A DNA stretch of 64,000 nt from Candidatus Latescibacterota bacterium (GTDB taxonomy: Bacteria; JAAXHH01), in assembly GCA_022822725.1 (NCBI GenBank), contig JAJEAN010000001.1, forward strand, positions 496,001 through 560,000, in the 5' to 3' direction. Both the position numbers and the translations under genes were made by a program. Each line of letters begins with the position of its first letter. The first letter of the stretch is position 1. Positions 1 through 64,000 of this stretch are shown here, piece after piece. The notes below the pieces were generated by a model, which saw only the letters and a program-made list of their open reading frames with translations, was not told the DNA's origin and did not search any database.

Positions 1-1563
1 AACCTGACGCCGTCGGTCATACGGGCCACGATCATGGCGGCGCTGTTCCTGGTGGGCCGGCAGATGGACCGGCAGACGGACACCGTCAACATCCTGGCCG
101 TGGCGGCCATCGCAATCCTCCTGATCTGGCCCTCGGCCCTCTTCGATCTGAGCTTCCAGCTTTCCTTCCTCGCGACCTACGCCATCATCACGGGTTATCC
201 CAGGATGAAGGAGCTGCTTCCCGAACGGCTTTCCCGGTCGGAGAAACTGTGGGCCCGGTGGCTGCGGGACGGTTTGCTGGTCTCGGTCGCGGCGCAGCTG
301 GGTGCACTGCCCGTGGTGGCGGGTACGTTCTACCAGGTATCCTGGATGTCCGCGGTGGCGAATCTGTTCATCGGGCCGCTGATTTTCCTGAATACGACCT
401 TCGGTGTACTTACCGCGCTGACCGGCCCCCTTTATATCGAGATCGCCCGTCTCTTCAGCGCGGCCAACGCGTTGGTGCTGTACGTCATGATCCATCTCTC
501 GAAGGCATTCTCCGGCGCGCCGTCCGCGCTGGTTGAGGTGCCAGCGCCTTCCACCCTCTTCTTTGCGTCCTTCTATGGCGCGGGGCTTCTGCTGCTCTGG
601 AAGCCGAGTGGGTCCCGGGAGCGGCGGGCCCGGCAGGGACTTCTGGTCCTTTCCCTCCTGCTCTTCTGTTACAACCTGTTGCCCGACCGGTCGCTGAGGA
701 TCACCGTCCTCGACGTCGGACAGGGGGACGCCATCTTCATTGCCTGTCCCAACGGACGCACCCTGCTGGTCGACGGCGGCTCCGGACCGCCCGCGTACGA
801 CGCCGGGGCCCGCGTCGTCGTGCCCTTCCTGCGCGCGAAGGGCCATCGACGCGTGGATACGATCGTCGTAACCCATCCTCACCTGGACCATTACGGCGGA
901 CTTTCGGCCGTGGTGGAATCCGTGGACGTGGGCGAGATCGTTTCAAGCGGCGTGGGATCGAGAACCGGCGCCTACCTCGCCTGGCGCGAGACCGTCGCGC
1001 GGCACGGCATCCCCTACCGCGCGGTCGGCAAGGGCGACACCCTGTCGGCGCTGGGCGGCGTGCGCGGCGTCTTCCTCCATCCGGACCCCTTGTTCCTGTC
1101 CGGTGTGACGGAGAACAACCCCAACGAGGTGTCCGTGGTCCTGCGCCTGTCCTACGGCACGTTCAGCATGCTGCTGACCGGCGACATCGAGGAAAAGGCG
1201 GAGTACGCGGTGACCCGTATGCCTGCCGCATTAAAAAGCACGGTGCTCAAATCGCCCCATCACGGCAGCAGGACGTCGAGCGGAACCGCCTTCCTGAACG
1301 CCGTCGACCCCGAGGCCGTGGCCGTCTCCGCCGGCATGTACAACTCTTTCGGCCACCCCTCGATCATCACCCTCGAGGAATACAGGCGACTGGGAGTGGC
1401 AATCTACCGGACGGACCGGGGCGGCGCGGTCACGATCCGCAGCAACGGCCGGTCCTGGGACATGCATTACTATTCGCCGCCCGCACCGCTCGGACCCACA
1501 CCCGGCCAGGTGGTGGATGGGTTTCTCTTGACAGGGAAATCCCTTCCGCCTATATTCCGGTAG
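1..1563 (+). CDS. comEC: ComEC/Rec2 DNA-uptake channel, C-terminal part (5' end outside window)
   Basis: The frame is open from base 1, so the gene starts upstream and 520 residues are visible. The first part is a series of hydrophobic segments typical of the Competence domain, starting inside the conserved SVIRATIMA stretch. After about residue 220 a metallo-beta-lactamase domain follows, with LDVGQGDAIFI, LLVDGGSG and the metal-binding motif THPHLDH (HPHLDH codons at 874-891), then LTGDIEEKAE and SPHHGS. ComEC is the inner-membrane channel for single-stranded DNA in natural transformation; the C-terminal domain is thought to be a nuclease for the non-transported strand. All visible motifs are intact. 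The last 40 bases of the coding region also contain the promoter of the next gene. Confidence 0.93.
   Translation, partial: NLTPSVIRATIMAALFLVGRQMDRQTDTVNILAVAAIAILLIWPSALFDLSFQLSFLATYAIITGYPRMKELLPERLSRSEKLWARWLRDGLLVSVAAQLGALPVVAGTFYQVSWMSAVANLFIGPLIFLNTTFGVLTALTGPLYIEIARLFSAANALVLYVMIHLSKAFSGAPSALVEVPAPSTLFFASFYGAGLLLLWKPSGSRERRARQGLLVLSLLLFCYNLLPDRSLRITVLDVGQGDAIFIACPNGRTLLVDGGSGPPAYDAGARVVVPFLRAKGHRRVDTIVVTHPHLDHYGGLSAVVESVDVGEIVSSGVGSRTGAYLAWRETVARHGIPYRAVGKGDTLSALGGVRGVFLHPDPLFLSGVTENNPNEVSVVLRLSYGTFSMLLTGDIEEKAEYAVTRMPAALKSTVLKSPHHGSRTSSGTAFLNAVDPEAVAVSAGMYNSFGHPSIITLEEYRRLGVAIYRTDRGGAVTIRSNGRSWDMHYYSPPAPLGPTPGQVVDGFLLTGKSLPPIFR
1528..1556 (+). promoter_or_regulatory. Promoter TTGACA-N17-TATATT for the TPR/peptidase gene
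   Basis: TTGACA at 1528-1533 and TATATT at 1551-1556 are separated by 17 bases. The hexamers lie inside the end of comEC and 65 bases before the next start codon, so the TPR/peptidase gene is probably transcribed on its own. Confidence 0.65.
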
Positions 1564-1620
1564 CACATCATAAGTCATTATCAATCATATAGTTAACCCC
1601 ATATTTCCATCCGGTACGTT

Positions 1621-4326
1621 ATGATCAGAGCCGCCCCGTTGCTCGTGGTGTTTCTGCTGCTCTCCGCAACGGAAATCCCTCCTCCTGCAAGCGCCCAGGA
1701 CAGCGCCGCCTTCGAACAGGCGATCGAGGAAGGCCGCGCGGCGCGCCAGCGCTACGTGGACCGGATCGAGGCACTCCGGACGGAGGTCTCGCGTCAGAAC
1801 GTCCGCCTGCGAAACGCCGGCGCCGGCAACCCGGAGGAACAGGCACGGCGCAACGCGACGATCCTGGCACTGGCGCGGCTTCACGCGTCTATCGGTCATT
1901 ACGGGCAGGCCGTCGAACTCCTGAAGAACGCGGTGGGGCAGGCAGGGACGACGGCCGATCCGGGCGAAATGCGCGCTACGGCCGGCACCGGCGAGATGCG
2001 CGCGTTGCTGGGCAGACTTCTCCTGCGCCTGGGGCGGCATGGCGAGGCGGAGGCCGTGCTGACCGCCACCCGGTCTCGGCAGGACGGGCATGCGCTGGCC
2101 GCCGTACGACTCGCGGAGGTGTATTTCACGACGGGCAGGACCGAGGAGGGCCTTGAACTGTGCCGCGAAGTCCTGAGGAACACCGGAACGCAGGGGCCGC
2201 CGAACGCGCCGGTTCTGATGGCCGCGGGGCTCGCCGCGCGGTACCTGGAGCTTTCTCACGAGGCCAACTCCTTTCTGGCCGCGGCCACCCGCGTCGACGG
2301 CGCGTACCTCGACGCCTACGTGGCGTGGGGGCGCCTGTTCCTCGACAAGCATAACCGCGCGGAAGCGACCGGGATTTTCGAGGACGCGCTGAAGATCGAC
2401 CCCGGCCATCCGCCGGCGCTGATCGGCCTGGCCGAGGCGCTTGCGGAGAAACAGCCGCTGCCGGCGGAGGCCGCGGCAAGGAAAGCGCTCGCGATTAACC
2501 CCGCGCTCATGGAGGGACGCCTTTTCCTCGCGGGCCTCTATCTGACGGACGAAGCCTATGACGATGCGATCGACCACCTGGACCAGGCCCTGGAGGTCAA
2601 CCCGGAATCTCCCGGAACCCATGCCCTCCTGGCGGCCGCCTATCACGGCCAGGGCCGCCAGTCCGAATTCGAAGCCGCGCGGCAGCGCGTCCTGGACATC
2701 AATCCGTCCTACGGCCGGCTGTACGAAATCATCGCCAACCACCTCTCGCGGCGCTACCGGTTCCGGGAGTCCGTGGAGATGGGCCGGCGGGCGATCGAGA
2801 CCGACCCCGCGCTCTGGTCGGCCTACGCCGGGCTCGGGATCAGCCTCACCCGGGTCGGCGAGATGGAAGAGGCCCGCCGGATGCTGGAACAGGCCTTCGA
2901 CCGGGACCCATTCGACACCCGGACCTACAACACGCTGGAACTGCTCGATTCCTTTGAAGATTTCGAGACCCGGGAAAGCGGCCCGTTTTTACTGAAGATC
3001 CACCGGGACGAAGACGCCGTGTACGGAAAGCTGGCCCTCGATCTGCTCGAGGAAGCCCACCGGACGATCGCGCCACGGTACGGTTTCACGACGGATAGGC
3101 ACGTGCACGTCGAGATGCTGCCGGACAACGACGATTTCATGGTGCGCATCGCCGGCGTGCCGGGAACGGGCGGACTGCTGGGAGTCTGCTTCGGCGAAGT
3201 GGTGGTGGCGAATTCACCCAGGGCCCGGCCGAAGGGGACGTTCAACTGGGGGCAGACGCTCTGGCACGAGTACGTCCATGTCACCCATCTGCAACAGACG
3301 CGCAACCGCATCCCCCGTTGGCTGGCGGAAGGCATCGCCGTCTACGAGACGCGTCTCGCCCGGCCGGAATGGGACATGGACCTGGAAGCGGAATTCGCCG
3401 AAGCGGCGATCCAGGGCGAACTGCTCCCCGTCAGCGAACTGAACCGGGGTTTCACCCGGCCGAAGTCACGGAACCAGATCGTCCTGTCCTACTACCAGGC
3501 CTCGATCGTCGTGGAATACATCGTGGATACCTTCGGATTCGAGGCGGTCCGGAGCATGCTGGACCTGTACAACCGGAATCGAACCACCGCTGAAGTCGTT
3601 CGCGAGGTAACGGGCCGGTCCATGGCAGACTTCGACCAGGCTTTCGCGGACTATACCGAAAAGCGGATCGCCGGGCTCAGGCGCGTCCTGCGATTCAAGC
3701 CGCCGCGCGACGAGAAGCCGTCCATGTCCGAACTGAAGACGATGGCGGCCGATCATCCAGAGAGTTTCTACGCCCACCTGATGCTGGGCCAGGCGTTGCA
3801 CATGCAGAAACGGTACGAAGAAGCCATCGCGCCGCTTGAACGCGCCCGGACCCTCTTCGCACGTTACACGCATGCCGGCAATCCCCACGCATTGCTGGCG
3901 GAAATCTACCTCGAACTTGGGAACACGGAGGCGGCGATGGAGGTCCTCGAGGCGCTCACCGCCGTCGACGAGGACGACTTCGAGTCCTGCAAGACGCTGG
4001 CCGGGCTTTACGCCGGGGCGGGCCGGCGCGAGGACGCCCTTCGCATCCTGGAACGCGCCGTCATGATCGACCCCTTCGACGCCGGGATCCGCAAGATGCG
4101 CGCCGGCACATACGAACGGGATGGAAGGCCGGACCTGGCCGTGCCGGAGTACGAAGCCGTGCTGGCGGTCGAGACCACCGACCGGGTGCAGGCGCAGTAC
4201 GACCTTGCCCGCGCTTACCTGGCGGCGGGAAGGAAAGACGACGCCAGGAAGGCCGCCCTCAAAGCCCTGGAGGCCGCGCCCGGCTTCGAAGCCGCCCAGG
4301 AGGTCCTGCTCCGTTCGCTGGAATGA
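1621..4326 (+). CDS. Secreted TPR protein with a peptidase MA-like (gluzincin) domain
   Basis: 901 residues. A signal peptide (hydrophobic core LLVVFLLLS, cleavage near ASA-Q around residue 26) sends it out of the cytoplasm. TPR repeats fill roughly residues 60-430 and 690-900. Between them is a zinc metallopeptidase domain of the peptidase MA-like type: HEYVH at 549-553 (HExxH) and the third ligand Glu570 in WLAEG, as expected of a gluzincin. The motif is complete, so it is probably catalytically active. The substrate is unknown; TPR-flanked MA-like peptidases are usually periplasmic or envelope proteins. It has its own promoter inside comEC and no obvious operon partner. Confidence 0.82.
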   Translation: MIRAAPLLVVFLLLSATEIPPPASAQDSAAFEQAIEEGRAARQRYVDRIEALRTEVSRQNVRLRNAGAGNPEEQARRNATILALARLHASIGHYGQAVELLKNAVGQAGTTADPGEMRATAGTGEMRALLGRLLLRLGRHGEAEAVLTATRSRQDGHALAAVRLAEVYFTTGRTEEGLELCREVLRNTGTQGPPNAPVLMAAGLAARYLELSHEANSFLAAATRVDGAYLDAYVAWGRLFLDKHNRAEATGIFEDALKIDPGHPPALIGLAEALAEKQPLPAEAAARKALAINPALMEGRLFLAGLYLTDEAYDDAIDHLDQALEVNPESPGTHALLAAAYHGQGRQSEFEAARQRVLDINPSYGRLYEIIANHLSRRYRFRESVEMGRRAIETDPALWSAYAGLGISLTRVGEMEEARRMLEQAFDRDPFDTRTYNTLELLDSFEDFETRESGPFLLKIHRDEDAVYGKLALDLLEEAHRTIAPRYGFTTDRHVHVEMLPDNDDFMVRIAGVPGTGGLLGVCFGEVVVANSPRARPKGTFNWGQTLWHEYVHVTHLQQTRNRIPRWLAEGIAVYETRLARPEWDMDLEAEFAEAAIQGELLPVSELNRGFTRPKSRNQIVLSYYQASIVVEYIVDTFGFEAVRSMLDLYNRNRTTAEVVREVTGRSMADFDQAFADYTEKRIAGLRRVLRFKPPRDEKPSMSELKTMAADHPESFYAHLMLGQALHMQKRYEEAIAPLERARTLFARYTHAGNPHALLAEIYLELGNTEAAMEVLEALTAVDEDDFESCKTLAGLYAGAGRREDALRILERAVMIDPFDAGIRKMRAGTYERDGRPDLAVPEYEAVLAVETTDRVQAQYDLARAYLAAGRKDDARKAALKALEAAPGFEAAQEVLLRSLE

Positions 4327-4467
4327 GCGCACTCACCGCCATGCCGGCACTCCGCCCGCCGGTACCTACAACGCTCGGGACAGCAACACCCGCCGCGCTC
4401 GTCCCGCCGGCACCTGCCCATCTGAACTACCGGCCCCCGCCGCGCTCGTTTCGGTCCGTTTTTGACG

Positions 4468-4496
4468 TTGCGATTCGGGCCTTCTCAATTTATATT
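4468..4496 (+). promoter_or_regulatory. Promoter TTGCGA-N17-TATATT for carB
   Basis: TTGCGA at 4468-4473 and TATATT at 4491-4496, spacer 17, in the 240-base gap before carB. An overlapping TTGACG at 4462 would give too long a spacer. The rest of the gap (4327-4467) holds only short GC-rich direct repeats (cccgccgcgctcgt twice). Confidence 0.5.
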
Positions 4497-4566
4497 CAAG
4501 CGGTTTGCTCCAACTGAACACATGTGATGCGCGGGCGCCTCACCGCTGTCCTCTTTGAGGGTCATC

Positions 4567-7884
<3,318 letters not shown>

Positions 7885-7886
7885 CC

Positions 7887-9098
7887 ATGCAAACGGCAGA
7901 AGGGGGCGTGCTGGCCCCGAAGGGATTCACGGCCAACACGGCAGGCTGCGGCATCAACAGTCCGAAGGGCAGCCGCAAGGACCTGGTGCTGATCGACGCG
8001 GGTGGGACCGCCTCCGCGGCCGGGGTGTTCACCACGAACCGGGTACAGGCCGCGCCGGTGATCCTGTCCAGGGACCATCTGCAGACCGGCATGGCGCGGG
8101 CCGTCGTGGTCAACAGCGGCAACGCCAACGCGTGCAACGGGGAACCCGGCATGGCCGACGCCCGGGAGATGGCCGCCCTGGTCGCCGGGGGGCTTGACGT
8201 GCCCGCGAGCGAGATCCTCGTCGCGTCCACCGGGGTCATCGGCCGGCCCCTGCCCATGGACCTGATCCGCGACGGCATCCGGGAAGCGCTGGACCGGCGC
8301 AACGGGGGATCCGATCCCGACGCCGCCGAGTCGATCATGACGACCGACACGGTGCCCAAGTCCTGCGCGGTGCGATTCGATCTGGACGGCATGCCCGCGG
8401 TCGTCGGCGGGATCGCCAAGGGTGCGGGCATGATCTGTCCGTACATGGCCACGATGATCAGTGTGATTACGACGGACGCCGCCATCGCGCCGGGAGCCCT
8501 CCGGTCGGGCCTGCGCCGGGCCGTCGGCAAATCCTTCAACTGCATCACCGTCGACGGCGACATGAGCACGAACGACACGGTATTCGTCCTGGCGAACGGC
8601 GCTGCGGGCAACCCGGAAATCACGCAGCCCGAAGGGAACGCCTACGAGCGGTTCGCCGAAGCGCTCGAGCACGTCTGCACCGACCTGGCGAAGAAGATCG
8701 CCCGGGACGGCGAAGGCGCGACCAAACTCGTGGAGATCCGCGTGAGAGGCGCCCGGTCGGACGAGGACGCCCGGACGATCGGCATGAGCGTGGCGAACTC
8801 CGCCCTCGTGAAGACGGCCATCTACGGCCACGACCCCAACTGGGGCCGGATCCTCTGCGCCGTCGGGTACGCGGACGCCGAATCGGATCCGGACACGATC
8901 GACCTGTTCCTCTGCGGCCACCAGCTGACGCGCGACGGCCAGGGGCTCCCTCTCGACGAGCCGACCATGCGAAAAGCCTTGTCCGCCAGTGAGATCCCCG
9001 TCGAGATCGACCTCAAGCTGGGAGACGGATCGGCGACGGTTTGGACCTGCGACATGTCCCACGAATACGTGACCGTGAACGCGGAATACACCACCTGA
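7887..9098 (+). CDS. argJ: Bifunctional glutamate N-acetyltransferase / ornithine acetyltransferase
   Basis: Transfers the acetyl group from N-acetylornithine to glutamate in the cyclic arginine pathway; bifunctional forms also use acetyl-CoA. 403 residues. ArgJ is made as a precursor that cuts itself before a threonine; the site is visible in ICPYMATM, with the new N-terminal Thr at about residue 189. Other family blocks are VNSGNANACNG, VASTGVIG and GHDPNWGR. I choose ATG 7887 (MQTAEGGVLAPKGF), two bases after the carB stop, so carB and argJ are co-transcribed. Its presence means ornithine is probably made with acetylated intermediates, separately from the LysW system at 30.6-38.2 kb. Confidence 0.95.
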   Translation: MQTAEGGVLAPKGFTANTAGCGINSPKGSRKDLVLIDAGGTASAAGVFTTNRVQAAPVILSRDHLQTGMARAVVVNSGNANACNGEPGMADAREMAALVAGGLDVPASEILVASTGVIGRPLPMDLIRDGIREALDRRNGGSDPDAAESIMTTDTVPKSCAVRFDLDGMPAVVGGIAKGAGMICPYMATMISVITTDAAIAPGALRSGLRRAVGKSFNCITVDGDMSTNDTVFVLANGAAGNPEITQPEGNAYERFAEALEHVCTDLAKKIARDGEGATKLVEIRVRGARSDEDARTIGMSVANSALVKTAIYGHDPNWGRILCAVGYADAESDPDTIDLFLCGHQLTRDGQGLPLDEPTMRKALSASEIPVEIDLKLGDGSATVWTCDMSHEYVTVNAEYTT

Positions 9099-9130
9099 CA
9101 CCCCACGAAAGATTCCGAGGAAGACGCGTC

Positions 9131-10720
9131 ATGATACCAGGAAATAAACCTGTGTACACGATCCTCACCGCCGCGCTCTGGGCAATGGCCCTCTATGGCG
9201 TCACCACGGCTTTCCCGGCCGCCGCCCAGCCTGGGGCCGTGTCGATCACGGAAGACCCCGGACCGGTGCCGGTGAAGGAACTGGCGGAAAGGCGGGCCCG
9301 GATCCTCGAAGGCATGGGGAGCGGGATCATGATCCTGTTCGGGGCGGAACCCAAGGTGTTCAGCAACGACGTGAACTATCCCTACCGGCAGGAAAGCAAC
9401 CTCTTCTACCTGACCGGCATCAGCCAGCCCGGCGCTACGCTCGTGCTGCTGCCCGGGAATCGAAACCAGAAGGAGATCCTCTTCCTTCCCAGGCGCGATC
9501 CTGCACGGGAAATCTGGACCGGCCACATGATCGGGGTGGAAGAAGCCCGTCGCCGGACCGGGATCGCCCATGTATGGCCGAGTGAGGAATTCGACGCCTT
9601 CGTGGAGGCCGTCCTCCACGGTTCGGTCTATGGAAAACGTCCATCCGACGACGACCGCGACTACCGGGCCGTCGGCGAATCCGTCGAGAACGGAACGCCC
9701 GTGGCCGTCTGGCTCCTGGCCGACGCCAGTTCCAGGTACGGCAGCCGGTATCCCCGGGCCCTCCGGTTCGCCTCGGAGGCCGCTCGTTTTCCCGCCGTCC
9801 AGGTGCGGTTGGCGTCCCGCATGTTCCGGGATCTGCGCGTCGTCAAATCGGACTGGGAGATGCAGCGGCTGCAGCGCGCCGTCGACATCACCCGCCTGGC
9901 GCAGCGTGCCATCATGCGCCGGGCAGCCGGACTGGTCGTACGGGGCGGACCGGGCGGTAATTACGGGCCAGCCGGAACAGGCGGACCGCTGAACGAATCC
10001 GTACTCGACGGCATCATTCTTTCCACCTATCGCGCGCACGGCGCGCACTGGGGTTTCCCGTCCATCGTGGCCTCGGGGCCCAACGCCACGACCCTGCACT
10101 ACGAGGAAAACAACCGGGAGATCGCAACCGGCGAACTCGTCCTGGCCGATATCGGCGCGGCCGTCGGATACTACACGGCCGACGTCACGCGAACGTTCCC
10201 GGTCGGCGGTGTCTTCTCGGAAGCACAGCGCGAAGTGTACGAGATCGTCCTCGATGCCCATGCCCGGGGCGTCGCCGCCGTCCGGCCAGGCACGACCATG
10301 CGCAGCGTCCATGACGTGGCGCGGAAGGCCCTCGCGGACGGACTCCTGAAACTGGGGTTGATTACGAGTACGTCGGGGAACCAGTACCGCATGTGGTTCA
10401 TGCACGGCACGAGCCACTGGCTCGGGCTGGACGTCCATGACGTGGGCGGAAGGGACATGCCCTTCAGACCGGGCATGGTGATCACGGTGGAACCGGGCAT
10501 CTACGTCCGGGAGGACACGCTGGAGAACCTGGACGACACCCCGCGGAACCGGGCGCTGATCGAGGCGATACGGCCCGCTTTCGAACGGTACCGGAATATC
10601 GGGATACGCATAGAAGACGACGTGCTGGTGACCGAAGACGGAAACCGGGTGCTGTCGGCGGGCACGCCCCGGTCGATCGAGGAAATCGAAGCCTTGATGG
10701 GGAAACCGGCCGGCAGGTAA
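9131..10720 (+). CDS. pepP: Exported Xaa-Pro aminopeptidase (M24B family)
   Basis: Removes N-terminal residues that precede proline. 529 residues from ATG 9131, with GAGGA 11-15 bases upstream. It begins with a signal peptide (ILTAALWAMALYG, cleavage near PAAA-Q), which is unusual since PepP is normally cytoplasmic. An N-terminal AMP_N domain (about 45-190) contains YPYRQESNLFYLTG. The C-terminal pita-bread domain has the dinuclear metal ligands: two Asp in LADIGAAVGYYTADVTR, His in MHGTSHWLGLDVHD, Glu in VEPGIY and Glu in IRIEDDVLVT. All are present, so it should be active, probably in the periplasm on peptides. It lies between argJ and moeA with no functional link that I can see. Confidence 0.9.
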   Translation: MIPGNKPVYTILTAALWAMALYGVTTAFPAAAQPGAVSITEDPGPVPVKELAERRARILEGMGSGIMILFGAEPKVFSNDVNYPYRQESNLFYLTGISQPGATLVLLPGNRNQKEILFLPRRDPAREIWTGHMIGVEEARRRTGIAHVWPSEEFDAFVEAVLHGSVYGKRPSDDDRDYRAVGESVENGTPVAVWLLADASSRYGSRYPRALRFASEAARFPAVQVRLASRMFRDLRVVKSDWEMQRLQRAVDITRLAQRAIMRRAAGLVVRGGPGGNYGPAGTGGPLNESVLDGIILSTYRAHGAHWGFPSIVASGPNATTLHYEENNREIATGELVLADIGAAVGYYTADVTRTFPVGGVFSEAQREVYEIVLDAHARGVAAVRPGTTMRSVHDVARKALADGLLKLGLITSTSGNQYRMWFMHGTSHWLGLDVHDVGGRDMPFRPGMVITVEPGIYVREDTLENLDDTPRNRALIEAIRPAFERYRNIGIRIEDDVLVTEDGNRVLSAGTPRSIEEIEALMGKPAGR

Positions 10721-10750
10721 GCCCATGCCGCGGGCTTAGGGGATGGATTC

Positions 10751-12133
10751 ATGACAGCGGACCGTATGCTCACCGTGGAAGAGGCCCAGGAGATCGTGCT
10801 GGATTCGGTCTCCGTCTCGGGCATCGAGCGCGTACCGCTGTCCGAGAGCCAGGACCGGGTGCTCGCCGAAGACGTGGCGCCGAGGTTCGACGTGCCGCCT
10901 CACGATAATTCCTCGGTAGATGGCTATGCCGTAAGGGCCGCGGACACGTCGGGCGCATCCGAGGCGGCTCCCTGCCGCCTCGAGGTCCTAGAAGAGATTC
11001 CCGCGGGCACCGTTCCCACCGCGCTCGTGAGTTCCGGAAAGTCTTCACGCATCATGACCGGCGCCTTCCTCCCTGGAGGCGCGGATGCCGTCGTCATGGT
11101 GGAGCACACCAGACAGAGCAAAAAAGGCGTAGAAATACTGAAAGCGGTAAATCCGGGGCAGAACGTACGCTACCGGGGAGAAGACGTAAGGCAGGGCCAG
11201 CGGGTCCTTTTCTCCGGCGCTGAAATCGGGCCCGGCGAGATCGGCCTCCTGGCGGCCTTCCAACGGTCCCAGGTCGCGGTACGCAGGCGCCCGGCCGTGG
11301 CCATCCTTTCCACGGGCGACGAGATCGTCGAAATCGACGAGCGGCTTGTACCTGGAAAAATCGTCAACAGCAACAGCTATTCCCTGGCCGCACTCGTACG
11401 GGCATGCAATGGCCGGCCGGTCAACCTGGGCATCGCCAGGGACAGCGAAGCCGAGATCGCGAAGACCATTCGGTCGGCGCTGAGCGCCGATATGGTCCTT
11501 TCCACCGGCGGAGTCTCCGTGGGCGACTACGACTACGTGAAAAAGGTGCTGGAAGACCTCGGCACGGACATGAGATTCTGGCGGGTGAAGATGAAGCCGG
11601 GCAAGCCCCTCGCCTACGGTCTGCTGCAGGGGAAGCCGTACTTCGGCCTGCCGGGCAATCCCGTGTCCTGCATGGTCTCCTTCCTTCTCTTCGCACGGCC
11701 CGCCATGCGGAAGATGATGGGCTACGGCCCCCATGAATGGCGCCTGCCCACAATCCAGGCGGAACTCGAGAACGATCTGACTGCAGGCGGGGACCGGCGG
11801 CACTATCTGCGCGCGAGGATCACCTGTACCGGCGGCCGATTTTACGCCTCGACCGTCGCGGGCCAGGGATCGGGCATGCTCAGTTCCATGACCGGGACCA
11901 ACGGTCTCGTCGTCGTGGAAACCGGGGTAACCTCCGTGCTCCGCGGATCCGAGGTCCAGGTGCTGCTGATGGGCGCGGACGGAATGAGTGTTGCCGGACA
12001 GGATGCAGCTGCACAGGATGCCGCCGGACAGTATGTCGTCGGACAGGATACGGCCCGACAGGGCGTCGCCGGACAGGATACGGCCCGACAGGGCGTTGCC
12101 GGACAGGATACGGCCCGACGGGATATACCGTGA
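10751..12133 (+). CDS. moeA: Molybdopterin molybdenumtransferase, first paralogue, with repeat tail
   Basis: Inserts molybdate into adenylylated molybdopterin in the last step of molybdenum cofactor synthesis. 460 residues. MoeA domains are clear: DVPPHDNSSVDGYAV near the N-terminus, IMTGAFLPGGADAVVMVE, then the MoCF-binding domain with ILSTGDEIVE, LSTGGVSVGDYDYVK and FGLPGNPVSCMVSF. The normal protein ends near residue 413. The last 45 or so residues are a low-complexity tail built from a 10-residue unit (GQDTARQGVA), produced by a 30-bp tandem repeat. The second moeA starts 10 bases after the stop. Confidence 0.93.
   Translation: MTADRMLTVEEAQEIVLDSVSVSGIERVPLSESQDRVLAEDVAPRFDVPPHDNSSVDGYAVRAADTSGASEAAPCRLEVLEEIPAGTVPTALVSSGKSSRIMTGAFLPGGADAVVMVEHTRQSKKGVEILKAVNPGQNVRYRGEDVRQGQRVLFSGAEIGPGEIGLLAAFQRSQVAVRRRPAVAILSTGDEIVEIDERLVPGKIVNSNSYSLAALVRACNGRPVNLGIARDSEAEIAKTIRSALSADMVLSTGGVSVGDYDYVKKVLEDLGTDMRFWRVKMKPGKPLAYGLLQGKPYFGLPGNPVSCMVSFLLFARPAMRKMMGYGPHEWRLPTIQAELENDLTAGGDRRHYLRARITCTGGRFYASTVAGQGSGMLSSMTGTNGLVVVETGVTSVLRGSEVQVLLMGADGMSVAGQDAAAQDAAGQYVVGQDTARQGVAGQDTARQGVAGQDTARRDIP
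11991..12125 (+). repeat. 30-bp tandem repeat coding the MoeA1 tail
   Basis: The unit begins ggacaggatacggcccgac and is 30 bp long. Two near-perfect copies (12041-12070, 12071-12100) are followed by a partial one (12101-12120); more degenerate copies extend upstream to about 11991. The unit is a multiple of three, so the reading frame is kept and each copy adds ten residues. Confidence 0.8.
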
Positions 12134-12143
12134 GGAACGCGCG

Positions 12144-13385
12144 ATGATTTCCGTAATCGAAGCCCGGGACACTATTCTGGACCGGATCCGGCCACTCGGC
12201 GTGGAGCGCGTCGATATCGCCTCGGCGCGCGGCCGGGTACTGGCTGAAAACGTCCACGCCACGAGGAATCAGCCGCCATGGGACAATTCGGCCATGGACG
12301 GCTACGCGGTGCGGGCCGTCGATACGGTACCGTCGTCGCCGGAATCTCCGGCTGAACTGGAGATTGTCGAAGACCTGCCCGCCGGACACGTGGCCAAACA
12401 CTCCGTCGGACCGGGACAGGCGATACACATCATGACGGGAGCGCCGGTTCCCGACGGCGCGGATACCATTGTCCGCGCCGAACGCGCGCTGAGGGTCGAT
12501 GAGCGCCGCGTGCGCATACTCCAGGCCGTTGAATCCGGGACGGACCTCCGCCGGGCCGGCGAAGACCTCTGCGAAGGGGACATTATCATCCCTTCCGGCA
12601 TGCTGATCCGGCCCGCCGAGGTCGGCCTGCTGGCCTCTACCAACCGTTCCCACGTGTCGGTCTACCGTCGGCCCCTGGTCGCCGTGCTGTCCACTGGCGA
12701 CGAGATCGTCGACGTGGACGAACCCCTCGAGGACGGCAAGATCGTGGACAGCAACGGATACGCCCTTTCCGCGCTGGTAGCGGACGCCGGGGGAATTCCC
12801 CTGCGGCTGGGTATCTTTCCCGATTCGCAGGAAGCGCTCGAAAGGGCCCTGCGCGACGGGCTCCTCGCGGACGCGGTCATCACGTCGGGCGGCGTCTCGG
12901 TGGGAGAGTACGACTACGTCAAGGCCGCCCTCGAAGCCGTCGGTACCTCCATGGCCTTCTGGAAAGTTTCCATGACCCCGGGACGTCCCCTCGCCTTCGG
13001 TTCCATCCAAGACACCATCGTGTTCGGCCTGCCCGGCAACCCGGTGGCTTCCGTGGTTACCTTCGAGCTATTCATGCGGCCTGCCCTGCTCAAGATGCAG
13101 GGATATACCCACATCTACCGCCCTACAATCAAAGCCCGCCTCCAGGAAGACATCACGAAATCGCTGGGACGCAAACAGTTCATTCGCGTTACCCTCCATA
13201 AGCGAGGTGAACAGTACTTCGCGTCGCCTACCGGCGCGCAGGGTTCCGGCATTCTGAGATCCATGTCCATCGCCGACGGGTTGGCCGTAAGTCACGAAGA
13301 CCAGGAATTCATGCCGGCCGGCCAGGATATCGAAGTCATGTTACTCGGGGGTTACAGCGGTCTGTCCAATGACCGTAACTACTGA
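12144..13385 (+). CDS. moeA: Molybdopterin molybdenumtransferase, second paralogue
   Basis: 413 residues, a full-length MoeA without a tail: NQPPWDNSAMDGYAV, IMTGAPVPDGADTIVRAE, VLSTGDEIVDVDE, ITSGGVSVGEYDYVK, FGLPGNPVASVVTF. Start ATG 12144 has GAGGA at 12132-12136. Two MoeA copies in tandem are known in organisms that handle both molybdate and tungstate, or where one copy has a separate role; nothing here shows which. No other cofactor genes (moaA, mogA, mobA) are nearby. Downstream, 13386-13551 is an AT-rich gap facing rsmG, without a clear terminator hairpin. Confidence 0.93.
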   Translation: MISVIEARDTILDRIRPLGVERVDIASARGRVLAENVHATRNQPPWDNSAMDGYAVRAVDTVPSSPESPAELEIVEDLPAGHVAKHSVGPGQAIHIMTGAPVPDGADTIVRAERALRVDERRVRILQAVESGTDLRRAGEDLCEGDIIIPSGMLIRPAEVGLLASTNRSHVSVYRRPLVAVLSTGDEIVDVDEPLEDGKIVDSNGYALSALVADAGGIPLRLGIFPDSQEALERALRDGLLADAVITSGGVSVGEYDYVKAALEAVGTSMAFWKVSMTPGRPLAFGSIQDTIVFGLPGNPVASVVTFELFMRPALLKMQGYTHIYRPTIKARLQEDITKSLGRKQFIRVTLHKRGEQYFASPTGAQGSGILRSMSIADGLAVSHEDQEFMPAGQDIEVMLLGGYSGLSNDRNY

Positions 13386-13551
13386 TATTTATATTAGTTA
13401 CGACATTGTTTAATCCTGTTCAAATACACATATTATATTATGTATATTTGTTTTTCTTCATCTTCGGACGATCGGGAAGAGGGTAGTCTGTTTCATCGGT
13501 GTTTTTTCCGTCATCTGAAATGCATTTCCCATTAAATCGCGTCATTTTAAA

Positions 13552-14220
13552 TCACGGCTCTTCCGTCCTGGCCTTTCGCAGCACTACAAGGGTGGGTGAG
13601 TCTCCGGCGCCTTCCTCATATGGCACCGTAGTCTCCCAAACCATGCCCTGCGCTTCAATGAACGGCGCTGCCGATTCGATCTCTGCTTCCGGACTAGGAC
13701 CCTTGTAGCAGATCAGTTTCCCTCCCTGTTTCAATATGGGTCCGCTCCATTCAACCAGCCGGCCGATTGAACCGACTGCCCGAGCCACCGCGCCATCGTT
13801 CAAACTGTCCAACGCCCCCTCCGCCAACCGTTCCATCCGATCATTACAGACACTCAGGTTATCCAGCGACAGCTTACGCCGTACTGAATTCAGAAACGCG
13901 CACTTCTTCTGGTTTGATTCGACCATCACGAATTGCGTATCCGGCAGCACAATCGCCAGGGGTATCCCTGGAAAACCGCCGCCGCTTCCTACATCCACGA
14001 CGCTGCCGCCCCTGGGAAGAATGCCCATTACCACGGGCATGAGCGAATCGATAAAATGGCGCTTCGGAATGCGTTCCAGGTCGTTTGTCGATACGAGGTG
14101 GAGTGCGTGGTTTGCGCGGCGAATCTCGAACAGGTATCGCTGGAATGCCCCTATTTTTCCGGCGTCCAGCCGATGACCTAGATGCTCCATTCCATGGACG
14201 AACTGCTCGATGGAATCCAT
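13552..14220 (-). CDS. rsmG: 16S rRNA (guanine527-N7)-methyltransferase
   Basis: Methylates G527 of 16S rRNA using S-adenosylmethionine. 222 residues, with the SAM loop VVDVGSGGGFPGIPLAI around residues 75-91 and KKCAFLN shortly after. It is the last gene of the leftward rpmH-rsmG group. In many bacteria parA and parB follow rsmG; here moeA faces it instead, so parAB must be elsewhere. Confidence 0.94.
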   Translation of the reverse strand: MDSIEQFVHGMEHLGHRLDAGKIGAFQRYLFEIRRANHALHLVSTNDLERIPKRHFIDSLMPVVMGILPRGGSVVDVGSGGGFPGIPLAIVLPDTQFVMVESNQKKCAFLNSVRRKLSLDNLSVCNDRMERLAEGALDSLNDGAVARAVGSIGRLVEWSGPILKQGGKLICYKGPSPEAEIESAAPFIEAQGMVWETTVPYEEGAGDSPTLVVLRKARTEEP

Positions 14221-14234
14221 TTCATGTCTTGGTA

Positions 14235-14250
14235 TGTTCCACGTGGAACA
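14235..14250. other. parS: parS centromere site 1
   Basis: A perfect 16-bp palindrome TGTTCCACGTGGAACA in the gap between mnmG and rsmG. It matches the universal ParB-binding parS consensus (TGTTNCACGTGNAACA) and is 8 kb from oriC, where parS sites normally cluster. An identical copy is at 16171. Confidence 0.9.
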
Positions 14251-14272
14251 TTTGTTTTTCGATGCGGGATTA

Positions 14273-16159
14273 TCAGGCGCGAGTCATGGCCGTAGCGCGT
14301 TCGAGATGTACGACGAGAATGGATAGATCTGCCGGTGTCACGCCCGGGATCCGCGACGCCTGCCCCACGTTCTCCGGCCGGATGCTGGCGAGCTTTTCGC
14401 GCGCTTCGTGGGACATGGCCCGGATGGAGGCGTAATCGAAATCCCCGGGGATAACACGGGACTCCCAGGTCCGCATGCGAGCGATCTCTTTGCGCTGTCG
14501 TTCCAGGTATCCGGCATATTTGACCGCGGTCTGTATCTGGCCGATGACAGACGGTTCATGGTCCATGGGATCCGGATCTATGGGATAGAGGTCGGTATAT
14601 TGTATTTCGGGGCGGGACAGCAGCTTATGCAGGGTCAACGGTTCCGATACCGGGGACGAGGACCTGGTCTCAAGTATGGGATTTACCCGGTCCGGTGCGA
14701 CGTATACCTTTTTCAGCCGGTCCGTTTCAGATTCCACCAGCCGGCGCCTGCTTACCGTAGCTTCGTGACGTTCTCTCGAAATCACACCGATCTCGAAGGC
14801 GCGGTCCGACAGGCGCATATCCGCGTTGTCGTGCCGCAACAACAGGCGGTATTCCGCACGCGAAGTGAACATCCGGTAAGGTTCGTCCGCCCCCTTCGTG
14901 ATGAGGTCGTCCACCATCACGCCAAGATAGGCCTCGGCCCGGTCCAGTGTGAATGCTGGCCGGTTACTGACCTTCAGCGCGGCATTGATGCCGGCCAGAA
15001 TACCCTGTGCCGCGGCCTCTTCATAGCCCGTTGTACCATTGATCTGTCCCGCGAGGAACAGCCCGGCGACCTGGCGCGTCTCCAGGGACCGGGTCAGGTT
15101 TCCAGGAGGGATGAAATCGTATTCGACGGCGTATCCGAACTGGAGGATCTCCGCCTTCTCCAGGCCCTTGATCGTGTGAAGCGCACGGTCCTGCACCGGT
15201 TCCGGCAGGCTGGTGGAGAAGCCGTTCACATATACCTCGTCGGTATTCCACCCCTCCGGTTCGAGGATGATCTGGTGACTGTCCCGGTCCGGGAACCGCA
15301 CGATCTTGTCTTCGACGGATGGACAGTACCTGGGACCGCGGCCGGTGATCCGGCCGGAGTACATGGGCGACTGGTCCAGGGCGGAACGGATGATGTCGTG
15401 GGTCCACGCGTTCGTAAAGGTCAGGTAGCACGGCAGCTGCTCATCGGCAGGCGACAGTCTTTCCTGGGAGAAATGCTCGGGGAAGTCATCGCCCGGGATA
15501 ATCTCCAACTCGCTGTAATCTATAGACTTACCATCTATTCGGGGCGGCGTGCCTGTCTTCAGCCGGCCGATGTCGAATCCCAGGTCACGCAGGGAATCGG
15601 ACAGCTCCGTGGCCGCCTTTTCTCCGAGGCGTCCTCCGGGGGCGTTGCTCTCGCCCCGATGCATGACGCCGTTCAGAAACGTGCCCGACGCCACGACCAC
15701 CGCACGACAGGAAAGGACGCGTCCATCGCTCGTCCGGATACCCGTGACGCGACGCTGGACCACGTCCAGGTACGCGACCTCTCCTTCCACGACCGTCAGG
15801 TTCGGCGTCTCCCCGATGACCCGCTGCATGTAATCCCGGTAAGCCACGCGGTCATTTTGGGATCTCAGGGACTGTACCGCCGGGCCTTTGCGCGTGTTCA
15901 GCATCCTGACCTGCACGGCCGTCGCGTCCGCGGCCTTGCCCATCTCCCCGCCAAGCGCGTCGACCTCTCGCACGAGCTGCCCTTTGCCCAGGCCACCTAT
16001 TGAGGGGTTGCAGGACATCTGCCCGATTTTCGATGCATCGAGGGTGACGAGCGCCGTTTCAATACCCATTCTTGCCGAAGCCAGTGCGGCTTCGCATCCG
16101 GCATGGCCACCGCCGATGACGAGGACTTCAACCGATGTCAGCCGATCGTATTCAGACAC
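14273..16159 (-). CDS. mnmG: tRNA uridine-34 carboxymethylaminomethyl modification enzyme, FAD subunit
   Basis: With MnmE, puts the cmnm5 group on U34 of tRNAs that read two-fold degenerate codons. 628 residues, the usual length. N-terminal FAD-binding motif [19 protein letters not shown], then [37 protein letters not shown], and the C-terminal MnmE/tRNA-binding region with [11 protein letters not shown]-like spacing. It sits 11 bases from parS site 2, directly downstream of mnmE on the same strand. Confidence 0.96.
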
Positions 16160-16170
16160 AGCGTGGCCCC

Positions 16171-16186
16171 TGTTCCACGTGGAACA
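16171..16186. other. parS: parS centromere site 2
   Basis: TGTTCCACGTGGAACA, identical to the site at 14235. It fills most of the 27-base gap between mnmE and mnmG and ends right against the mnmE stop codon, so it lies outside both genes. Confidence 0.9.
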
Positions 16187-17569
16187 TCATTTCCCGATGC
16201 AGAACCTGGAGAACACATGATCCAGCACCGCATCGCCGATTTCCTTTCCCACGAGCACACCGAGCCGGTGCACGCATTCCCTCAGATCGACGGCGGCCAT
16301 TTCGGCTCCAAGCCCTTCTTCCAGGACACCGATGCCCCGGTCAAGGCTGGCTTTTGCCTGGTCGAGCAACTCGCCCTGCCGGGCGTTTACGACAAGCCCC
16401 GATTCGAAACCGGCGGGATCGAACCGAGCGGTCTCGAGAATCGCTTCCCTGAGGTTGTCCAGGCCCTCGCCTTCTTTCGCCGAGGTCCGGATCCACCGCC
16501 CGTCCGCCGTCAATTCCATGTACGCGTCCGGATCGTAGGCCTCCAGGTCGCACTTGTTCAATATAAACACGCTGTTCCGGCCGGACAACATCTTCACCAG
16601 TTGCCGATCGTCATCGTCCGGCGGACGTGAAGCGTCGAAGACGGCCAGGGGGATGTCGGCTTGCTCCAGTTCCGTGCGCGACCGGATAACGCCCTGCTGT
16701 TCCACCCGGTCCGAGGTCTTCCGGATGCCCGCCGTATCCACGAAGACGACGGGCACGCCCCGGATGTCGACGCTTTCCTCGATGGTGTCCCGCGTCGTCC
16801 CCGATTCCGGATGCACGATCGCACGGTCCCGCGACGTCAGCATGTTGAGCAGACTGGATTTCCCCACGTTCGGCTTGCCGAGCAAGGCGACCCGGACCCC
16901 GTCCCTCAGTACACGCGTTTCGTGCGAGGACTTGATGAGGCGGCCCAGCGCATCCCGGACGGGTCGGAGTTGGTCGAGGAAGGTCCGCGGCGTCATGTCG
17001 GGGATGCCCTCTTCGGTGAAATCCAGCGTAACTTCAATATATGCAATTATTTGAATCAGTTTGATCCTGAATTCGTCGATCTGTTGCGAGCAGGTCCCGT
17101 TCAGCTGCCTGAGGGCAGCCCGCGCGCAGGCGTCGGTCCGCGCCCGGATCAGTTCGCCCACCGCTTCCGCTTGCAGCAGGTCGATCCTTCCATTTAGAAA
17201 AGCACGCTTTGTAAACTCCCCCGGCTCCGCCAGCCGGGCGCCCGACCGGATCAGGGCATCCAGGATCATCCCGCCCGGGACCATGCCGCCGTGGCCGCTG
17301 AACTCGATCAGGTTTTCCCGGGTGTAGGTACGGGGCGACCTGAATACGGACATGAGCACTTCATCCACCCGCTCGCGGCTCCGGGGATCGACGACGTGGC
17401 CGTGATGAATGGTGTGCGTCCTGCATTCGGAAGGCCGGCTTGCGCCGCTGAAAACCCGGTCGGCAATGTCGAAGGCGTCGGGGCCGCTGATACGCACCAC
17501 GCACAGTCCGCCCTCGCCGGGTGGCGTGCCGATCGCAGCAATGGTATCGTTCGGGGCCTGCGAGGTCAT
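16187..17569 (-). CDS. mnmE: tRNA modification GTPase MnmE
   Basis: Partner of MnmG in U34 modification. About 460 residues: N-terminal tetrahydrofolate-binding domain (DTIAAIGTPPGEGGLCVVRISG), helical domain, an inserted G domain with GKPNVGKSSLLN, DTAGIRKT and NKCD, and the C-terminal CIGK with the catalytic cysteine. I prefer ATG 17569 (MTSQAPNDTIAAIG), which fits the family; an in-frame ATG at 17605 would add 12 residues. Neither start has a good ribosome-binding site. Confidence 0.95.
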   Translation of the reverse strand: MTSQAPNDTIAAIGTPPGEGGLCVVRISGPDAFDIADRVFSGASRPSECRTHTIHHGHVVDPRSRERVDEVLMSVFRSPRTYTRENLIEFSGHGGMVPGGMILDALIRSGARLAEPGEFTKRAFLNGRIDLLQAEAVGELIRARTDACARAALRQLNGTCSQQIDEFRIKLIQIIAYIEVTLDFTEEGIPDMTPRTFLDQLRPVRDALGRLIKSSHETRVLRDGVRVALLGKPNVGKSSLLNMLTSRDRAIVHPESGTTRDTIEESVDIRGVPVVFVDTAGIRKTSDRVEQQGVIRSRTELEQADIPLAVFDASRPPDDDDRQLVKMLSGRNSVFILNKCDLEAYDPDAYMELTADGRWIRTSAKEGEGLDNLREAILETARFDPAGFESGLVVNARQGELLDQAKASLDRGIGVLEEGLGAEMAAVDLRECVHRLGVLVGKEIGDAVLDHVFSRFCIGK

Positions 17570-17610
17570 GGGGTTAACGAGGCTTGCTACCGCACCCGGA
17601 ATCATACGGG

Positions 17611-17670
17611 ACGGTGCCCTGCGAGTCGGCGCCCTGCGGGACGGCGCCCTGCGGGTCGGTGCCCTGCGGG
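17611..17670. repeat. Four 15-bp tandem repeats between yidC and mnmE
   Basis: Four consecutive units of the type g(a/t)cgg(c/t)gccctgcgg, each differing at one to three positions. They lie after the yidC stop and before the mnmE start and have no arm symmetry typical of a terminator. Confidence 0.75.
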
Positions 17671-17674
17671 TGCG

Positions 17675-19459
17675 TCATTTGGCGGGTTGAACGGGGAAGA
17701 ACCGGTTCTGAAACGCCTGCTGCACGATGGTCAGCACGTTGATCATGGTCCAGTACAGGATCAGTCCGGAAGGCAGATTCATCATGATGAAGAAAAGCAC
17801 CGCGGGCATGATGTAGACGAACATGGCCTGCCTGGGGTCCTTCATCGTCATCTTGGACTGGATCAGCATGGTGGCCGCCATGAGGACGGGCAGCACGTAG
17901 TACGGGTCCCGGAGCGACAGGTCCTGGATCCACCCGACGAAAGGCGCGTCGCGCAGTTCGATCGTACTGCTGAAGATGGTGTAGAGCGCGATGAGGATCG
18001 GCATCTGCAGCAGCAGCGGCAGGCAGCCACCCAGCGGGTTCACCCCCGCGTCCCGGTACAGTTTCATCATCTCCTGGTTCAGCTTGGTCGAATCGTTCTT
18101 GTGTTTCTCCTTGAGCGATTCCATTTTCGGCTGGAGCGCGGCCATGCCCTGCGTGGCCTTCATGCTCTTGTGGGTCAGGGGGAAGAGCAGGATCTTCACG
18201 ATGATGGAAAGCACGATGATCACGACGCCGTAATTGGTGATGAACTGGTTCAGCCAGACCAGGGAAATAAGCGTGATCCGGCTGATCGGCTGTATGATCG
18301 TCCACCCGAGATCCACGGCGCCCTCGAGGCCGTATCCGTATCTTTCCAGGGTATCGTAGTGCACCGGGCCGAGATAGAGGAGGAAGTTGTCCACCAGGGG
18401 TGATGCGAGTCCCATCGACAGTTCCGCGGCGATCTGCCGGTCGTCGTATTGCGCGCGCTGCACGGGCCGGCCGTTCAGCCGGTATCCCCTGGCCTTCCGG
18501 TCCACCGGTACCATGGCGGTGAAGAAATACTTGCTCCGCACGCCGACCCAGTGGGTCTCGCCCGTGGTCTCGGGCCGCGGATCTTCGAACTCGGTCCCGA
18601 GGTCTTCATCGATCACCGTGTCGTTGAGCGAGGCGAATCCCCTGAAGGCGTACAGGTCCTGGTCCCAGTCCCGCTCCGTCACGTTGATCCCGCCGCCCCA
18701 CCGGAGATAGTACTTGCTGCCCAGGGCCAGGTCCTGTCCGCCGTCGATCCTCACCTGGAGATCCACGGCGTAATCGTCCCGGTTGATGACGAAGGCCTTG
18801 GTGACGGTCAGTCCCCCAGGCGCGTCGGCCGTCAGCGTCACCGATCCCGAGGACTGTCCGGGACCCAGCACGACCGCGTCGCGGTCTGCGGCGAAACGCA
18901 GGGCGCGGGTGCTTCGGGGACCCCGCTCCGTGGTGAGCACGATGTCGGGCCCGTACTCCCGATCGGGGGGGACGAGTTCCACTTCCTCCCCGCCGATTCC
19001 TCTGTAACCCTTGAGTTTCCAGCTGGTTATCACACCGCCTTCCGTATTGATCACACCCCGGAAGAACTGGTTTTCGACGACGATTTGACGAGGCGCCGGC
19101 GCGCCTTCGACCGGGGCGAGAAACAACACGCGTTCGGAGCGGTCCCAGCTTTCCGCGGCCAGGTCCTGACGGGGGCGGTCTTCTGCACGGGGGACCGGCG
19201 TCCGCCCGGGCTGAGGTACGTCTGCGTCTGGCGGCATGTCGAACGCCGGCGGCGCCTCGGAGGCCGGTCCGGAGGTCTCCCCTGGAGTGTAGGCGCCCGT
19301 TGGATCGTCCTCGGCCGCGAAGCCGCCCGGTTGCTCCTGCGGGACCGTCCGGTCGACCGGCGCAGGACGCTGGGGCGCGTACATGGGGTATATAATGTAG
19401 TAGTAACCGATCCAGGTCAGTATGATCAGTCCGAATGCGCCGAGTACCCGTTTTTCCAT
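17675..19459 (-). CDS. yidC: Membrane protein insertase YidC
   Basis: Inserts and folds inner-membrane proteins, alone or with SecYEG. 594 residues: an N-terminal membrane anchor (ILTWIGYYYIIYPMY), a Pro/Asp-rich linker of about 80 residues, the large periplasmic beta-sandwich domain (about 120-350) and the conserved five-helix YidC/Oxa1 core from ISLVWLNQFITNYGVVII to the C-terminus. The periplasmic domain marks it as the Gram-negative type. Confidence 0.95.
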   Translation of the reverse strand: MEKRVLGAFGLIILTWIGYYYIIYPMYAPQRPAPVDRTVPQEQPGGFAAEDDPTGAYTPGETSGPASEAPPAFDMPPDADVPQPGRTPVPRAEDRPRQDLAAESWDRSERVLFLAPVEGAPAPRQIVVENQFFRGVINTEGGVITSWKLKGYRGIGGEEVELVPPDREYGPDIVLTTERGPRSTRALRFAADRDAVVLGPGQSSGSVTLTADAPGGLTVTKAFVINRDDYAVDLQVRIDGGQDLALGSKYYLRWGGGINVTERDWDQDLYAFRGFASLNDTVIDEDLGTEFEDPRPETTGETHWVGVRSKYFFTAMVPVDRKARGYRLNGRPVQRAQYDDRQIAAELSMGLASPLVDNFLLYLGPVHYDTLERYGYGLEGAVDLGWTIIQPISRITLISLVWLNQFITNYGVVIIVLSIIVKILLFPLTHKSMKATQGMAALQPKMESLKEKHKNDSTKLNQEMMKLYRDAGVNPLGGCLPLLLQMPILIALYTIFSSTIELRDAPFVGWIQDLSLRDPYYVLPVLMAATMLIQSKMTMKDPRQAMFVYIMPAVLFFIMMNLPSGLILYWTMINVLTIVQQAFQNRFFPVQPAK

Positions 19460-19498
19460 GTTGGTTGTGATTCCGGGGTTTCAAGCCGTGGCATGCGG

Positions 19499-19843
19499 CT
19501 AATCGTGTGATCCGCCAGGTGCGCTGGGTACGGTTGTCGCGGCCGGTGCGACTGATCCGGCTGCCATGCCGGAACCATCTGGTCCGTCTGATCCGGCTGG
19601 TCCGGCCGGCCGTTCCACCGGGTCGTATCCGCCCGGGTGAAAGGGATGGCAGCGCAACAGCCGCCACACGGCCATGCGGGTTCCGGTGAACAGGCCCTTG
19701 TTTTCCAACGCTTCGATGGCGTATTGGGAACAGGTGGGAGTAAACCTGCAGCTTGGCGGGAGTAGCGGGGAGATTAAGAGCCGATAGCCGCGGACGCCCC
19801 AGATGAGGGCCGTCGTGATTGCCGTGGTCAGCCGTTTCCACAT
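19499..19843 (-). CDS. yidD: Membrane protein insertion efficiency factor YidD
   Basis: 114 residues from ATG 19843 ([21 protein letters not shown]). The YidD core with [17 protein letters not shown] and [12 protein letters not shown] is intact. After it comes a 35-residue tail rich in Gly, Pro, Ala and Ser, which is not part of the family. The start overlaps the end of rnpA by 16 bases, as is common in this operon. YidD is a small membrane-associated helper of YidC. Confidence 0.92.
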
Positions 19844-20220
19844 AGTCGTGTCACCGCGGTACGGTAGAGGGAAAGGAACTCTTCGTTCATCTGGCGGTAG
19901 GTCCAATCCCCGCCAGGACTGCGGGCGATGAGCACCATGTGCACCCCCCTCTTGAGGCGGCTTCTGTTCAACCGGTAGATTTCCCGCATTCTCCGGCGGA
20001 CCAGGTTACGCCTGACCGCGCCTCCGTAGTGCCTGGTCACGATGAAACCGACCCGGCGCTCGAGCCGGTCCGGACACACGGCCAGGGACAGGATCATCGA
20101 ACGTCCGCGGACGGACAGTCCACATTTCCTGATCCGTTCGAACTCCCACCGGTGTCTCATGCGTTCGTCGTGGGGAAAATTCAGGGAACCGGCGGCCATG
20201 GTGCATCGGTCCTGCCGCAT
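19828..20220 (-). CDS. rnpA: Ribonuclease P protein component
   Basis: The protein subunit of RNase P, which matures tRNA 5' ends. 130 residues from ATG 20220; an internal ATG at 20199 has a better-placed CAGGA and may be the true start. The RNase P signature is visible as [15 protein letters not shown], preceded by [17 protein letters not shown]. It begins 11 bases after rpmH, as in most bacteria. The RNA subunit gene rnpB was not seen in the window. Confidence 0.93.
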
Positions 20221-20231
20221 CCGGGCGGCGC

Positions 20232-20366
20232 CTAAACGGCAACGCGTACCCTGCCCTTGGCCCGTCGGCGGTTCAGAATCAACCGTCCCGCCCGGGTGCT
20301 CATCCTTCGACGAAACCCGTGCCTGCGGTGCCGCTTGAGATTGCTCGGTTGAAAGGTACGCTTCAT
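20232..20366 (-). CDS. rpmH: Large ribosomal subunit protein bL34
   Basis: 44 residues. It begins [19 protein letters not shown] and ends GRVRVAV, a typical bL34. First gene of the leftward operon next to the origin, with a good promoter about 50 bases upstream. Confidence 0.97.
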
Positions 20367-20416
20367 CGTTTACTCCCGTATTTCCTTAACTCATTTCGCA
20401 AAATCAACAGCCCTCC

Positions 20417-20445
20417 ATATTATCCCCGGAACGCCTTAAAGTCAA
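20417..20445 (-). promoter_or_regulatory. Promoter TTGACT-N17-TAATAT for rpmH
   Basis: Read on the minus strand: -35 TTGACT (20445-20440), 17-base spacer, -10 TAATAT (20422-20417), 50 bases before the rpmH start. Together with the rightward dnaA promoter it makes up the divergent 345-base region 20367-20711. No DnaA box matching TTATNCACA is seen in that region. Confidence 0.65.
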
Positions 20446-20492
20446 GTTGTTTTTGGTCGTCCCAGGGGTGCGGATCTTTTCGAGATATTCTC

Positions 20493-20521
20493 TTGACAGC
20501 ACCCCGCTCGCCATACATACT
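20493..20521 (+). promoter_or_regulatory. Candidate dnaA promoter TTGACA-N17-CATACT
   Basis: Perfect -35 TTGACA (20493-20498) and a weaker -10 CATACT (20516-20521) with 17-base spacing, 190 bases before the dnaA start. The long leader (20522-20711) shows no ORF or clear hairpin. Confidence 0.5.
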
Positions 20522-20711
20522 AAGATGAAGATACTACCCGCAACGCTTCCGCCTGCCGTGGATTTGTTGTCGCACCTAATACCACCTTTAAATGTAGTAA
20601 TTTCAACAATTTAGCATGATACATGCGAGCGTACGAGTATGTTTTCGGGCCGGTAAACCGCCGGTTCGTTCACGGGCGTTTCCATCCCTCGGGACCACAA
20701 GGTAACAGGCA

Positions 20712-22100
20712 ATGAAGCAGGAAGATCCTGCACAGCTCTGGTCGGTGTGTTTATCGGAACTGAGGGGCATGATGCCCGCACAGACGTTCGCGACCTGGTT
20801 CGAGCGGACCAGGGGGCATGACGTCACACCGGACAAGTTCACGATCGAGGTGCCGAATCCGTTCTCCGGCGAAAGGATGCTGAAGCGGTTTCACGACAAG
20901 ATCAGCCAGGTCGTGACAACCCAGTTGGGTCGACAGGTCGCCATAGACTATCACATCTTCGAAGGCAATTCACAGATCATCCCCGTGCTTACCGACCTTC
21001 CCTCCTACGTGACGGACCGTGCAGTGCTGGCTGACCAGGAGGGCCGGGAACAGCAGGCCGGAAGCGAAGAGGAAGCCGACAACCTCTACGACAACTACAC
21101 TTTCGAGAATTTCGTCGTGGGGGAGTGCAACGATTTCGCCCACGCGGCCTCCCTGGCCGTGGTGAAATCCCCGGGCCAGCAGACCTTCAACCCCCTGGTC
21201 ATTTACGGCGGCGTCGGCCTGGGAAAGACCCACCTGGCGCAGGCGATCGCCCACGAATCGAAGCGGCTCGGCACCGTCGACCGCAGCCGGTACGTCACGT
21301 CGGAAATCTTCTACAACGAGTTCATCGAGTCCATCCAGGAAAAGAAGACGAAGGAGTTCGCGCAGACCTACCGGAACGTCGACCTGCTGATCGTGGACGA
21401 CATCCAGTTCTTCTGCAAGGGGCACAAGGACCGCACCCAGGAGGAGTTCTTCCACACCTTCGACGTGCTGCGCCAGAAGGGCAAGCAGATCGTCCTGACC
21501 AGCGACCGGATTCCGAAGGAGCTTTCCGGCCTGGAGGAACGGCTGGTGTCCCGTTTCGAGTGGGGGCTTCTCGCGGACATGAAGCCGCCAGACTACGAGA
21601 CCCGGGAAGCCATTCTTCAGAAGAAGGCGGACAAGGACGGACTGTCACTCAGCCCGGACGTCATCGCCTATATCGCCGACCGCGTCGCATCGAATATCCG
21701 GGAACTGGAAGGTGCCGTGCTCAGCCTGCTGGCCTACGCTTCGCTGAGTCACTGCGACATTACCATCGAAGTGGCGAAGCGGGTGCTGAGCAACAAGATC
21801 CGAAGAAAACAGCGCTCCGTGGGGATGGAAGACATACAGAAGGCCTCGGCCGGCCACTACGGCGTGTCCGTCGAGGATCTCGCCGCGAAGACGCGTAAGA
21901 AGCACGTGGTGGCAGCCCGCCAGGCCGCCATGTACCTTTGCCGGGACATGACCCGCGCGTCGCTTAAGGATATAGGCGCGGTTTTCGGCAAGAGAGATCA
22001 CACCACCGTCATTCATGCCTGCCGGACGGTAAAAAAGCTCCTGTTGTCCGACGAAAACCTCCAGGAAGACCTCGACAAGATCCGGAATTCCCTTTCTTAG
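20712..22100 (+). CDS. dnaA: Chromosomal replication initiator protein DnaA
   Basis: Binds DnaA boxes and opens oriC. 462 residues: N-terminal domain I (LWSVCLSELRGMMPAQTFATWF), short acidic linker, AAA+ domain III with Walker A GGVGLGKTH and Walker B LLIVDDIQFF, and domain IV DNA-binding helix-turn-helix with the DnaA signature around DIGAVFGKRDHTTVIHA. Start ATG 20712. It is followed by the oriC region. Confidence 0.97.
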   Translation: MKQEDPAQLWSVCLSELRGMMPAQTFATWFERTRGHDVTPDKFTIEVPNPFSGERMLKRFHDKISQVVTTQLGRQVAIDYHIFEGNSQIIPVLTDLPSYVTDRAVLADQEGREQQAGSEEEADNLYDNYTFENFVVGECNDFAHAASLAVVKSPGQQTFNPLVIYGGVGLGKTHLAQAIAHESKRLGTVDRSRYVTSEIFYNEFIESIQEKKTKEFAQTYRNVDLLIVDDIQFFCKGHKDRTQEEFFHTFDVLRQKGKQIVLTSDRIPKELSGLEERLVSRFEWGLLADMKPPDYETREAILQKKADKDGLSLSPDVIAYIADRVASNIRELEGAVLSLLAYASLSHCDITIEVAKRVLSNKIRRKQRSVGMEDIQKASAGHYGVSVEDLAAKTRKKHVVAARQAAMYLCRDMTRASLKDIGAVFGKRDHTTVIHACRTVKKLLLSDENLQEDLDKIRNSLS

Positions 22101-22144
22101 CCCGCCTGCCGTTCAGCAGCGCTCCACCGCACTGCCATTCCCCG

Positions 22145-22690
22145 GAAACCTGTGGATAACTCCACACTTATCCACACATTATTAACAAAATGCGCCTATC
22201 GTAACTCGCGATCTTGTATGAAGTTGCACATTGTAATTACCTAATTTCCACACCAATCCACCAGTGGAAGCGCACAGAGGTGTGGAAAGGTCGTCGTCCG
22301 CGGGTGAAACCGGGCCTTGGTTCGGCCTCGGGCAGGCGCGGATACGCCAGGTCGCCCACCTGCACGCATGAGGCACGTTTACAGGCAGGGCAAGATGTGG
22401 ATAACCCGGGGGATAATGGGGCACAGAGTGTCGATGATTTGTGTATAACTGGGCGTTTTGATCCTTTTCGTTTTTTAGTGTGTGGATTGTGTGGATAAAC
22501 AACTGTTTAGTTGCCGGTTTATCCACACCTCTGTTTTTTTCACAAATAACTGATTTTATTGATGGTTAAATTCACAAATGGAGTCTTGTGCACATATCCA
22601 CATCCCTTATTAGTATTATTCCTTTTTTAATACATACTTAATATAAAAGACAGTATACACAATATATTGTACGTTTTCAGCGCTATGCCG
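22145..22690. other. oriC: Chromosomal origin oriC (dnaA-dnaN intergenic)
   Basis: The 777-base gap between dnaA and dnaN holds six exact TTATNCACA DnaA boxes: 22151-22159 (-), 22168-22176 (+), 22396-22404 (-), 22440-22448 (-, TTATACACA), 22490-22498 (-) and 22519-22527 (+). Near matches lie at 22481 (-) and 22594 (+). They form a left pair and a right group of four, separated by about 220 bases of GC-richer DNA. Right of the boxes, 22540-22690 is strongly AT-rich and is the likely unwinding element. The position between dnaA and dnaN is classic. Confidence 0.92.
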
Positions 22691-22731
22691 CGACGTTATA
22701 CAATATAGGGTAGTTTTACCTCACAAAACCC

Positions 22732-22759
22732 TTGCGCTGTCCCGAGCGTGTTCTATATT
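22732..22759 (+). promoter_or_regulatory. Promoter TTGCGC-N16-TATATT for dnaN
   Basis: TTGCGC at 22732-22737 and TATATT at 22754-22759, about 120 bases before the dnaN start and just right of the AT-rich part of oriC. Confidence 0.5.
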
Positions 22760-22877
22760 ATATTCAATAATAGTAATAGGTTACTGTACAAGAAACCGTC
22801 CTGGTTCATTCTGTACAGTTTGGATCCGATGAGGTAACCGGCGAAGAACCCCAGAAGACTGCTCAAAGGAGTACCCA

Positions 22878-24008
22878 GTGAAAATAACCATTCCGGCCAG
22901 TTCCACGCTGATGAGCGGTATACAGACCGTCCTGAATGTCGTCCCGCCGAAGACCACCCTGCCCATCCTGTCCAACATGCTGCTGGAGACGGAAGACGGC
23001 CACCTGACCATAGGGGCCACCGACCTGGATATATTCATCATGACGAAGATCCCCGCCCAGGTTTCGGGGGAGGGATCGATCACGGTGCCTGGAAGGAAAT
23101 TCGCGGAAATGGTGCGCGAGCTGCCCGACGCGCCCGTGGATATAGAGGTGGACGGGGTCAAGGTAATCATCCGGTGTGACCGCGGCGTCTTCCGACTGGT
23201 GGGCATCAGCAAGGACGAGTACCCGGCGCTGCCGGACGTGGCTTCCGAACAGACCATAGAGATCCCGTCTTCCTCGCTGCAGCGGCTGATCCGGAAGACG
23301 GTGTACGCCGTATCGAAGGACGAGATACACCCGAGTCTCTGGGGCGCGTTCCTGCGCATTGCCCGGGGCGCCGTGCGGATGGTGGCCACCGACGGGCACC
23401 GGCTGGCGAAGACGACGCTTCCCTGCGATGTTGCCGACGCGGCCACGGAGGGGATCATCGTGCCGCCCAAGGCGCTGAACAACCTCTCTCGCCTCATCGG
23501 GGATTCGGATGCTCCGTCCCGGATCACCATCGGCGAGAACCACGTCCTGTTCGAACTCGAGAACGCCCGGTTGTTCGCCAGGCTGATCGAAGCGACCTAT
23601 CCGGACTACGAACGGGTGATTCCCTCGGGGAACGACAAGGTGGTCAAAGTGAACCGCGAGGAACTCGAGAGCGCCGTCCGCCGCGTGTCCGTGCTTTCCA
23701 ACCCGACCACCCGCCAGATACGGTATTCCTTCCGGCCGGGTTTCGTCGAACTGAGTTCCTTCAGCCACGATATCGGCGGCGAGGCCCGGGAAGAAGTGCC
23801 GGCCGAATACGAAGGCGAAGCCATGGACACGACCTACGATTTCCGCTACCTGCTCGACGTCGTGGAGCGGATCGAGAGCGAAGAGGTGGTCTTCAAACTG
23901 GACACGCCGGTCAGCGCGGGGATCATCACCCCCTCCCGGGAAGAAGCGGAGGGCGAAGACTACCAGTGCCTGATCATGCCCTTCAGGACGACCGAGGCGG
24001 AAAGTTAA
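22878..24008 (+). CDS. dnaN: DNA polymerase III beta subunit (sliding clamp)
   Basis: Ring-shaped processivity clamp. 376 residues, three repeated clamp domains (for example LSNMLLETEDGHLTIGATDLD and VRMVATDGHRLAKT), ending in the conserved LIMPFR near the C-terminus. GTG start at 22878 is supported by AAAGGAG at 22865-22871. recF follows two bases after the stop. Confidence 0.97.
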   Translation: MKITIPASSTLMSGIQTVLNVVPPKTTLPILSNMLLETEDGHLTIGATDLDIFIMTKIPAQVSGEGSITVPGRKFAEMVRELPDAPVDIEVDGVKVIIRCDRGVFRLVGISKDEYPALPDVASEQTIEIPSSSLQRLIRKTVYAVSKDEIHPSLWGAFLRIARGAVRMVATDGHRLAKTTLPCDVADAATEGIIVPPKALNNLSRLIGDSDAPSRITIGENHVLFELENARLFARLIEATYPDYERVIPSGNDKVVKVNREELESAVRRVSVLSNPTTRQIRYSFRPGFVELSSFSHDIGGEAREEVPAEYEGEAMDTTYDFRYLLDVVERIESEEVVFKLDTPVSAGIITPSREEAEGEDYQCLIMPFRTTEAES

Positions 24009-24010
24009 AG

Positions 24011-27894
<3,884 letters not shown>

Positions 27895-27916
27895 ATAACA
27901 CGTTCAAGGGGAAAGC

Positions 27917-30457
27917 ATGGCGGTAGAACAGCACGACAACATCCAGCCCATCTTCATCGAAGACGAGATGAAGAGTTCCTATCTCGACTTCTCCATGAGC
28001 GTGAACCTGTCCCGGGCCATTCCGGACGTCCGCGACGGGTTCAAGCCGTCCCAGCGGCGCATTCTCGTGGCGATGCGCGACCTGAACCTCACGCCGGGAC
28101 GGCCCACGCGGAAGTGCGCGAAGATCGTCGGCCAGACGATCGGGGACTACCACCCGCACGGCGACCTGGCCGTGTACGACACCCTCGCGCGGATGGCCCA
28201 GCCCTTCAGCATGCGCTACCCCATGGTCTTCGGCCAGGGCAATTTCGGATCCATAGACGGCGATCCCCCGGGCGCCATGCGGTACACCGAATCGAGGATG
28301 TCCCGCCTGGCCATCGAGATGATGGAGGATATCGACAAGAACACCGTCGATTTCATGCCCAACTACGACGAGTCGAAAGACGAGCCGACGGTGCTCCCGG
28401 GCAAGTTCCCCAACTTGCTCTGCAACGGGTCGCTCGGTATCGGCGTGGGCATGGCTTCCAACCTGCCTTCCCACAACCTCGGCGAAGTGGTGGACGGCAT
28501 CGTGGCGGTGATCGACAACCCGGAGATCACGATCGGGGAGATCGCCGCGCACATCCAGGGACCCGATCTGGCCACCGGCGCCATCATCTACGGCCGCAAC
28601 GCGATCAACGAGTATTTCCACACCGGCCGCGGGAAGATCAAGGTGCGCGCCCGAACGACGATCGAGGTGCACGAGCAAAGCGAGAAGGAAACCATCGTCG
28701 TCACGGAGATCCCCTACAAGGTCAACAAGTCCAGCCTGATCGAGAAGATCGCCGACCTCGTCCGGGAGAAGCAGATCCTGGGCATCACCGACATACGGGA
28801 CGAGTCGGACCGGTCGGGCCTGCGCATCGCCATCGACGTGCGGCGGGACGTCCCGGGCAACATCGTGCTCAACCACCTCTTCAAGATGACACCGCTGGAG
28901 ACCACCATCGGCGTCACCATGCTGGCGCTCGTGGACGGGCGGCCCCGCGTGCTGAACATCAAGGAATGCATTCAGCACTTCATCGACCACCGCCACGAGG
29001 TGCTGGTGCGACGGACCACCTTCGACCTCGAGAAGGCCGAGCAGCGGGCCCATATCGTGGAAGGCCTGCGCGTCGCGCTGGACAACGTGGACCGCGTGAT
29101 CGAAGTCATCCGCGGATCGCACACCGGCGAGGAGGCCATGGAGGTGCTGGGTGAGGAGTTCGGACTGTCCCGCGCCCAGGTCGAGGCGATCCTGGACATG
29201 CGGCTGCAGCGCCTGACCGGACTGGAGCGGGGCAAGCTCGAGGAAGAGTACGAGGAGCTGGTCGCGCGCATCGCCGATTTCCGGGACATCCTCTCGCGCC
29301 TGGAACGCCGGATGCAGATCATCAAGGATGAGATGATCGACCTGAAGGAGCGCTACGGCGACGAGCGGCGTACCGAGCTGATCGACATCGAAGGCGAACT
29401 CAGCATCGAGGACCTGATCGCCGACGAGGAAATGGTCATCACCATATCCCACGCCGGCTACGTCAAGCGCCTGCCCATGGACACCTACCGCAGCCAGAAC
29501 CGCGGCGGCAAAGGGATCACCGGCATGAAGACCCGGGAAGAGGATTTCGTGGAGCACCTCTTCTCCGCCTCGACCCATTCCTACATCCTCTTCTTCACGA
29601 ACCGCGGCAAATGCTACTGGCTCAAAGTGTGGGAGATCCCCGAAGCCGGCCGCACCGCCCGCGGCAAGGCCGTCGTCAACCTGCTGCAGCTCGACCAGGG
29701 AGAAAGCATCGCGGCCTTCCTGCCGATCCGGACCTTCGACGACGCCCATTATATCCTTATGGTGACGCGGTGCGGCCTCGTGAAGAAAACCGTACTGTCG
29801 GCCTACGGGAATCCACGGCGTAACGGCATCGTGGCGCTGAACATCCTCGAGGGCGACGCCCTCATCGAGGCCCTGCTTACCGACGGCGACAACGACATCG
29901 TCATCGCCAGCCGGAACGGCCAGGCCGTCCGCTTCCACGAGAGCGACGTCCGGACGATGGGCCGGGGCGCGCAGGGGGTGCGGGGCATACGCCTCGGCGA
30001 AGGCGACCGGGTCGTGGGCATGCTGGCGTCGGGGCGGGACACCACGCTGCTTTCCGTTACGGAGAACGGCTACGGGAAGCGGACGGACATCGAGAACTAC
30101 CGGCTGACCCGCCGCCACAGCAAGGGCGTGAGCAACATACGCACCAGCGAACGCAATGGCCCCGTCGTGTCGATTCACGCGGTCTCCGACGAAGATGAAC
30201 TGATGATCATTACCACGAAAGGCCTCATCATACGCCTGCCGGTCCGCGACCTTCGCCCCATCGGCCGGAACACCCAGGGCGTCCGCCTTATCAACCTGGG
30301 CGAGGGGGATCGGGTGATCGATGTTTCCAGGATTACCCCGGGCGGCGAGGAGGACGATCCGGGCGGTGAAGCGAACGATCCAGGCGGCAATGAGGACGAT
30401 CCGGCGTCTTCCGAAACAGCCGAATCACCCGGATCGAGCGACGACGAGGAGGGTTGA
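27917..30457 (+). CDS. gyrA: DNA gyrase subunit A
   Basis: Breaks and reseals DNA. 846 residues. The catalytic tyrosine is Tyr123 in PPGAMRYTESR. The GyrA box QNRGGKGI starts the first blade of the C-terminal beta-pinwheel, which identifies gyrase rather than topoisomerase IV. The last 40 residues are an acidic Gly/Asp/Pro tail formed by an approximately 27-bp repeat (30340-30400). Confidence 0.97.
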   Translation: MAVEQHDNIQPIFIEDEMKSSYLDFSMSVNLSRAIPDVRDGFKPSQRRILVAMRDLNLTPGRPTRKCAKIVGQTIGDYHPHGDLAVYDTLARMAQPFSMRYPMVFGQGNFGSIDGDPPGAMRYTESRMSRLAIEMMEDIDKNTVDFMPNYDESKDEPTVLPGKFPNLLCNGSLGIGVGMASNLPSHNLGEVVDGIVAVIDNPEITIGEIAAHIQGPDLATGAIIYGRNAINEYFHTGRGKIKVRARTTIEVHEQSEKETIVVTEIPYKVNKSSLIEKIADLVREKQILGITDIRDESDRSGLRIAIDVRRDVPGNIVLNHLFKMTPLETTIGVTMLALVDGRPRVLNIKECIQHFIDHRHEVLVRRTTFDLEKAEQRAHIVEGLRVALDNVDRVIEVIRGSHTGEEAMEVLGEEFGLSRAQVEAILDMRLQRLTGLERGKLEEEYEELVARIADFRDILSRLERRMQIIKDEMIDLKERYGDERRTELIDIEGELSIEDLIADEEMVITISHAGYVKRLPMDTYRSQNRGGKGITGMKTREEDFVEHLFSASTHSYILFFTNRGKCYWLKVWEIPEAGRTARGKAVVNLLQLDQGESIAAFLPIRTFDDAHYILMVTRCGLVKKTVLSAYGNPRRNGIVALNILEGDALIEALLTDGDNDIVIASRNGQAVRFHESDVRTMGRGAQGVRGIRLGEGDRVVGMLASGRDTTLLSVTENGYGKRTDIENYRLTRRHSKGVSNIRTSERNGPVVSIHAVSDEDELMIITTKGLIIRLPVRDLRPIGRNTQGVRLINLGEGDRVIDVSRITPGGEEDDPGGEANDPGGNEDDPASSETAESPGSSDDEEG

Positions 30458-30467
30458 AAAAAAGCGC

Positions 30468-30495
30468 TTGACACGTTGGGCGAGCACCCTATATT
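30468..30495 (+). promoter_or_regulatory. Strong promoter TTGACA-N16-TATATT for the lysW operon
   Basis: TTGACA at 30468-30473 and TATATT at 30490-30495, right after the gyrA stop. The leader of about 95 bases to lysW contains a GGGG-CCTT-CCCC hairpin near 30515-30528. Confidence 0.75.
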
Positions 30496-30593
30496 TCGTC
30501 CGTTCTTCTGGAGGAGGGGCCTTCCCCAAAGGGTGAAAGGGCCTTCGAAAACGATTCGATCCAGGGCTGCGTTTTAGCAAAAGCGGGGGTATT

Positions 30594-30758
30594 ATGGGGA
30601 TCTGCCCGGAATGTGGCGCCGAGATCCACTTGGACTATGATGTAGTGGTTGGCGAGATCATTACGTGCCCGGAGTGCGGTGCGGAACTGGAAGTGACCAG
30701 CGTCGACCCGTTGGAGTTCGCACTGGCCCCGGAAGAAGAGGAAGACTGGGGAGAATAA
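30594..30758 (+). CDS. lysW: Amino-group carrier protein LysW
   Basis: 54-residue carrier for LysW-mediated lysine/arginine biosynthesis. The gamma-carboxyl of its C-terminal glutamate is joined to the alpha-amino group of aminoadipate or glutamate, protecting it and handing it to LysZ, LysY, LysJ and LysK. Visible here: an N-terminal zinc ribbon with CPEC at residues 4-7 and CPEC at 25-28, an acidic C-terminal half, and the diagnostic end EEDWGE with terminal Glu54. Start ATG 30594. It is the first gene after the promoter at 30468, and it alone lies upstream of the attenuator-like element. Confidence 0.95.
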
Positions 30759-30778
30759 GCCCGCGGAGGGATATCAAG

Positions 30779-30856
30779 ATGAGCAAACGAATGAAACATA
30801 AACATGGCAAACATGATTGTGATTTGCGTTCGTCCGCTCATCGGGCCCCACGATAA
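30779..30856 (+). CDS. Lys/Arg/His-rich 25-residue leader peptide (proposed)
   Basis: A 25-codon ORF with a good ribosome-binding site (GGAGGG, 7 bases before ATG 30779). It contains four Lys, four Arg and four His, with eight basic residues among residues 3-12 (KRMKHKHGKH) and four more (Arg17, His21, Arg22, Arg25) towards the stop. It lies between lysW and an intrinsic terminator ahead of an operon for a basic amino acid that also holds hisS. I infer a leader peptide whose translation senses charged tRNAs for basic amino acids. Alternatives: a small metal-binding peptide, or a chance ORF. Confidence 0.6.
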   Translation: MSKRMKHKHGKHDCDLRSSAHRAPR

Positions 30857-30880
30857 CCCTTCGAAAGGGATAACGGGGCC
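30844..30880 (+). promoter_or_regulatory. Leader hairpin competing with the lysX terminator
   Basis: GGCCCC (30844-30849) pairs with GGGGCC (30875-30880), and inside it CCCTT (30857-30861) pairs with AAGGG (30865-30869). The hairpin overlaps the last codons and stop of the leader ORF. The segment TCGAAAGGG (30861-30869) can instead pair with CCTCTTCGA (30905-30913) of the terminator stem, with one mismatch and one G-U, so it could act as an antiterminator. Confidence 0.45.
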
Positions 30881-30893
30881 ACGGGAACAGTTG

Positions 30894-30942
30894 AGAGCCG
30901 TGTTCCTCTTCGATTGAGCGAAGAGGCCGGCTCTTTTTTTTT
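30894..30942 (+). terminator. Intrinsic terminator / attenuator between lysW and lysX genes
   Basis: AGAGCCG (30894-30900) pairs with CGGCTCT (30928-30934), and inside it CCTCTTCG (30905-30912) pairs perfectly with CGAAGAGG (30919-30926) around a six-base loop. Nine T residues follow (30934-30942). It is the strongest intrinsic terminator in the window, and it lies inside an operon, which suggests regulated termination. Confidence 0.85.
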
Positions 30943-30962
30943 GCACGCGGGGCAAGGGAACG

Positions 30963-30991
30963 CGGATATCCGAAATGACGCGGGATATCCG
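30963..30991. promoter_or_regulatory. Two GGATATCC dyads upstream of the lysX-like gene (operator candidate)
   Basis: A perfect 10-bp palindrome CGGATATCCG (30963-30972) and a second GGATATCC core (30983-30990), each followed by GAAA. The centres are 19 bp apart, close to two helical turns. They lie between the terminator and the start at 31024. CGGATATCCG also occurs by chance inside lysZ (35765), so the signal is modest. Confidence 0.3.
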
Positions 30992-31023
30992 AAAGACACG
31001 GAAACGCGGAGGAAGCGGGATCT

Positions 31024-31878
31024 ATGGAATTGGGCATCGTGCTGTCGCGTATCAGGAAGGACGAGAAGCGGCTGATCTCCGAGGCCGAACGCCGTGGCAT
31101 CGACGTGAAGACGATCGACAACACGCGCCTGGTCTTCGAACTGGACCGGCGCCATATGGACCTGGACGTGGTCCTGGAACGCTGTATCGATCACCATCGG
31201 GCCGTGTACGCGCTGACGGTCTTCGACCACTGGGGCATTCCGACGGTGAACCGACAATCGGTGGTGGAGACGTACGGGAACCGGTTGCTTACGTCCCTGG
31301 CCCTGCGGGAGAACGGGGTGCCGGTGCCGGAAGTGCGCGTGGCATACACGCCGCAATCCGCCCTGGAAGCCATGGAGGACATGGGTTACCCGGTTGTCCT
31401 CCGGCCCGTGGAAGGCCCCGAGGGCCAGCTCGTTTCCCGCATCGGGGACAAGTATACGGCGGCGACGGTCCTGGAGCACAAGCGCATACTCGGCGCCTAT
31501 CACCACTCCATCTTCTTCATGCAAAAGCACATCGATATGCCCGGACACGACATCAGGGCGTACGTGGTCGGCGACGAGACGGTGGCCGCCGTCTCGGTGC
31601 TGACCCACCACTGGATCGGGACCATCACCGCCGGCGGCCTGATGAAGCAGGAGCCTGTCACGGAGGAGCTGAACGACCTGGCGGTCGCCGCCGTCCGGGC
31701 GATCGGCGGTGGCATCGCGGTGGTGGACATGGTCCGCACGAAGGACGCGTGGTTCGTGCAGGAAATGGGCCCGCCGTCCGGGCTGTCGGACGCGTCGGAC
31801 GCCACGGGGGTCAACATACCGGGCAAGATCATGGACTACGTGGCGGACGCGGTGCCGCGGGGAGGGCGTGACTCGTGA
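31024..31878 (+). CDS. LysX-like ATP-grasp protein with degenerate active site
   Basis: 284 residues, a paralogue of the LysX encoded next to it; the two align without gaps from the N-terminus to about residue 270. Key positions differ. The ATP-binding Lys127 of LysX (VVKPP) is Arg; the glycine loop GSWGR (131-135) is GPEGQ; the QEYV segment is QKHI; Arg175 of PGRDIR is His; Arg192 is Val; and the Mg-binding NEVN (246-249) is QEMG, so the last Asn is Gly. One Asp (VVDM) and the Glu of the metal site remain. It may be a pseudoenzyme, for example a regulatory partner of LysX, or a ligase with changed chemistry. Start ATG 31024 has GGAGG at 31016. Its stop overlaps the lysX start. Confidence 0.85.
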
Positions 31879-32714
31879 AGATCGGCATGCTGCTGTCCAT
31901 CGTTTCCACGGAGCAGAAGATGCTCTTCGAGGCCGCCGCGAAACGGGGCATCGTCTTCGACCGGCTGGACGACCGGCGGATCGTCTTCGACCTGGAGAAC
32001 CACCGGTACGACCACGACGTCATACTCGAACGGTGCATCAACCACTCCAGGGCCCTCAACTCGCTTAAGATACTCAACGCCGCCGGCATCAGGACCGTCA
32101 ACAACTACGAGGTGGCCCGCGTGTGCGGGAACAAGTTCCTGACGACCATGGCGCTGGTGGACCACGGGGTGCCGACGCCGAAGGCCCGCGTAGCCTTCAC
32201 GGCCGAGTCGGCGCTGGAGGAAATGGAATCCATGGGCTATCCCGTCGTGGTCAAGCCGCCCATCGGCTCGTGGGGGCGCCTCATCGCGCGGGTCAACGAC
32301 CGTCACGCCGCCGAAGCGGTGCTCGAGCACAAGGAGACGCTCGGCTCCTACCAGCATTCGGTAATCTACATGCAGGAGTACGTGGACAAGCCCGGACGCG
32401 ACATCCGGTCGTTCGTGGTAGACGGCGAGACCATCTGCGCCGTCTACCGGTACTCGGACCACTGGAAGACCAACACCGCCCTGGGCGGGACGACGGCCGA
32501 CTGTCCCGTGGAGGGCGAGGTGGGCACGCTTTCATCCCGTGCCGCGGAAGCCGTGGGCGGCGGCGTGGTGGCCGTCGACCTGCTGGAATCGCCGGACGGG
32601 ATCCTGGTCAACGAGGTCAATTACACCATGGAATTCCGAAACAGCATTCAACCGACGGGCGTGGACATTCCCGGCCGAATCATCGATTATCTGGTAAAGG
32701 TGGCCCGATCATGA
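31875..32714 (+). CDS. lysX: LysW-alpha-aminoadipate (or glutamate) ligase LysX
   Basis: ATP-grasp ligase of the RimK type that joins the substrate amino group to the C-terminal Glu of LysW. 279 residues from GTG 31875, overlapping the previous stop (GTGA). All hallmark residues are visible: [12 protein letters not shown] with Lys127, [48 protein letters not shown] and [13 protein letters not shown] with the metal ligands. Whether the substrate is aminoadipate (lysine) or glutamate (arginine) cannot be settled by eye; the presence of argJ elsewhere favours lysine. Confidence 0.92.
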
Positions 32715-33754
32715 TCAAGGTTTCAATCGCCGGCGCGTCCGGCTACGGTGGAGGCGAACTGCTCCGCCTGCTCCTGTTCCACCCGGAAATCGAAATCGGG
32801 CAGGTGACGTCGGAGTCGCTCGCGGGCAAGCCCGTCGGCCGGTCCCATCCGAACCTGCGGCGGGTCACGGACCTCAAGTTCAGCGCCCTGGCCGACCTCG
32901 AGCCCTGCGACGTCCTGTGCCTGTGCCTGCCCCACGGGGAGGCGATGGCAAGGTGGGACGCCTTTTCCGGCCTGTCGTCCCGATTCGTCGACCTGAGCGC
33001 GGATTTCCGGCTGCGGGACGCGGCGGACTATCCGACCTGGTACGGACATGAGCATGCCCATCCCGATGTCCTCGGACGATTCGTGTACGGCCTGGCCGAA
33101 CTCTACCGGGACGAAATCAGGGACGCCGAGCACGTCGCGTGCACCGGGTGCCTGGCCGCCACGGCGATCCTGTCGCTCGCGCCCCTCGTCAGGGCCGGCG
33201 CCGTCGACCCCTCCCGTCTCGTCATGGAGGGAAAGATCGGGTCCTCCGCGGCGGGTCACCGCGCCGACCGGTCCACCCACCACCCGGACCGCAGCGGGGC
33301 CGTGCGGTCCTTCAAGCCCACGGGCCATCGCCACACGGCGGAGATCGTGCAGGAGCTGACCTTCGGCGGGCAGGCCCCCACGGTCCATTTCTCAGCGACG
33401 GCGATCGAGCTGGTGCGCGGCATCCTGATGACAACGCACGCTTTTGCGAACGGCAACCTGTCCGACAGGGATATCTGGGGCATCTACCGGGAGGCCTATG
33501 GCCGGGAACCCTTCATCCGCATCATCAAGGAACGCCAGGGCGTGTTCCGGTATCCCGACCCGAAGTTCCTCGCGGGCACCAATTACTGCGACATCGGGTT
33601 CGAGCGCGACGATCACAGCGACCGGGTCGTGGTGATGGGTGCGCTGGACAACCTGGTCAAGGGCGCGGCCGGACAGGCCGTGCAGGCCCTCAACATCATG
33701 CACGGGTGGGACGAGCGGACGGGCCTGGAGTTTCCGGGCCTCCACCCGGTATAG
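32711..33754 (+). CDS. lysY: LysW-aminoadipate/glutamate semialdehyde dehydrogenase (LysY/ArgC)
   Basis: NADPH-dependent reduction of the LysW-bound acyl phosphate to the semialdehyde. 347 residues from ATG 32711, overlapping the lysX stop by ATGA. N-terminal Rossmann motif [24 protein letters not shown], and the catalytic cysteine Cys147 in ACTGCLATA-like context (CTGCLAA). It belongs to the ArgC superfamily; place in the operon decides the LysY name. Confidence 0.93.
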
Positions 33755-33761
33755 GACGGAT

Positions 33762-35027
33762 ATGAACTACAGGGCACCGAGAGGCACCTACGACATCCTG
33801 CCCGAAGACCAGGCCTTCTGGCGCCACGTGACCGAGACCACGCGCCGGGTCTGCGAACTCTTCGGCTATGAGCAGATCGACGTGCCGGTCTTCGAGCAGG
33901 CCGGCCTATTCGAGCGGAGCGTCGGCGAATCCACGGACATCGTGGAGAAGGAGATGTACACCTTCCTCGACCGCAGCGACGAGCGCATGACCCTGCGCCC
34001 CGAGTTCACCGCCGGGATCTGCCGGGCCTACGCCGAGCGCAAGCTGCACGGCCGCCCCCAGCCCCTGCGGCTCTTCACCATCGGTCCGGCCTTCCGTTAC
34101 GAGCGTCCCCAGGCGGGCCGGTACCGCCAGTTCTACCAGATCGACGTGGAGGTTCTGGGCAGCCAGGACCCGGCCATCGATCTCGAAGTCATGCAGGTCG
34201 CCTGGCAGATCTACGAAGCGGTCGGCATCTCGGGGCTCTCCTTCCAGGTGAACAGCACGGGATGTCCGAAGTGCCGGCCGGTATACATCGATGCGCTTAA
34301 AACCTGGTACGCGCCGCGCCTGGACGAGGTTTGCGGCGACTGCGCCCGCCGCTACGAGCAGAACCCGCTGCGGCTGCTGGACTGCAAGAAAGAGACCTGC
34401 CGGCGGATAGCGGACGAGGCGCCGCGGATCGCGGATTACCTGTGCGAAGAATGCGAAAGCCACTTCAGCCGCCTGCGGTCCTACCTGGACGACCTGGGAC
34501 GGCCTTACCAGGTCAACCATCGACTGGTACGGGGATTCGACTACTATACGAAGACCGTGTTCGAGGTCTGGGCCGAGGGCATAGGGGCGCAGAACGCGGT
34601 GTGCGGAGGCGGCCGCTACGACGGGCTGATCGGTTTGGTCGGCGGTCCGGAGACGCCGGCGATCGGATTCGCCTCCGGCATCGAACGCATCATACTCACG
34701 ATGAAGCAGGAGGGGATCGAGCCTCCCGGAATGGCGAAGCCGAGGGTATTCGTCGCCTATCTCGGCACGGAAGCCAAGTCCGCCGCGGTGGTCCTGGCGC
34801 AGGAGCTGCGCGCGGCCGGCGTAGGCGCGACGGCACTATGGGAAGACCGGAGCCTGAAGGCCCAGATGAGACAGGCCGACCGGCTCGGCGCCGCTTATGC
34901 CCTGATCATCGGTGAGGAAGAGGTGAGAAACGGCGTCGTGATGATCCGGCGCATGGCGGACAGCACGCAGGCGTCCGTGCCCCGATCGGAGGTCGTGGCC
35001 GCCGTTAAAGAAGGGGATACTTCATGA
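33762..35027 (+). CDS. hisS: Histidyl-tRNA synthetase
   Basis: Charges tRNA-His. 421 residues from ATG 33762. Class II motifs are visible: motif 2 in RLFTIGPAFRYERPQAGRYRQFYQIDVE, the histidine A-loop LVRGFDYYTKTVFE and motif 3 GFASGIERI; the C-terminal anticodon domain ends the protein. A cysteine-rich insert (CPKC, CGDC, CKKETC, CEEC between residues about 165 and 235) is of the kind seen in many bacterial HisRS. It is embedded in the LysW operon between lysY and lysZ, and its stop overlaps the lysZ start (ATGA). Confidence 0.95.
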   Translation: MNYRAPRGTYDILPEDQAFWRHVTETTRRVCELFGYEQIDVPVFEQAGLFERSVGESTDIVEKEMYTFLDRSDERMTLRPEFTAGICRAYAERKLHGRPQPLRLFTIGPAFRYERPQAGRYRQFYQIDVEVLGSQDPAIDLEVMQVAWQIYEAVGISGLSFQVNSTGCPKCRPVYIDALKTWYAPRLDEVCGDCARRYEQNPLRLLDCKKETCRRIADEAPRIADYLCEECESHFSRLRSYLDDLGRPYQVNHRLVRGFDYYTKTVFEVWAEGIGAQNAVCGGGRYDGLIGLVGGPETPAIGFASGIERIILTMKQEGIEPPGMAKPRVFVAYLGTEAKSAAVVLAQELRAAGVGATALWEDRSLKAQMRQADRLGAAYALIIGEEEVRNGVVMIRRMADSTQASVPRSEVVAAVKEGDTS

Positions 35028-35821
35028 TCGTGGTGAAGACGGGCGGAAGCCGGGGCATCAACCTGGATTACGTCCTGGAAGACATCGCACGGCAGACCGA
35101 ACCGCTGGTGCTGGTGCACGGCGCGTCCGACGAGTTGAACCAGATCTCCGCGCAACTGGGCAAGCCGCCCCGCATGGTCACATCGCCGTCGGGGTACACG
35201 AGCCGGGTCACCGATCCGGAAACACTGGACATCTTCACCATGGTGTACTGCGGAAAGCGCAACGCCCGCATCGTCGAGAAACTGCAGCAGCTCGGTGTCA
35301 ACGCCGTCGGATTGAGCGGCGTGGACGGCCGCCTGCTCGAGGGCCGCCGGAAACCCAATATCCGCATCGTGGAGGACGGCAGGACGAAGATCCTGCGGGA
35401 CGACTACACCGGCCGGATCGAACGGGCGAACGTGTCGCTCCTGACCACGCTCCTCGACCAGGGTTACCTGCCCGTGATCAGTCCACCGGCCATCAGCTAC
35501 GAAGGCGAGATGATCAACGTGGACGGGGACCGCGCGGCTGCCGTGATCGCCGACGCCCTCGGCGCGGAACGGCTGGTCATACTTTCCAACACGCCGGGGT
35601 TCCTGGAGGATGCGGACGATGAGAACACGCTGATACCCCGGATATCCCGTGACGAAATCGACCAGGCGATCGAGACCCATGCCCGGGACCGCATGAAGAA
35701 GAAGCTGCTCGGCGCGAAGGAGGCGCTGGAGGTCGGCGTGGGGCAGGTGATCCTGGGGGACGGACGGATATCCGAACCGGTCACGGCGGCACTGCGCGGC
35801 ACGGGCACGGTGATCGGATGA
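35024..35821 (+). CDS. lysZ: LysW-aminoadipate/glutamate kinase (LysZ/ArgB)
   Basis: Phosphorylates the side-chain carboxylate of the LysW-bound substrate. 265 residues of the amino-acid kinase family: VVKTGGS at the N-terminus, LVHGASDELN, GYTSRVTD, and INVDGDRAAAVIADAL near the ATP site. It lacks the N-terminal extension of arginine-sensitive NAG kinases, as usual for LysZ. Confidence 0.92.
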   Translation: MIVVKTGGSRGINLDYVLEDIARQTEPLVLVHGASDELNQISAQLGKPPRMVTSPSGYTSRVTDPETLDIFTMVYCGKRNARIVEKLQQLGVNAVGLSGVDGRLLEGRRKPNIRIVEDGRTKILRDDYTGRIERANVSLLTTLLDQGYLPVISPPAISYEGEMINVDGDRAAAVIADALGAERLVILSNTPGFLEDADDENTLIPRISRDEIDQAIETHARDRMKKKLLGAKEALEVGVGQVILGDGRISEPVTAALRGTGTVIG

Positions 35822-35849
35822 ATAGGAACAGCAGATTGGAGCACGGAAA

Positions 35850-37106
35850 ATGACAGACTACCAGGCCATGGAAAACCAGGCGTCGATGGGCATCCTGCCC
35901 AAGCGGGACGTGGTGATCGTCCGGGGCAGCGGCGCGCGCGTCTGGGACAGTGACGGCAAGGACTACATCGACTGCATCGGCGGGATCGGCACGGCCAATG
36001 TCGGCCACTGCCATCCGGCCGTGACGGAGGCGATCGCGCGGCAGGCGGAGCGGCTCGTGATCTGTCCGGACACCTTCTACAACGACCTCCGGGCGGAACT
36101 GGCCACGGCCCTGACCCGGGCCGCCCCCGAGGGGTTGGACCGGCTCTTCCTGTGCAATTCGGGTACGGAGGCCGTGGAAGCAGCGTTCAAATTCGCCCGT
36201 GTCGCCACAGGACGCACCGGCGTGATCGCGGCCCAGCGCGGATTCCACGGACGCACCTTCGGCGCCCTCAGCGCGACCTGGAATCCCAAGTACCGCGCCC
36301 CCTTCGAACCCCTCGTGCCCGGTTTCACCCACGTGAAATACAACGATGTCTCCGTCATGGAGGAATCCATCGGCGACGATACGGCGGCGGTGATCCTGGA
36401 GGTGGTGCAGGGCGAGGGCGGCGTTCGCATCGGCGACGGCGCATACCTGAACCGCGTCGCGGCCCTGTGCCGGGAACGGGGCGCCCTGTTCATCGTGGAC
36501 GAAGTGCAGACCGGGTTCGGGAGGACGGGCGCCCTGTTCGCCTGCGAGCACCATGGACTGCGGCCGGACATGCTTTGCCTGGCCAAGGCCATGGCCGGCG
36601 GCCTGCCCGTGGGCGCGACGCTCTGCGCCGAAACGGTCCGGGACATCCCGGCCATGTCCCACGGCAACACCTTCGGCGGCAGTCCGGTGGTCTGCGCGGC
36701 CGGCCTGGCCACGCTGCGTGTGCTGGAGGAGGAGGAACTCGTCGAGAACGCCCGGGAGAACGGCGCGTATTTCCAGGATGCCCTCAGGGCGCTGAACGCG
36801 CCCTTTGTCCGGGAGGTCCGGGGCATGGGCCTGATCATCGGCGTCGAGATGAAGGGACGGGTCACCCCCATCCTCCGCGGACTCATGGAACGCGGGGTGA
36901 TGGCCCTGCCCGCGGGCAATACGGTGCTGCGCTTCCTCCCGCCCCTGACGATTTCCAGGGAGGAGATCGACCGGGTGGTGGAGGCGGTGAAAGCGGTGCT
37001 GGGATCGTTGGAGAAAAGTCCGTCAGACCGCGGTAACCGTGCGGATGCGCAGGCCCGGGACGGCAGACGCACGCGGCGAAGTCCGACCGGAGCCCTGGAG
37101 GCTTAA
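35850..37106 (+). CDS. lysJ: LysW-lysine/ornithine aminotransferase (LysJ/ArgD)
   Basis: PLP-dependent class III aminotransferase that converts the LysW-bound semialdehyde to the amine. 418 residues. The PLP lysine is Lys246 in LAKAMAGGLPVGA; FIVDEVQTGFGRTG and FCNSGTEA-like LCNSGTEAVEAAFK are also present. The last 30 residues after the conserved domain are basic and low in complexity. lysK follows with no gap. Confidence 0.93.
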   Translation: MTDYQAMENQASMGILPKRDVVIVRGSGARVWDSDGKDYIDCIGGIGTANVGHCHPAVTEAIARQAERLVICPDTFYNDLRAELATALTRAAPEGLDRLFLCNSGTEAVEAAFKFARVATGRTGVIAAQRGFHGRTFGALSATWNPKYRAPFEPLVPGFTHVKYNDVSVMEESIGDDTAAVILEVVQGEGGVRIGDGAYLNRVAALCRERGALFIVDEVQTGFGRTGALFACEHHGLRPDMLCLAKAMAGGLPVGATLCAETVRDIPAMSHGNTFGGSPVVCAAGLATLRVLEEEELVENARENGAYFQDALRALNAPFVREVRGMGLIIGVEMKGRVTPILRGLMERGVMALPAGNTVLRFLPPLTISREEIDRVVEAVKAVLGSLEKSPSDRGNRADAQARDGRRTRRSPTGALEA

Positions 37107-38159
37107 GTGAGTCGCGACCGCGAAGACATCGCGCTGCTGCGAGACCTGGTCGAGCGTTACAGTCCTTCCATGCAGGAGGGAGAGGCCGTTTCCTTCCTGG
37201 TGGACGCCATGGACCGGAGAGGGCTCCGCGCCCGCGTGGACGAAGCCGGGAACGCGGTGGGCGAGGCGGGCCGCGGCGAACCGCACATCGCCCTGGTCGG
37301 GCATATCGACACGGTACCCGGCATCGTCCCCGTGCGGGAAGAATCAGGCAGGCTTTACGGCCGCGGCACGGTGGACGCCAAGGGTCCCCTGGCCGCATTC
37401 ACCGCCGCCGCGAGCCGGTTTTCGGAAACCGGCAACGGCCGGATCACCGTCGTCGGCGCCGTGGAGGAGGAGTGCCCCACCTCGAAGGGCGCCCGCCACC
37501 TGATGGACCGCATGCGCCCCGACTGCGTGTTCATCGGCGAACCGAGCGGCTGGGACAGCGTCACCATCGGGTACAAGGGCCACGTGGGATTCGACTACCG
37601 CCTGGAGCAGCCCAACGCCCATCACGCGGGGAACCACCGGCGCGCGGGTGAGCAGGCCATTGGCCTCTATAACGCGCTTCAGACGCGCGTCGCCGGCCAG
37701 GCCACGGAAAGCGAATTCGGGTCTCCACGGCTCGAATTAAGGCGATTCAGAACATCGGATGAGGGGTTGACCGAGGGCGTCGAGGCGTATTTCTCGGTGC
37801 GCGTCCCCCCCGGTTACGACCTGGACGGCCTGATCGATTTCGTGATGGACCGGGCGGCCCCGGCGGAAATCGATTGCGACCAGCGCCTGCCGGGCGTCGT
37901 CGCCGAGAAGAACACGCCACTGATCCGGGCCCTGTTGCGGGGCATCCGCCAGGAAGGCGGCCGTCCGACCTTCAAGAAGAAGACGGGCACGTCCGACATG
38001 TGCATCGTCGGGCCGGCCTGGAATTGCCCGATCGCGGCCTACGGTCCCGGCGACTCCAGCCTGGACCATACCCCGGACGAGCACATCGTCCTGGAAGAAT
38101 ACCTGCGGTCCGTCGAGGTGTTGACGACGGCGCTGCATCAGCTCACCTCAGCCGAATAA
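37107..38159 (+). CDS. lysK: LysW-lysine/ornithine hydrolase (LysK/ArgE family)
   Basis: M20-family metallopeptidase that releases lysine (or ornithine) from LysW. 350 residues. GTG start immediately after the lysJ stop. Metal ligands are seen in VGHIDTVPG (His), GTVDAKGPLAAF (Asp), EEECPTSKG (Glu pair), FIGEPSG (Glu) and the late His in DSSLDHTPDEHI. Last gene of the operon; a convergent gene follows after 92 bases. Confidence 0.93.
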   Translation: MSRDREDIALLRDLVERYSPSMQEGEAVSFLVDAMDRRGLRARVDEAGNAVGEAGRGEPHIALVGHIDTVPGIVPVREESGRLYGRGTVDAKGPLAAFTAAASRFSETGNGRITVVGAVEEECPTSKGARHLMDRMRPDCVFIGEPSGWDSVTIGYKGHVGFDYRLEQPNAHHAGNHRRAGEQAIGLYNALQTRVAGQATESEFGSPRLELRRFRTSDEGLTEGVEAYFSVRVPPGYDLDGLIDFVMDRAAPAEIDCDQRLPGVVAEKNTPLIRALLRGIRQEGGRPTFKKKTGTSDMCIVGPAWNCPIAAYGPGDSSLDHTPDEHIVLEEYLRSVEVLTTALHQLTSAE

Positions 38160-38251
38160 CCTGACTTCCGGCCGGCTGTACCGGTCCACGAACCCCGGCT
38201 CCATGCCCACGGCAGGTCATCCCGGAGAACCGTCAGAACGCCGGCCCGGCT

Positions 38252-39043
38252 TCAGTGGGTCATCGCGTAGATGGCGTAGTTCACCGCGAGCCGGTACGCG
38301 ATCACGGAATATGCGCGCGGGTACCCGGGATCGGCCGCGTGTTCCCAGCCGTCGCCCAGGTCCGCGTTCCAGTTCATCAGCACCATGAGCCGGCCGCCGT
38401 CGTCGGTTATGCCCCGCAGCCGGTGGCCGTACAACGCGCCGTCCCGCTCGTAGTTGCCCGGGTTCCACAGGGCCGCGGTACCGGGCACCAGGGGATACTC
38501 GTCAAAATCGTAGTAGCAGTGCAATACCGCGTGGTCCGCGGGAACTTCCTCGATATCGCGTTCGGGAAACACCCGCTTCATCTGCGATTCCCAGACTGCC
38601 CACTGCCGCGAACCGTGGAAATCGTCCACAAGCAGGAACCCGCCGCGCAGCAGGTACTCCCGCAGGGCGCCCACTTCCTCCTGGCTGAACTGCAGGGAAC
38701 CGACTTCCAGGATATACAGGAAGGGGATATCGAACAGATCGGGGTCGGTCAGCTCCACGGCCTGCGGTTCGTTGATCTTGAGGGAGGTCGTGGCCCGCAA
38801 GGCGCGGATCACGTTGGCGTCGGCCGACGGGAAATCCACCGACCACCGCCCCCATCCCCATCCGCGGTAGAATCCGCCGGAGTTCTGGTACACGACCCGG
38901 CCAAAGGTGAAATCGTTGCGCAGAAAGAGGTCGTGGCCGGAATCACCGCTGCCGCGGGCCGTCCACAGCGTCACGCCGGCCAGGCAGGCCAGGCTGACCG
39001 CCAGGGCCACGCCGATGTGCTTGAGAAGGTGTGCGGGTTTCAT
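38252..39043 (-). CDS. DUF4159 protein with N-terminal membrane anchor
   Basis: 263 residues from ATG 39043, chosen because it begins a clean signal/anchor segment (IGVALAVSLACLAGVTLW). The rest matches DUF4159, a family with a class I glutamine-amidotransferase-like fold found near MoxR/VWA genes: FTFGRVVYQN, the GFYRGWGWGRWSVDFP segment, the domain core LREYLLRGGFLLVDDFHGS, and AYRLAVNYAIYAMTH. It is the third gene of a leftward moxR-VWA-DUF4159 operon. Molecular role unknown. Confidence 0.8.
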   Translation of the reverse strand: MKPAHLLKHIGVALAVSLACLAGVTLWTARGSGDSGHDLFLRNDFTFGRVVYQNSGGFYRGWGWGRWSVDFPSADANVIRALRATTSLKINEPQAVELTDPDLFDIPFLYILEVGSLQFSQEEVGALREYLLRGGFLLVDDFHGSRQWAVWESQMKRVFPERDIEEVPADHAVLHCYYDFDEYPLVPGTAALWNPGNYERDGALYGHRLRGITDDGGRLMVLMNWNADLGDGWEHAADPGYPRAYSVIAYRLAVNYAIYAMTH

Positions 39044-39075
39044 TTTCACATCCGATCGAGGTCGATGATCAACAG

Positions 39076-40311
39076 TCACGCCCTGAGGATCAGTTCGCCG
39101 ATTTCCTGGAGCTGGGCCAGGTTCCGGCATTCCAGCACGTGATCGCAGTGAGGGCTGTACCTGGACATGACGGAATCGTCGGTGTCCCAGTATTGTACGG
39201 GCTCGGGGTTCAGCCAGATCGTCTGGTGGACCCTTCCCTTGATTTCACCCAGCACCCAGTCCTGGGGGTCGAACCAGTTGGTCCGCGCGTCGCCGAGGAT
39301 GACGAGTACCGTGTCCCGGGAAAGGGACAGCAGGTGTTCGTCGTGGAACTGGTAGAAGGCCCTTCCGAAATCGCTCAGGCCGAAGAAATTAAGCGCGTGG
39401 TCGTCCTTCATGTGCTCGACGATCTCTTCGAAGGGCCTGCGGTCGAACTCGTCCGTCACCTCGTTGATCCGGTCCACGAAGAGAAAGCTCCGGGCCCGGC
39501 TGAACTGGTTCTGCATTTCGTGGACCAGCTTGATGAAGAACCGGGCGACCTCCCAGACCGATCCCGACACGTCGCACAGCACGACCAGTTCGTTCTTCTT
39601 GATCTTGCGGTGCCTGTAGATGATGTGAAAGGGCAGGTTGCCCGTGCGGAAACTCCGCTGGATCGTCTTCTTGATGTCCACCCGGCCATGGCGCGACTTC
39701 CTGAAACGCAGGGACTTGCGAGTCACCAGGTTCCGGGCGAGTTCCTCCACCGCCTCGTACAGGTTCTCGACGTCGCCCGGAGGCAGTTCCTGGTAGAGGT
39801 CGACGTCCTCCGCCTGCTGGTTCGGCTGCGTGCCGGGTTCGGTGTTCGCCTCGGACGCCTGTTCGCCCACCTGCACGCGGGCGAGCATCCGTTCCAGTTC
39901 GCCTTCGAGTTCCCCGGTCTCGTCGTCGTCCGCGGGGTCTCCTTCCCCGTCCCCCGCCACGGCCTCGCCCTGCTCGTCCTGGAAACGCCGGATGTCCTGA
40001 TCCCCCTCGTCCGGCGCGTCGTCGAGGTCGGGTTGGCCGTCGGGCGGCCCTTCGGTTTCTCCGCAGGGATCGCCTGATTCCTCCGCGTCTTCGCCCACCT
40101 GGACAAGGAAGAACCGTTCGAAGGCCTCGTCGAAAGCGGGGATCTCCTCGCGGGTCTTGACCAGGGTGGCCCGCAGGGACGCCTTGAAGGCCGGCCGTTC
40201 GGTGACCTGCGTGTGCCGAAGGACTTCGGCGGCGTCCAGGGTCTCGGCCATGGAAACGCGTACGCCGGATTGCCTGAGCAGCCTGGCGAACTCAACCAGC
40301 CGCTTGATCAT
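39076..40311 (-). CDS. VWA domain protein, CoxE family
   Basis: 411 residues. The N-terminal part resembles CoxE/VWA-containing proteins; a very acidic, Gln/Glu/Asp-rich linker covers about residues 70-170. The C-terminal von Willebrand factor A domain has the metal-ion site VVLCDVSGSV (DxSxS) and the later VILGDARTNWFD. It overlaps the MoxR ATPase gene by 20 bases. MoxR-VWA pairs act as chaperone modules that insert metal cofactors or remodel complexes; no target enzyme is adjacent. Confidence 0.87.
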   Translation of the reverse strand: MIKRLVEFARLLRQSGVRVSMAETLDAAEVLRHTQVTERPAFKASLRATLVKTREEIPAFDEAFERFFLVQVGEDAEESGDPCGETEGPPDGQPDLDDAPDEGDQDIRRFQDEQGEAVAGDGEGDPADDDETGELEGELERMLARVQVGEQASEANTEPGTQPNQQAEDVDLYQELPPGDVENLYEAVEELARNLVTRKSLRFRKSRHGRVDIKKTIQRSFRTGNLPFHIIYRHRKIKKNELVVLCDVSGSVWEVARFFIKLVHEMQNQFSRARSFLFVDRINEVTDEFDRRPFEEIVEHMKDDHALNFFGLSDFGRAFYQFHDEHLLSLSRDTVLVILGDARTNWFDPQDWVLGEIKGRVHQTIWLNPEPVQYWDTDDSVMSRYSPHCDHVLECRNLAQLQEIGELILRA

Positions 40312-41209
40312 GGTAGCCGTCCCGCATGATCCGTTCGATGTCCTCCCGGTCTTTCATCAGGACGTTCAGCGTGCTTGAAAGGACCTCGCGCGAGAGATGC
40401 TGCGCGTTCAGGACCACCAGCGCCAGTGCCCAGTCGATGGTTTCGGCGATGCTCGGGGGCTTGCGCATGTTGAGCGTCCTGATCTTCTGGACGAACCGGA
40501 CGACCTGGTTGGCCAGCTCTTCGTCGATGCCCGGTGTCTTGCGAAGGACGATCCGGACCTCCTGCTCGAGGGAGGGATAGTTGATATAAAGATACAGGCA
40601 CCGGCGTCTGAGCGCCTCGGAAAGCGTCCGGTTGGCGTTGCTCGTCAACACCACGAGGGGGCGCCGGGCCGCGGTCAGGGTGCCGAGTTCCGGGATGCTG
40701 ACCTGAAAATCGCTCAGCACCTCCAGGAGGAAGCTCTCGAATTCATCGTCCGACCGGTCGATCTCGTCGACCAGGAGGACGACGGGTTCCGGCGCGATAA
40801 TGGCTTCGAGCAGGGGCCGCGGCAGGAGGAAGTGCCGGGAGAAGAAGGCGCTGTCCTCCCGGTTGAGCGTCTCCACCGCGTTGCCGAGTGAGTCCGTCCG
40901 GTTCAGCAGTTCGCCGATACGGTCCTTGAGCATCTGCGTGTACAGCAGCTGCTTGGTGTATTCCCATTCGTAAAGGGCCTTGGATTCGTCCAGCCCCTCG
41001 TAGCACTGAAGGCGGATCAGGCGGCGGTCCAGCGCGCCGGCGAGCATCTTCGCGATCTCCGTCTTCCCCACACCGGGCGGTCCCTCGACCAGCAGCGGCT
41101 TCTCTAGCCGCTCCATGAGGAACACGGGCGTGGCCAGGTCGGGTCCGCAGATATAGTGCTGGGCTTCGAAGCGCTGGATGACATCCTGGGCAGACGTGAA
41201 AGCGGTCAT
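40292..41209 (-). CDS. MoxR-type AAA+ ATPase (CoxD-like)
   Basis: 305 residues. Walker A EGPPGVGKTE, Walker B VVLLVDEIDRS, sensor 1 VLTSNANR and the arginine-finger region LRRRCLYLYINYP. First gene of the leftward operon. MoxR ATPases work with VWA partners; the one here is next door. The start ATG 41209 gives a normal N-terminus (ITAF-type, IQRFEAQHYICGP). Confidence 0.9.
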   Translation of the reverse strand: MTAFTSAQDVIQRFEAQHYICGPDLATPVFLMERLEKPLLVEGPPGVGKTEIAKMLAGALDRRLIRLQCYEGLDESKALYEWEYTKQLLYTQMLKDRIGELLNRTDSLGNAVETLNREDSAFFSRHFLLPRPLLEAIIAPEPVVLLVDEIDRSDDEFESFLLEVLSDFQVSIPELGTLTAARRPLVVLTSNANRTLSEALRRRCLYLYINYPSLEQEVRIVLRKTPGIDEELANQVVRFVQKIRTLNMRKPPSIAETIDWALALVVLNAQHLSREVLSSTLNVLMKDREDIERIMRDGYHDQAAG

Positions 41210-41520
41210 GATGCTCCTGATGACAAAGACGAATTTGGGCGCGAAAACGAACCGGGGTGCTAAAACGGATGGTTAAGGGGCAGGCGCCATGATCTCCGGA
41301 CGTGATTCCTGTTGGTGCCGACTCCGGCGTAAGGTAGGCGCGGCCGGTGAGGGTGTCAAGCACATTCGCCCCCCTTCAAGGCCGGTGATCGCACTGCCCA
41401 AGAACCCTGTCCGCCGGCGGTCGCGGGCGTATGCCCCGGACCAAATAGTGCTTGCCGAAACGGACCGCATGGCCTATATTACGGGGGTTGCGCAACACGG
41501 AACAACTGCAGGAGAAAGTC
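41210..41520. other. Divergent intergenic region moxR / ccmE
   Basis: 311 bases between the divergent moxR and ccmE. The only support I see is the rightward promoter at 41452-41480. The left part has a short tandem motif (gggcgcgaaaacgaaccggggtgc) and no recognisable hairpin or ORF. Confidence 0.6.
41452..41480 (+). promoter_or_regulatory. Promoter TTGCCG-N17-TATATT for the ccm operon
   Basis: TTGCCG at 41452-41457 and TATATT at 41475-41480, 40 bases before ccmE. Confidence 0.6.
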
Positions 41521-41994
41521 ATGAAAGAACGCAAGCGGAAGAAGCAGCGCAAATTCCTGGTAGGCTTCGGCCTGGTGATCGCCGCCATAGGTTACCTGGT
41601 CTACACCGGTGCGACCGACGCGACCATGTACTACCTCACCGTGAGCGAACTGAAGGCCGCCGTGGAAACAGGCGACGTGGCCTACGACGAGAACATGCGC
41701 CTGCACGGCAAAGTCGTGAGCGGATCGATCCAGCGCGACGAAGTCGGCACCATGCGCGTCCGTTTCGTCGCCCACGAGGGCGGTGTCCAGGCCCCCGTCG
41801 TCTACACCGGCGTAGTCCCGGACACCTTCCGGGACGATTCGGAAGTGGTCGTGGAGGGCGGATACGGCCGGGACGGAACCTTCAACGCCCATACGCTGTA
41901 CGCCAAGTGTCCGTCCAAGTACGAGGCAGAGGGCGGATACGGTCAGTATGAGCAGGCCGAGCCGCAGTCGCCCGAACCGCTTCCCCAATCCTAG
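41521..41994 (+). CDS. ccmE: Cytochrome c heme chaperone CcmE, CxxxY variant
   Basis: Binds heme covalently in the periplasm and passes it to the cytochrome c ligase. 157 residues: short basic N-terminus, one membrane helix (FLVGFGLVIAAIGYLVY), then the OB-fold domain with MRLHGKV and PVVYTGVVPDTFRDDSEVVVEG. Classical CcmE attaches heme through a histidine in HxxxY. Here the motif is AKCPSKY, so Cys130 replaces the histidine and Tyr134 is kept. A cysteine-type CcmE is known from some Deltaproteobacteria and archaea. ATG 41521 has GGAG seven bases upstream. Confidence 0.92.
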   Translation: MKERKRKKQRKFLVGFGLVIAAIGYLVYTGATDATMYYLTVSELKAAVETGDVAYDENMRLHGKVVSGSIQRDEVGTMRVRFVAHEGGVQAPVVYTGVVPDTFRDDSEVVVEGGYGRDGTFNAHTLYAKCPSKYEAEGGYGQYEQAEPQSPEPLPQS

Positions 41995-42090
41995 CCGGCC
42001 GGCGTGCGGGTCCGTCCGTGTCGCGCACGAGAAGAACACGAGAGGAACCGGTCCGTCCGTGTCGCGCACGAGAGGAACCGGTCTTAGACT

Positions 42091-42738
42091 ATGACACTGG
42101 TTGCGTGCGGACTGCTCGCACTGGGCGTCCTCGCCTACATGATCAGTCCTATGCTGGACCGGTCGGTCCGCCGCCCCGGGATCGCCAGGTCCGCCAGGTC
42201 CCGCCGGGACGACCTGCTGAAGAAGAAGGATTTCATCTATTCTACCATCCGCGAACTGAATATCGACTACAACATGGGCAAGCTGGCCGCCGAGGATCAC
42301 GAGGCGCTCCGGCAGGAGTACATGAAGGAAGCGTCGGACGTACTGGACGAACTGGACCGGACCGCCGTCAGCGACCTGCCCGTGGAAGACCAGATCGAGG
42401 AGACGGTGCGGGAGATGCGGCGGCGCCGTGACCCGGCGTCCGTCGAACCTGTGACCGTCAATGACGAGACGGCGGAAGAGAAGATCGCAGAAGAAAGCCC
42501 CGCTGGAGATCCGGCCGCCGAAGATCCGGCCGCCGAATCCGCGGCGGCCGAAAATGTGCAGCCCGTTCCGTCCGCCAGCGTCCAGGAATGCAGGATCTGC
42601 CGCACGGTCAACGAGCAGTCCGCCAGATTCTGCATCGAGTGCGGCGCTTCGCTGAAAACCATCACCTGCGCCGGATGCGGCGCGGAAAACCCGGCATCGG
42701 CCAGGTTCTGCGCACAATGCGGTGGCAAACTGACCTAG
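42091..42738 (+). CDS. Membrane-anchored double zinc-ribbon protein in the ccm operon
   Basis: 215 residues, not a named family that I recognise. An N-terminal membrane helix (MTLVACGLLALGVLAYMI) is followed by a charged region (KKKDFIYSTIRELNIDYNMG, about 45-100) like the coiled segment of CcmI/CcmH-type proteins. Then comes an Ala/Pro/Glu-rich linker, and two zinc ribbons at the end: CRIC...CIEC and CAGC...CAQC. Its place between ccmE and ccmA suggests a role in cytochrome c maturation, perhaps in place of the missing CcmH/CcmI. The 90 bases upstream hold a direct repeat (gtccgtccgtgtcgcgcacg at 42010 and 42056). Confidence 0.75.
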   Translation: MTLVACGLLALGVLAYMISPMLDRSVRRPGIARSARSRRDDLLKKKDFIYSTIRELNIDYNMGKLAAEDHEALRQEYMKEASDVLDELDRTAVSDLPVEDQIEETVREMRRRRDPASVEPVTVNDETAEEKIAEESPAGDPAAEDPAAESAAAENVQPVPSASVQECRICRTVNEQSARFCIECGASLKTITCAGCGAENPASARFCAQCGGKLT

Positions 42739-42749
42739 TGGTGTTCTTA

Positions 42750-43937
42750 ATGAAGTATCGCCCGCCTGCGAGCCCTTCGGGGCTTTTTGTTTGTGGTGCT
42801 TTACTGGTAACCTGGGCCACCCTGGCGGTCTGCCTGTTCTGTCCGGTCCGGACCGCGCAGGCCCAGGAATCGGGAAGCATCGGGCTCACCGTCGTTAACG
42901 GCACGACGGGCCAGCCGATGGCGGGACACGAGGTGGTGCTGCTGAATTACAGCGCCGACGACGGCCCGGAACAGACCCTTGCGAGGGTCGTTACGGACGG
43001 CGCCGGGCGTTACGAATTCACCGGACTGGCGGACGACGGGTCGCGCTACGTGGTCGCCACCAGGTACCTGGAGGTACCCTACCTGACCGGTCACATCCCC
43101 CTCGAACCGGGCGCCGGCCACATCGATGCCCTGCTCCAGGTTTTCGATATCACGACCGATGAAACAGCCCTGGTCCACAGCGCGGTCCATTTGGTCATCG
43201 ATGCCGGCCCCGAAATACTGAACGTTACGGAAATCATCGTGGTGGAGAACCGGGGTATTTTCACCTTCGCGCCGCCGCCCGGCGTGGGGCTGGGTCTCGT
43301 ATATAACCTGCCCGCGGCCGCGTTCGGACTGCAACCGATGATGGAAGGGATTCAGCACACCGAGCAGGGTCTCCTGTTCTCGGCGCCTGTACCGCCCGGG
43401 TCCTCGCGTATCGTGTATGCCTATAACGTGGACCGGGCGTCCATCGATCACCGGTTCTCCAGGCAGATGGACTATGACGTCGAACGCGTCCAGGTGCTGG
43501 TCTCGCCGAGCAACCAGGCGGTGACCGTTACCAATCTGACCAACGACGGCGTGCAGCAGATCGCCACCGACGAATACCTGCTTCTTTCGAACCGCGTTGG
43601 CGTGGGCAAGGGCATGTCGGTGGCGGTCGCCTTCCCCCGCATACTGGCCTGGCAGGACGTCATGAAGTGGGGCATGCTCGGATTCGTGGTGCTCATCGTG
43701 GCCGCAGGGCTGGTGGTGGGCATCCGCCTCAAGCCCGATCAGCCGGACGAACCGCCCGCGCTCAGAGATCTCTCACCGGAGGACGAACGCAAATACGCCG
43801 CGTTGGTCCAGGCCCTGGCCTCCCTGGACGACCAGTTCGCGGCGGGAGGACTGGACCCGGACGCCTACAGGACCCGCCGCGCCCGCCTCAAGGACCGGGC
43901 GCTCCGCCTGCGCCAATCAGGGAGCGGAGATGGGTGA
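42750..43937 (+). CDS. Exported beta-sandwich membrane protein in the ccm operon
   Basis: About 395 residues, unknown function. Signal peptide (LFVCGALLVTWATLAVCLF, cleavage near AQA-Q), an N-terminal carboxypeptidase-regulatory-like domain (IGLTVVNGTTGQPMAGHEV...DGAGRYEFTGL), a second beta-rich domain, a membrane helix near residue 305 (WGMLGFVVLIVAAGLVVGI), and a short cytoplasmic helical tail (LSPEDERKYAALVQALASLD). The tail resembles that of the preceding zinc-ribbon protein. The start is ATG 42750; GTG codons at 42738 and 42741 are also in frame. It overlaps ccmA by eight bases, so it belongs to the ccm operon. Confidence 0.75.
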   Translation: MKYRPPASPSGLFVCGALLVTWATLAVCLFCPVRTAQAQESGSIGLTVVNGTTGQPMAGHEVVLLNYSADDGPEQTLARVVTDGAGRYEFTGLADDGSRYVVATRYLEVPYLTGHIPLEPGAGHIDALLQVFDITTDETALVHSAVHLVIDAGPEILNVTEIIVVENRGIFTFAPPPGVGLGLVYNLPAAAFGLQPMMEGIQHTEQGLLFSAPVPPGSSRIVYAYNVDRASIDHRFSRQMDYDVERVQVLVSPSNQAVTVTNLTNDGVQQIATDEYLLLSNRVGVGKGMSVAVAFPRILAWQDVMKWGMLGFVVLIVAAGLVVGIRLKPDQPDEPPALRDLSPEDERKYAALVQALASLDDQFAAGGLDPDAYRTRRARLKDRALRLRQSGSGDG

Positions 43938-44712
43938 TCGATCCGCCTCCGGCCTCGCCGGCGCCTCAGGTGCCGCTAGCGCCTCCGGCCTCGCCGGTGT
44001 CGCAGGTGCCCCTGGCACGCCCGGCATCAGCGTCCGACAGTTGACGAAGACCTACGGGCGTTTCCGGGCCCTGCACCGGGTGGACATGGAAGTGGCGCCC
44101 GGAACCTTCCTGGCCCTGTTCGGGCCCAACGGCGCGGGCAAGTCGACCCTGCTGGGCATCATTGCCGGGCTCGTGCGCCCATCCCGCGGCCAGGTGTTCC
44201 TGGACGGTGAGCAAATCACGAAGGACCGCGACGAGGACCTCGGGAAGCGCATCGGCGCGCTTTCCTACCAGACCTACCTCTACGACGAACTGACCGTTCT
44301 GGAAAACCTGCGGTTCTACGGAAGACTCTTCGGGGTGGAAAACCGCGAGGATCGGATAGGATCATTGCTGCACACGGTGGGCATGGAGGCCAGGTCGGGG
44401 AGTCCGGTACGAACACTGTCGCGCGGCATGCGCCAGCGGGTGGCCCTGGCCCGCGCCCTGTTGCACGACCCGGATATCCTGTTGCTCGACGAACCCTACA
44501 CCGGGCTGGACCAGGACGCGCTGGTCATGCTCAAGACGGTCCTGGCCGACCGGAAAAAGACGATCCTCCTGGTGACGCACGACCTGGTCCGCGGACTGGA
44601 ATCCGCCGATCGCGTCGCCATCCTGAACCGCGGCCGCCTGGTTTACGAGGCCGAAACGAGCGAGCTGTCCCCGGCGGATTTCGAGCAGACCTACCGCGAT
44701 CACGCAATGTAG
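43930..44712 (+). CDS. ccmA: Heme/cytochrome c export ABC transporter ATPase CcmA
   Basis: ATPase of the CcmABCD complex that frees holo-CcmE. 260 residues: Walker A GPNGAGKST, Q-loop SYQTYLYDELTV, signature LSRGMRQRVALARAL and Walker B ILLLDEPYTGLD. The first 35 residues are a Gly/Ala/Ser/Pro-rich extension from a 36-bp duplication (copies start at 43945 and 43981), unusual for CcmA. Identity rests on the adjacent ccmB, ccmC and ccmD. Confidence 0.9.
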   Translation: MGDRSASGLAGASGAASASGLAGVAGAPGTPGISVRQLTKTYGRFRALHRVDMEVAPGTFLALFGPNGAGKSTLLGIIAGLVRPSRGQVFLDGEQITKDRDEDLGKRIGALSYQTYLYDELTVLENLRFYGRLFGVENREDRIGSLLHTVGMEARSGSPVRTLSRGMRQRVALARALLHDPDILLLDEPYTGLDQDALVMLKTVLADRKKTILLVTHDLVRGLESADRVAILNRGRLVYEAETSELSPADFEQTYRDHAM

Positions 44713-44816
44713 GGCATGCGAGCGAACCTGACCGGTGCCCGGTCCGACTGACCCGGCGGTCCACCCGGTCCGCCCGGCCCGAATGGTACCAACACGAAAC
44801 AGGAGTTTCCGAAACG

Positions 44817-45497
44817 ATGCGATCCATGCTCGCCCAGTCCTGGCAGATCTACCGCAAGGACATGCTCGTGGAATACCGGACCCGCGAGCGAGTCGTGACC
44901 ATGTTCGTCTTCTCGCTGATCGTCGTGATCATCTTCAATTTCGCCTTCAACGCGGGGGCGGACGTGCTGCAAAGGGTGGCGCCCGGCATGATCTGGGTGG
45001 CCTTCGCCTTCGCGGGCATGCTGAGCGCCAGCCGGTCCTTCTCACCGGAGATAGACCGCGGCACCTTCGACGGGCTGCTACTCGCGCCCATCGACCGCGG
45101 TTCCATCTTCCTGGGCAAGCTGCTGGGTAACGTCACGCTCATCGGACTGGTCCAGCTGGCGGTGCTTCCCCTGTTCGTGCTGTTTTTCAACATGACAATC
45201 CTGCCGTATCTGTCTAAACTGTTGGTGATCTTCTTTCTGGGAACCGTCGGATTCTCGTCCGTCGCCACCCTGTTCGCGGCCGTGGCCGTCAACACGCGCA
45301 TGCGGGACGTCATGCTGCCGGTCCTGCTGCTGCCCGTCGCCTCGCCGGTGCTGATCGCGCTGGTGGAGACGACGCGGACCACTTTCGAGGGCGGGGACTG
45401 GCAGGACATGACGAACTGGATCAGGCTGCTTTCGGTGTTTACGGTCGTCTTCCTGGTCGCGTCCGTCATGCTGTTCGAGTACATCGTGGAGGAATGA
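44817..45497 (+). CDS. ccmB: Heme exporter membrane protein CcmB
   Basis: 226 residues with six predicted membrane helices (for example VTMFVFSLIVVIIFNFAF, VMLPVLLLPVASPVLIALVE). The CcmB landmark LVEYRTRERV near the N-terminus and FSPEIDRGTFDGLLLAP are present. Membrane subunit of the CcmAB transporter. Its stop overlaps the ccmC start by four bases. Confidence 0.93.
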   Translation: MRSMLAQSWQIYRKDMLVEYRTRERVVTMFVFSLIVVIIFNFAFNAGADVLQRVAPGMIWVAFAFAGMLSASRSFSPEIDRGTFDGLLLAPIDRGSIFLGKLLGNVTLIGLVQLAVLPLFVLFFNMTILPYLSKLLVIFFLGTVGFSSVATLFAAVAVNTRMRDVMLPVLLLPVASPVLIALVETTRTTFEGGDWQDMTNWIRLLSVFTVVFLVASVMLFEYIVEE

Positions 45498-46222
45498 AAA
45501 TGGCCGGTCTAGCCACCCGCCTGCGCATCACGCCCTTCGGCCTCATCTGCCTCGTGGGACTGGTCGCCTCGCTGTATCTGTCGCTCATCTGGGCGCCCCG
45601 CGAGCGGGTCATGGGAGACGTTCAGCGGATCATGTATTTCCACGTCGCTTCCGCCTGGATCGCGGAGTTCGCCTTCGTGCTGGTGGGCGTTTCCAGCGTC
45701 ATCTACCTGTGGTTGCGGGAGCGCAGGTGGGACATCGTGGCCTACAGCGCCGCGGAGGTCGGGTTCGTCTTCTGCTGCTTCGTCATGATCACCGGGCCGA
45801 TCTGGGGCAAGCCCGTGTGGGGCACGTGGTGGACCTGGGACCCCCGGCTCACCTTTTCCATGATCCTCTGGCTCATCTACGTGGCTTACCTGATGCTGCG
45901 CGTCTACGGCGACGACCTGCCGCAGGTGAAGACCTTTCTCGCCGTGCTGGGTATCCTCGGCACGATCGACATCCCCTTCATCCACTTCGCGACCATGTGG
46001 TGGCGGGGCCTGCACCCCGACTCCCTGGTCATGACGGAGGAAGGCCTCGGTGCGGGCATGGAAGTGGACATGCGCATCGCGCTGGCCGTGTCGGCGGTCG
46101 TCTTCACCCTGCTGTTCTTCTACCTCATGCAGCGGCGGATGGCGCTGGAGCGGCTGCGCGACGAGGCCGAGGACCTGCGGGAACGCGTGGAGCACCGGCA
46201 TCCCGGCAGCGTGGGCGTTTGA
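45494..46222 (+). CDS. ccmC: Heme-handling membrane protein CcmC
   Basis: 242 residues, six membrane helices. It carries the tryptophan-rich heme motif WGTWWTWDPRLT and flanking histidines (MYFHVASAW and IHFATMWW). CcmC loads heme onto CcmE. A charged C-terminal tail follows the last helix. Confidence 0.94.
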   Translation: MKMAGLATRLRITPFGLICLVGLVASLYLSLIWAPRERVMGDVQRIMYFHVASAWIAEFAFVLVGVSSVIYLWLRERRWDIVAYSAAEVGFVFCCFVMITGPIWGKPVWGTWWTWDPRLTFSMILWLIYVAYLMLRVYGDDLPQVKTFLAVLGILGTIDIPFIHFATMWWRGLHPDSLVMTEEGLGAGMEVDMRIALAVSAVVFTLLFFYLMQRRMALERLRDEAEDLRERVEHRHPGSVGV

Positions 46223-46243
46223 TAAAAAAGGAGCGTTAGAACC

Positions 46244-46411
46244 GTGGATCAGAACTTCTGGTATCTGTTTTCCGCCTACACGCTGATATGGGTCGGGCTG
46301 TTCCTGTACCTCTTCACGATCGCCGGCCGCGAGAAGAAGCTGGCGGAGGAAATCGCCGAACTGAAGGCCGCCGTGGAGGAACTGGAGTCGAAAGAGGAGG
46401 GGCGGGCCTGA
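46244..46411 (+). CDS. ccmD: CcmD, small membrane subunit of the heme exporter
   Basis: 55 residues from GTG 46244, with AAGGAG 11 bases upstream. One membrane helix (YLFSAYTLIWVGLFLYLFTI) followed by a charged helix, the layout of CcmD, which helps release holo-CcmE from CcmABC. The gene order ccmA-B-C-D supports it; sequence similarity in such short proteins is weak. Confidence 0.82.
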   Translation: MDQNFWYLFSAYTLIWVGLFLYLFTIAGREKKLAEEIAELKAAVEELESKEEGRA

Positions 46412-46436
46412 CGCTGGCCCGTACCTGACCTGACCC

Positions 46437-47240
46437 ATGGCCGATCGAACGGAAAGTACCGCGCCGGACTATTTCTCGCACATTCACATCATTCTCGTAG
46501 AACCGAAAGTGCCGGGGAACATCGGCGCCGTCGCCCGGGCGATGACGACCATGGGACTATCCCGCCTCGTCCTGGTCAACCCGGCCGAATTCCGCCACGA
46601 GGCCGAGGCGCGCTGGATGGCCCACGGCGCCGGGGAGATCCTCGACAACGCCCGCGTCGTCCCGTCGCTGGACGAGGCAGTGAATGATCTCGCCTTCGTC
46701 GTCGGCACCACCGCCCGCACCCGCGGAATCTGGCTAAGCCCCATACAGCCCGTTGAGGCGGCCTGCGCCGAGTTGTCCGCCGTGGCGCGGAACCAGTCCT
46801 GCGGCATGCTCTTCGGGCGGGAAGACCGCGGCCTGCTGAACGACGAACTTCAACGCTGCAACGTCATCGCCCGGATCCCCGCGGCGATGTCCTATCCTTC
46901 CCTCAACCTGGCCCAGTCGGTCATGGTCTGCGCGTACGAACTGTTTCGCCACGGTGGAGAGGCGCCGCCCGCGTCCGAGGTGCGCCTGGCGGAGAACCGG
47001 GCCGTGGAACGCGTTACCTTGCGCGTGCACGAGACGCTGCTCCGGCTCGGATTCACACCCACACCGAGCGAGGAGACCTTCCTTCGCTCCATCCGACGCG
47101 TCCTGCGCCGCAGCCTGAGGCTGGAAGAGCGCGACGTCGCCACGCTGCACAAGGTGTGCGACGAGATCGACGCGTTCGTGGAGCGGCGCTCGGTAACGCC
47201 CGGTCCGTCCGATCCTCAGATCCCGAATTCGGAAGGATAG
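46437..47240 (+). CDS. trmJ: tRNA/rRNA 2'-O-methyltransferase of the TrmJ type
   Basis: 267 residues of the SpoU family. The TrmJ group N-terminus is clear (IHIILVEPKVPGNIGAVARAMTTMG), followed by LVNPAEF, GTTARTRG, LFGREDRGL and SYPSLNLAQSVMVCAYEL, the knotted SAM-binding region. TrmJ methylates position 32 of tRNAs; related proteins methylate rRNA, so the target is inferred. The 3' end overlaps convergent truA by 25 bases. Confidence 0.87.
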   Translation: MADRTESTAPDYFSHIHIILVEPKVPGNIGAVARAMTTMGLSRLVLVNPAEFRHEAEARWMAHGAGEILDNARVVPSLDEAVNDLAFVVGTTARTRGIWLSPIQPVEAACAELSAVARNQSCGMLFGREDRGLLNDELQRCNVIARIPAAMSYPSLNLAQSVMVCAYELFRHGGEAPPASEVRLAENRAVERVTLRVHETLLRLGFTPTPSEETFLRSIRRVLRRSLRLEERDVATLHKVCDEIDAFVERRSVTPGPSDPQIPNSEG

Positions 47241-47962
47241 CGCACCGCCTCGAGGCAGAGCCCACGGGCCGGGGCGTTGGCGCCTGCGGCCCGCCGGTCT
47301 TTCGCCGCCAGCATATCTGCCATGACGCTTTCCGGCCATCGACCCCGGCCAACATCCACGGCCGTGCCCACGATGGTCCGCACCATGTGGTGGAGAAAGC
47401 GGTTCGCCTCGATGCGCAGGCGGAGTTCGTCCTCCGCCTCGATCCATTCCAGTCCCCGCACCTCGCAAACCGTGCCGTTGGCCGTCGACGTAGCCTGACA
47501 GAAGGACGTGAAGTCGTGGCGGCCCACCAGGGGAGCGCAGGCGCGGCGCATGGCGTCGACCTCCAGCGGGTAGGCCACGTGCCAGGCGAAGTGCCGGCGC
47601 ATGGCGCTCGGACGGCGGATGATCCGGTAGCGATACCGGCGTCCCACCGCGCTGAACCGGGCGTGAAAATCACCGGCCGTTTGAAGTGCATCCAGCACGC
47701 GCACGTCCGGCGGCAGCACCCCGTTCAGTCCTTTCTTCAGCCGTTCCATCCCCATGTCCGAATCCGTCCTGAAGTGGACGACCTGGCCGGTGGCGTGCAC
47801 CCCGGCGTCCGTGCGGCCCGCCGCCGTCGCCCGGATCTCGGCCTGCAGGATGGAACGCATGGCCTCCTCCAGGACGCCCTGCACGGTCCTTCCCTCGGAC
47901 TGGAGCTGCCAGCCGAGGAAGTCGGTGCCGTCGTATTCGATCGTGAGGACCAGCGTGCGCAT
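47216..47962 (-). CDS. truA: tRNA pseudouridine(38-40) synthase
   Basis: Makes pseudouridine at positions 38-40 of the anticodon arm. 248 residues: IEYDGTDFLGWQ near the N-terminus, catalytic Asp52 in AAGRTDAGVHATGQV, and NRFLHHMVRTIVGT near the C-terminus. It follows ecfT on the same strand, an order also common in Firmicutes (ecfA-ecfA'-ecfT-truA). Confidence 0.95.
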   Translation of the reverse strand: MRTLVLTIEYDGTDFLGWQLQSEGRTVQGVLEEAMRSILQAEIRATAAGRTDAGVHATGQVVHFRTDSDMGMERLKKGLNGVLPPDVRVLDALQTAGDFHARFSAVGRRYRYRIIRRPSAMRRHFAWHVAYPLEVDAMRRACAPLVGRHDFTSFCQATSTANGTVCEVRGLEWIEAEDELRLRIEANRFLHHMVRTIVGTAVDVGRGRWPESVMADMLAAKDRRAAGANAPARGLCLEAVRYPSEFGI

Positions 47963-48014
47963 GGTATGGTAGTCGTCTATGGCGTGACAGCCGAATGTCG
48001 AGGTTTACCGCGGA

Positions 48015-48836
48015 TCAGAACAGGACGCCGGCGTCGCCGATGCGGTTGAAGGCCGCGCCGAGGACGAGCAGGACCGTCACGGCCGCGATGGCCACGAAAT
48101 CGTTCCGGCCCAGGGCCATGACGCGGAACTGCGTGCGCCCGGTGCCGCCCCGGTAGCAGCGGGATTCCATGGCGACGGCCAGTTCTTCGGCACGGCGGAA
48201 GGCCGAGAGCATGAGGGGCACCAGCAGGGCGGTCATCTTCCGGACGCGACGGATGGGATTGCCGGTGAAGTCCGCGCCCCGGGCGGCCTGGGCCTTCTGC
48301 AGGCGGTCCGCTTCCTCCACCAGCGTCGGTATGAACCGCAGGGCGATGACCATCATCATGGCCAGCTCATGGGCGGGCAGTCCGAACCGTTCCAGGGGCT
48401 TTAGCAGCCGCTCGATACCGTCCGATACGTCCAGCGGCACCGTGGTCAGCATAAGCAGCGCCGCGATCAGCATGATGACCACCAGGCGCAGGGTGAACAC
48501 CGACCCCTGGAACATCCCTTCCCAGGTGGGTCCCGGCACGGTGTATCCCGCGATGATTACGGCTTCCCCCGGCGTGAAGCACGCATGGGCCGCGAAGGTG
48601 ATGACCAGGATCAGGCGGAAGGCCTTCAGGTTGTTCATCGGCAGGTGGAGCGGAACGCCGGAGATCCGCACCAGGACCGCGACCACGGCCAGCATGAAGA
48701 AGAACAGCGGCAGGGCCTTTACCCAGATCAGCGCCGCCATCAGAACCAGGGCGCCGCACAGCTTGGTGCGCGGGTCCAGGCGGTGGATTGGAGACTCGCC
48801 GGGATAGTACTGTCCCAGCGTCAGGTGCTGGAGCAT
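48015..48836 (-). CDS. ecfT: Energy-coupling factor transporter membrane protein EcfT
   Basis: 273 residues, the CbiQ/EcfT family. It begins with SPIHRLDPRTKL and has five or six membrane helices. The two coupling motifs that contact the ATPases are visible as ARG (KAQAARGADF) and SRC (AVAMESRCYRGG). EcfT links vitamin- or metal-binding S components to the ATPases EcfA/EcfA'. No ecfA or S-component gene is in the window, so partners must be encoded elsewhere. The conserved neighbour truA follows. Confidence 0.9.
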   Translation of the reverse strand: MLQHLTLGQYYPGESPIHRLDPRTKLCGALVLMAALIWVKALPLFFFMLAVVAVLVRISGVPLHLPMNNLKAFRLILVITFAAHACFTPGEAVIIAGYTVPGPTWEGMFQGSVFTLRLVVIMLIAALLMLTTVPLDVSDGIERLLKPLERFGLPAHELAMMMVIALRFIPTLVEEADRLQKAQAARGADFTGNPIRRVRKMTALLVPLMLSAFRRAEELAVAMESRCYRGGTGRTQFRVMALGRNDFVAIAAVTVLLVLGAAFNRIGDAGVLF

Positions 48837-48970
48837 GAGGGCCGGTATGGTATGTGGAATTTAGTCAAAGTCGATATATAATCTGGGTTATCGGCGGTCG
48901 AAGATCAACTGGTTTGAGCCAGGTCCGATGCCGACGTGTTCGCAGGAGCCTGCTATCAACTTTCCCGAAT

Positions 48971-48999
48971 AAAAAACGCCACCCAGATGCTGGATGGCG
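48971..48999 (-). terminator. Intrinsic terminator of the 49.1-kb RNA
   Basis: On the minus strand CGCCATCCAG pairs with CTGGGTGGCG (48999-48977) around a three-base loop, with one U-G pair, followed by six T (48976-48971). The only minus-strand unit between it and the next gene upstream is the structured RNA starting near 49250. Confidence 0.85.
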
Positions 49000-49071
49000 C
49001 TCATTACCGCAAATATACAGATATCTAAGAACCAAAAACCGGTACAACCCCCTCCTCCGGGCATAGAAATA

Positions 49072-49250
49072 CCCCACACAGGCGAGCATAAGTATTTTTA
49101 GGAGAACCTGTTCGGAACAGTGGTTGTCCCCCCGGGCAGTTCTGACGTCCTCCAATCTGGTGAGGCATGCCATCGATACCCGGAGCAGGATTCCCTATGG
49201 TATAGCAAAGGTTCTTTTAAAATGACTTTGCTGGAAACCTGTGTGAGGTA
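49072..49250 (-). ncRNA. Structured RNA with own promoter (family unknown)
   Basis: Read on the minus strand, the element starts eight bases after a TATAAT box. It is closed by an 11-bp helix: CCTCACACAGG (49248-49238) with CCTGTGTGGGG (49082-49072), ten Watson-Crick pairs and one G-U. Inside are AGCAAAG/CTTTGCT, ATACC/GGTAT and GGAGGAC/GTTCTCC helices, plus a CTGTT/AACAG hairpin. The 177-nt closed core resembles 6S RNA in length, but the multi-arm layout is closer to a junction RNA or riboswitch. The transcript probably runs on to the terminator at 48971 (about 280 nt). I found no match to RNase P RNA, SRP RNA, tmRNA or common riboswitch motifs. Confidence 0.65.
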
Positions 49251-49256
49251 ACAGTC

Positions 49257-49285
49257 ATTATACCTGATGCGGCGCGGCCCGGCAA
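49257..49285 (-). promoter_or_regulatory. Promoter TTGCCG-N17-TATAAT for the structured RNA
   Basis: On the minus strand: TTGCCG (49285-49280), 17-base spacer, perfect -10 TATAAT (49262-49257). Transcription would start about 49250, at the first base of the closing helix. Confidence 0.78.
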
Positions 49286-49356
49286 GTGTTTTTGAGTTTT
49301 TCTCACCCGGCGCGGGCCGTGACGTCAGGTTCTGTCCGCCGGCACGGGCCGTGGCG

Positions 49357-50607
49357 TCAGGTCTTGCGCTTCTTCTTCTTGGCCGCGGGAAAGAGGACGT
49401 TGTTCAGGATGAGCCGGTAACCGGGGGAGTTCTTGTGAAGGGCGAGATTGGTCGGCGGATCGCCCACCAGGTGCTCCTCGTCCTCCGGGTCGTGCCCACC
49501 GTAGAAGGTGAAAGTGCCCATCCCGTAGTTGCCGTGGAGGTACTTGACGTGGTCGGTCCCGGCCTCCTCGGCGAGGACGACCACGGACCGTTTGAGCACG
49601 TCGCGGTGGAAGGAAGTGGCCAGTCCGTAAAAACCGGCGATGTAGTTCACGTGGTTCTGCGTGAGCATGGTGGGCACCGGGTCGTACTTGGCCGAAAAAT
49701 CGAAAAGGGTGAAGGGTCCGGTCAGCACCTTGCCGGCGTTGACCTGGTTCACGTCGATGTTGGAAAAGGAACCGACGAGGGGGTTCAACTGCAGCGTGAA
49801 GTTCTCGAAGGCGAGGGTCTGGCCGAAGTCCAGCCTGGACTGTGCATCCGGATCGACGGGGGTGTGGTCATACTCCGGTGCCACGATATCGGTGTGGGTC
49901 GCGGCCAGCGCGATCTCCAGGGTTTCCGTCGCCGCGCACATGGCGAAGACGAACCCGCCGTTCCCCACGTAGGACTTGATGCCTTGCGCCACGGCCTTCT
50001 TGGCCTCCGCGACCGTCGGATACCCGAGGTTGCGGGCCAGGGTCTCGTCGGTGGCCTGCTGCTGCTGGTACCAGGGCGTGCGGTGATAGCTGTAGAACTT
50101 GCTGTACTGCCCGGTGAAATCCTCGTGGTGCAGGTGCAGCCAGTCGTATTCCTTCAACGTTCCGTCCAGCACCTCCTGGTCGAAGATCGTGCTGTAGGGC
50201 ACTTCGGCGTATTCCAGCGCCAGGGTCACGGCATCGTCCCATGGCCGCTGGTCGGGCCGGGTGTATACGGCGATTTCGGGCGCTTTTTCGAGCAGCACCC
50301 GGTCCATGTTGTTTTCCTCGATATGGGCGTAGATCCGGACCAGCTCCGCGCCGTCGATCACCTGGAAGCTCACGCCGCGCAGGTGGCTGGCCCGCACCCG
50401 GTCGGCCGTGGGGTCCAGGATGAAGGACCCGCCGCGGTAGTTCAGCAGCCATTCGACGGTGTAGCCCTGCTCCAGGGCCTGAAAGGCGATGCCGTAGGCC
50501 TTGAGATGGTCCTGCTGTTCCAGGTCCATGAAGATGAGCATCTTCTGGGCGCTGGCGGAGGACGGCAGGAGGAAGAGCAGTGCGGACAGGAAGGCTAGAC
50601 GACGCAT
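49357..50607 (-). CDS. Secreted amidotransferase-like protein (often named 'asparagine synthetase B')
   Basis: 416 residues with a signal peptide (LAFLSALLFLLPSSASA-Q). It belongs to a family recognisable by KMLIFMDLEQQDHLKAYG, ALEYAEVPYSTIFDQEVL and YDWLHLHHEDFTGQYSKFY. The part around YVGNGGFVFAMCAATETLEIALA has the look of a class I glutamine-amidotransferase nucleophile elbow with cysteine (FAMCAAT). Database entries often call it asparagine synthetase B, but it has no resemblance to the AsnB domains I know, so that name is probably wrong. It ends with a run of Lys/Arg. Function unknown; probably periplasmic. Confidence 0.78.
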   Translation of the reverse strand: MRRLAFLSALLFLLPSSASAQKMLIFMDLEQQDHLKAYGIAFQALEQGYTVEWLLNYRGGSFILDPTADRVRASHLRGVSFQVIDGAELVRIYAHIEENNMDRVLLEKAPEIAVYTRPDQRPWDDAVTLALEYAEVPYSTIFDQEVLDGTLKEYDWLHLHHEDFTGQYSKFYSYHRTPWYQQQQATDETLARNLGYPTVAEAKKAVAQGIKSYVGNGGFVFAMCAATETLEIALAATHTDIVAPEYDHTPVDPDAQSRLDFGQTLAFENFTLQLNPLVGSFSNIDVNQVNAGKVLTGPFTLFDFSAKYDPVPTMLTQNHVNYIAGFYGLATSFHRDVLKRSVVVLAEEAGTDHVKYLHGNYGMGTFTFYGGHDPEDEEHLVGDPPTNLALHKNSPGYRLILNNVLFPAAKKKKRKT

Positions 50608-50667
50608 GGTTTTCCGTATGAGATGAAAGCGGGATGGACCGGAGGGACGGTTCGATGTGCCCTCATG

Positions 50668-50961
50668 CTAGCGAGGATAGTCCAACGGCCATGGTACCTC
50701 AACGCGCTGGATGGTCGACTCGGTCGGATTCGGCAGGAGTTGGTTGATCTCGTCACCTGCTTCCGTTTCAAGGCCAGGCCACACGGGATTCGGACTGCCC
50801 TGCTCATCCAGAAAGTCCAGATACCGTTCGATCGCGGGTATGGTCCGATCACGGGCTTCCTCCAGCGTCGGCGCATTGCTGTGGATACCGGGCAGGTCCG
50901 GGCAGAACGCATGAAACTGTTCGCCGTCGGATTCAATGACAACGGTAACGCTGGTCTTCAT
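50668..50961 (-). CDS. HicB-like antitoxin, without visible HicA
   Basis: 97 residues from ATG 50961 (MKTSVTVVIESDGEQFHAFCPDLPG). The HicB fold is evident in the pattern F.AFCPDLPGI.S.APTLEEARDRTIPAIERYLDFL, a degenerate RNase-H-like domain. HicB normally neutralises the mRNA-cleaving toxin HicA encoded next to it. No hicA-like ORF is visible on either side, and the C-terminus lacks a clear DNA-binding domain, so it may be an orphan or have another role. Confidence 0.72.
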   Translation of the reverse strand: MKTSVTVVIESDGEQFHAFCPDLPGIHSNAPTLEEARDRTIPAIERYLDFLDEQGSPNPVWPGLETEAGDEINQLLPNPTESTIQRVEVPWPLDYPR

Positions 50962-51318
50962 GGCAATCTTCTTTTCGACTGCGCGGACTGTGCTGACCTG
51001 CGGATGCAACGCTGACCCACGGATGCAACGCTGGCCTGCGGACTGTGCTGACCCGCGGATGCAACCTTTCGGCACCGTCCGCTGATCAGAATATGACGCG
51101 GGTTGTCCGCATGGTCAATGGAAACAGATCGCAATACATAGTGTTCGCCTTACGAGTTCAAACTGCATGGACGCCGGCATTTGCCGGGGCATTGCTACAG
51201 AGGCGCGCTATTGATATCCTGCAATCGATGCCTGCCACAGCGGCCCTGCAATCGATGCCTGCTATAATGAGTAGTCGGAGCGTGAATCACAATCTCGTAG
51301 GCGGGACGAAAAAAGACG
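50962..51318. repeat. Repeat-bearing intergenic region upstream of hicB
   Basis: 357 bases without a supported gene. A 27-bp motif (gcggactgtgctgacc then (c/t)gcggatgcaac) occurs at about 50983-51010 and 51038-51065, with a shortened copy between. A second direct repeat, cctgcaatcgatgcctgc, is at 51218-51235 and 51245-51262. No inverted repeats or coding potential were seen. Confidence 0.6.
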
Positions 51319-52509
51319 TCAGGCGTCCTGGCCGTCGTGCAACGCCGCCAGGTTGTCCACGTACTTGTGCCCGCTGCCCGTATTGAAGAGCACGACCCGG
51401 TCGGACCGGTCGATGCGTCCCAGCGCGATCATCTTCCGCAGTCCGGCCAGCACGGCGCCGCCTTCAGGCGCCGCGAAGATACCCTCGCAGGCCCCGATTT
51501 CCCGCAGGCCGCTCACCATGTCGCCGTCGGGTACGGCCACCGCGTCTCCGCCGCTCTCCCGGATCGCGGACAGCATCAGCCTGTCCCCCACGGCGGCGGG
51601 CACGCGCAGTCCGCTGGCGAGCGTGCGGGCGTTCTCCCACTCCGGGGCGTCCGGCCACTGCTGTTCCCAGGCCCGGACGATGGGCTGGCAGCCGGCGGCC
51701 TGCACCGCGACCATGCGGGGCCGTTCCGGTCCGATCCACCCGAGGGCTTCCATCTCGGAAAAGGCCTTCCACATGCCGATCAGTCCGGTTCCGCCTCCCG
51801 CCGGGTAGAGGATCGCGTCCGGCAGGACCCATCCACACTGTTCGGCCAGTTCGTATCCCATGGTCTTCTTGCCTTCCACGCGGTAGGGTTCCTTCAGGGT
51901 GGAGACGTCGAACCATCCTTCCGCGTCCTTCCGCGCGGCCACCAGCCTTCCGCAGTCCGTGATCAGGCCGTCCACGAGTTCCACCGCCGCGCCGTGGGCC
52001 CGGCACTCGACGATGAAGGGCCGGGGGGTGTCCCGGGGCATGAATACGTGCACGGGGATACCCGCCCTGGCACCGTAAGCCGCCAGTGCGCCCGCCGCGT
52101 TGCCGGCGGAGGGTATGGCCAGGGATTCCGCCCCCAGTTCCAGGGCGCGGGACACGGCCATGGACAGGCCCCGGGCCTTGAACGAGCCGGTGGGGTTTAC
52201 GGATTCGTCCTTGATGTAGAGCCCGTCCATGCCCAGTCGTTCACCCAGGCGCCGGGCGTGCATCAGGGGCGTGCCGCCCTCGCCCAGGGTGACGATGGCC
52301 GACGGATCGCGCACGGGAAGCAACTCGCGGTAGCGCCACAGGGTCGGTTCGCGCATCGCCAGAATCTCCGGGGTCAGTGCCTTTCCCGCTTCCTTCGTGT
52401 CGTACCGGGCGAGCAGCGGCCGACCGCAGTCGGGGCAAAGGTTCCACAACCGGTCCGCCGGCAACCGCTTGCCGCAGTCGCTGCACTCCAGGTCGGCCAG
52501 AAAGTTCAT
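51319..52509 (-). CDS. thrC: Threonine synthase-like PLP enzyme
   Basis: Converts phosphohomoserine to threonine if it is a true ThrC. 396 residues from ATG 52509, preferred over ATG 52515 because AAGGA lies six bases before it. N-terminal zinc ribbon (Cys9, Cys12, Cys25, Cys28) as in one group of threonine synthases. PLP lysine Lys111 in NPTGSFKARG, then IPSAGNAAGALAAYGARAG and the glycine-rich PLP phosphate site PAGGGTGLIGMW. No other threonine genes are nearby, so a related beta-replacing enzyme cannot be excluded. Confidence 0.87.
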   Translation of the reverse strand: MNFLADLECSDCGKRLPADRLWNLCPDCGRPLLARYDTKEAGKALTPEILAMREPTLWRYRELLPVRDPSAIVTLGEGGTPLMHARRLGERLGMDGLYIKDESVNPTGSFKARGLSMAVSRALELGAESLAIPSAGNAAGALAAYGARAGIPVHVFMPRDTPRPFIVECRAHGAAVELVDGLITDCGRLVAARKDAEGWFDVSTLKEPYRVEGKKTMGYELAEQCGWVLPDAILYPAGGGTGLIGMWKAFSEMEALGWIGPERPRMVAVQAAGCQPIVRAWEQQWPDAPEWENARTLASGLRVPAAVGDRLMLSAIRESGGDAVAVPDGDMVSGLREIGACEGIFAAPEGGAVLAGLRKMIALGRIDRSDRVVLFNTGSGHKYVDNLAALHDGQDA

Positions 52510-52521
52510 ATACATTCCTTC

Positions 52522-53451
52522 TCAAAGGTCGAAGAACAGCCCGATCCCCGCGTAGTCGTCATCCAGGCGATGGAACTGTCCATGCTCGCTGCGGCCCCCG
52601 TGGTATATGACGGCGAGGCGAAGACCCCGGGAAGCCTGGTTGTGAAACAGCAGTCCCGCATGGGCCGTGCGGTTGACCGAAATCTCCCCGTCCCGGAACA
52701 GCCGGACGTCGCAGGCGAGGTAGGCCCGGGTCGCGCCGCCCGGACCCGAAAGAGGACGGAAGACCAGTTCGGCGCCGCCCTGGACCCGCCATCGCCGCAC
52801 GTCCGGGATGGCGTGGTTCGACCACCTCAGGCTGCCGTAGACGCGGGCGGAACCAATGGCGCTCCCGGGCGCGAAACGCATCTCGCGGGCGCCGTACAGC
52901 GTGAAATACTCCCGGCTGTAGGTCATGGCCCGCATGGCCCGGTCCGCCTGGTCCGGCCCGTCGTACTCGACGTACCCGTCGGCCAGGTGTGCGCTCACGT
53001 GGGCGTATTCGAACCGCCCGGTGATCCGGTCGTTGCCCAGGTCCGCGTGGAATCCGATCAGGTAGTCGGCGGTCTCGAGGGGGAAGGTCGTTCCCGACCG
53101 GCGCAGCTTCGAGAAGACGCCGGCATGGATACCGGTCCGGAACCGCAGCGTCCGTCCTCCGTCCGCCCCCGTCCCGTCCCGGCCGGCACGGTCCCACGCA
53201 TAGTCGGCGGCCTCCCAGGAACCGCCGATGTCGCCGTTCAGCCGGTCGCCCAGGTTGGTCGTTACCGCCAGCCGCGCCTCGGTCGGGTCGGCCAGTAGCG
53301 GACGGAACAAGCGCTGCTGCGGGGCGGCGAAGCGCCAGGTCCCCGCCGCGGCGTCCCCGGCCGAACCCGGTGCAAGGCCGAATGCCAGGAGAACAACACC
53401 GGCAAAGACCGGCAGGCGCGTTGCGGAAAGGCCTTCCGCCCTGCGGATCAT
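52522..53451 (-). CDS. DUF1207 outer-membrane protein
   Basis: 309 residues from ATG 53451, which starts a signal peptide (RLPVFAGVVLLAFGLAPGSAG). The domain resembles DUF1207: LFRPLLADPTEARLAVTT at the start, GIHAGVFSKLRRSGTTFPLETADYLIG in the middle, and alternating hydrophobic strands ending in GIGLFFDL, typical of a beta-barrel in the outer membrane. Function unknown. thrC starts 13 bases after its stop, so the two form a leftward pair. Confidence 0.75.
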   Translation of the reverse strand: MIRRAEGLSATRLPVFAGVVLLAFGLAPGSAGDAAAGTWRFAAPQQRLFRPLLADPTEARLAVTTNLGDRLNGDIGGSWEAADYAWDRAGRDGTGADGGRTLRFRTGIHAGVFSKLRRSGTTFPLETADYLIGFHADLGNDRITGRFEYAHVSAHLADGYVEYDGPDQADRAMRAMTYSREYFTLYGAREMRFAPGSAIGSARVYGSLRWSNHAIPDVRRWRVQGGAELVFRPLSGPGGATRAYLACDVRLFRDGEISVNRTAHAGLLFHNQASRGLRLAVIYHGGRSEHGQFHRLDDDYAGIGLFFDL

Positions 53452-53806
53452 GCCCGTTCTGGTTTTGTGTTGTAATGCGGAATTACTAATGTTTATTTGG
53501 ATAGATCGAATAAATAGAATGTGTAGATTCCTTTGATTGACATGCCTTGTTTTCGCGGATTCAGACACCAGCGAACCGAGTCTGTAACCTGTTCCGCTCG
53601 CCATACATAGACAGAAAGCGTGTCATCTTGACTCAGAGGAAGGATTCCGTATTCTTTCCGCGTGTTTTCTGACCGTTTGTACGTTTGCCATAGTAATTAA
53701 AGGAATCAGCTGTGGCAAGGGTAGCCCGGCAAGCCCGGCGGCGCCTCCTGACCGGGTTTACATTCCTGCGCTCACTGTACTTCCGTCCCGCAATCGCCAC
53801 GGCCTC
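53452..53806. other. Divergent region DUF1207 / autotransporter
   Basis: 355 bases, relatively AT-rich on the left. It holds a rightward promoter at 53628-53655. I see no convincing minus-strand promoter for the DUF1207 gene and no hairpin terminator. A short ORF at 53712 is in a different frame from the autotransporter and has no ribosome-binding site. Confidence 0.5.
53628..53655 (+). promoter_or_regulatory. Candidate promoter TTGACT-N16-TATTCT for the autotransporter gene
   Basis: TTGACT at 53628-53633 and TATTCT at 53650-53655, about 150 bases before the start codon. Confidence 0.5.
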
Positions 53807-56800
53807 ATGCCTTCCCTGTCGCGAACCTGGGTCGCCCTGCTGGTACTGTTGGGCGGTACGCTATATGCCGGATCTTCCCACGCCCAGGAGACACATCCCT
53901 TCGTCAGCAATATCAGCCAGGGGAGTACCGGAACGGCGGATCCGTCGCTCTGGAATCGCGCCCAGGGCTTTGACACCGGGTCAAACACTGATGGCTATAC
54001 GCTTCGCAATATCCAAATCGTCATGGGAGACACGAATTATTTCAAAGTGTCCGTATGCCCGACCGATTCGAACGGCCAACCGCCCACTGACCGGCATGGG
54101 GCCACGGGATCAGGCTGCACCGAGCTTGCGCTTCCGTCCCCCAAACAATCGGGCACGGTAACCTTCAACGCGCCATCAGGCACGACGCTTCTGCCGGATA
54201 CCACGTACTCGGTTTTCATTCAATTCGGGTCCAACTATGCACTGGCCCGCACGAGTTCCGATAACGAGGACGAAAATCCCACGGAGGGATGGAGCATCGC
54301 GAACGGATACCTTTTCCAGCAACTCAATTCGGGCTATATCGCCTCCGACCCCTCCACTCCTGACAGGTTTATATGGCGAACGAGCAGGTACTCGTTCCGC
54401 ATGACCGTCAACGGGGTAACTGCCACGGGCAAGCCGAATATCGAGGGACGTACGTTCGTGCCGGCTCTGCTGACCGTCGACACTTCGGAAATAGGTTCAC
54501 TGAGCGGACTGACCGATCCCGTATTCACCTACCAGTGGATCCGGGTGGATTCCGACGGTTCGAATCCCGTGAATGTGGGGACGGACTCTACGTACACGCT
54601 GACCGACACCGATGCGGGCAAAAAGATCAAGGTTAAAGTCGGGTTCGTCGATGACTTCGGAAGAAATGACTCGGTCACGAGTGACGCGTTTCCGTCCGAT
54701 GACAGCACGGTCGGGGAAGCGGCCGTATGCGGGAGGCCCTCACTCACCGGGGGCGCCGCCATCATCTGGTCCGGAAACATGAGGTTGGGAGAACACAACG
54801 ATTCAGCGCTGGGCGACCTGGCCGGTTATTCGTCCGTCGGCACGGGCTTCGGCACCCTGGACGACCCGACTTTCCGGTTCGACCCCGACGGCGCCGAGTA
54901 CACGATAACGGATATCCACCATAATTCCGGTTCCGGACACACTATAAACCTGGGCCTCGACCAGGCTTTCAGCGCCGACGAAAAACGCACGCTGACGCTG
55001 TATGGCTGTAGTGAACCTTTGTATCTGAAGGACACGGCCAATCCACGAACGGTGGACGGCCGGGTGATATACAAGTGGGAGAACACGGGTCTCATCTGGT
55101 CTACCTACATCGTCAAAACGCTATACCTCGTGCGGGACGAGAAGGCTCCCGAACTCAGTAGTGTGGCGATCGACACGACCGCCATCGCGTTGACCTTCAC
55201 CGAAGACCTGGCCAGTAACCCGCCGCCCGTCACCGCGTTCACGGTAAACAGGAGGACATCGGCAGGCGTGCGGAATACGGTAGGCCTGACGGGAGCCGCG
55301 ACTATCGAAGGAGCGGTGCTGACCCTGACCCTCAGCAGCGCGGTTGCCGATACCGACATACTGAGCGTCGTCTATGCAAAGCCGGAATCCGGCAATAAGC
55401 TGAGCGATTTCTTTTTGAACGAAGTGGCCGGTTTTACGACCCCGGCTTTCTCCATCGGCGTGATGGGTTTGGGCTGCCTGGCGCCCGATCTGGGGGACCG
55501 CGAGAAGGTCTGGGAAGGGGATCTCAGTGTGGGAGTGTACCGCGTCGGACAACGGAAGGAGATCATCACGGGCTACGGTTACGACAGCGTGCAGGGGTTC
55601 GGTTCGCTGGATCCGGACAACTTCACGATCGGCGGTAACGACAACTATGGTATCAAATTGGTGTTGGCGTACGATCAGCCCAATCCAGGTGTGTCGGTGT
55701 ATCAGCCCGGCGATTTCGTGTTCGTCCTGGACCGGGCGCTGAAACCGGAAGCGAGGGCTGATCTCCAACTGCACGTTTGCGATGCGGCCCCCTTTGAATT
55801 CGCGGCGGCGGACAGCCTGGTATATACGAACAGTGCCGGCCAGAAGGAATACGACTATTCCTGGAGCAGTGTCGATCTGGAATGGGCGAACATCTTCGAA
55901 CGGAAGCTTACGCTGAGCCGGGCGATGGAGGAGCAGTCCAGTCAGCAACAGTCCCCCGAGACGATCGACGAAACCGCAACGGCTGGACCGGAAGCACGTT
56001 TCGCAAGCCTTCCCGACCGGCATGACGGTGCGTCGGAGATCAGTTTCGAACTGCATTTCTCCGAAGCGCCCGATGAGTTGAGCTACCTCACGGTGCGGAA
56101 CGGTCTGCTCGAAGTGTCAGGCGGGACCGTCACGGGCGCCCGTCGCATGATCCCGCACAACGATACGAGCTGGTTGGTTACGGTCGAGCCGTCGAGCGGC
56201 GGGGATATCTTCATATCGATCCCCGCGCGGCCCTGCGGCGCAACGAATTCCGTCTGTTTTGACGGGCGGCCGCTCGCGACGTCCGTTGCTACCTTCGTGC
56301 CGGGGGTGGAGTTCTTCGCGGTGTTCAGCAAGGTACCGAAAGAGCACGACGGAGTGAATTCCATCGTGATCGAAATGCAGATCACCGACCAGCCCGATGG
56401 GTTAAGCTATCTCACGGTGCAAGATGGACTTTTCGAAGTGTCGGGCGGTAGCATTGAAAGGGCGTGGCGGCTCAATCCCCCCGACAACAAGGGCTGGGGT
56501 TTGCGTATCGTTCCCGATGGCACAGGGGACGTCGTGGTGCGGCTTCGCGAAACCACGGACTGCGGCTCGCCGCCCGGCGTGTGTACCGAGGACGGCCGCA
56601 TGCTGCCGGGGAATCTGCTGGCCACCGTGTACGGTCCCGCCGTCCTCTCGGTCTCCGACGCCGAGGTGCGCGAAGGCCCGGCCGCGAACCTGGAATTCAC
56701 GGTAAGCTTGAGCAGGCAGCGCTACAAGGCCACGGAGGTGACGTATACTACTTCGGACAGCACCGCGCGAACGGCGGATGGCGACTATACCGCCGTTTCG

Positions 56801-58447
56801 GGCACGCTGGTCTTGCCCGCCCTGCAGACGGGCGGGACCATCTCGGTGCCGGTTCTGGACGACGATCTCAACGAGGGGCCGGAATACCTGGTCCTGACTC
56901 TATCCGCCGCCAGCGGGGCGGTGTTCGGGGATTCGATAGCCATCGGGACGATAATCAACAGCGATCCTCTGCCGGACGCCTGGCTTGCCAGATTCGGCCG
57001 TTCGGTGTCGGACCAGGTGATGCGGTCCGTCGAAAGAAGGCTCGAAAGCGGTTCCAGATCCTCCCACCTGACCATCAGTGGAAGGGAAATCAGCCGGTTG
57101 TGGGATAGAAGCGCAGCATACCGGTTGCAGACAGGACTGGTAACGCTGCTCGGCCTGACCGGCGCATATGAAGGGTCCGCCGGCAACAACTCCGGTGGCG
57201 GCATCGGGATCGCCGGCCAGAAACGCTCCGCCTCACACTCCGGTGGCGCCCGCATACCCGATCCGCGCGCATTGGTCAGCTCGACTTCCTTCCATTTTAA
57301 CAGGGATACGGGATCCGGTACGGGCGGCGGCTCGCGCCGTATTTCGGCCTGGGGCGAGTACGCCTTCACCCGGTTCAACGGCAATGAAGACGGGCTTTCT
57401 CTCGAAGGCGACGTAAATACCGCAATCGTCGCGCTGGACGGACAGTGGGGACGCAGAACAGCCGGCGTCGCCTTTTCATACAGCGAAGGACGCGGCGGAT
57501 ACACCCGGCCCGATGCCGGGTCCGACGCAACGGGTGGTACGATCGGCAGCACGCTGGCCGCTTTCTATCCCTACGTCCATTACCGCCACAATCGCCGCAC
57601 GTCTGTCTGGGGCCTGCTGGGGTACGGACGGGGCAACCTCGAGGTGACCCCGGACGAAACAGAGTCTATACTGGAAACGGAAGTGAGCAATGCCATGGCG
57701 GCCCTGGGCGCACGGGGTCTTCTCACGATGCATTCCGCCGGGGCCGGACTGGTTGAACTGGCAGTTCGATCGGATGTCTTGCTCACCCGTACCGCTTCCG
57801 CATCGATTGCCGGACTGTCGGCCGGGAAGGGCGCGACGAGCCGGATGCGGCTTATCCTCGAAAGCTCCGGCGCGTTGCCCCTGTTGGGCGGCATCTTCAC
57901 AACTGACCTGGAAACCGGCCTTCGTTATGATGGCGGAGACGCGGAGACGGGTGCGGGGATCGAGGCGGGCGGCGGCCTGGGTTGGATCGACGGTCCCCTG
58001 TTAATGCGGGTGAATGCCCACAGGCTGCTCGTGCACAACGATGGCGCGTACGAAGAGTGGGGTTACGGTGCGTCGATGCGTTACGAAGCTGGCACGGCAG
58101 CTGACGGCCGCGGCCTTCGTCTTCGCCTTGGCTCCCGCCGGGGAGCGTCCCCCAGCGGCGTGCAAAGGCTCTGGTCGGCACGGACCGCCGTTGAAATGAT
58201 GCCCCGGGGCTCCCCGTCCCGAGACCCAGGCTACGACGCCGAGGTCGGCTACGGCATCCGCAGCGGCGGCCTGTGGTACCCCTACCTGGCTGCGGACACC
58301 GGCGCAGACGGCCATCACGTGACGCGTCTAGGCCTGACGGTCGTCGTCGGCAGCGTGTTCGACGCACGCCTGGAAATCAGCCGGTCCGGGGGCGTCAGCC
58401 ATCTGCCGGACGCCACCGTTATCATGCGCGGATCATTGAGGTTCTAG
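53807..58447 (+). CDS. Large autotransporter-like surface protein with SwmB-like and Calx-beta domains
   Basis: 1546 residues. Signal peptide (VALLVLLGGTLYAGSSHA-Q, 1-26). Residues about 50-440 are beta-rich passenger; about 446-545 is an Ig-like SwmB-type domain (APELSSVAIDTTAIALTFTE). Two copies of a 100-residue module follow (about 728-830 and 834-940), each with LSYLTV..GL.EVSGG. A Calx-beta domain is at 943-1050 (LSVSDAEVREGPAANLEFTV, DDDLNEGPEYLVLTL). After the linker LPDAWLARFGRSVSDQVMRS comes a C-terminal beta-barrel of about 450 residues ending GSLRF, with a terminal aromatic as expected for an outer-membrane barrel. It is likely an exported adhesin-like protein; its ligand is unknown. 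Confidence 0.85.
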   Translation: MPSLSRTWVALLVLLGGTLYAGSSHAQETHPFVSNISQGSTGTADPSLWNRAQGFDTGSNTDGYTLRNIQIVMGDTNYFKVSVCPTDSNGQPPTDRHGATGSGCTELALPSPKQSGTVTFNAPSGTTLLPDTTYSVFIQFGSNYALARTSSDNEDENPTEGWSIANGYLFQQLNSGYIASDPSTPDRFIWRTSRYSFRMTVNGVTATGKPNIEGRTFVPALLTVDTSEIGSLSGLTDPVFTYQWIRVDSDGSNPVNVGTDSTYTLTDTDAGKKIKVKVGFVDDFGRNDSVTSDAFPSDDSTVGEAAVCGRPSLTGGAAIIWSGNMRLGEHNDSALGDLAGYSSVGTGFGTLDDPTFRFDPDGAEYTITDIHHNSGSGHTINLGLDQAFSADEKRTLTLYGCSEPLYLKDTANPRTVDGRVIYKWENTGLIWSTYIVKTLYLVRDEKAPELSSVAIDTTAIALTFTEDLASNPPPVTAFTVNRRTSAGVRNTVGLTGAATIEGAVLTLTLSSAVADTDILSVVYAKPESGNKLSDFFLNEVAGFTTPAFSIGVMGLGCLAPDLGDREKVWEGDLSVGVYRVGQRKEIITGYGYDSVQGFGSLDPDNFTIGGNDNYGIKLVLAYDQPNPGVSVYQPGDFVFVLDRALKPEARADLQLHVCDAAPFEFAAADSLVYTNSAGQKEYDYSWSSVDLEWANIFERKLTLSRAMEEQSSQQQSPETIDETATAGPEARFASLPDRHDGASEISFELHFSEAPDELSYLTVRNGLLEVSGGTVTGARRMIPHNDTSWLVTVEPSSGGDIFISIPARPCGATNSVCFDGRPLATSVATFVPGVEFFAVFSKVPKEHDGVNSIVIEMQITDQPDGLSYLTVQDGLFEVSGGSIERAWRLNPPDNKGWGLRIVPDGTGDVVVRLRETTDCGSPPGVCTEDGRMLPGNLLATVYGPAVLSVSDAEVREGPAANLEFTVSLSRQRYKATEVTYTTSDSTARTADGDYTAVSGTLVLPALQTGGTISVPVLDDDLNEGPEYLVLTLSAASGAVFGDSIAIGTIINSDPLPDAWLARFGRSVSDQVMRSVERRLESGSRSSHLTISGREISRLWDRSAAYRLQTGLVTLLGLTGAYEGSAGNNSGGGIGIAGQKRSASHSGGARIPDPRALVSSTSFHFNRDTGSGTGGGSRRISAWGEYAFTRFNGNEDGLSLEGDVNTAIVALDGQWGRRTAGVAFSYSEGRGGYTRPDAGSDATGGTIGSTLAAFYPYVHYRHNRRTSVWGLLGYGRGNLEVTPDETESILETEVSNAMAALGARGLLTMHSAGAGLVELAVRSDVLLTRTASASIAGLSAGKGATSRMRLILESSGALPLLGGIFTTDLETGLRYDGGDAETGAGIEAGGGLGWIDGPLLMRVNAHRLLVHNDGAYEEWGYGASMRYEAGTAADGRGLRLRLGSRRGASPSGVQRLWSARTAVEMMPRGSPSRDPGYDAEVGYGIRSGGLWYPYLAADTGADGHHVTRLGLTVVVGSVFDARLEISRSGGVSHLPDATVIMRGSLRF

Positions 58448-58566
58448 TCGACAACGCCCCGCCAGGTGTTTGTCTTATGTTTACGACATGAGTTCCAGAC
58501 AAATGTAAAGATCGCTCAAAGACCGATGAACAAGGCGTTTTGCCCGTACTGTCGGGCGGAATGTGC

Positions 58567-58595
58567 TTGACACAGCCGGCGTCTTTCGATTAGTT
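58567..58595 (+). promoter_or_regulatory. Candidate promoter TTGACA-N17-TTAGTT for acnA
   Basis: Perfect -35 at 58567-58572 and TTAGTT at 58590-58595, 61 bases before the acnA start. Confidence 0.5.
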
Positions 58596-58656
58596 TGCGA
58601 AATCTTGTTCAAATCGGAAATCATGTAGCCAATCGGAATACCCGGAGTCGATCACG

Positions 58657-61425
58657 GTGCCAGCGAACCTGAACAGTTTCGACGCACAGGCCGAATTGAA
58701 AGCGGGTGGGAATACCTTCACCTACTATTCGCTTTCCAGGGCCAAGGAAGGCGGCGCCGGAGACCTATCGCGCCTGCCCATCTCGCTTAAGGTCATGGTG
58801 GAGAACCTGCTGCGCCACGAAGACGGCGTGTCGGTCTCCGCAGAAGACGTGGCCGCCGTCGTCGGAAGCACCGCGGGCGGGCCCTCCGAGCGGGAGATCG
58901 CCTTCCGGCCGGCGCGGGTGCTGATGCAGGACTTCACGGGCGTGCCGGCCGTCGTCGACCTGGCCGCCATGCGGGACGCCATCCGCAGGCTGGGCGGTGC
59001 GGCCGACCGCATCAATCCCCTGCAGGACGTGGACCTGGTCATCGACCACTCCGTCCAGGTGGACGAGTTCGGTTCCCGCCACGCCTTTGCGGCCAACGTG
59101 GACCGCGAGTTCGACCGGAACCGGGAACGGTACCTCTTCCTCAAGTGGGGACAGCAGGCCTTCGACAATTTCCGCGTCGTCCCGCCCGGCACGGGCATCG
59201 TGCACCAGGTCAACCTCGAGTACCTGGCCAGGGTGGTATTCGCCCGGGAGCGGGACGGAGAATCGATCGCCTATCCCGATACCCTGGTGGGGACGGATTC
59301 CCATACGACCATGATCAACGGACTCGGCGTCGTCGGCTGGGGCGTGGGCGGCATCGAGGCGGAAGCAGCCATGCTCGGCCAGCCGGTATCCATGCTCATC
59401 CCGTCCGTGGTGGGGTTCAGGATGAGCGGGGCCCTGCCGGCCGGGGCCACGGCGACGGACCTGGTCCTGACAGTGACCCAGATGCTTCGGGCGCACGGCG
59501 TCGTCGGCAAGTTCGTCGAATTCTACGGTCCGGGCCTGGACAGCCTTTCCCTGCCCGACCGGGCCACCATCGCCAACATGGCGCCTGAATACGGCGCCAC
59601 CGTGGGGTTCTTTCCCGTGGACGGAGAGACCCTTTCCTACATGGAACTGACCGGCCGCGACGCGGGCGAGATCGAACTGGCAGAAACCTATACGAAGGCA
59701 CAGGGCCTGTTCCGGACGCCCGGTACCCCCGACCCGGTCTTCTCCGACACCCTGGAGCTCGACCTCGGTACCGTCGAACCGAGCCTGGCGGGCCCGCGCA
59801 GGCCCCAGGACCGCGTAGCGCTGTCCAGCGTGAAGCCGTCTTTCCGGAAAGAACTGGCCGCCATGCTGGCCGACGAGAACCCGGACCTGTCCGGCGAGGC
59901 CGTCGACCAGTGGGTGGACGGCAACGGACACGCGCCCGGCGAACTGGGCACGCTGACGAAAAAAGCGCCCGTCGACATGGGTGGATCGTCCTTCGATCTG
60001 GGACATGGTTCGGTGGTGATCGCGGCAATCACCAGCTGCACGAACACGTCCAACCCGGCCGTGCTCGCGGCCGCCGGAGTCCTGGCGAAGAAGGCCGTCG
60101 AACGGGGCCTGTCCACCCGGCCGTGGGTGAAGACCAGTCTCGCGCCGGGCTCGCAGGTCGTGACCCGGTACCTGGAAGACATGGGCCTGCTTCCCTACCT
60201 GGAGCAACTCCGGTTCCACGTCGTGGGCTACGGCTGCACGACGTGCATCGGCAACAGCGGTCCCGTGCCCGCCCCCATCGGCGACGCGGTTCGGGAATCG
60301 GACCTGGTCGCGGCCGCGGTCCTGAGCGGCAACCGGAACTTCGAAGGCCGCGTGAACCCCATCGTCAAGGCCAATTACCTGGCCTCGCCGCCGCTCGTGG
60401 TGGCTTACGCCCTTGCCGGTCGCATGGACGTGGACCTGTACAACGAACCCATCGGGACCGATCCGACGGGCGACGAAGTCTTTCTGCGGGATATCTGGCC
60501 TACACCCGGCGAAGTGCGGGAGGCCGTGCGCACCTCCGTGCGCCGGGAGATGTTCCAGTCGATCTACGCCGACGTCTTCACGGGCGACGACCGTTGGGCC
60601 GAACTGGCCGCGACGGGTGACGAGTCCTATGCATGGGACCAAGCGTCCACCTACGTCAAGCTTCCGCCCTATTTCGACGGCATGCCGCCCGAGCCCGGCG
60701 ATATCACGGACATACGGGGCGCCCGCGTACTGGCGGTACTCGGTGATTCCGTCACGACGGACCACATTTCGCCTGCCGGTTCGATCCAGGCCGACAGCCC
60801 CGCGGGCCGGTACCTGGTCGAGTGCGGCGTGGCACCGAAGGACTACAATTCATACGGCGCGCGGCGTGGCAACCACGAAGTCATGATGCGGGGCACTTTC
60901 GCCAACATCCGGCTGCGCAACCACCTGGCGCCCGGTACGGAGGGCGGCTGGACCAGGACCACGCCCGCCGCCGAACCGGTCACCATATTCGATGCCGCCA
61001 TGGCCTACCGCGCATCGGATACCCCGCTGGTCGTGATCGCCGGCAAGGAATACGGATCCGGCTCGTCCCGGGACTGGGCCGCCAAGGGACCCAATCTCCT
61101 CGGCGTCCGGGCCGTGATCGTGGAAAGCTACGAACGTATCCACCGCAGCAACCTCATCGGCATGGGGATCCTGCCCCTGCAGTTCGAGGAGGGGGAAAGT
61201 GCCGAATCACTCGGCCTGACCGGATTCGAGACCTACGACTTCGAGGGGATCGCGGGCGGGATCACCCCCCGGCAGCGCGTCCCTGTCCGCGTGACCGCGG
61301 CGGACGGCGCCACGAGCACATTTAACGCCATCGTACGCATCGACACCCCGGTCGAGGTGGAATACTACCGCCACGGCGGCATTCTGCAATATGTGCTGCG
61401 GGGCCTGTTGGCGTCGGGAGCATAG
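58657..61425 (+). CDS. acnA: Aconitate hydratase A
   Basis: Interconverts citrate and isocitrate in the TCA cycle. 922 residues, GTG start at 58657 with CGGAG upstream. The three [4Fe-4S] cysteines are in [10 protein letters not shown] and [11 protein letters not shown]. Other blocks are [57 protein letters not shown] and [16 protein letters not shown]. It is the AcnA/IRP1 form rather than homoaconitase, so it does not complete the LysW lysine pathway. Confidence 0.96.
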
Positions 61426-61472
61426 CGTTACGCGCCGTAAAACAGCGGCACGCGCTTTAAAATCGTAGATAG

Positions 61473-62561
<1,089 letters not shown>

Positions 62562-62592
62562 GGGGTGCGGCCCGGCCATGCAGCCTTCCGTA

Positions 62593-62645
62593 CCCGCCTA
62601 CGCATCCCCCGGCCGAAAGCATCCCGCCTACGCATCCCCCGGCCG
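62593..62645. repeat. Direct repeat of 23 bp at the kinase 3' end
   Basis: The sequence cccgcctacgcatcccccgg plus ccg occurs at 62593-62615 and again at 62623-62645; the second copy codes for the last residues of the kinase-regulator gene. It looks like a small local duplication. Confidence 0.7.
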
Positions 62646-64000
62646 GATCAGCCGGTAGCCGACGCCGCGCACATTGGCGACGTAGGACGGGTCGTCGGCG
62701 CTTTCACCTAGCTTTCTTCGAAGTCGCTTGACGGTTGCCCGCACGAGTCTCGTGTCTCCGAAGCCGCGCCTGCCCCATATCTCCCGCAGCAGGATGTCAT
62801 AGGTGGCGATACGCCCCGTGCAGAGCGAAAGCACGCGCAGCACCTCGTACTCGGTAGCCGTCAGCGCCACCGGCCGACCCGCGAGTTTGACTTCGCGGCG
62901 GTCGTAATCGATGGCCAGCTCGCCGAGTACGAAACGGTCCGGGTTGACCCGCCGGCGGAGGATGGCCCCGATCCGGGCCGTGAGCTCGGTCGGCGAGAAG
63001 GGCTTGACGATGTAGTCCTCGGCGCCGGCCTCCAGTGCTCTGGCGATCGTCTCGTCGCGTCCGTAGCCCGAGATGAAGATCACCGGCAGGGTGGCGAGCT
63101 CGGGTATGGTCCGCATGAGTTCGATCCCATCGGAACCGGGCAGCATCAGGTCAAGCAGGACCAGTTTGGGCTTCTCCGCTTCGATGATATTCGAGATTTC
63201 ACGGTGATCGGCCGTCACCACGGCGGAATAGTCCGCGTCGGCGAGGATGTCGCGCACGTAGCTCAGCGTCTGCGGGTCGTCGTCCACAATGAGCACTTTC
63301 GTCGGTTGCCTGCCCTCCGAATGCTGGCCGGAGGCGTGCCGGGTATCGCCGGCCGCGGCATCTTCACCGCCCGAATCCGCGACGGGAATCGTGAAGATGA
63401 AGCGCGTGCCCTTGCCCACGCCCGGGCTTTCGGCCCGAATGCGCCCGCCGTGCGCCTCGACCAGCCCCTTGCAGATGGCAAGACCCAGTCCACCGGCCAC
63501 GCCGGAGTCTTCTTCGTTGCGTCCGTATTTGCGAAACAACCGCCCCAGCAGTTCCGGCGCAATGCCCCGGCCCTCGTCGGCAACCGTGAGCACGACGTAC
63601 ACGCCGTCCCGTTCGGCCGAGATACGGATGGGCGCCGTTGCCGCCGAATGGCGGGCGGCGTTGGCCAGCAGGTTGTTCAGCACCTGCACGATGCGTTTCC
63701 GGTCGGCGAGCACCGGGGGCAGATCGGGCGGCAGGTCGATGAGGACGTTGTGCCTGGCGCCGCCGGACAGGAACGTGTTGCGGGCCTGGTCCACCAGTAA
63801 GGTCACCTCCGAGGGCTCCGGGGTGACCGACAGCGTGCCCGTGTCGGTGCGTCCCGCGTCGAGCAGGTCGCCGATCAGACTGTCCATGAGATTGGCCTGT
63901 TCGTCGATGATACGGAAGAACTGGCGCACTTCGGCCGGATCGAGTTCCCGCGAGGCGTTCAGCACCGTCGTCGCCGATCCCTTGATGGAGGTCAGCGGCG
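62628..64000 (-). CDS. Histidine kinase fused to an OmpR-type response regulator (5' end outside window)
   Basis: At least 457 residues are visible and the frame stays open to base 64000. The visible part starts just after the H-box (LTSIKGSATTVLNAS), so the phosphorylated histidine is off the window. Next come the kinase ATPase motifs: N-box NNLLANAARHS, G1 VADEGRGI and G2 GGLGLAICKGLVEAHGG. After a short linker there is a receiver domain (VLIVDDDP, phospho-Asp in LLDLMLPGSDG, conserved Lys in VKPFS) and then a complete winged-helix output domain (LTATEYEVLRVL, VRATVKRLRRKL, VRGVGYRL). Kinase, receiver and DNA-binding output on one chain is unusual; a membrane or PAS sensor part may lie upstream. 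Confidence 0.9.
   Translation of the reverse strand, partial: PLTSIKGSATTVLNASRELDPAEVRQFFRIIDEQANLMDSLIGDLLDAGRTDTGTLSVTPEPSEVTLLVDQARNTFLSGGARHNVLIDLPPDLPPVLADRKRIVQVLNNLLANAARHSAATAPIRISAERDGVYVVLTVADEGRGIAPELLGRLFRKYGRNEEDSGVAGGLGLAICKGLVEAHGGRIRAESPGVGKGTRFIFTIPVADSGGEDAAAGDTRHASGQHSEGRQPTKVLIVDDDPQTLSYVRDILADADYSAVVTADHREISNIIEAEKPKLVLLDLMLPGSDGIELMRTIPELATLPVIFISGYGRDETIARALEAGAEDYIVKPFSPTELTARIGAILRRRVNPDRFVLGELAIDYDRREVKLAGRPVALTATEYEVLRVLSLCTGRIATYDILLREIWGRRGFGDTRLVRATVKRLRRKLGESADDPSYVANVRGVGYRLIRPGDA

Follow-up and report, generated by a model that had tools for sequence, protein, structure and literature searches.

Ribosome-mediated attenuators control the his, thr, ilv and trp operons of Proteobacteria, and leaders with mixed codons exist, such as that of thr with its Thr and Ile codons. 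Leader-peptide attenuation has been described mainly in Proteobacteria and Actinobacteria, and in some Firmicutes (PMC2965389, PMC1262725). In bacilli, leader ORFs with His codons and a premature terminator are found upstream of hisS* and hisZ (PMC2965389). The trpS and leuS genes of Streptomyces are under leader-peptide attenuators, and no RNA element was found upstream of lysine operons in a survey of Actinobacteria (PMC1262725). For the SpeFL/ORF34 leader of speF, it has been proposed that a ribosome at the stop codon blocks a hairpin just downstream (PMC6386406). The type of switch is therefore known, but our search of mostly freely available literature found no lysine leader-peptide attenuator, no attenuator of a LysW operon and none for the phylum studied here.

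Here we analysed a window of 64,000 nucleotides (positions 496001-560000 of its contig, in a 3.8-Mb genome) from a Candidatus Latescibacterota bacterium. The host group is uncultured and mostly sponge-associated, and it was described from reef sponges (PMC12993501). At a probability of about two in three, we read the element between lysW and lysX as a ribosome-mediated transcription attenuator inside the operon. A leader peptide with Lys and His residues would govern an operon for lysine, of which hisS is also a part. Such an element would resemble the Proteobacterial attenuators in having cognate codons in a short leader ORF, a stem within this ORF, a further hairpin and an intrinsic terminator. 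Unlike these, it follows the first gene of the operon, its codons are those for Lys and His, its phylum is uncultured and an antiterminator is not clearly conserved. As far as the descriptions go, it has in common with the His leaders of bacilli a His-codon leader ORF upstream of a histidyl-tRNA synthetase gene and a premature terminator, whereas no lysine codons and no lysine operon have been reported for those leaders (PMC2965389). The trpS and leuS genes of Streptomyces likewise are aminoacyl-tRNA synthetase genes under leader-peptide attenuation, but they are single-gene targets with Trp or Leu codons (PMC1262725).

Layout of the operon and its probable product

All features described here lie on the forward strand. 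The lysW gene, which encodes the amino-group carrier protein, is found at 30594-30758 (TIGR01206, 71 bits, cut-off 53.2), upstream of the putative attenuator. The first gene past the terminator (31024-31878) encodes a divergent LysX paralog, a RimK-like ATP-grasp ligase (TIGR02144, 242 bits, below the cut-off of 275.6). It is followed by lysX, the alpha-aminoadipate:LysW ligase gene (31875-32714; TIGR02144, 326 bits, over the cut-off), a lysY/argC-type reductase gene (32717-33754; TIGR01850, 375.5 bits), hisS for the histidine-tRNA ligase (33759-35027; TIGR00442, 490.6 bits), lysZ for the [LysW]-aminoadipate kinase (35024-35821; NF010659, 389.2 bits), a lysJ-type aminotransferase gene (35850-37106; NF042418/TIGR00707) and lysK for the [LysW]-lysine hydrolase (37107-38159; NF003367, 402.5 bits). 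These family profile matches support an earlier note on this DNA, which had proposed that the downstream operon makes a basic amino acid and contains hisS.

The two neighbouring LysX proteins are 42% identical. The divergent copy has VQEMG and its neighbour, like Thermus LysX, has VNEVN; the activity of the divergent copy may be lost or changed. Both copies are present in every genome of the phylum that bears the lysW-lysX junction. Three genera of the family have hisS between lysY and lysZ (in the window and at loci L044-L052); these are both leader-bearing genera and one genus without the leader.

Lysine is the likely product of the operon, as judged from the gene content. This assignment is by elimination, a point against the attenuator reading, because no dedicated homocitrate synthase for the first steps was found: the search for this enzyme returned only 2-isopropylmalate-synthase-like proteins and a weak aldolase-like match. 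Arginine is disfavoured as the product, since the genome has a classical argB of its own, next to which lie argD- and argH-like frames, and argG and argJ are also present. In line with lysine as the product, a search of two genomes of the genus (G000, G003) found no lysA, the diaminopimelate decarboxylase gene, which two other genera of the family do have (G012, G013, G014).

A conserved leader ORF with invariant Lys and His codons

We compared 16 genomes of the phylum, 12 of which belong to the genus of the window genome. The lysW-lysX junction is present in 15 of them, i.e. in the 12 genus genomes, in one genome of a second genus and in two outgroup genomes. In 12/12 genus genomes and in the second-genus genome, which belongs to the same family, lysW is followed by a 78-nt ORF, the terminator and lysX. 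The earlier note had proposed an attenuator with a basic leader peptide at this place, a claim that relatives keeping the junction without the short ORF or its basic codons would speak against; all 13 genomes of the two genera favour it.

The predicted leader ORF (30779-30856) starts with ATG at 30779, ends with TAA at 30854-30856 and encodes 25 residues, MSKRMKHKHGKHDCDLRSSAHRAPR. As described before, 12 of the 25 residues are Lys, Arg or His, eight of them within residues 3-12. The ORF is preceded by the Shine-Dalgarno sequence GGAGGG (30765-30770; AGGAAA-type in most relatives), with a spacing of eight bases to the ATG and not the seven given earlier. In all 13 genomes a short ORF with a predicted ribosome-binding site lies ahead of the genes that would be controlled. 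Its length of 78 nt is kept in the 13 genomes while the stop codon varies between TAA, TGA and TAG. The distance from the stop to the end of the T-run is 85-87 nt in the genus and 95 nt in the second genus.

The likely sensor, judged by codon invariance, is the Lys/Arg/His cluster at codons 3-12 (30785-30814; AAA CGA ATG AAA CAT AAA CAT GGC AAA CAT). No variation, even at synonymous positions, is seen among the 12/12 genus genomes at codons 3, 4, 6, 7, 8, 9 and 12 (Lys, Arg, Lys, His, Lys, His, His), and the second genus has the same codons at 4, 6, 8 and 9 (CGA, AAA, AAA, CAT). In the lysX control from the same 12 genomes, the codon is invariant in only 6 of the 33 conserved Lys/His/Arg columns. 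The leader uses only AAA for Lys and only CAT for His, the minority codons of this GC-rich genome (18% of Lys codons and 23% of His codons in the genes of the window). With a Lys+His fraction of 0.32 (0.33 from the internal ATG), the leader is at the top of the 416 short ATG-initiated frames in the window, and the next unrelated short frame reaches 0.185. The leader is enriched in codons for the amino acids that the operon makes or charges, i.e. His through hisS and Lys through the LysW pathway if lysine, assigned by elimination, is its product.

At the amino-acid level the leader is only moderately conserved (pN 0.11 and pS 0.25, compared to pN 0.06 and pS 0.42 for lysX), which counts against the attenuator reading. 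The ORF might instead encode a functional small metal-binding protein, as its product is basic, contains His and Cys and is conserved in length. We give this very little credence, since the amino-acid constraint is weak compared to lysX, the constraint on codon choice is strong and the place before the terminator is fixed.

Arrest peptides usually need residues of their C-terminal half. In the leader this half varies (positions 19, 21, 23 and 25) and is mostly different in the second genus, which makes it improbable that the basic peptide arrests the ribosome on a free metabolite (e.g. lysine or ornithine), like SpeFL with ornithine. The composition and order of the element, with a basic, His-rich ORF and a stop inside the downstream hairpin, do recall SpeFL/ORF34 (PMC6386406), which is also a basic His-containing short ORF with a hairpin just past its stop. 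That leader, however, acts by Rho-dependent termination and RNA decay and not by an intrinsic terminator, and it controls the catabolic gene speF. An ornithine arrest peptide of the SpeFL type was rejected, as the DUF2618 core HIRRT*HIMM (taken from PMC6386406) is absent from the leader when compared by eye.

Hairpins and terminator

When the region 30759-30960 was folded, a z of -5.96 was obtained and none of 200 shuffles was as stable. Hairpin 1 (A:B, about 30778-30842) pairs the 5′ half of the ORF with its 3′ half. The Lys/His codons 3-12 are part of the 5′ arm, where classical attenuators have their regulatory codons. The earlier note had correctly listed the second hairpin and the terminator but overlooked this hairpin within the ORF. 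Its basal stem has the same codon register in both genera, with changes on both sides at two pairs, and could be opened by a ribosome on the regulatory codons. The sequence of hairpin 1 is near-invariant within the genus, and its upper part is not kept in the second genus.

Hairpin 2 (C:D, 30844-30880) has the stop codon of the ORF in its 5′ half and pairs GGCCCC (30844-30849) with GGGGCC (30875-30880). This hairpin was found again by sequence and folding, with 5-6 of the 6 pairs in 12/12 genus genomes and a register that differs by one base from one half of the genus to the other. In the one genome of the second genus it did not form in the folding.

A two-part intrinsic terminator follows at 30893-30942. 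Its lower stem pairs 30893-30899 with 30929-30935 and its upper stem 30905-30912 with 30919-30926, with a five-base bulge (GTGTT) on the 5′ side and nine T at 30934-30942. The near-perfect stem and the T-run are thus as reported earlier, and they are conserved: both helices are 100% paired in 13 sequences, with one pair changed on both sides. In the hairpin-1 stem and the terminator 93.5% of cells pair, compared to 39-56% for slid-partner controls. The covariation is real but thin, because both-side changes occur in only three cells.

A covariance model built from the 13 copies was run against the 16 genomes, where it recovered every copy once and no other convincing match. Each genus member also gave a weak second match, which falls on the opposite strand of the element itself. 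The element had no match in Rfam, either at the gathering score or at E up to 5, and a lysine riboswitch or a T-box was rejected on this basis. The lysine (L-box) riboswitch also puts lysine genes under RNA control, but here an ORF that is predicted to be translated is present. The very stable fold and the near-invariant first hairpin within the genus would suit a metabolite-binding RNA with an open frame in its conserved stem by chance. We consider such a riboswitch a slim prospect: besides the Rfam result, the reading frame, its length and its stop persist despite base changes, and neither the upper part of hairpin 1 nor hairpin 2 is kept in the second genus.

Probable read-through into lysX

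The best promoter-like site upstream of lysW is the same in 13/13 genomes and is of the sigma-70 type, with TTGACA and TATATT separated by 16 nt (30468-30495, from a sequence scan). This site was not in the earlier note. The gap from the T-run to the ATG of lysX measures 28-33 nt in 8/13 genomes and 46 nt in two, and the remaining three have 66-81 nt. The sigma-70-type scan of these gaps in the 13 genomes gave a best match of at most 7/12, and it found no promoter-like site in the three gaps of 66-81 nt. As the gap is short in most genomes and holds no credible sigma-70-type promoter, expression from lysX onward should depend on read-through. An intrinsic terminator stands between the leader ORF and the genes that would be controlled, for which no other credible promoter was found. 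An operon boundary with a second promoter for lysX was rejected for the same reasons. The promoter-like site upstream, together with the lack of a credible one in the gap, argues for a switch or else for a partial stop of fixed strength. Between the terminator and lysX are short GCGGGATATCCGAAAGGAC-type repeats (30955-31005; also in L004 and L006), and their copy number varies among close relatives.

With a fixed partial stop, the terminator would simply keep lysW, the carrier needed in excess, above the enzymes, and the ORF would be incidental or protect the RNA without sensing anything. In line with this, the terminator lies between lysW and lysX in all 15 genomes with the junction, including two without the ORF, and lysW is upstream of it in every case, as the earlier note had stated for the window. 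Fixed polarity leaves unexplained the conserved 25-codon frame, the unvarying minority Lys/His codons and the stem with paired changes, and we regard it as unlikely, though less so than the other alternatives.

Candidate antiterminators

The earlier note had proposed an antiterminator that pairs 30861-30869 with 30905-30913. This pairing has 8 of 9 pairs in the window and 6-7 in the nearest relatives, but only 4-6 of 9 in the other half of the genus, and it was rejected as a conserved element. The stall point assumed near His21/Arg22 is not conserved either, since two genomes have Arg at codon 21 and the second genus has Thr at codon 22. Another candidate is the hairpin of GGGAACA (30883-30889) with TGTTCCT (30901-30907), which has 5-7 of 7 pairs in 12/12 genus genomes. 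It would take the 5′ arm of the terminator, and may in this way act as an antiterminator.

Folding with ribosome footprints gave different pictures in different genomes. In the half of the genus that includes the window, hairpin 2 is predicted to compete with a longer antiterminator that joins about 30866-30880 to 30898-30912. This antiterminator includes part of the pairing proposed earlier and forms best with a ribosome on codons 21-26. The other half of the genus and the second genus differ: there the equivalent of the 30883-30889/30901-30907 hairpin folds at almost any position of the ribosome. Competition of hairpin 2 with an antiterminator is clearly predicted in only seven genomes, whereas in the other six the candidate folds regardless of the ribosome, which counts against the attenuator reading.

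Distribution of the element

The two outgroup genomes, from other genera (L015, L016), have a strong terminator between lysW and lysX but no Lys/His leader ORF. One of them nevertheless has hisS in the operon, and the two genomes count against the attenuator reading. The terminator is found in 15/15 genomes of the phylum with the junction. The simplest history, as far as these genomes tell, would be an older terminator without a sensor and a leader ORF gained afterwards. The element was rejected as a common feature of LysW operons, as most Chloroflexota and other loci have only 0-11 nt between lysW and lysX. In two loci with lysW-lysX gaps of about 85 nt, no ORF of the leader kind was recognised.

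Discussion

The presence of an ORF with Lys/His codons just before a conserved terminator suggests that a slowed ribosome probably decides on the expression of the remaining operon. In such an attenuator, RNA polymerase would start upstream of lysW, transcribe lysW and the leader ORF, and then either stop at the terminator or read into lysX-lysY-hisS-lysZ-lysJ-lysK. Which of the two happens would depend on where the ribosome is on the 25-codon basic ORF. With ample charged tRNA-Lys and tRNA-His, the ribosome would clear the ORF, hairpins 1 and 2 could form, and the terminator would follow. Slow decoding at the Lys/His codons 3-12 would detain the ribosome where it covers the 5′ arm of hairpin 1, so that the RNA downstream might refold and more polymerases read through. 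From the analogy with known attenuators, we infer that starvation, presumably for one or both of these charged tRNAs, would favour read-through. The opposite sign of the switch is possible, since SpeFL/ORF34 suggests that a ribosome at the stop that blocks the downstream hairpin can be decisive as well (PMC6386406).

More tentatively, and less likely than not, a single leader may read two unrelated amino acids, Lys and His, at the same time, uncouple from within the operon the LysW carrier from its loading enzymes and also adjust histidyl-tRNA synthetase, with the sensor ORF having been added to an older terminator. If the attenuator reading is true, this would be a lysine-responsive switch that is neither a riboswitch nor a T-box. 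It would stand downstream of the carrier gene and not ahead of the whole operon, and it would tie histidyl-tRNA synthetase to the synthesis of lysine. The two outgroups, which have a terminator but no ORF, would then suggest how switches of this kind arise, with the sensor coming later than the terminator.
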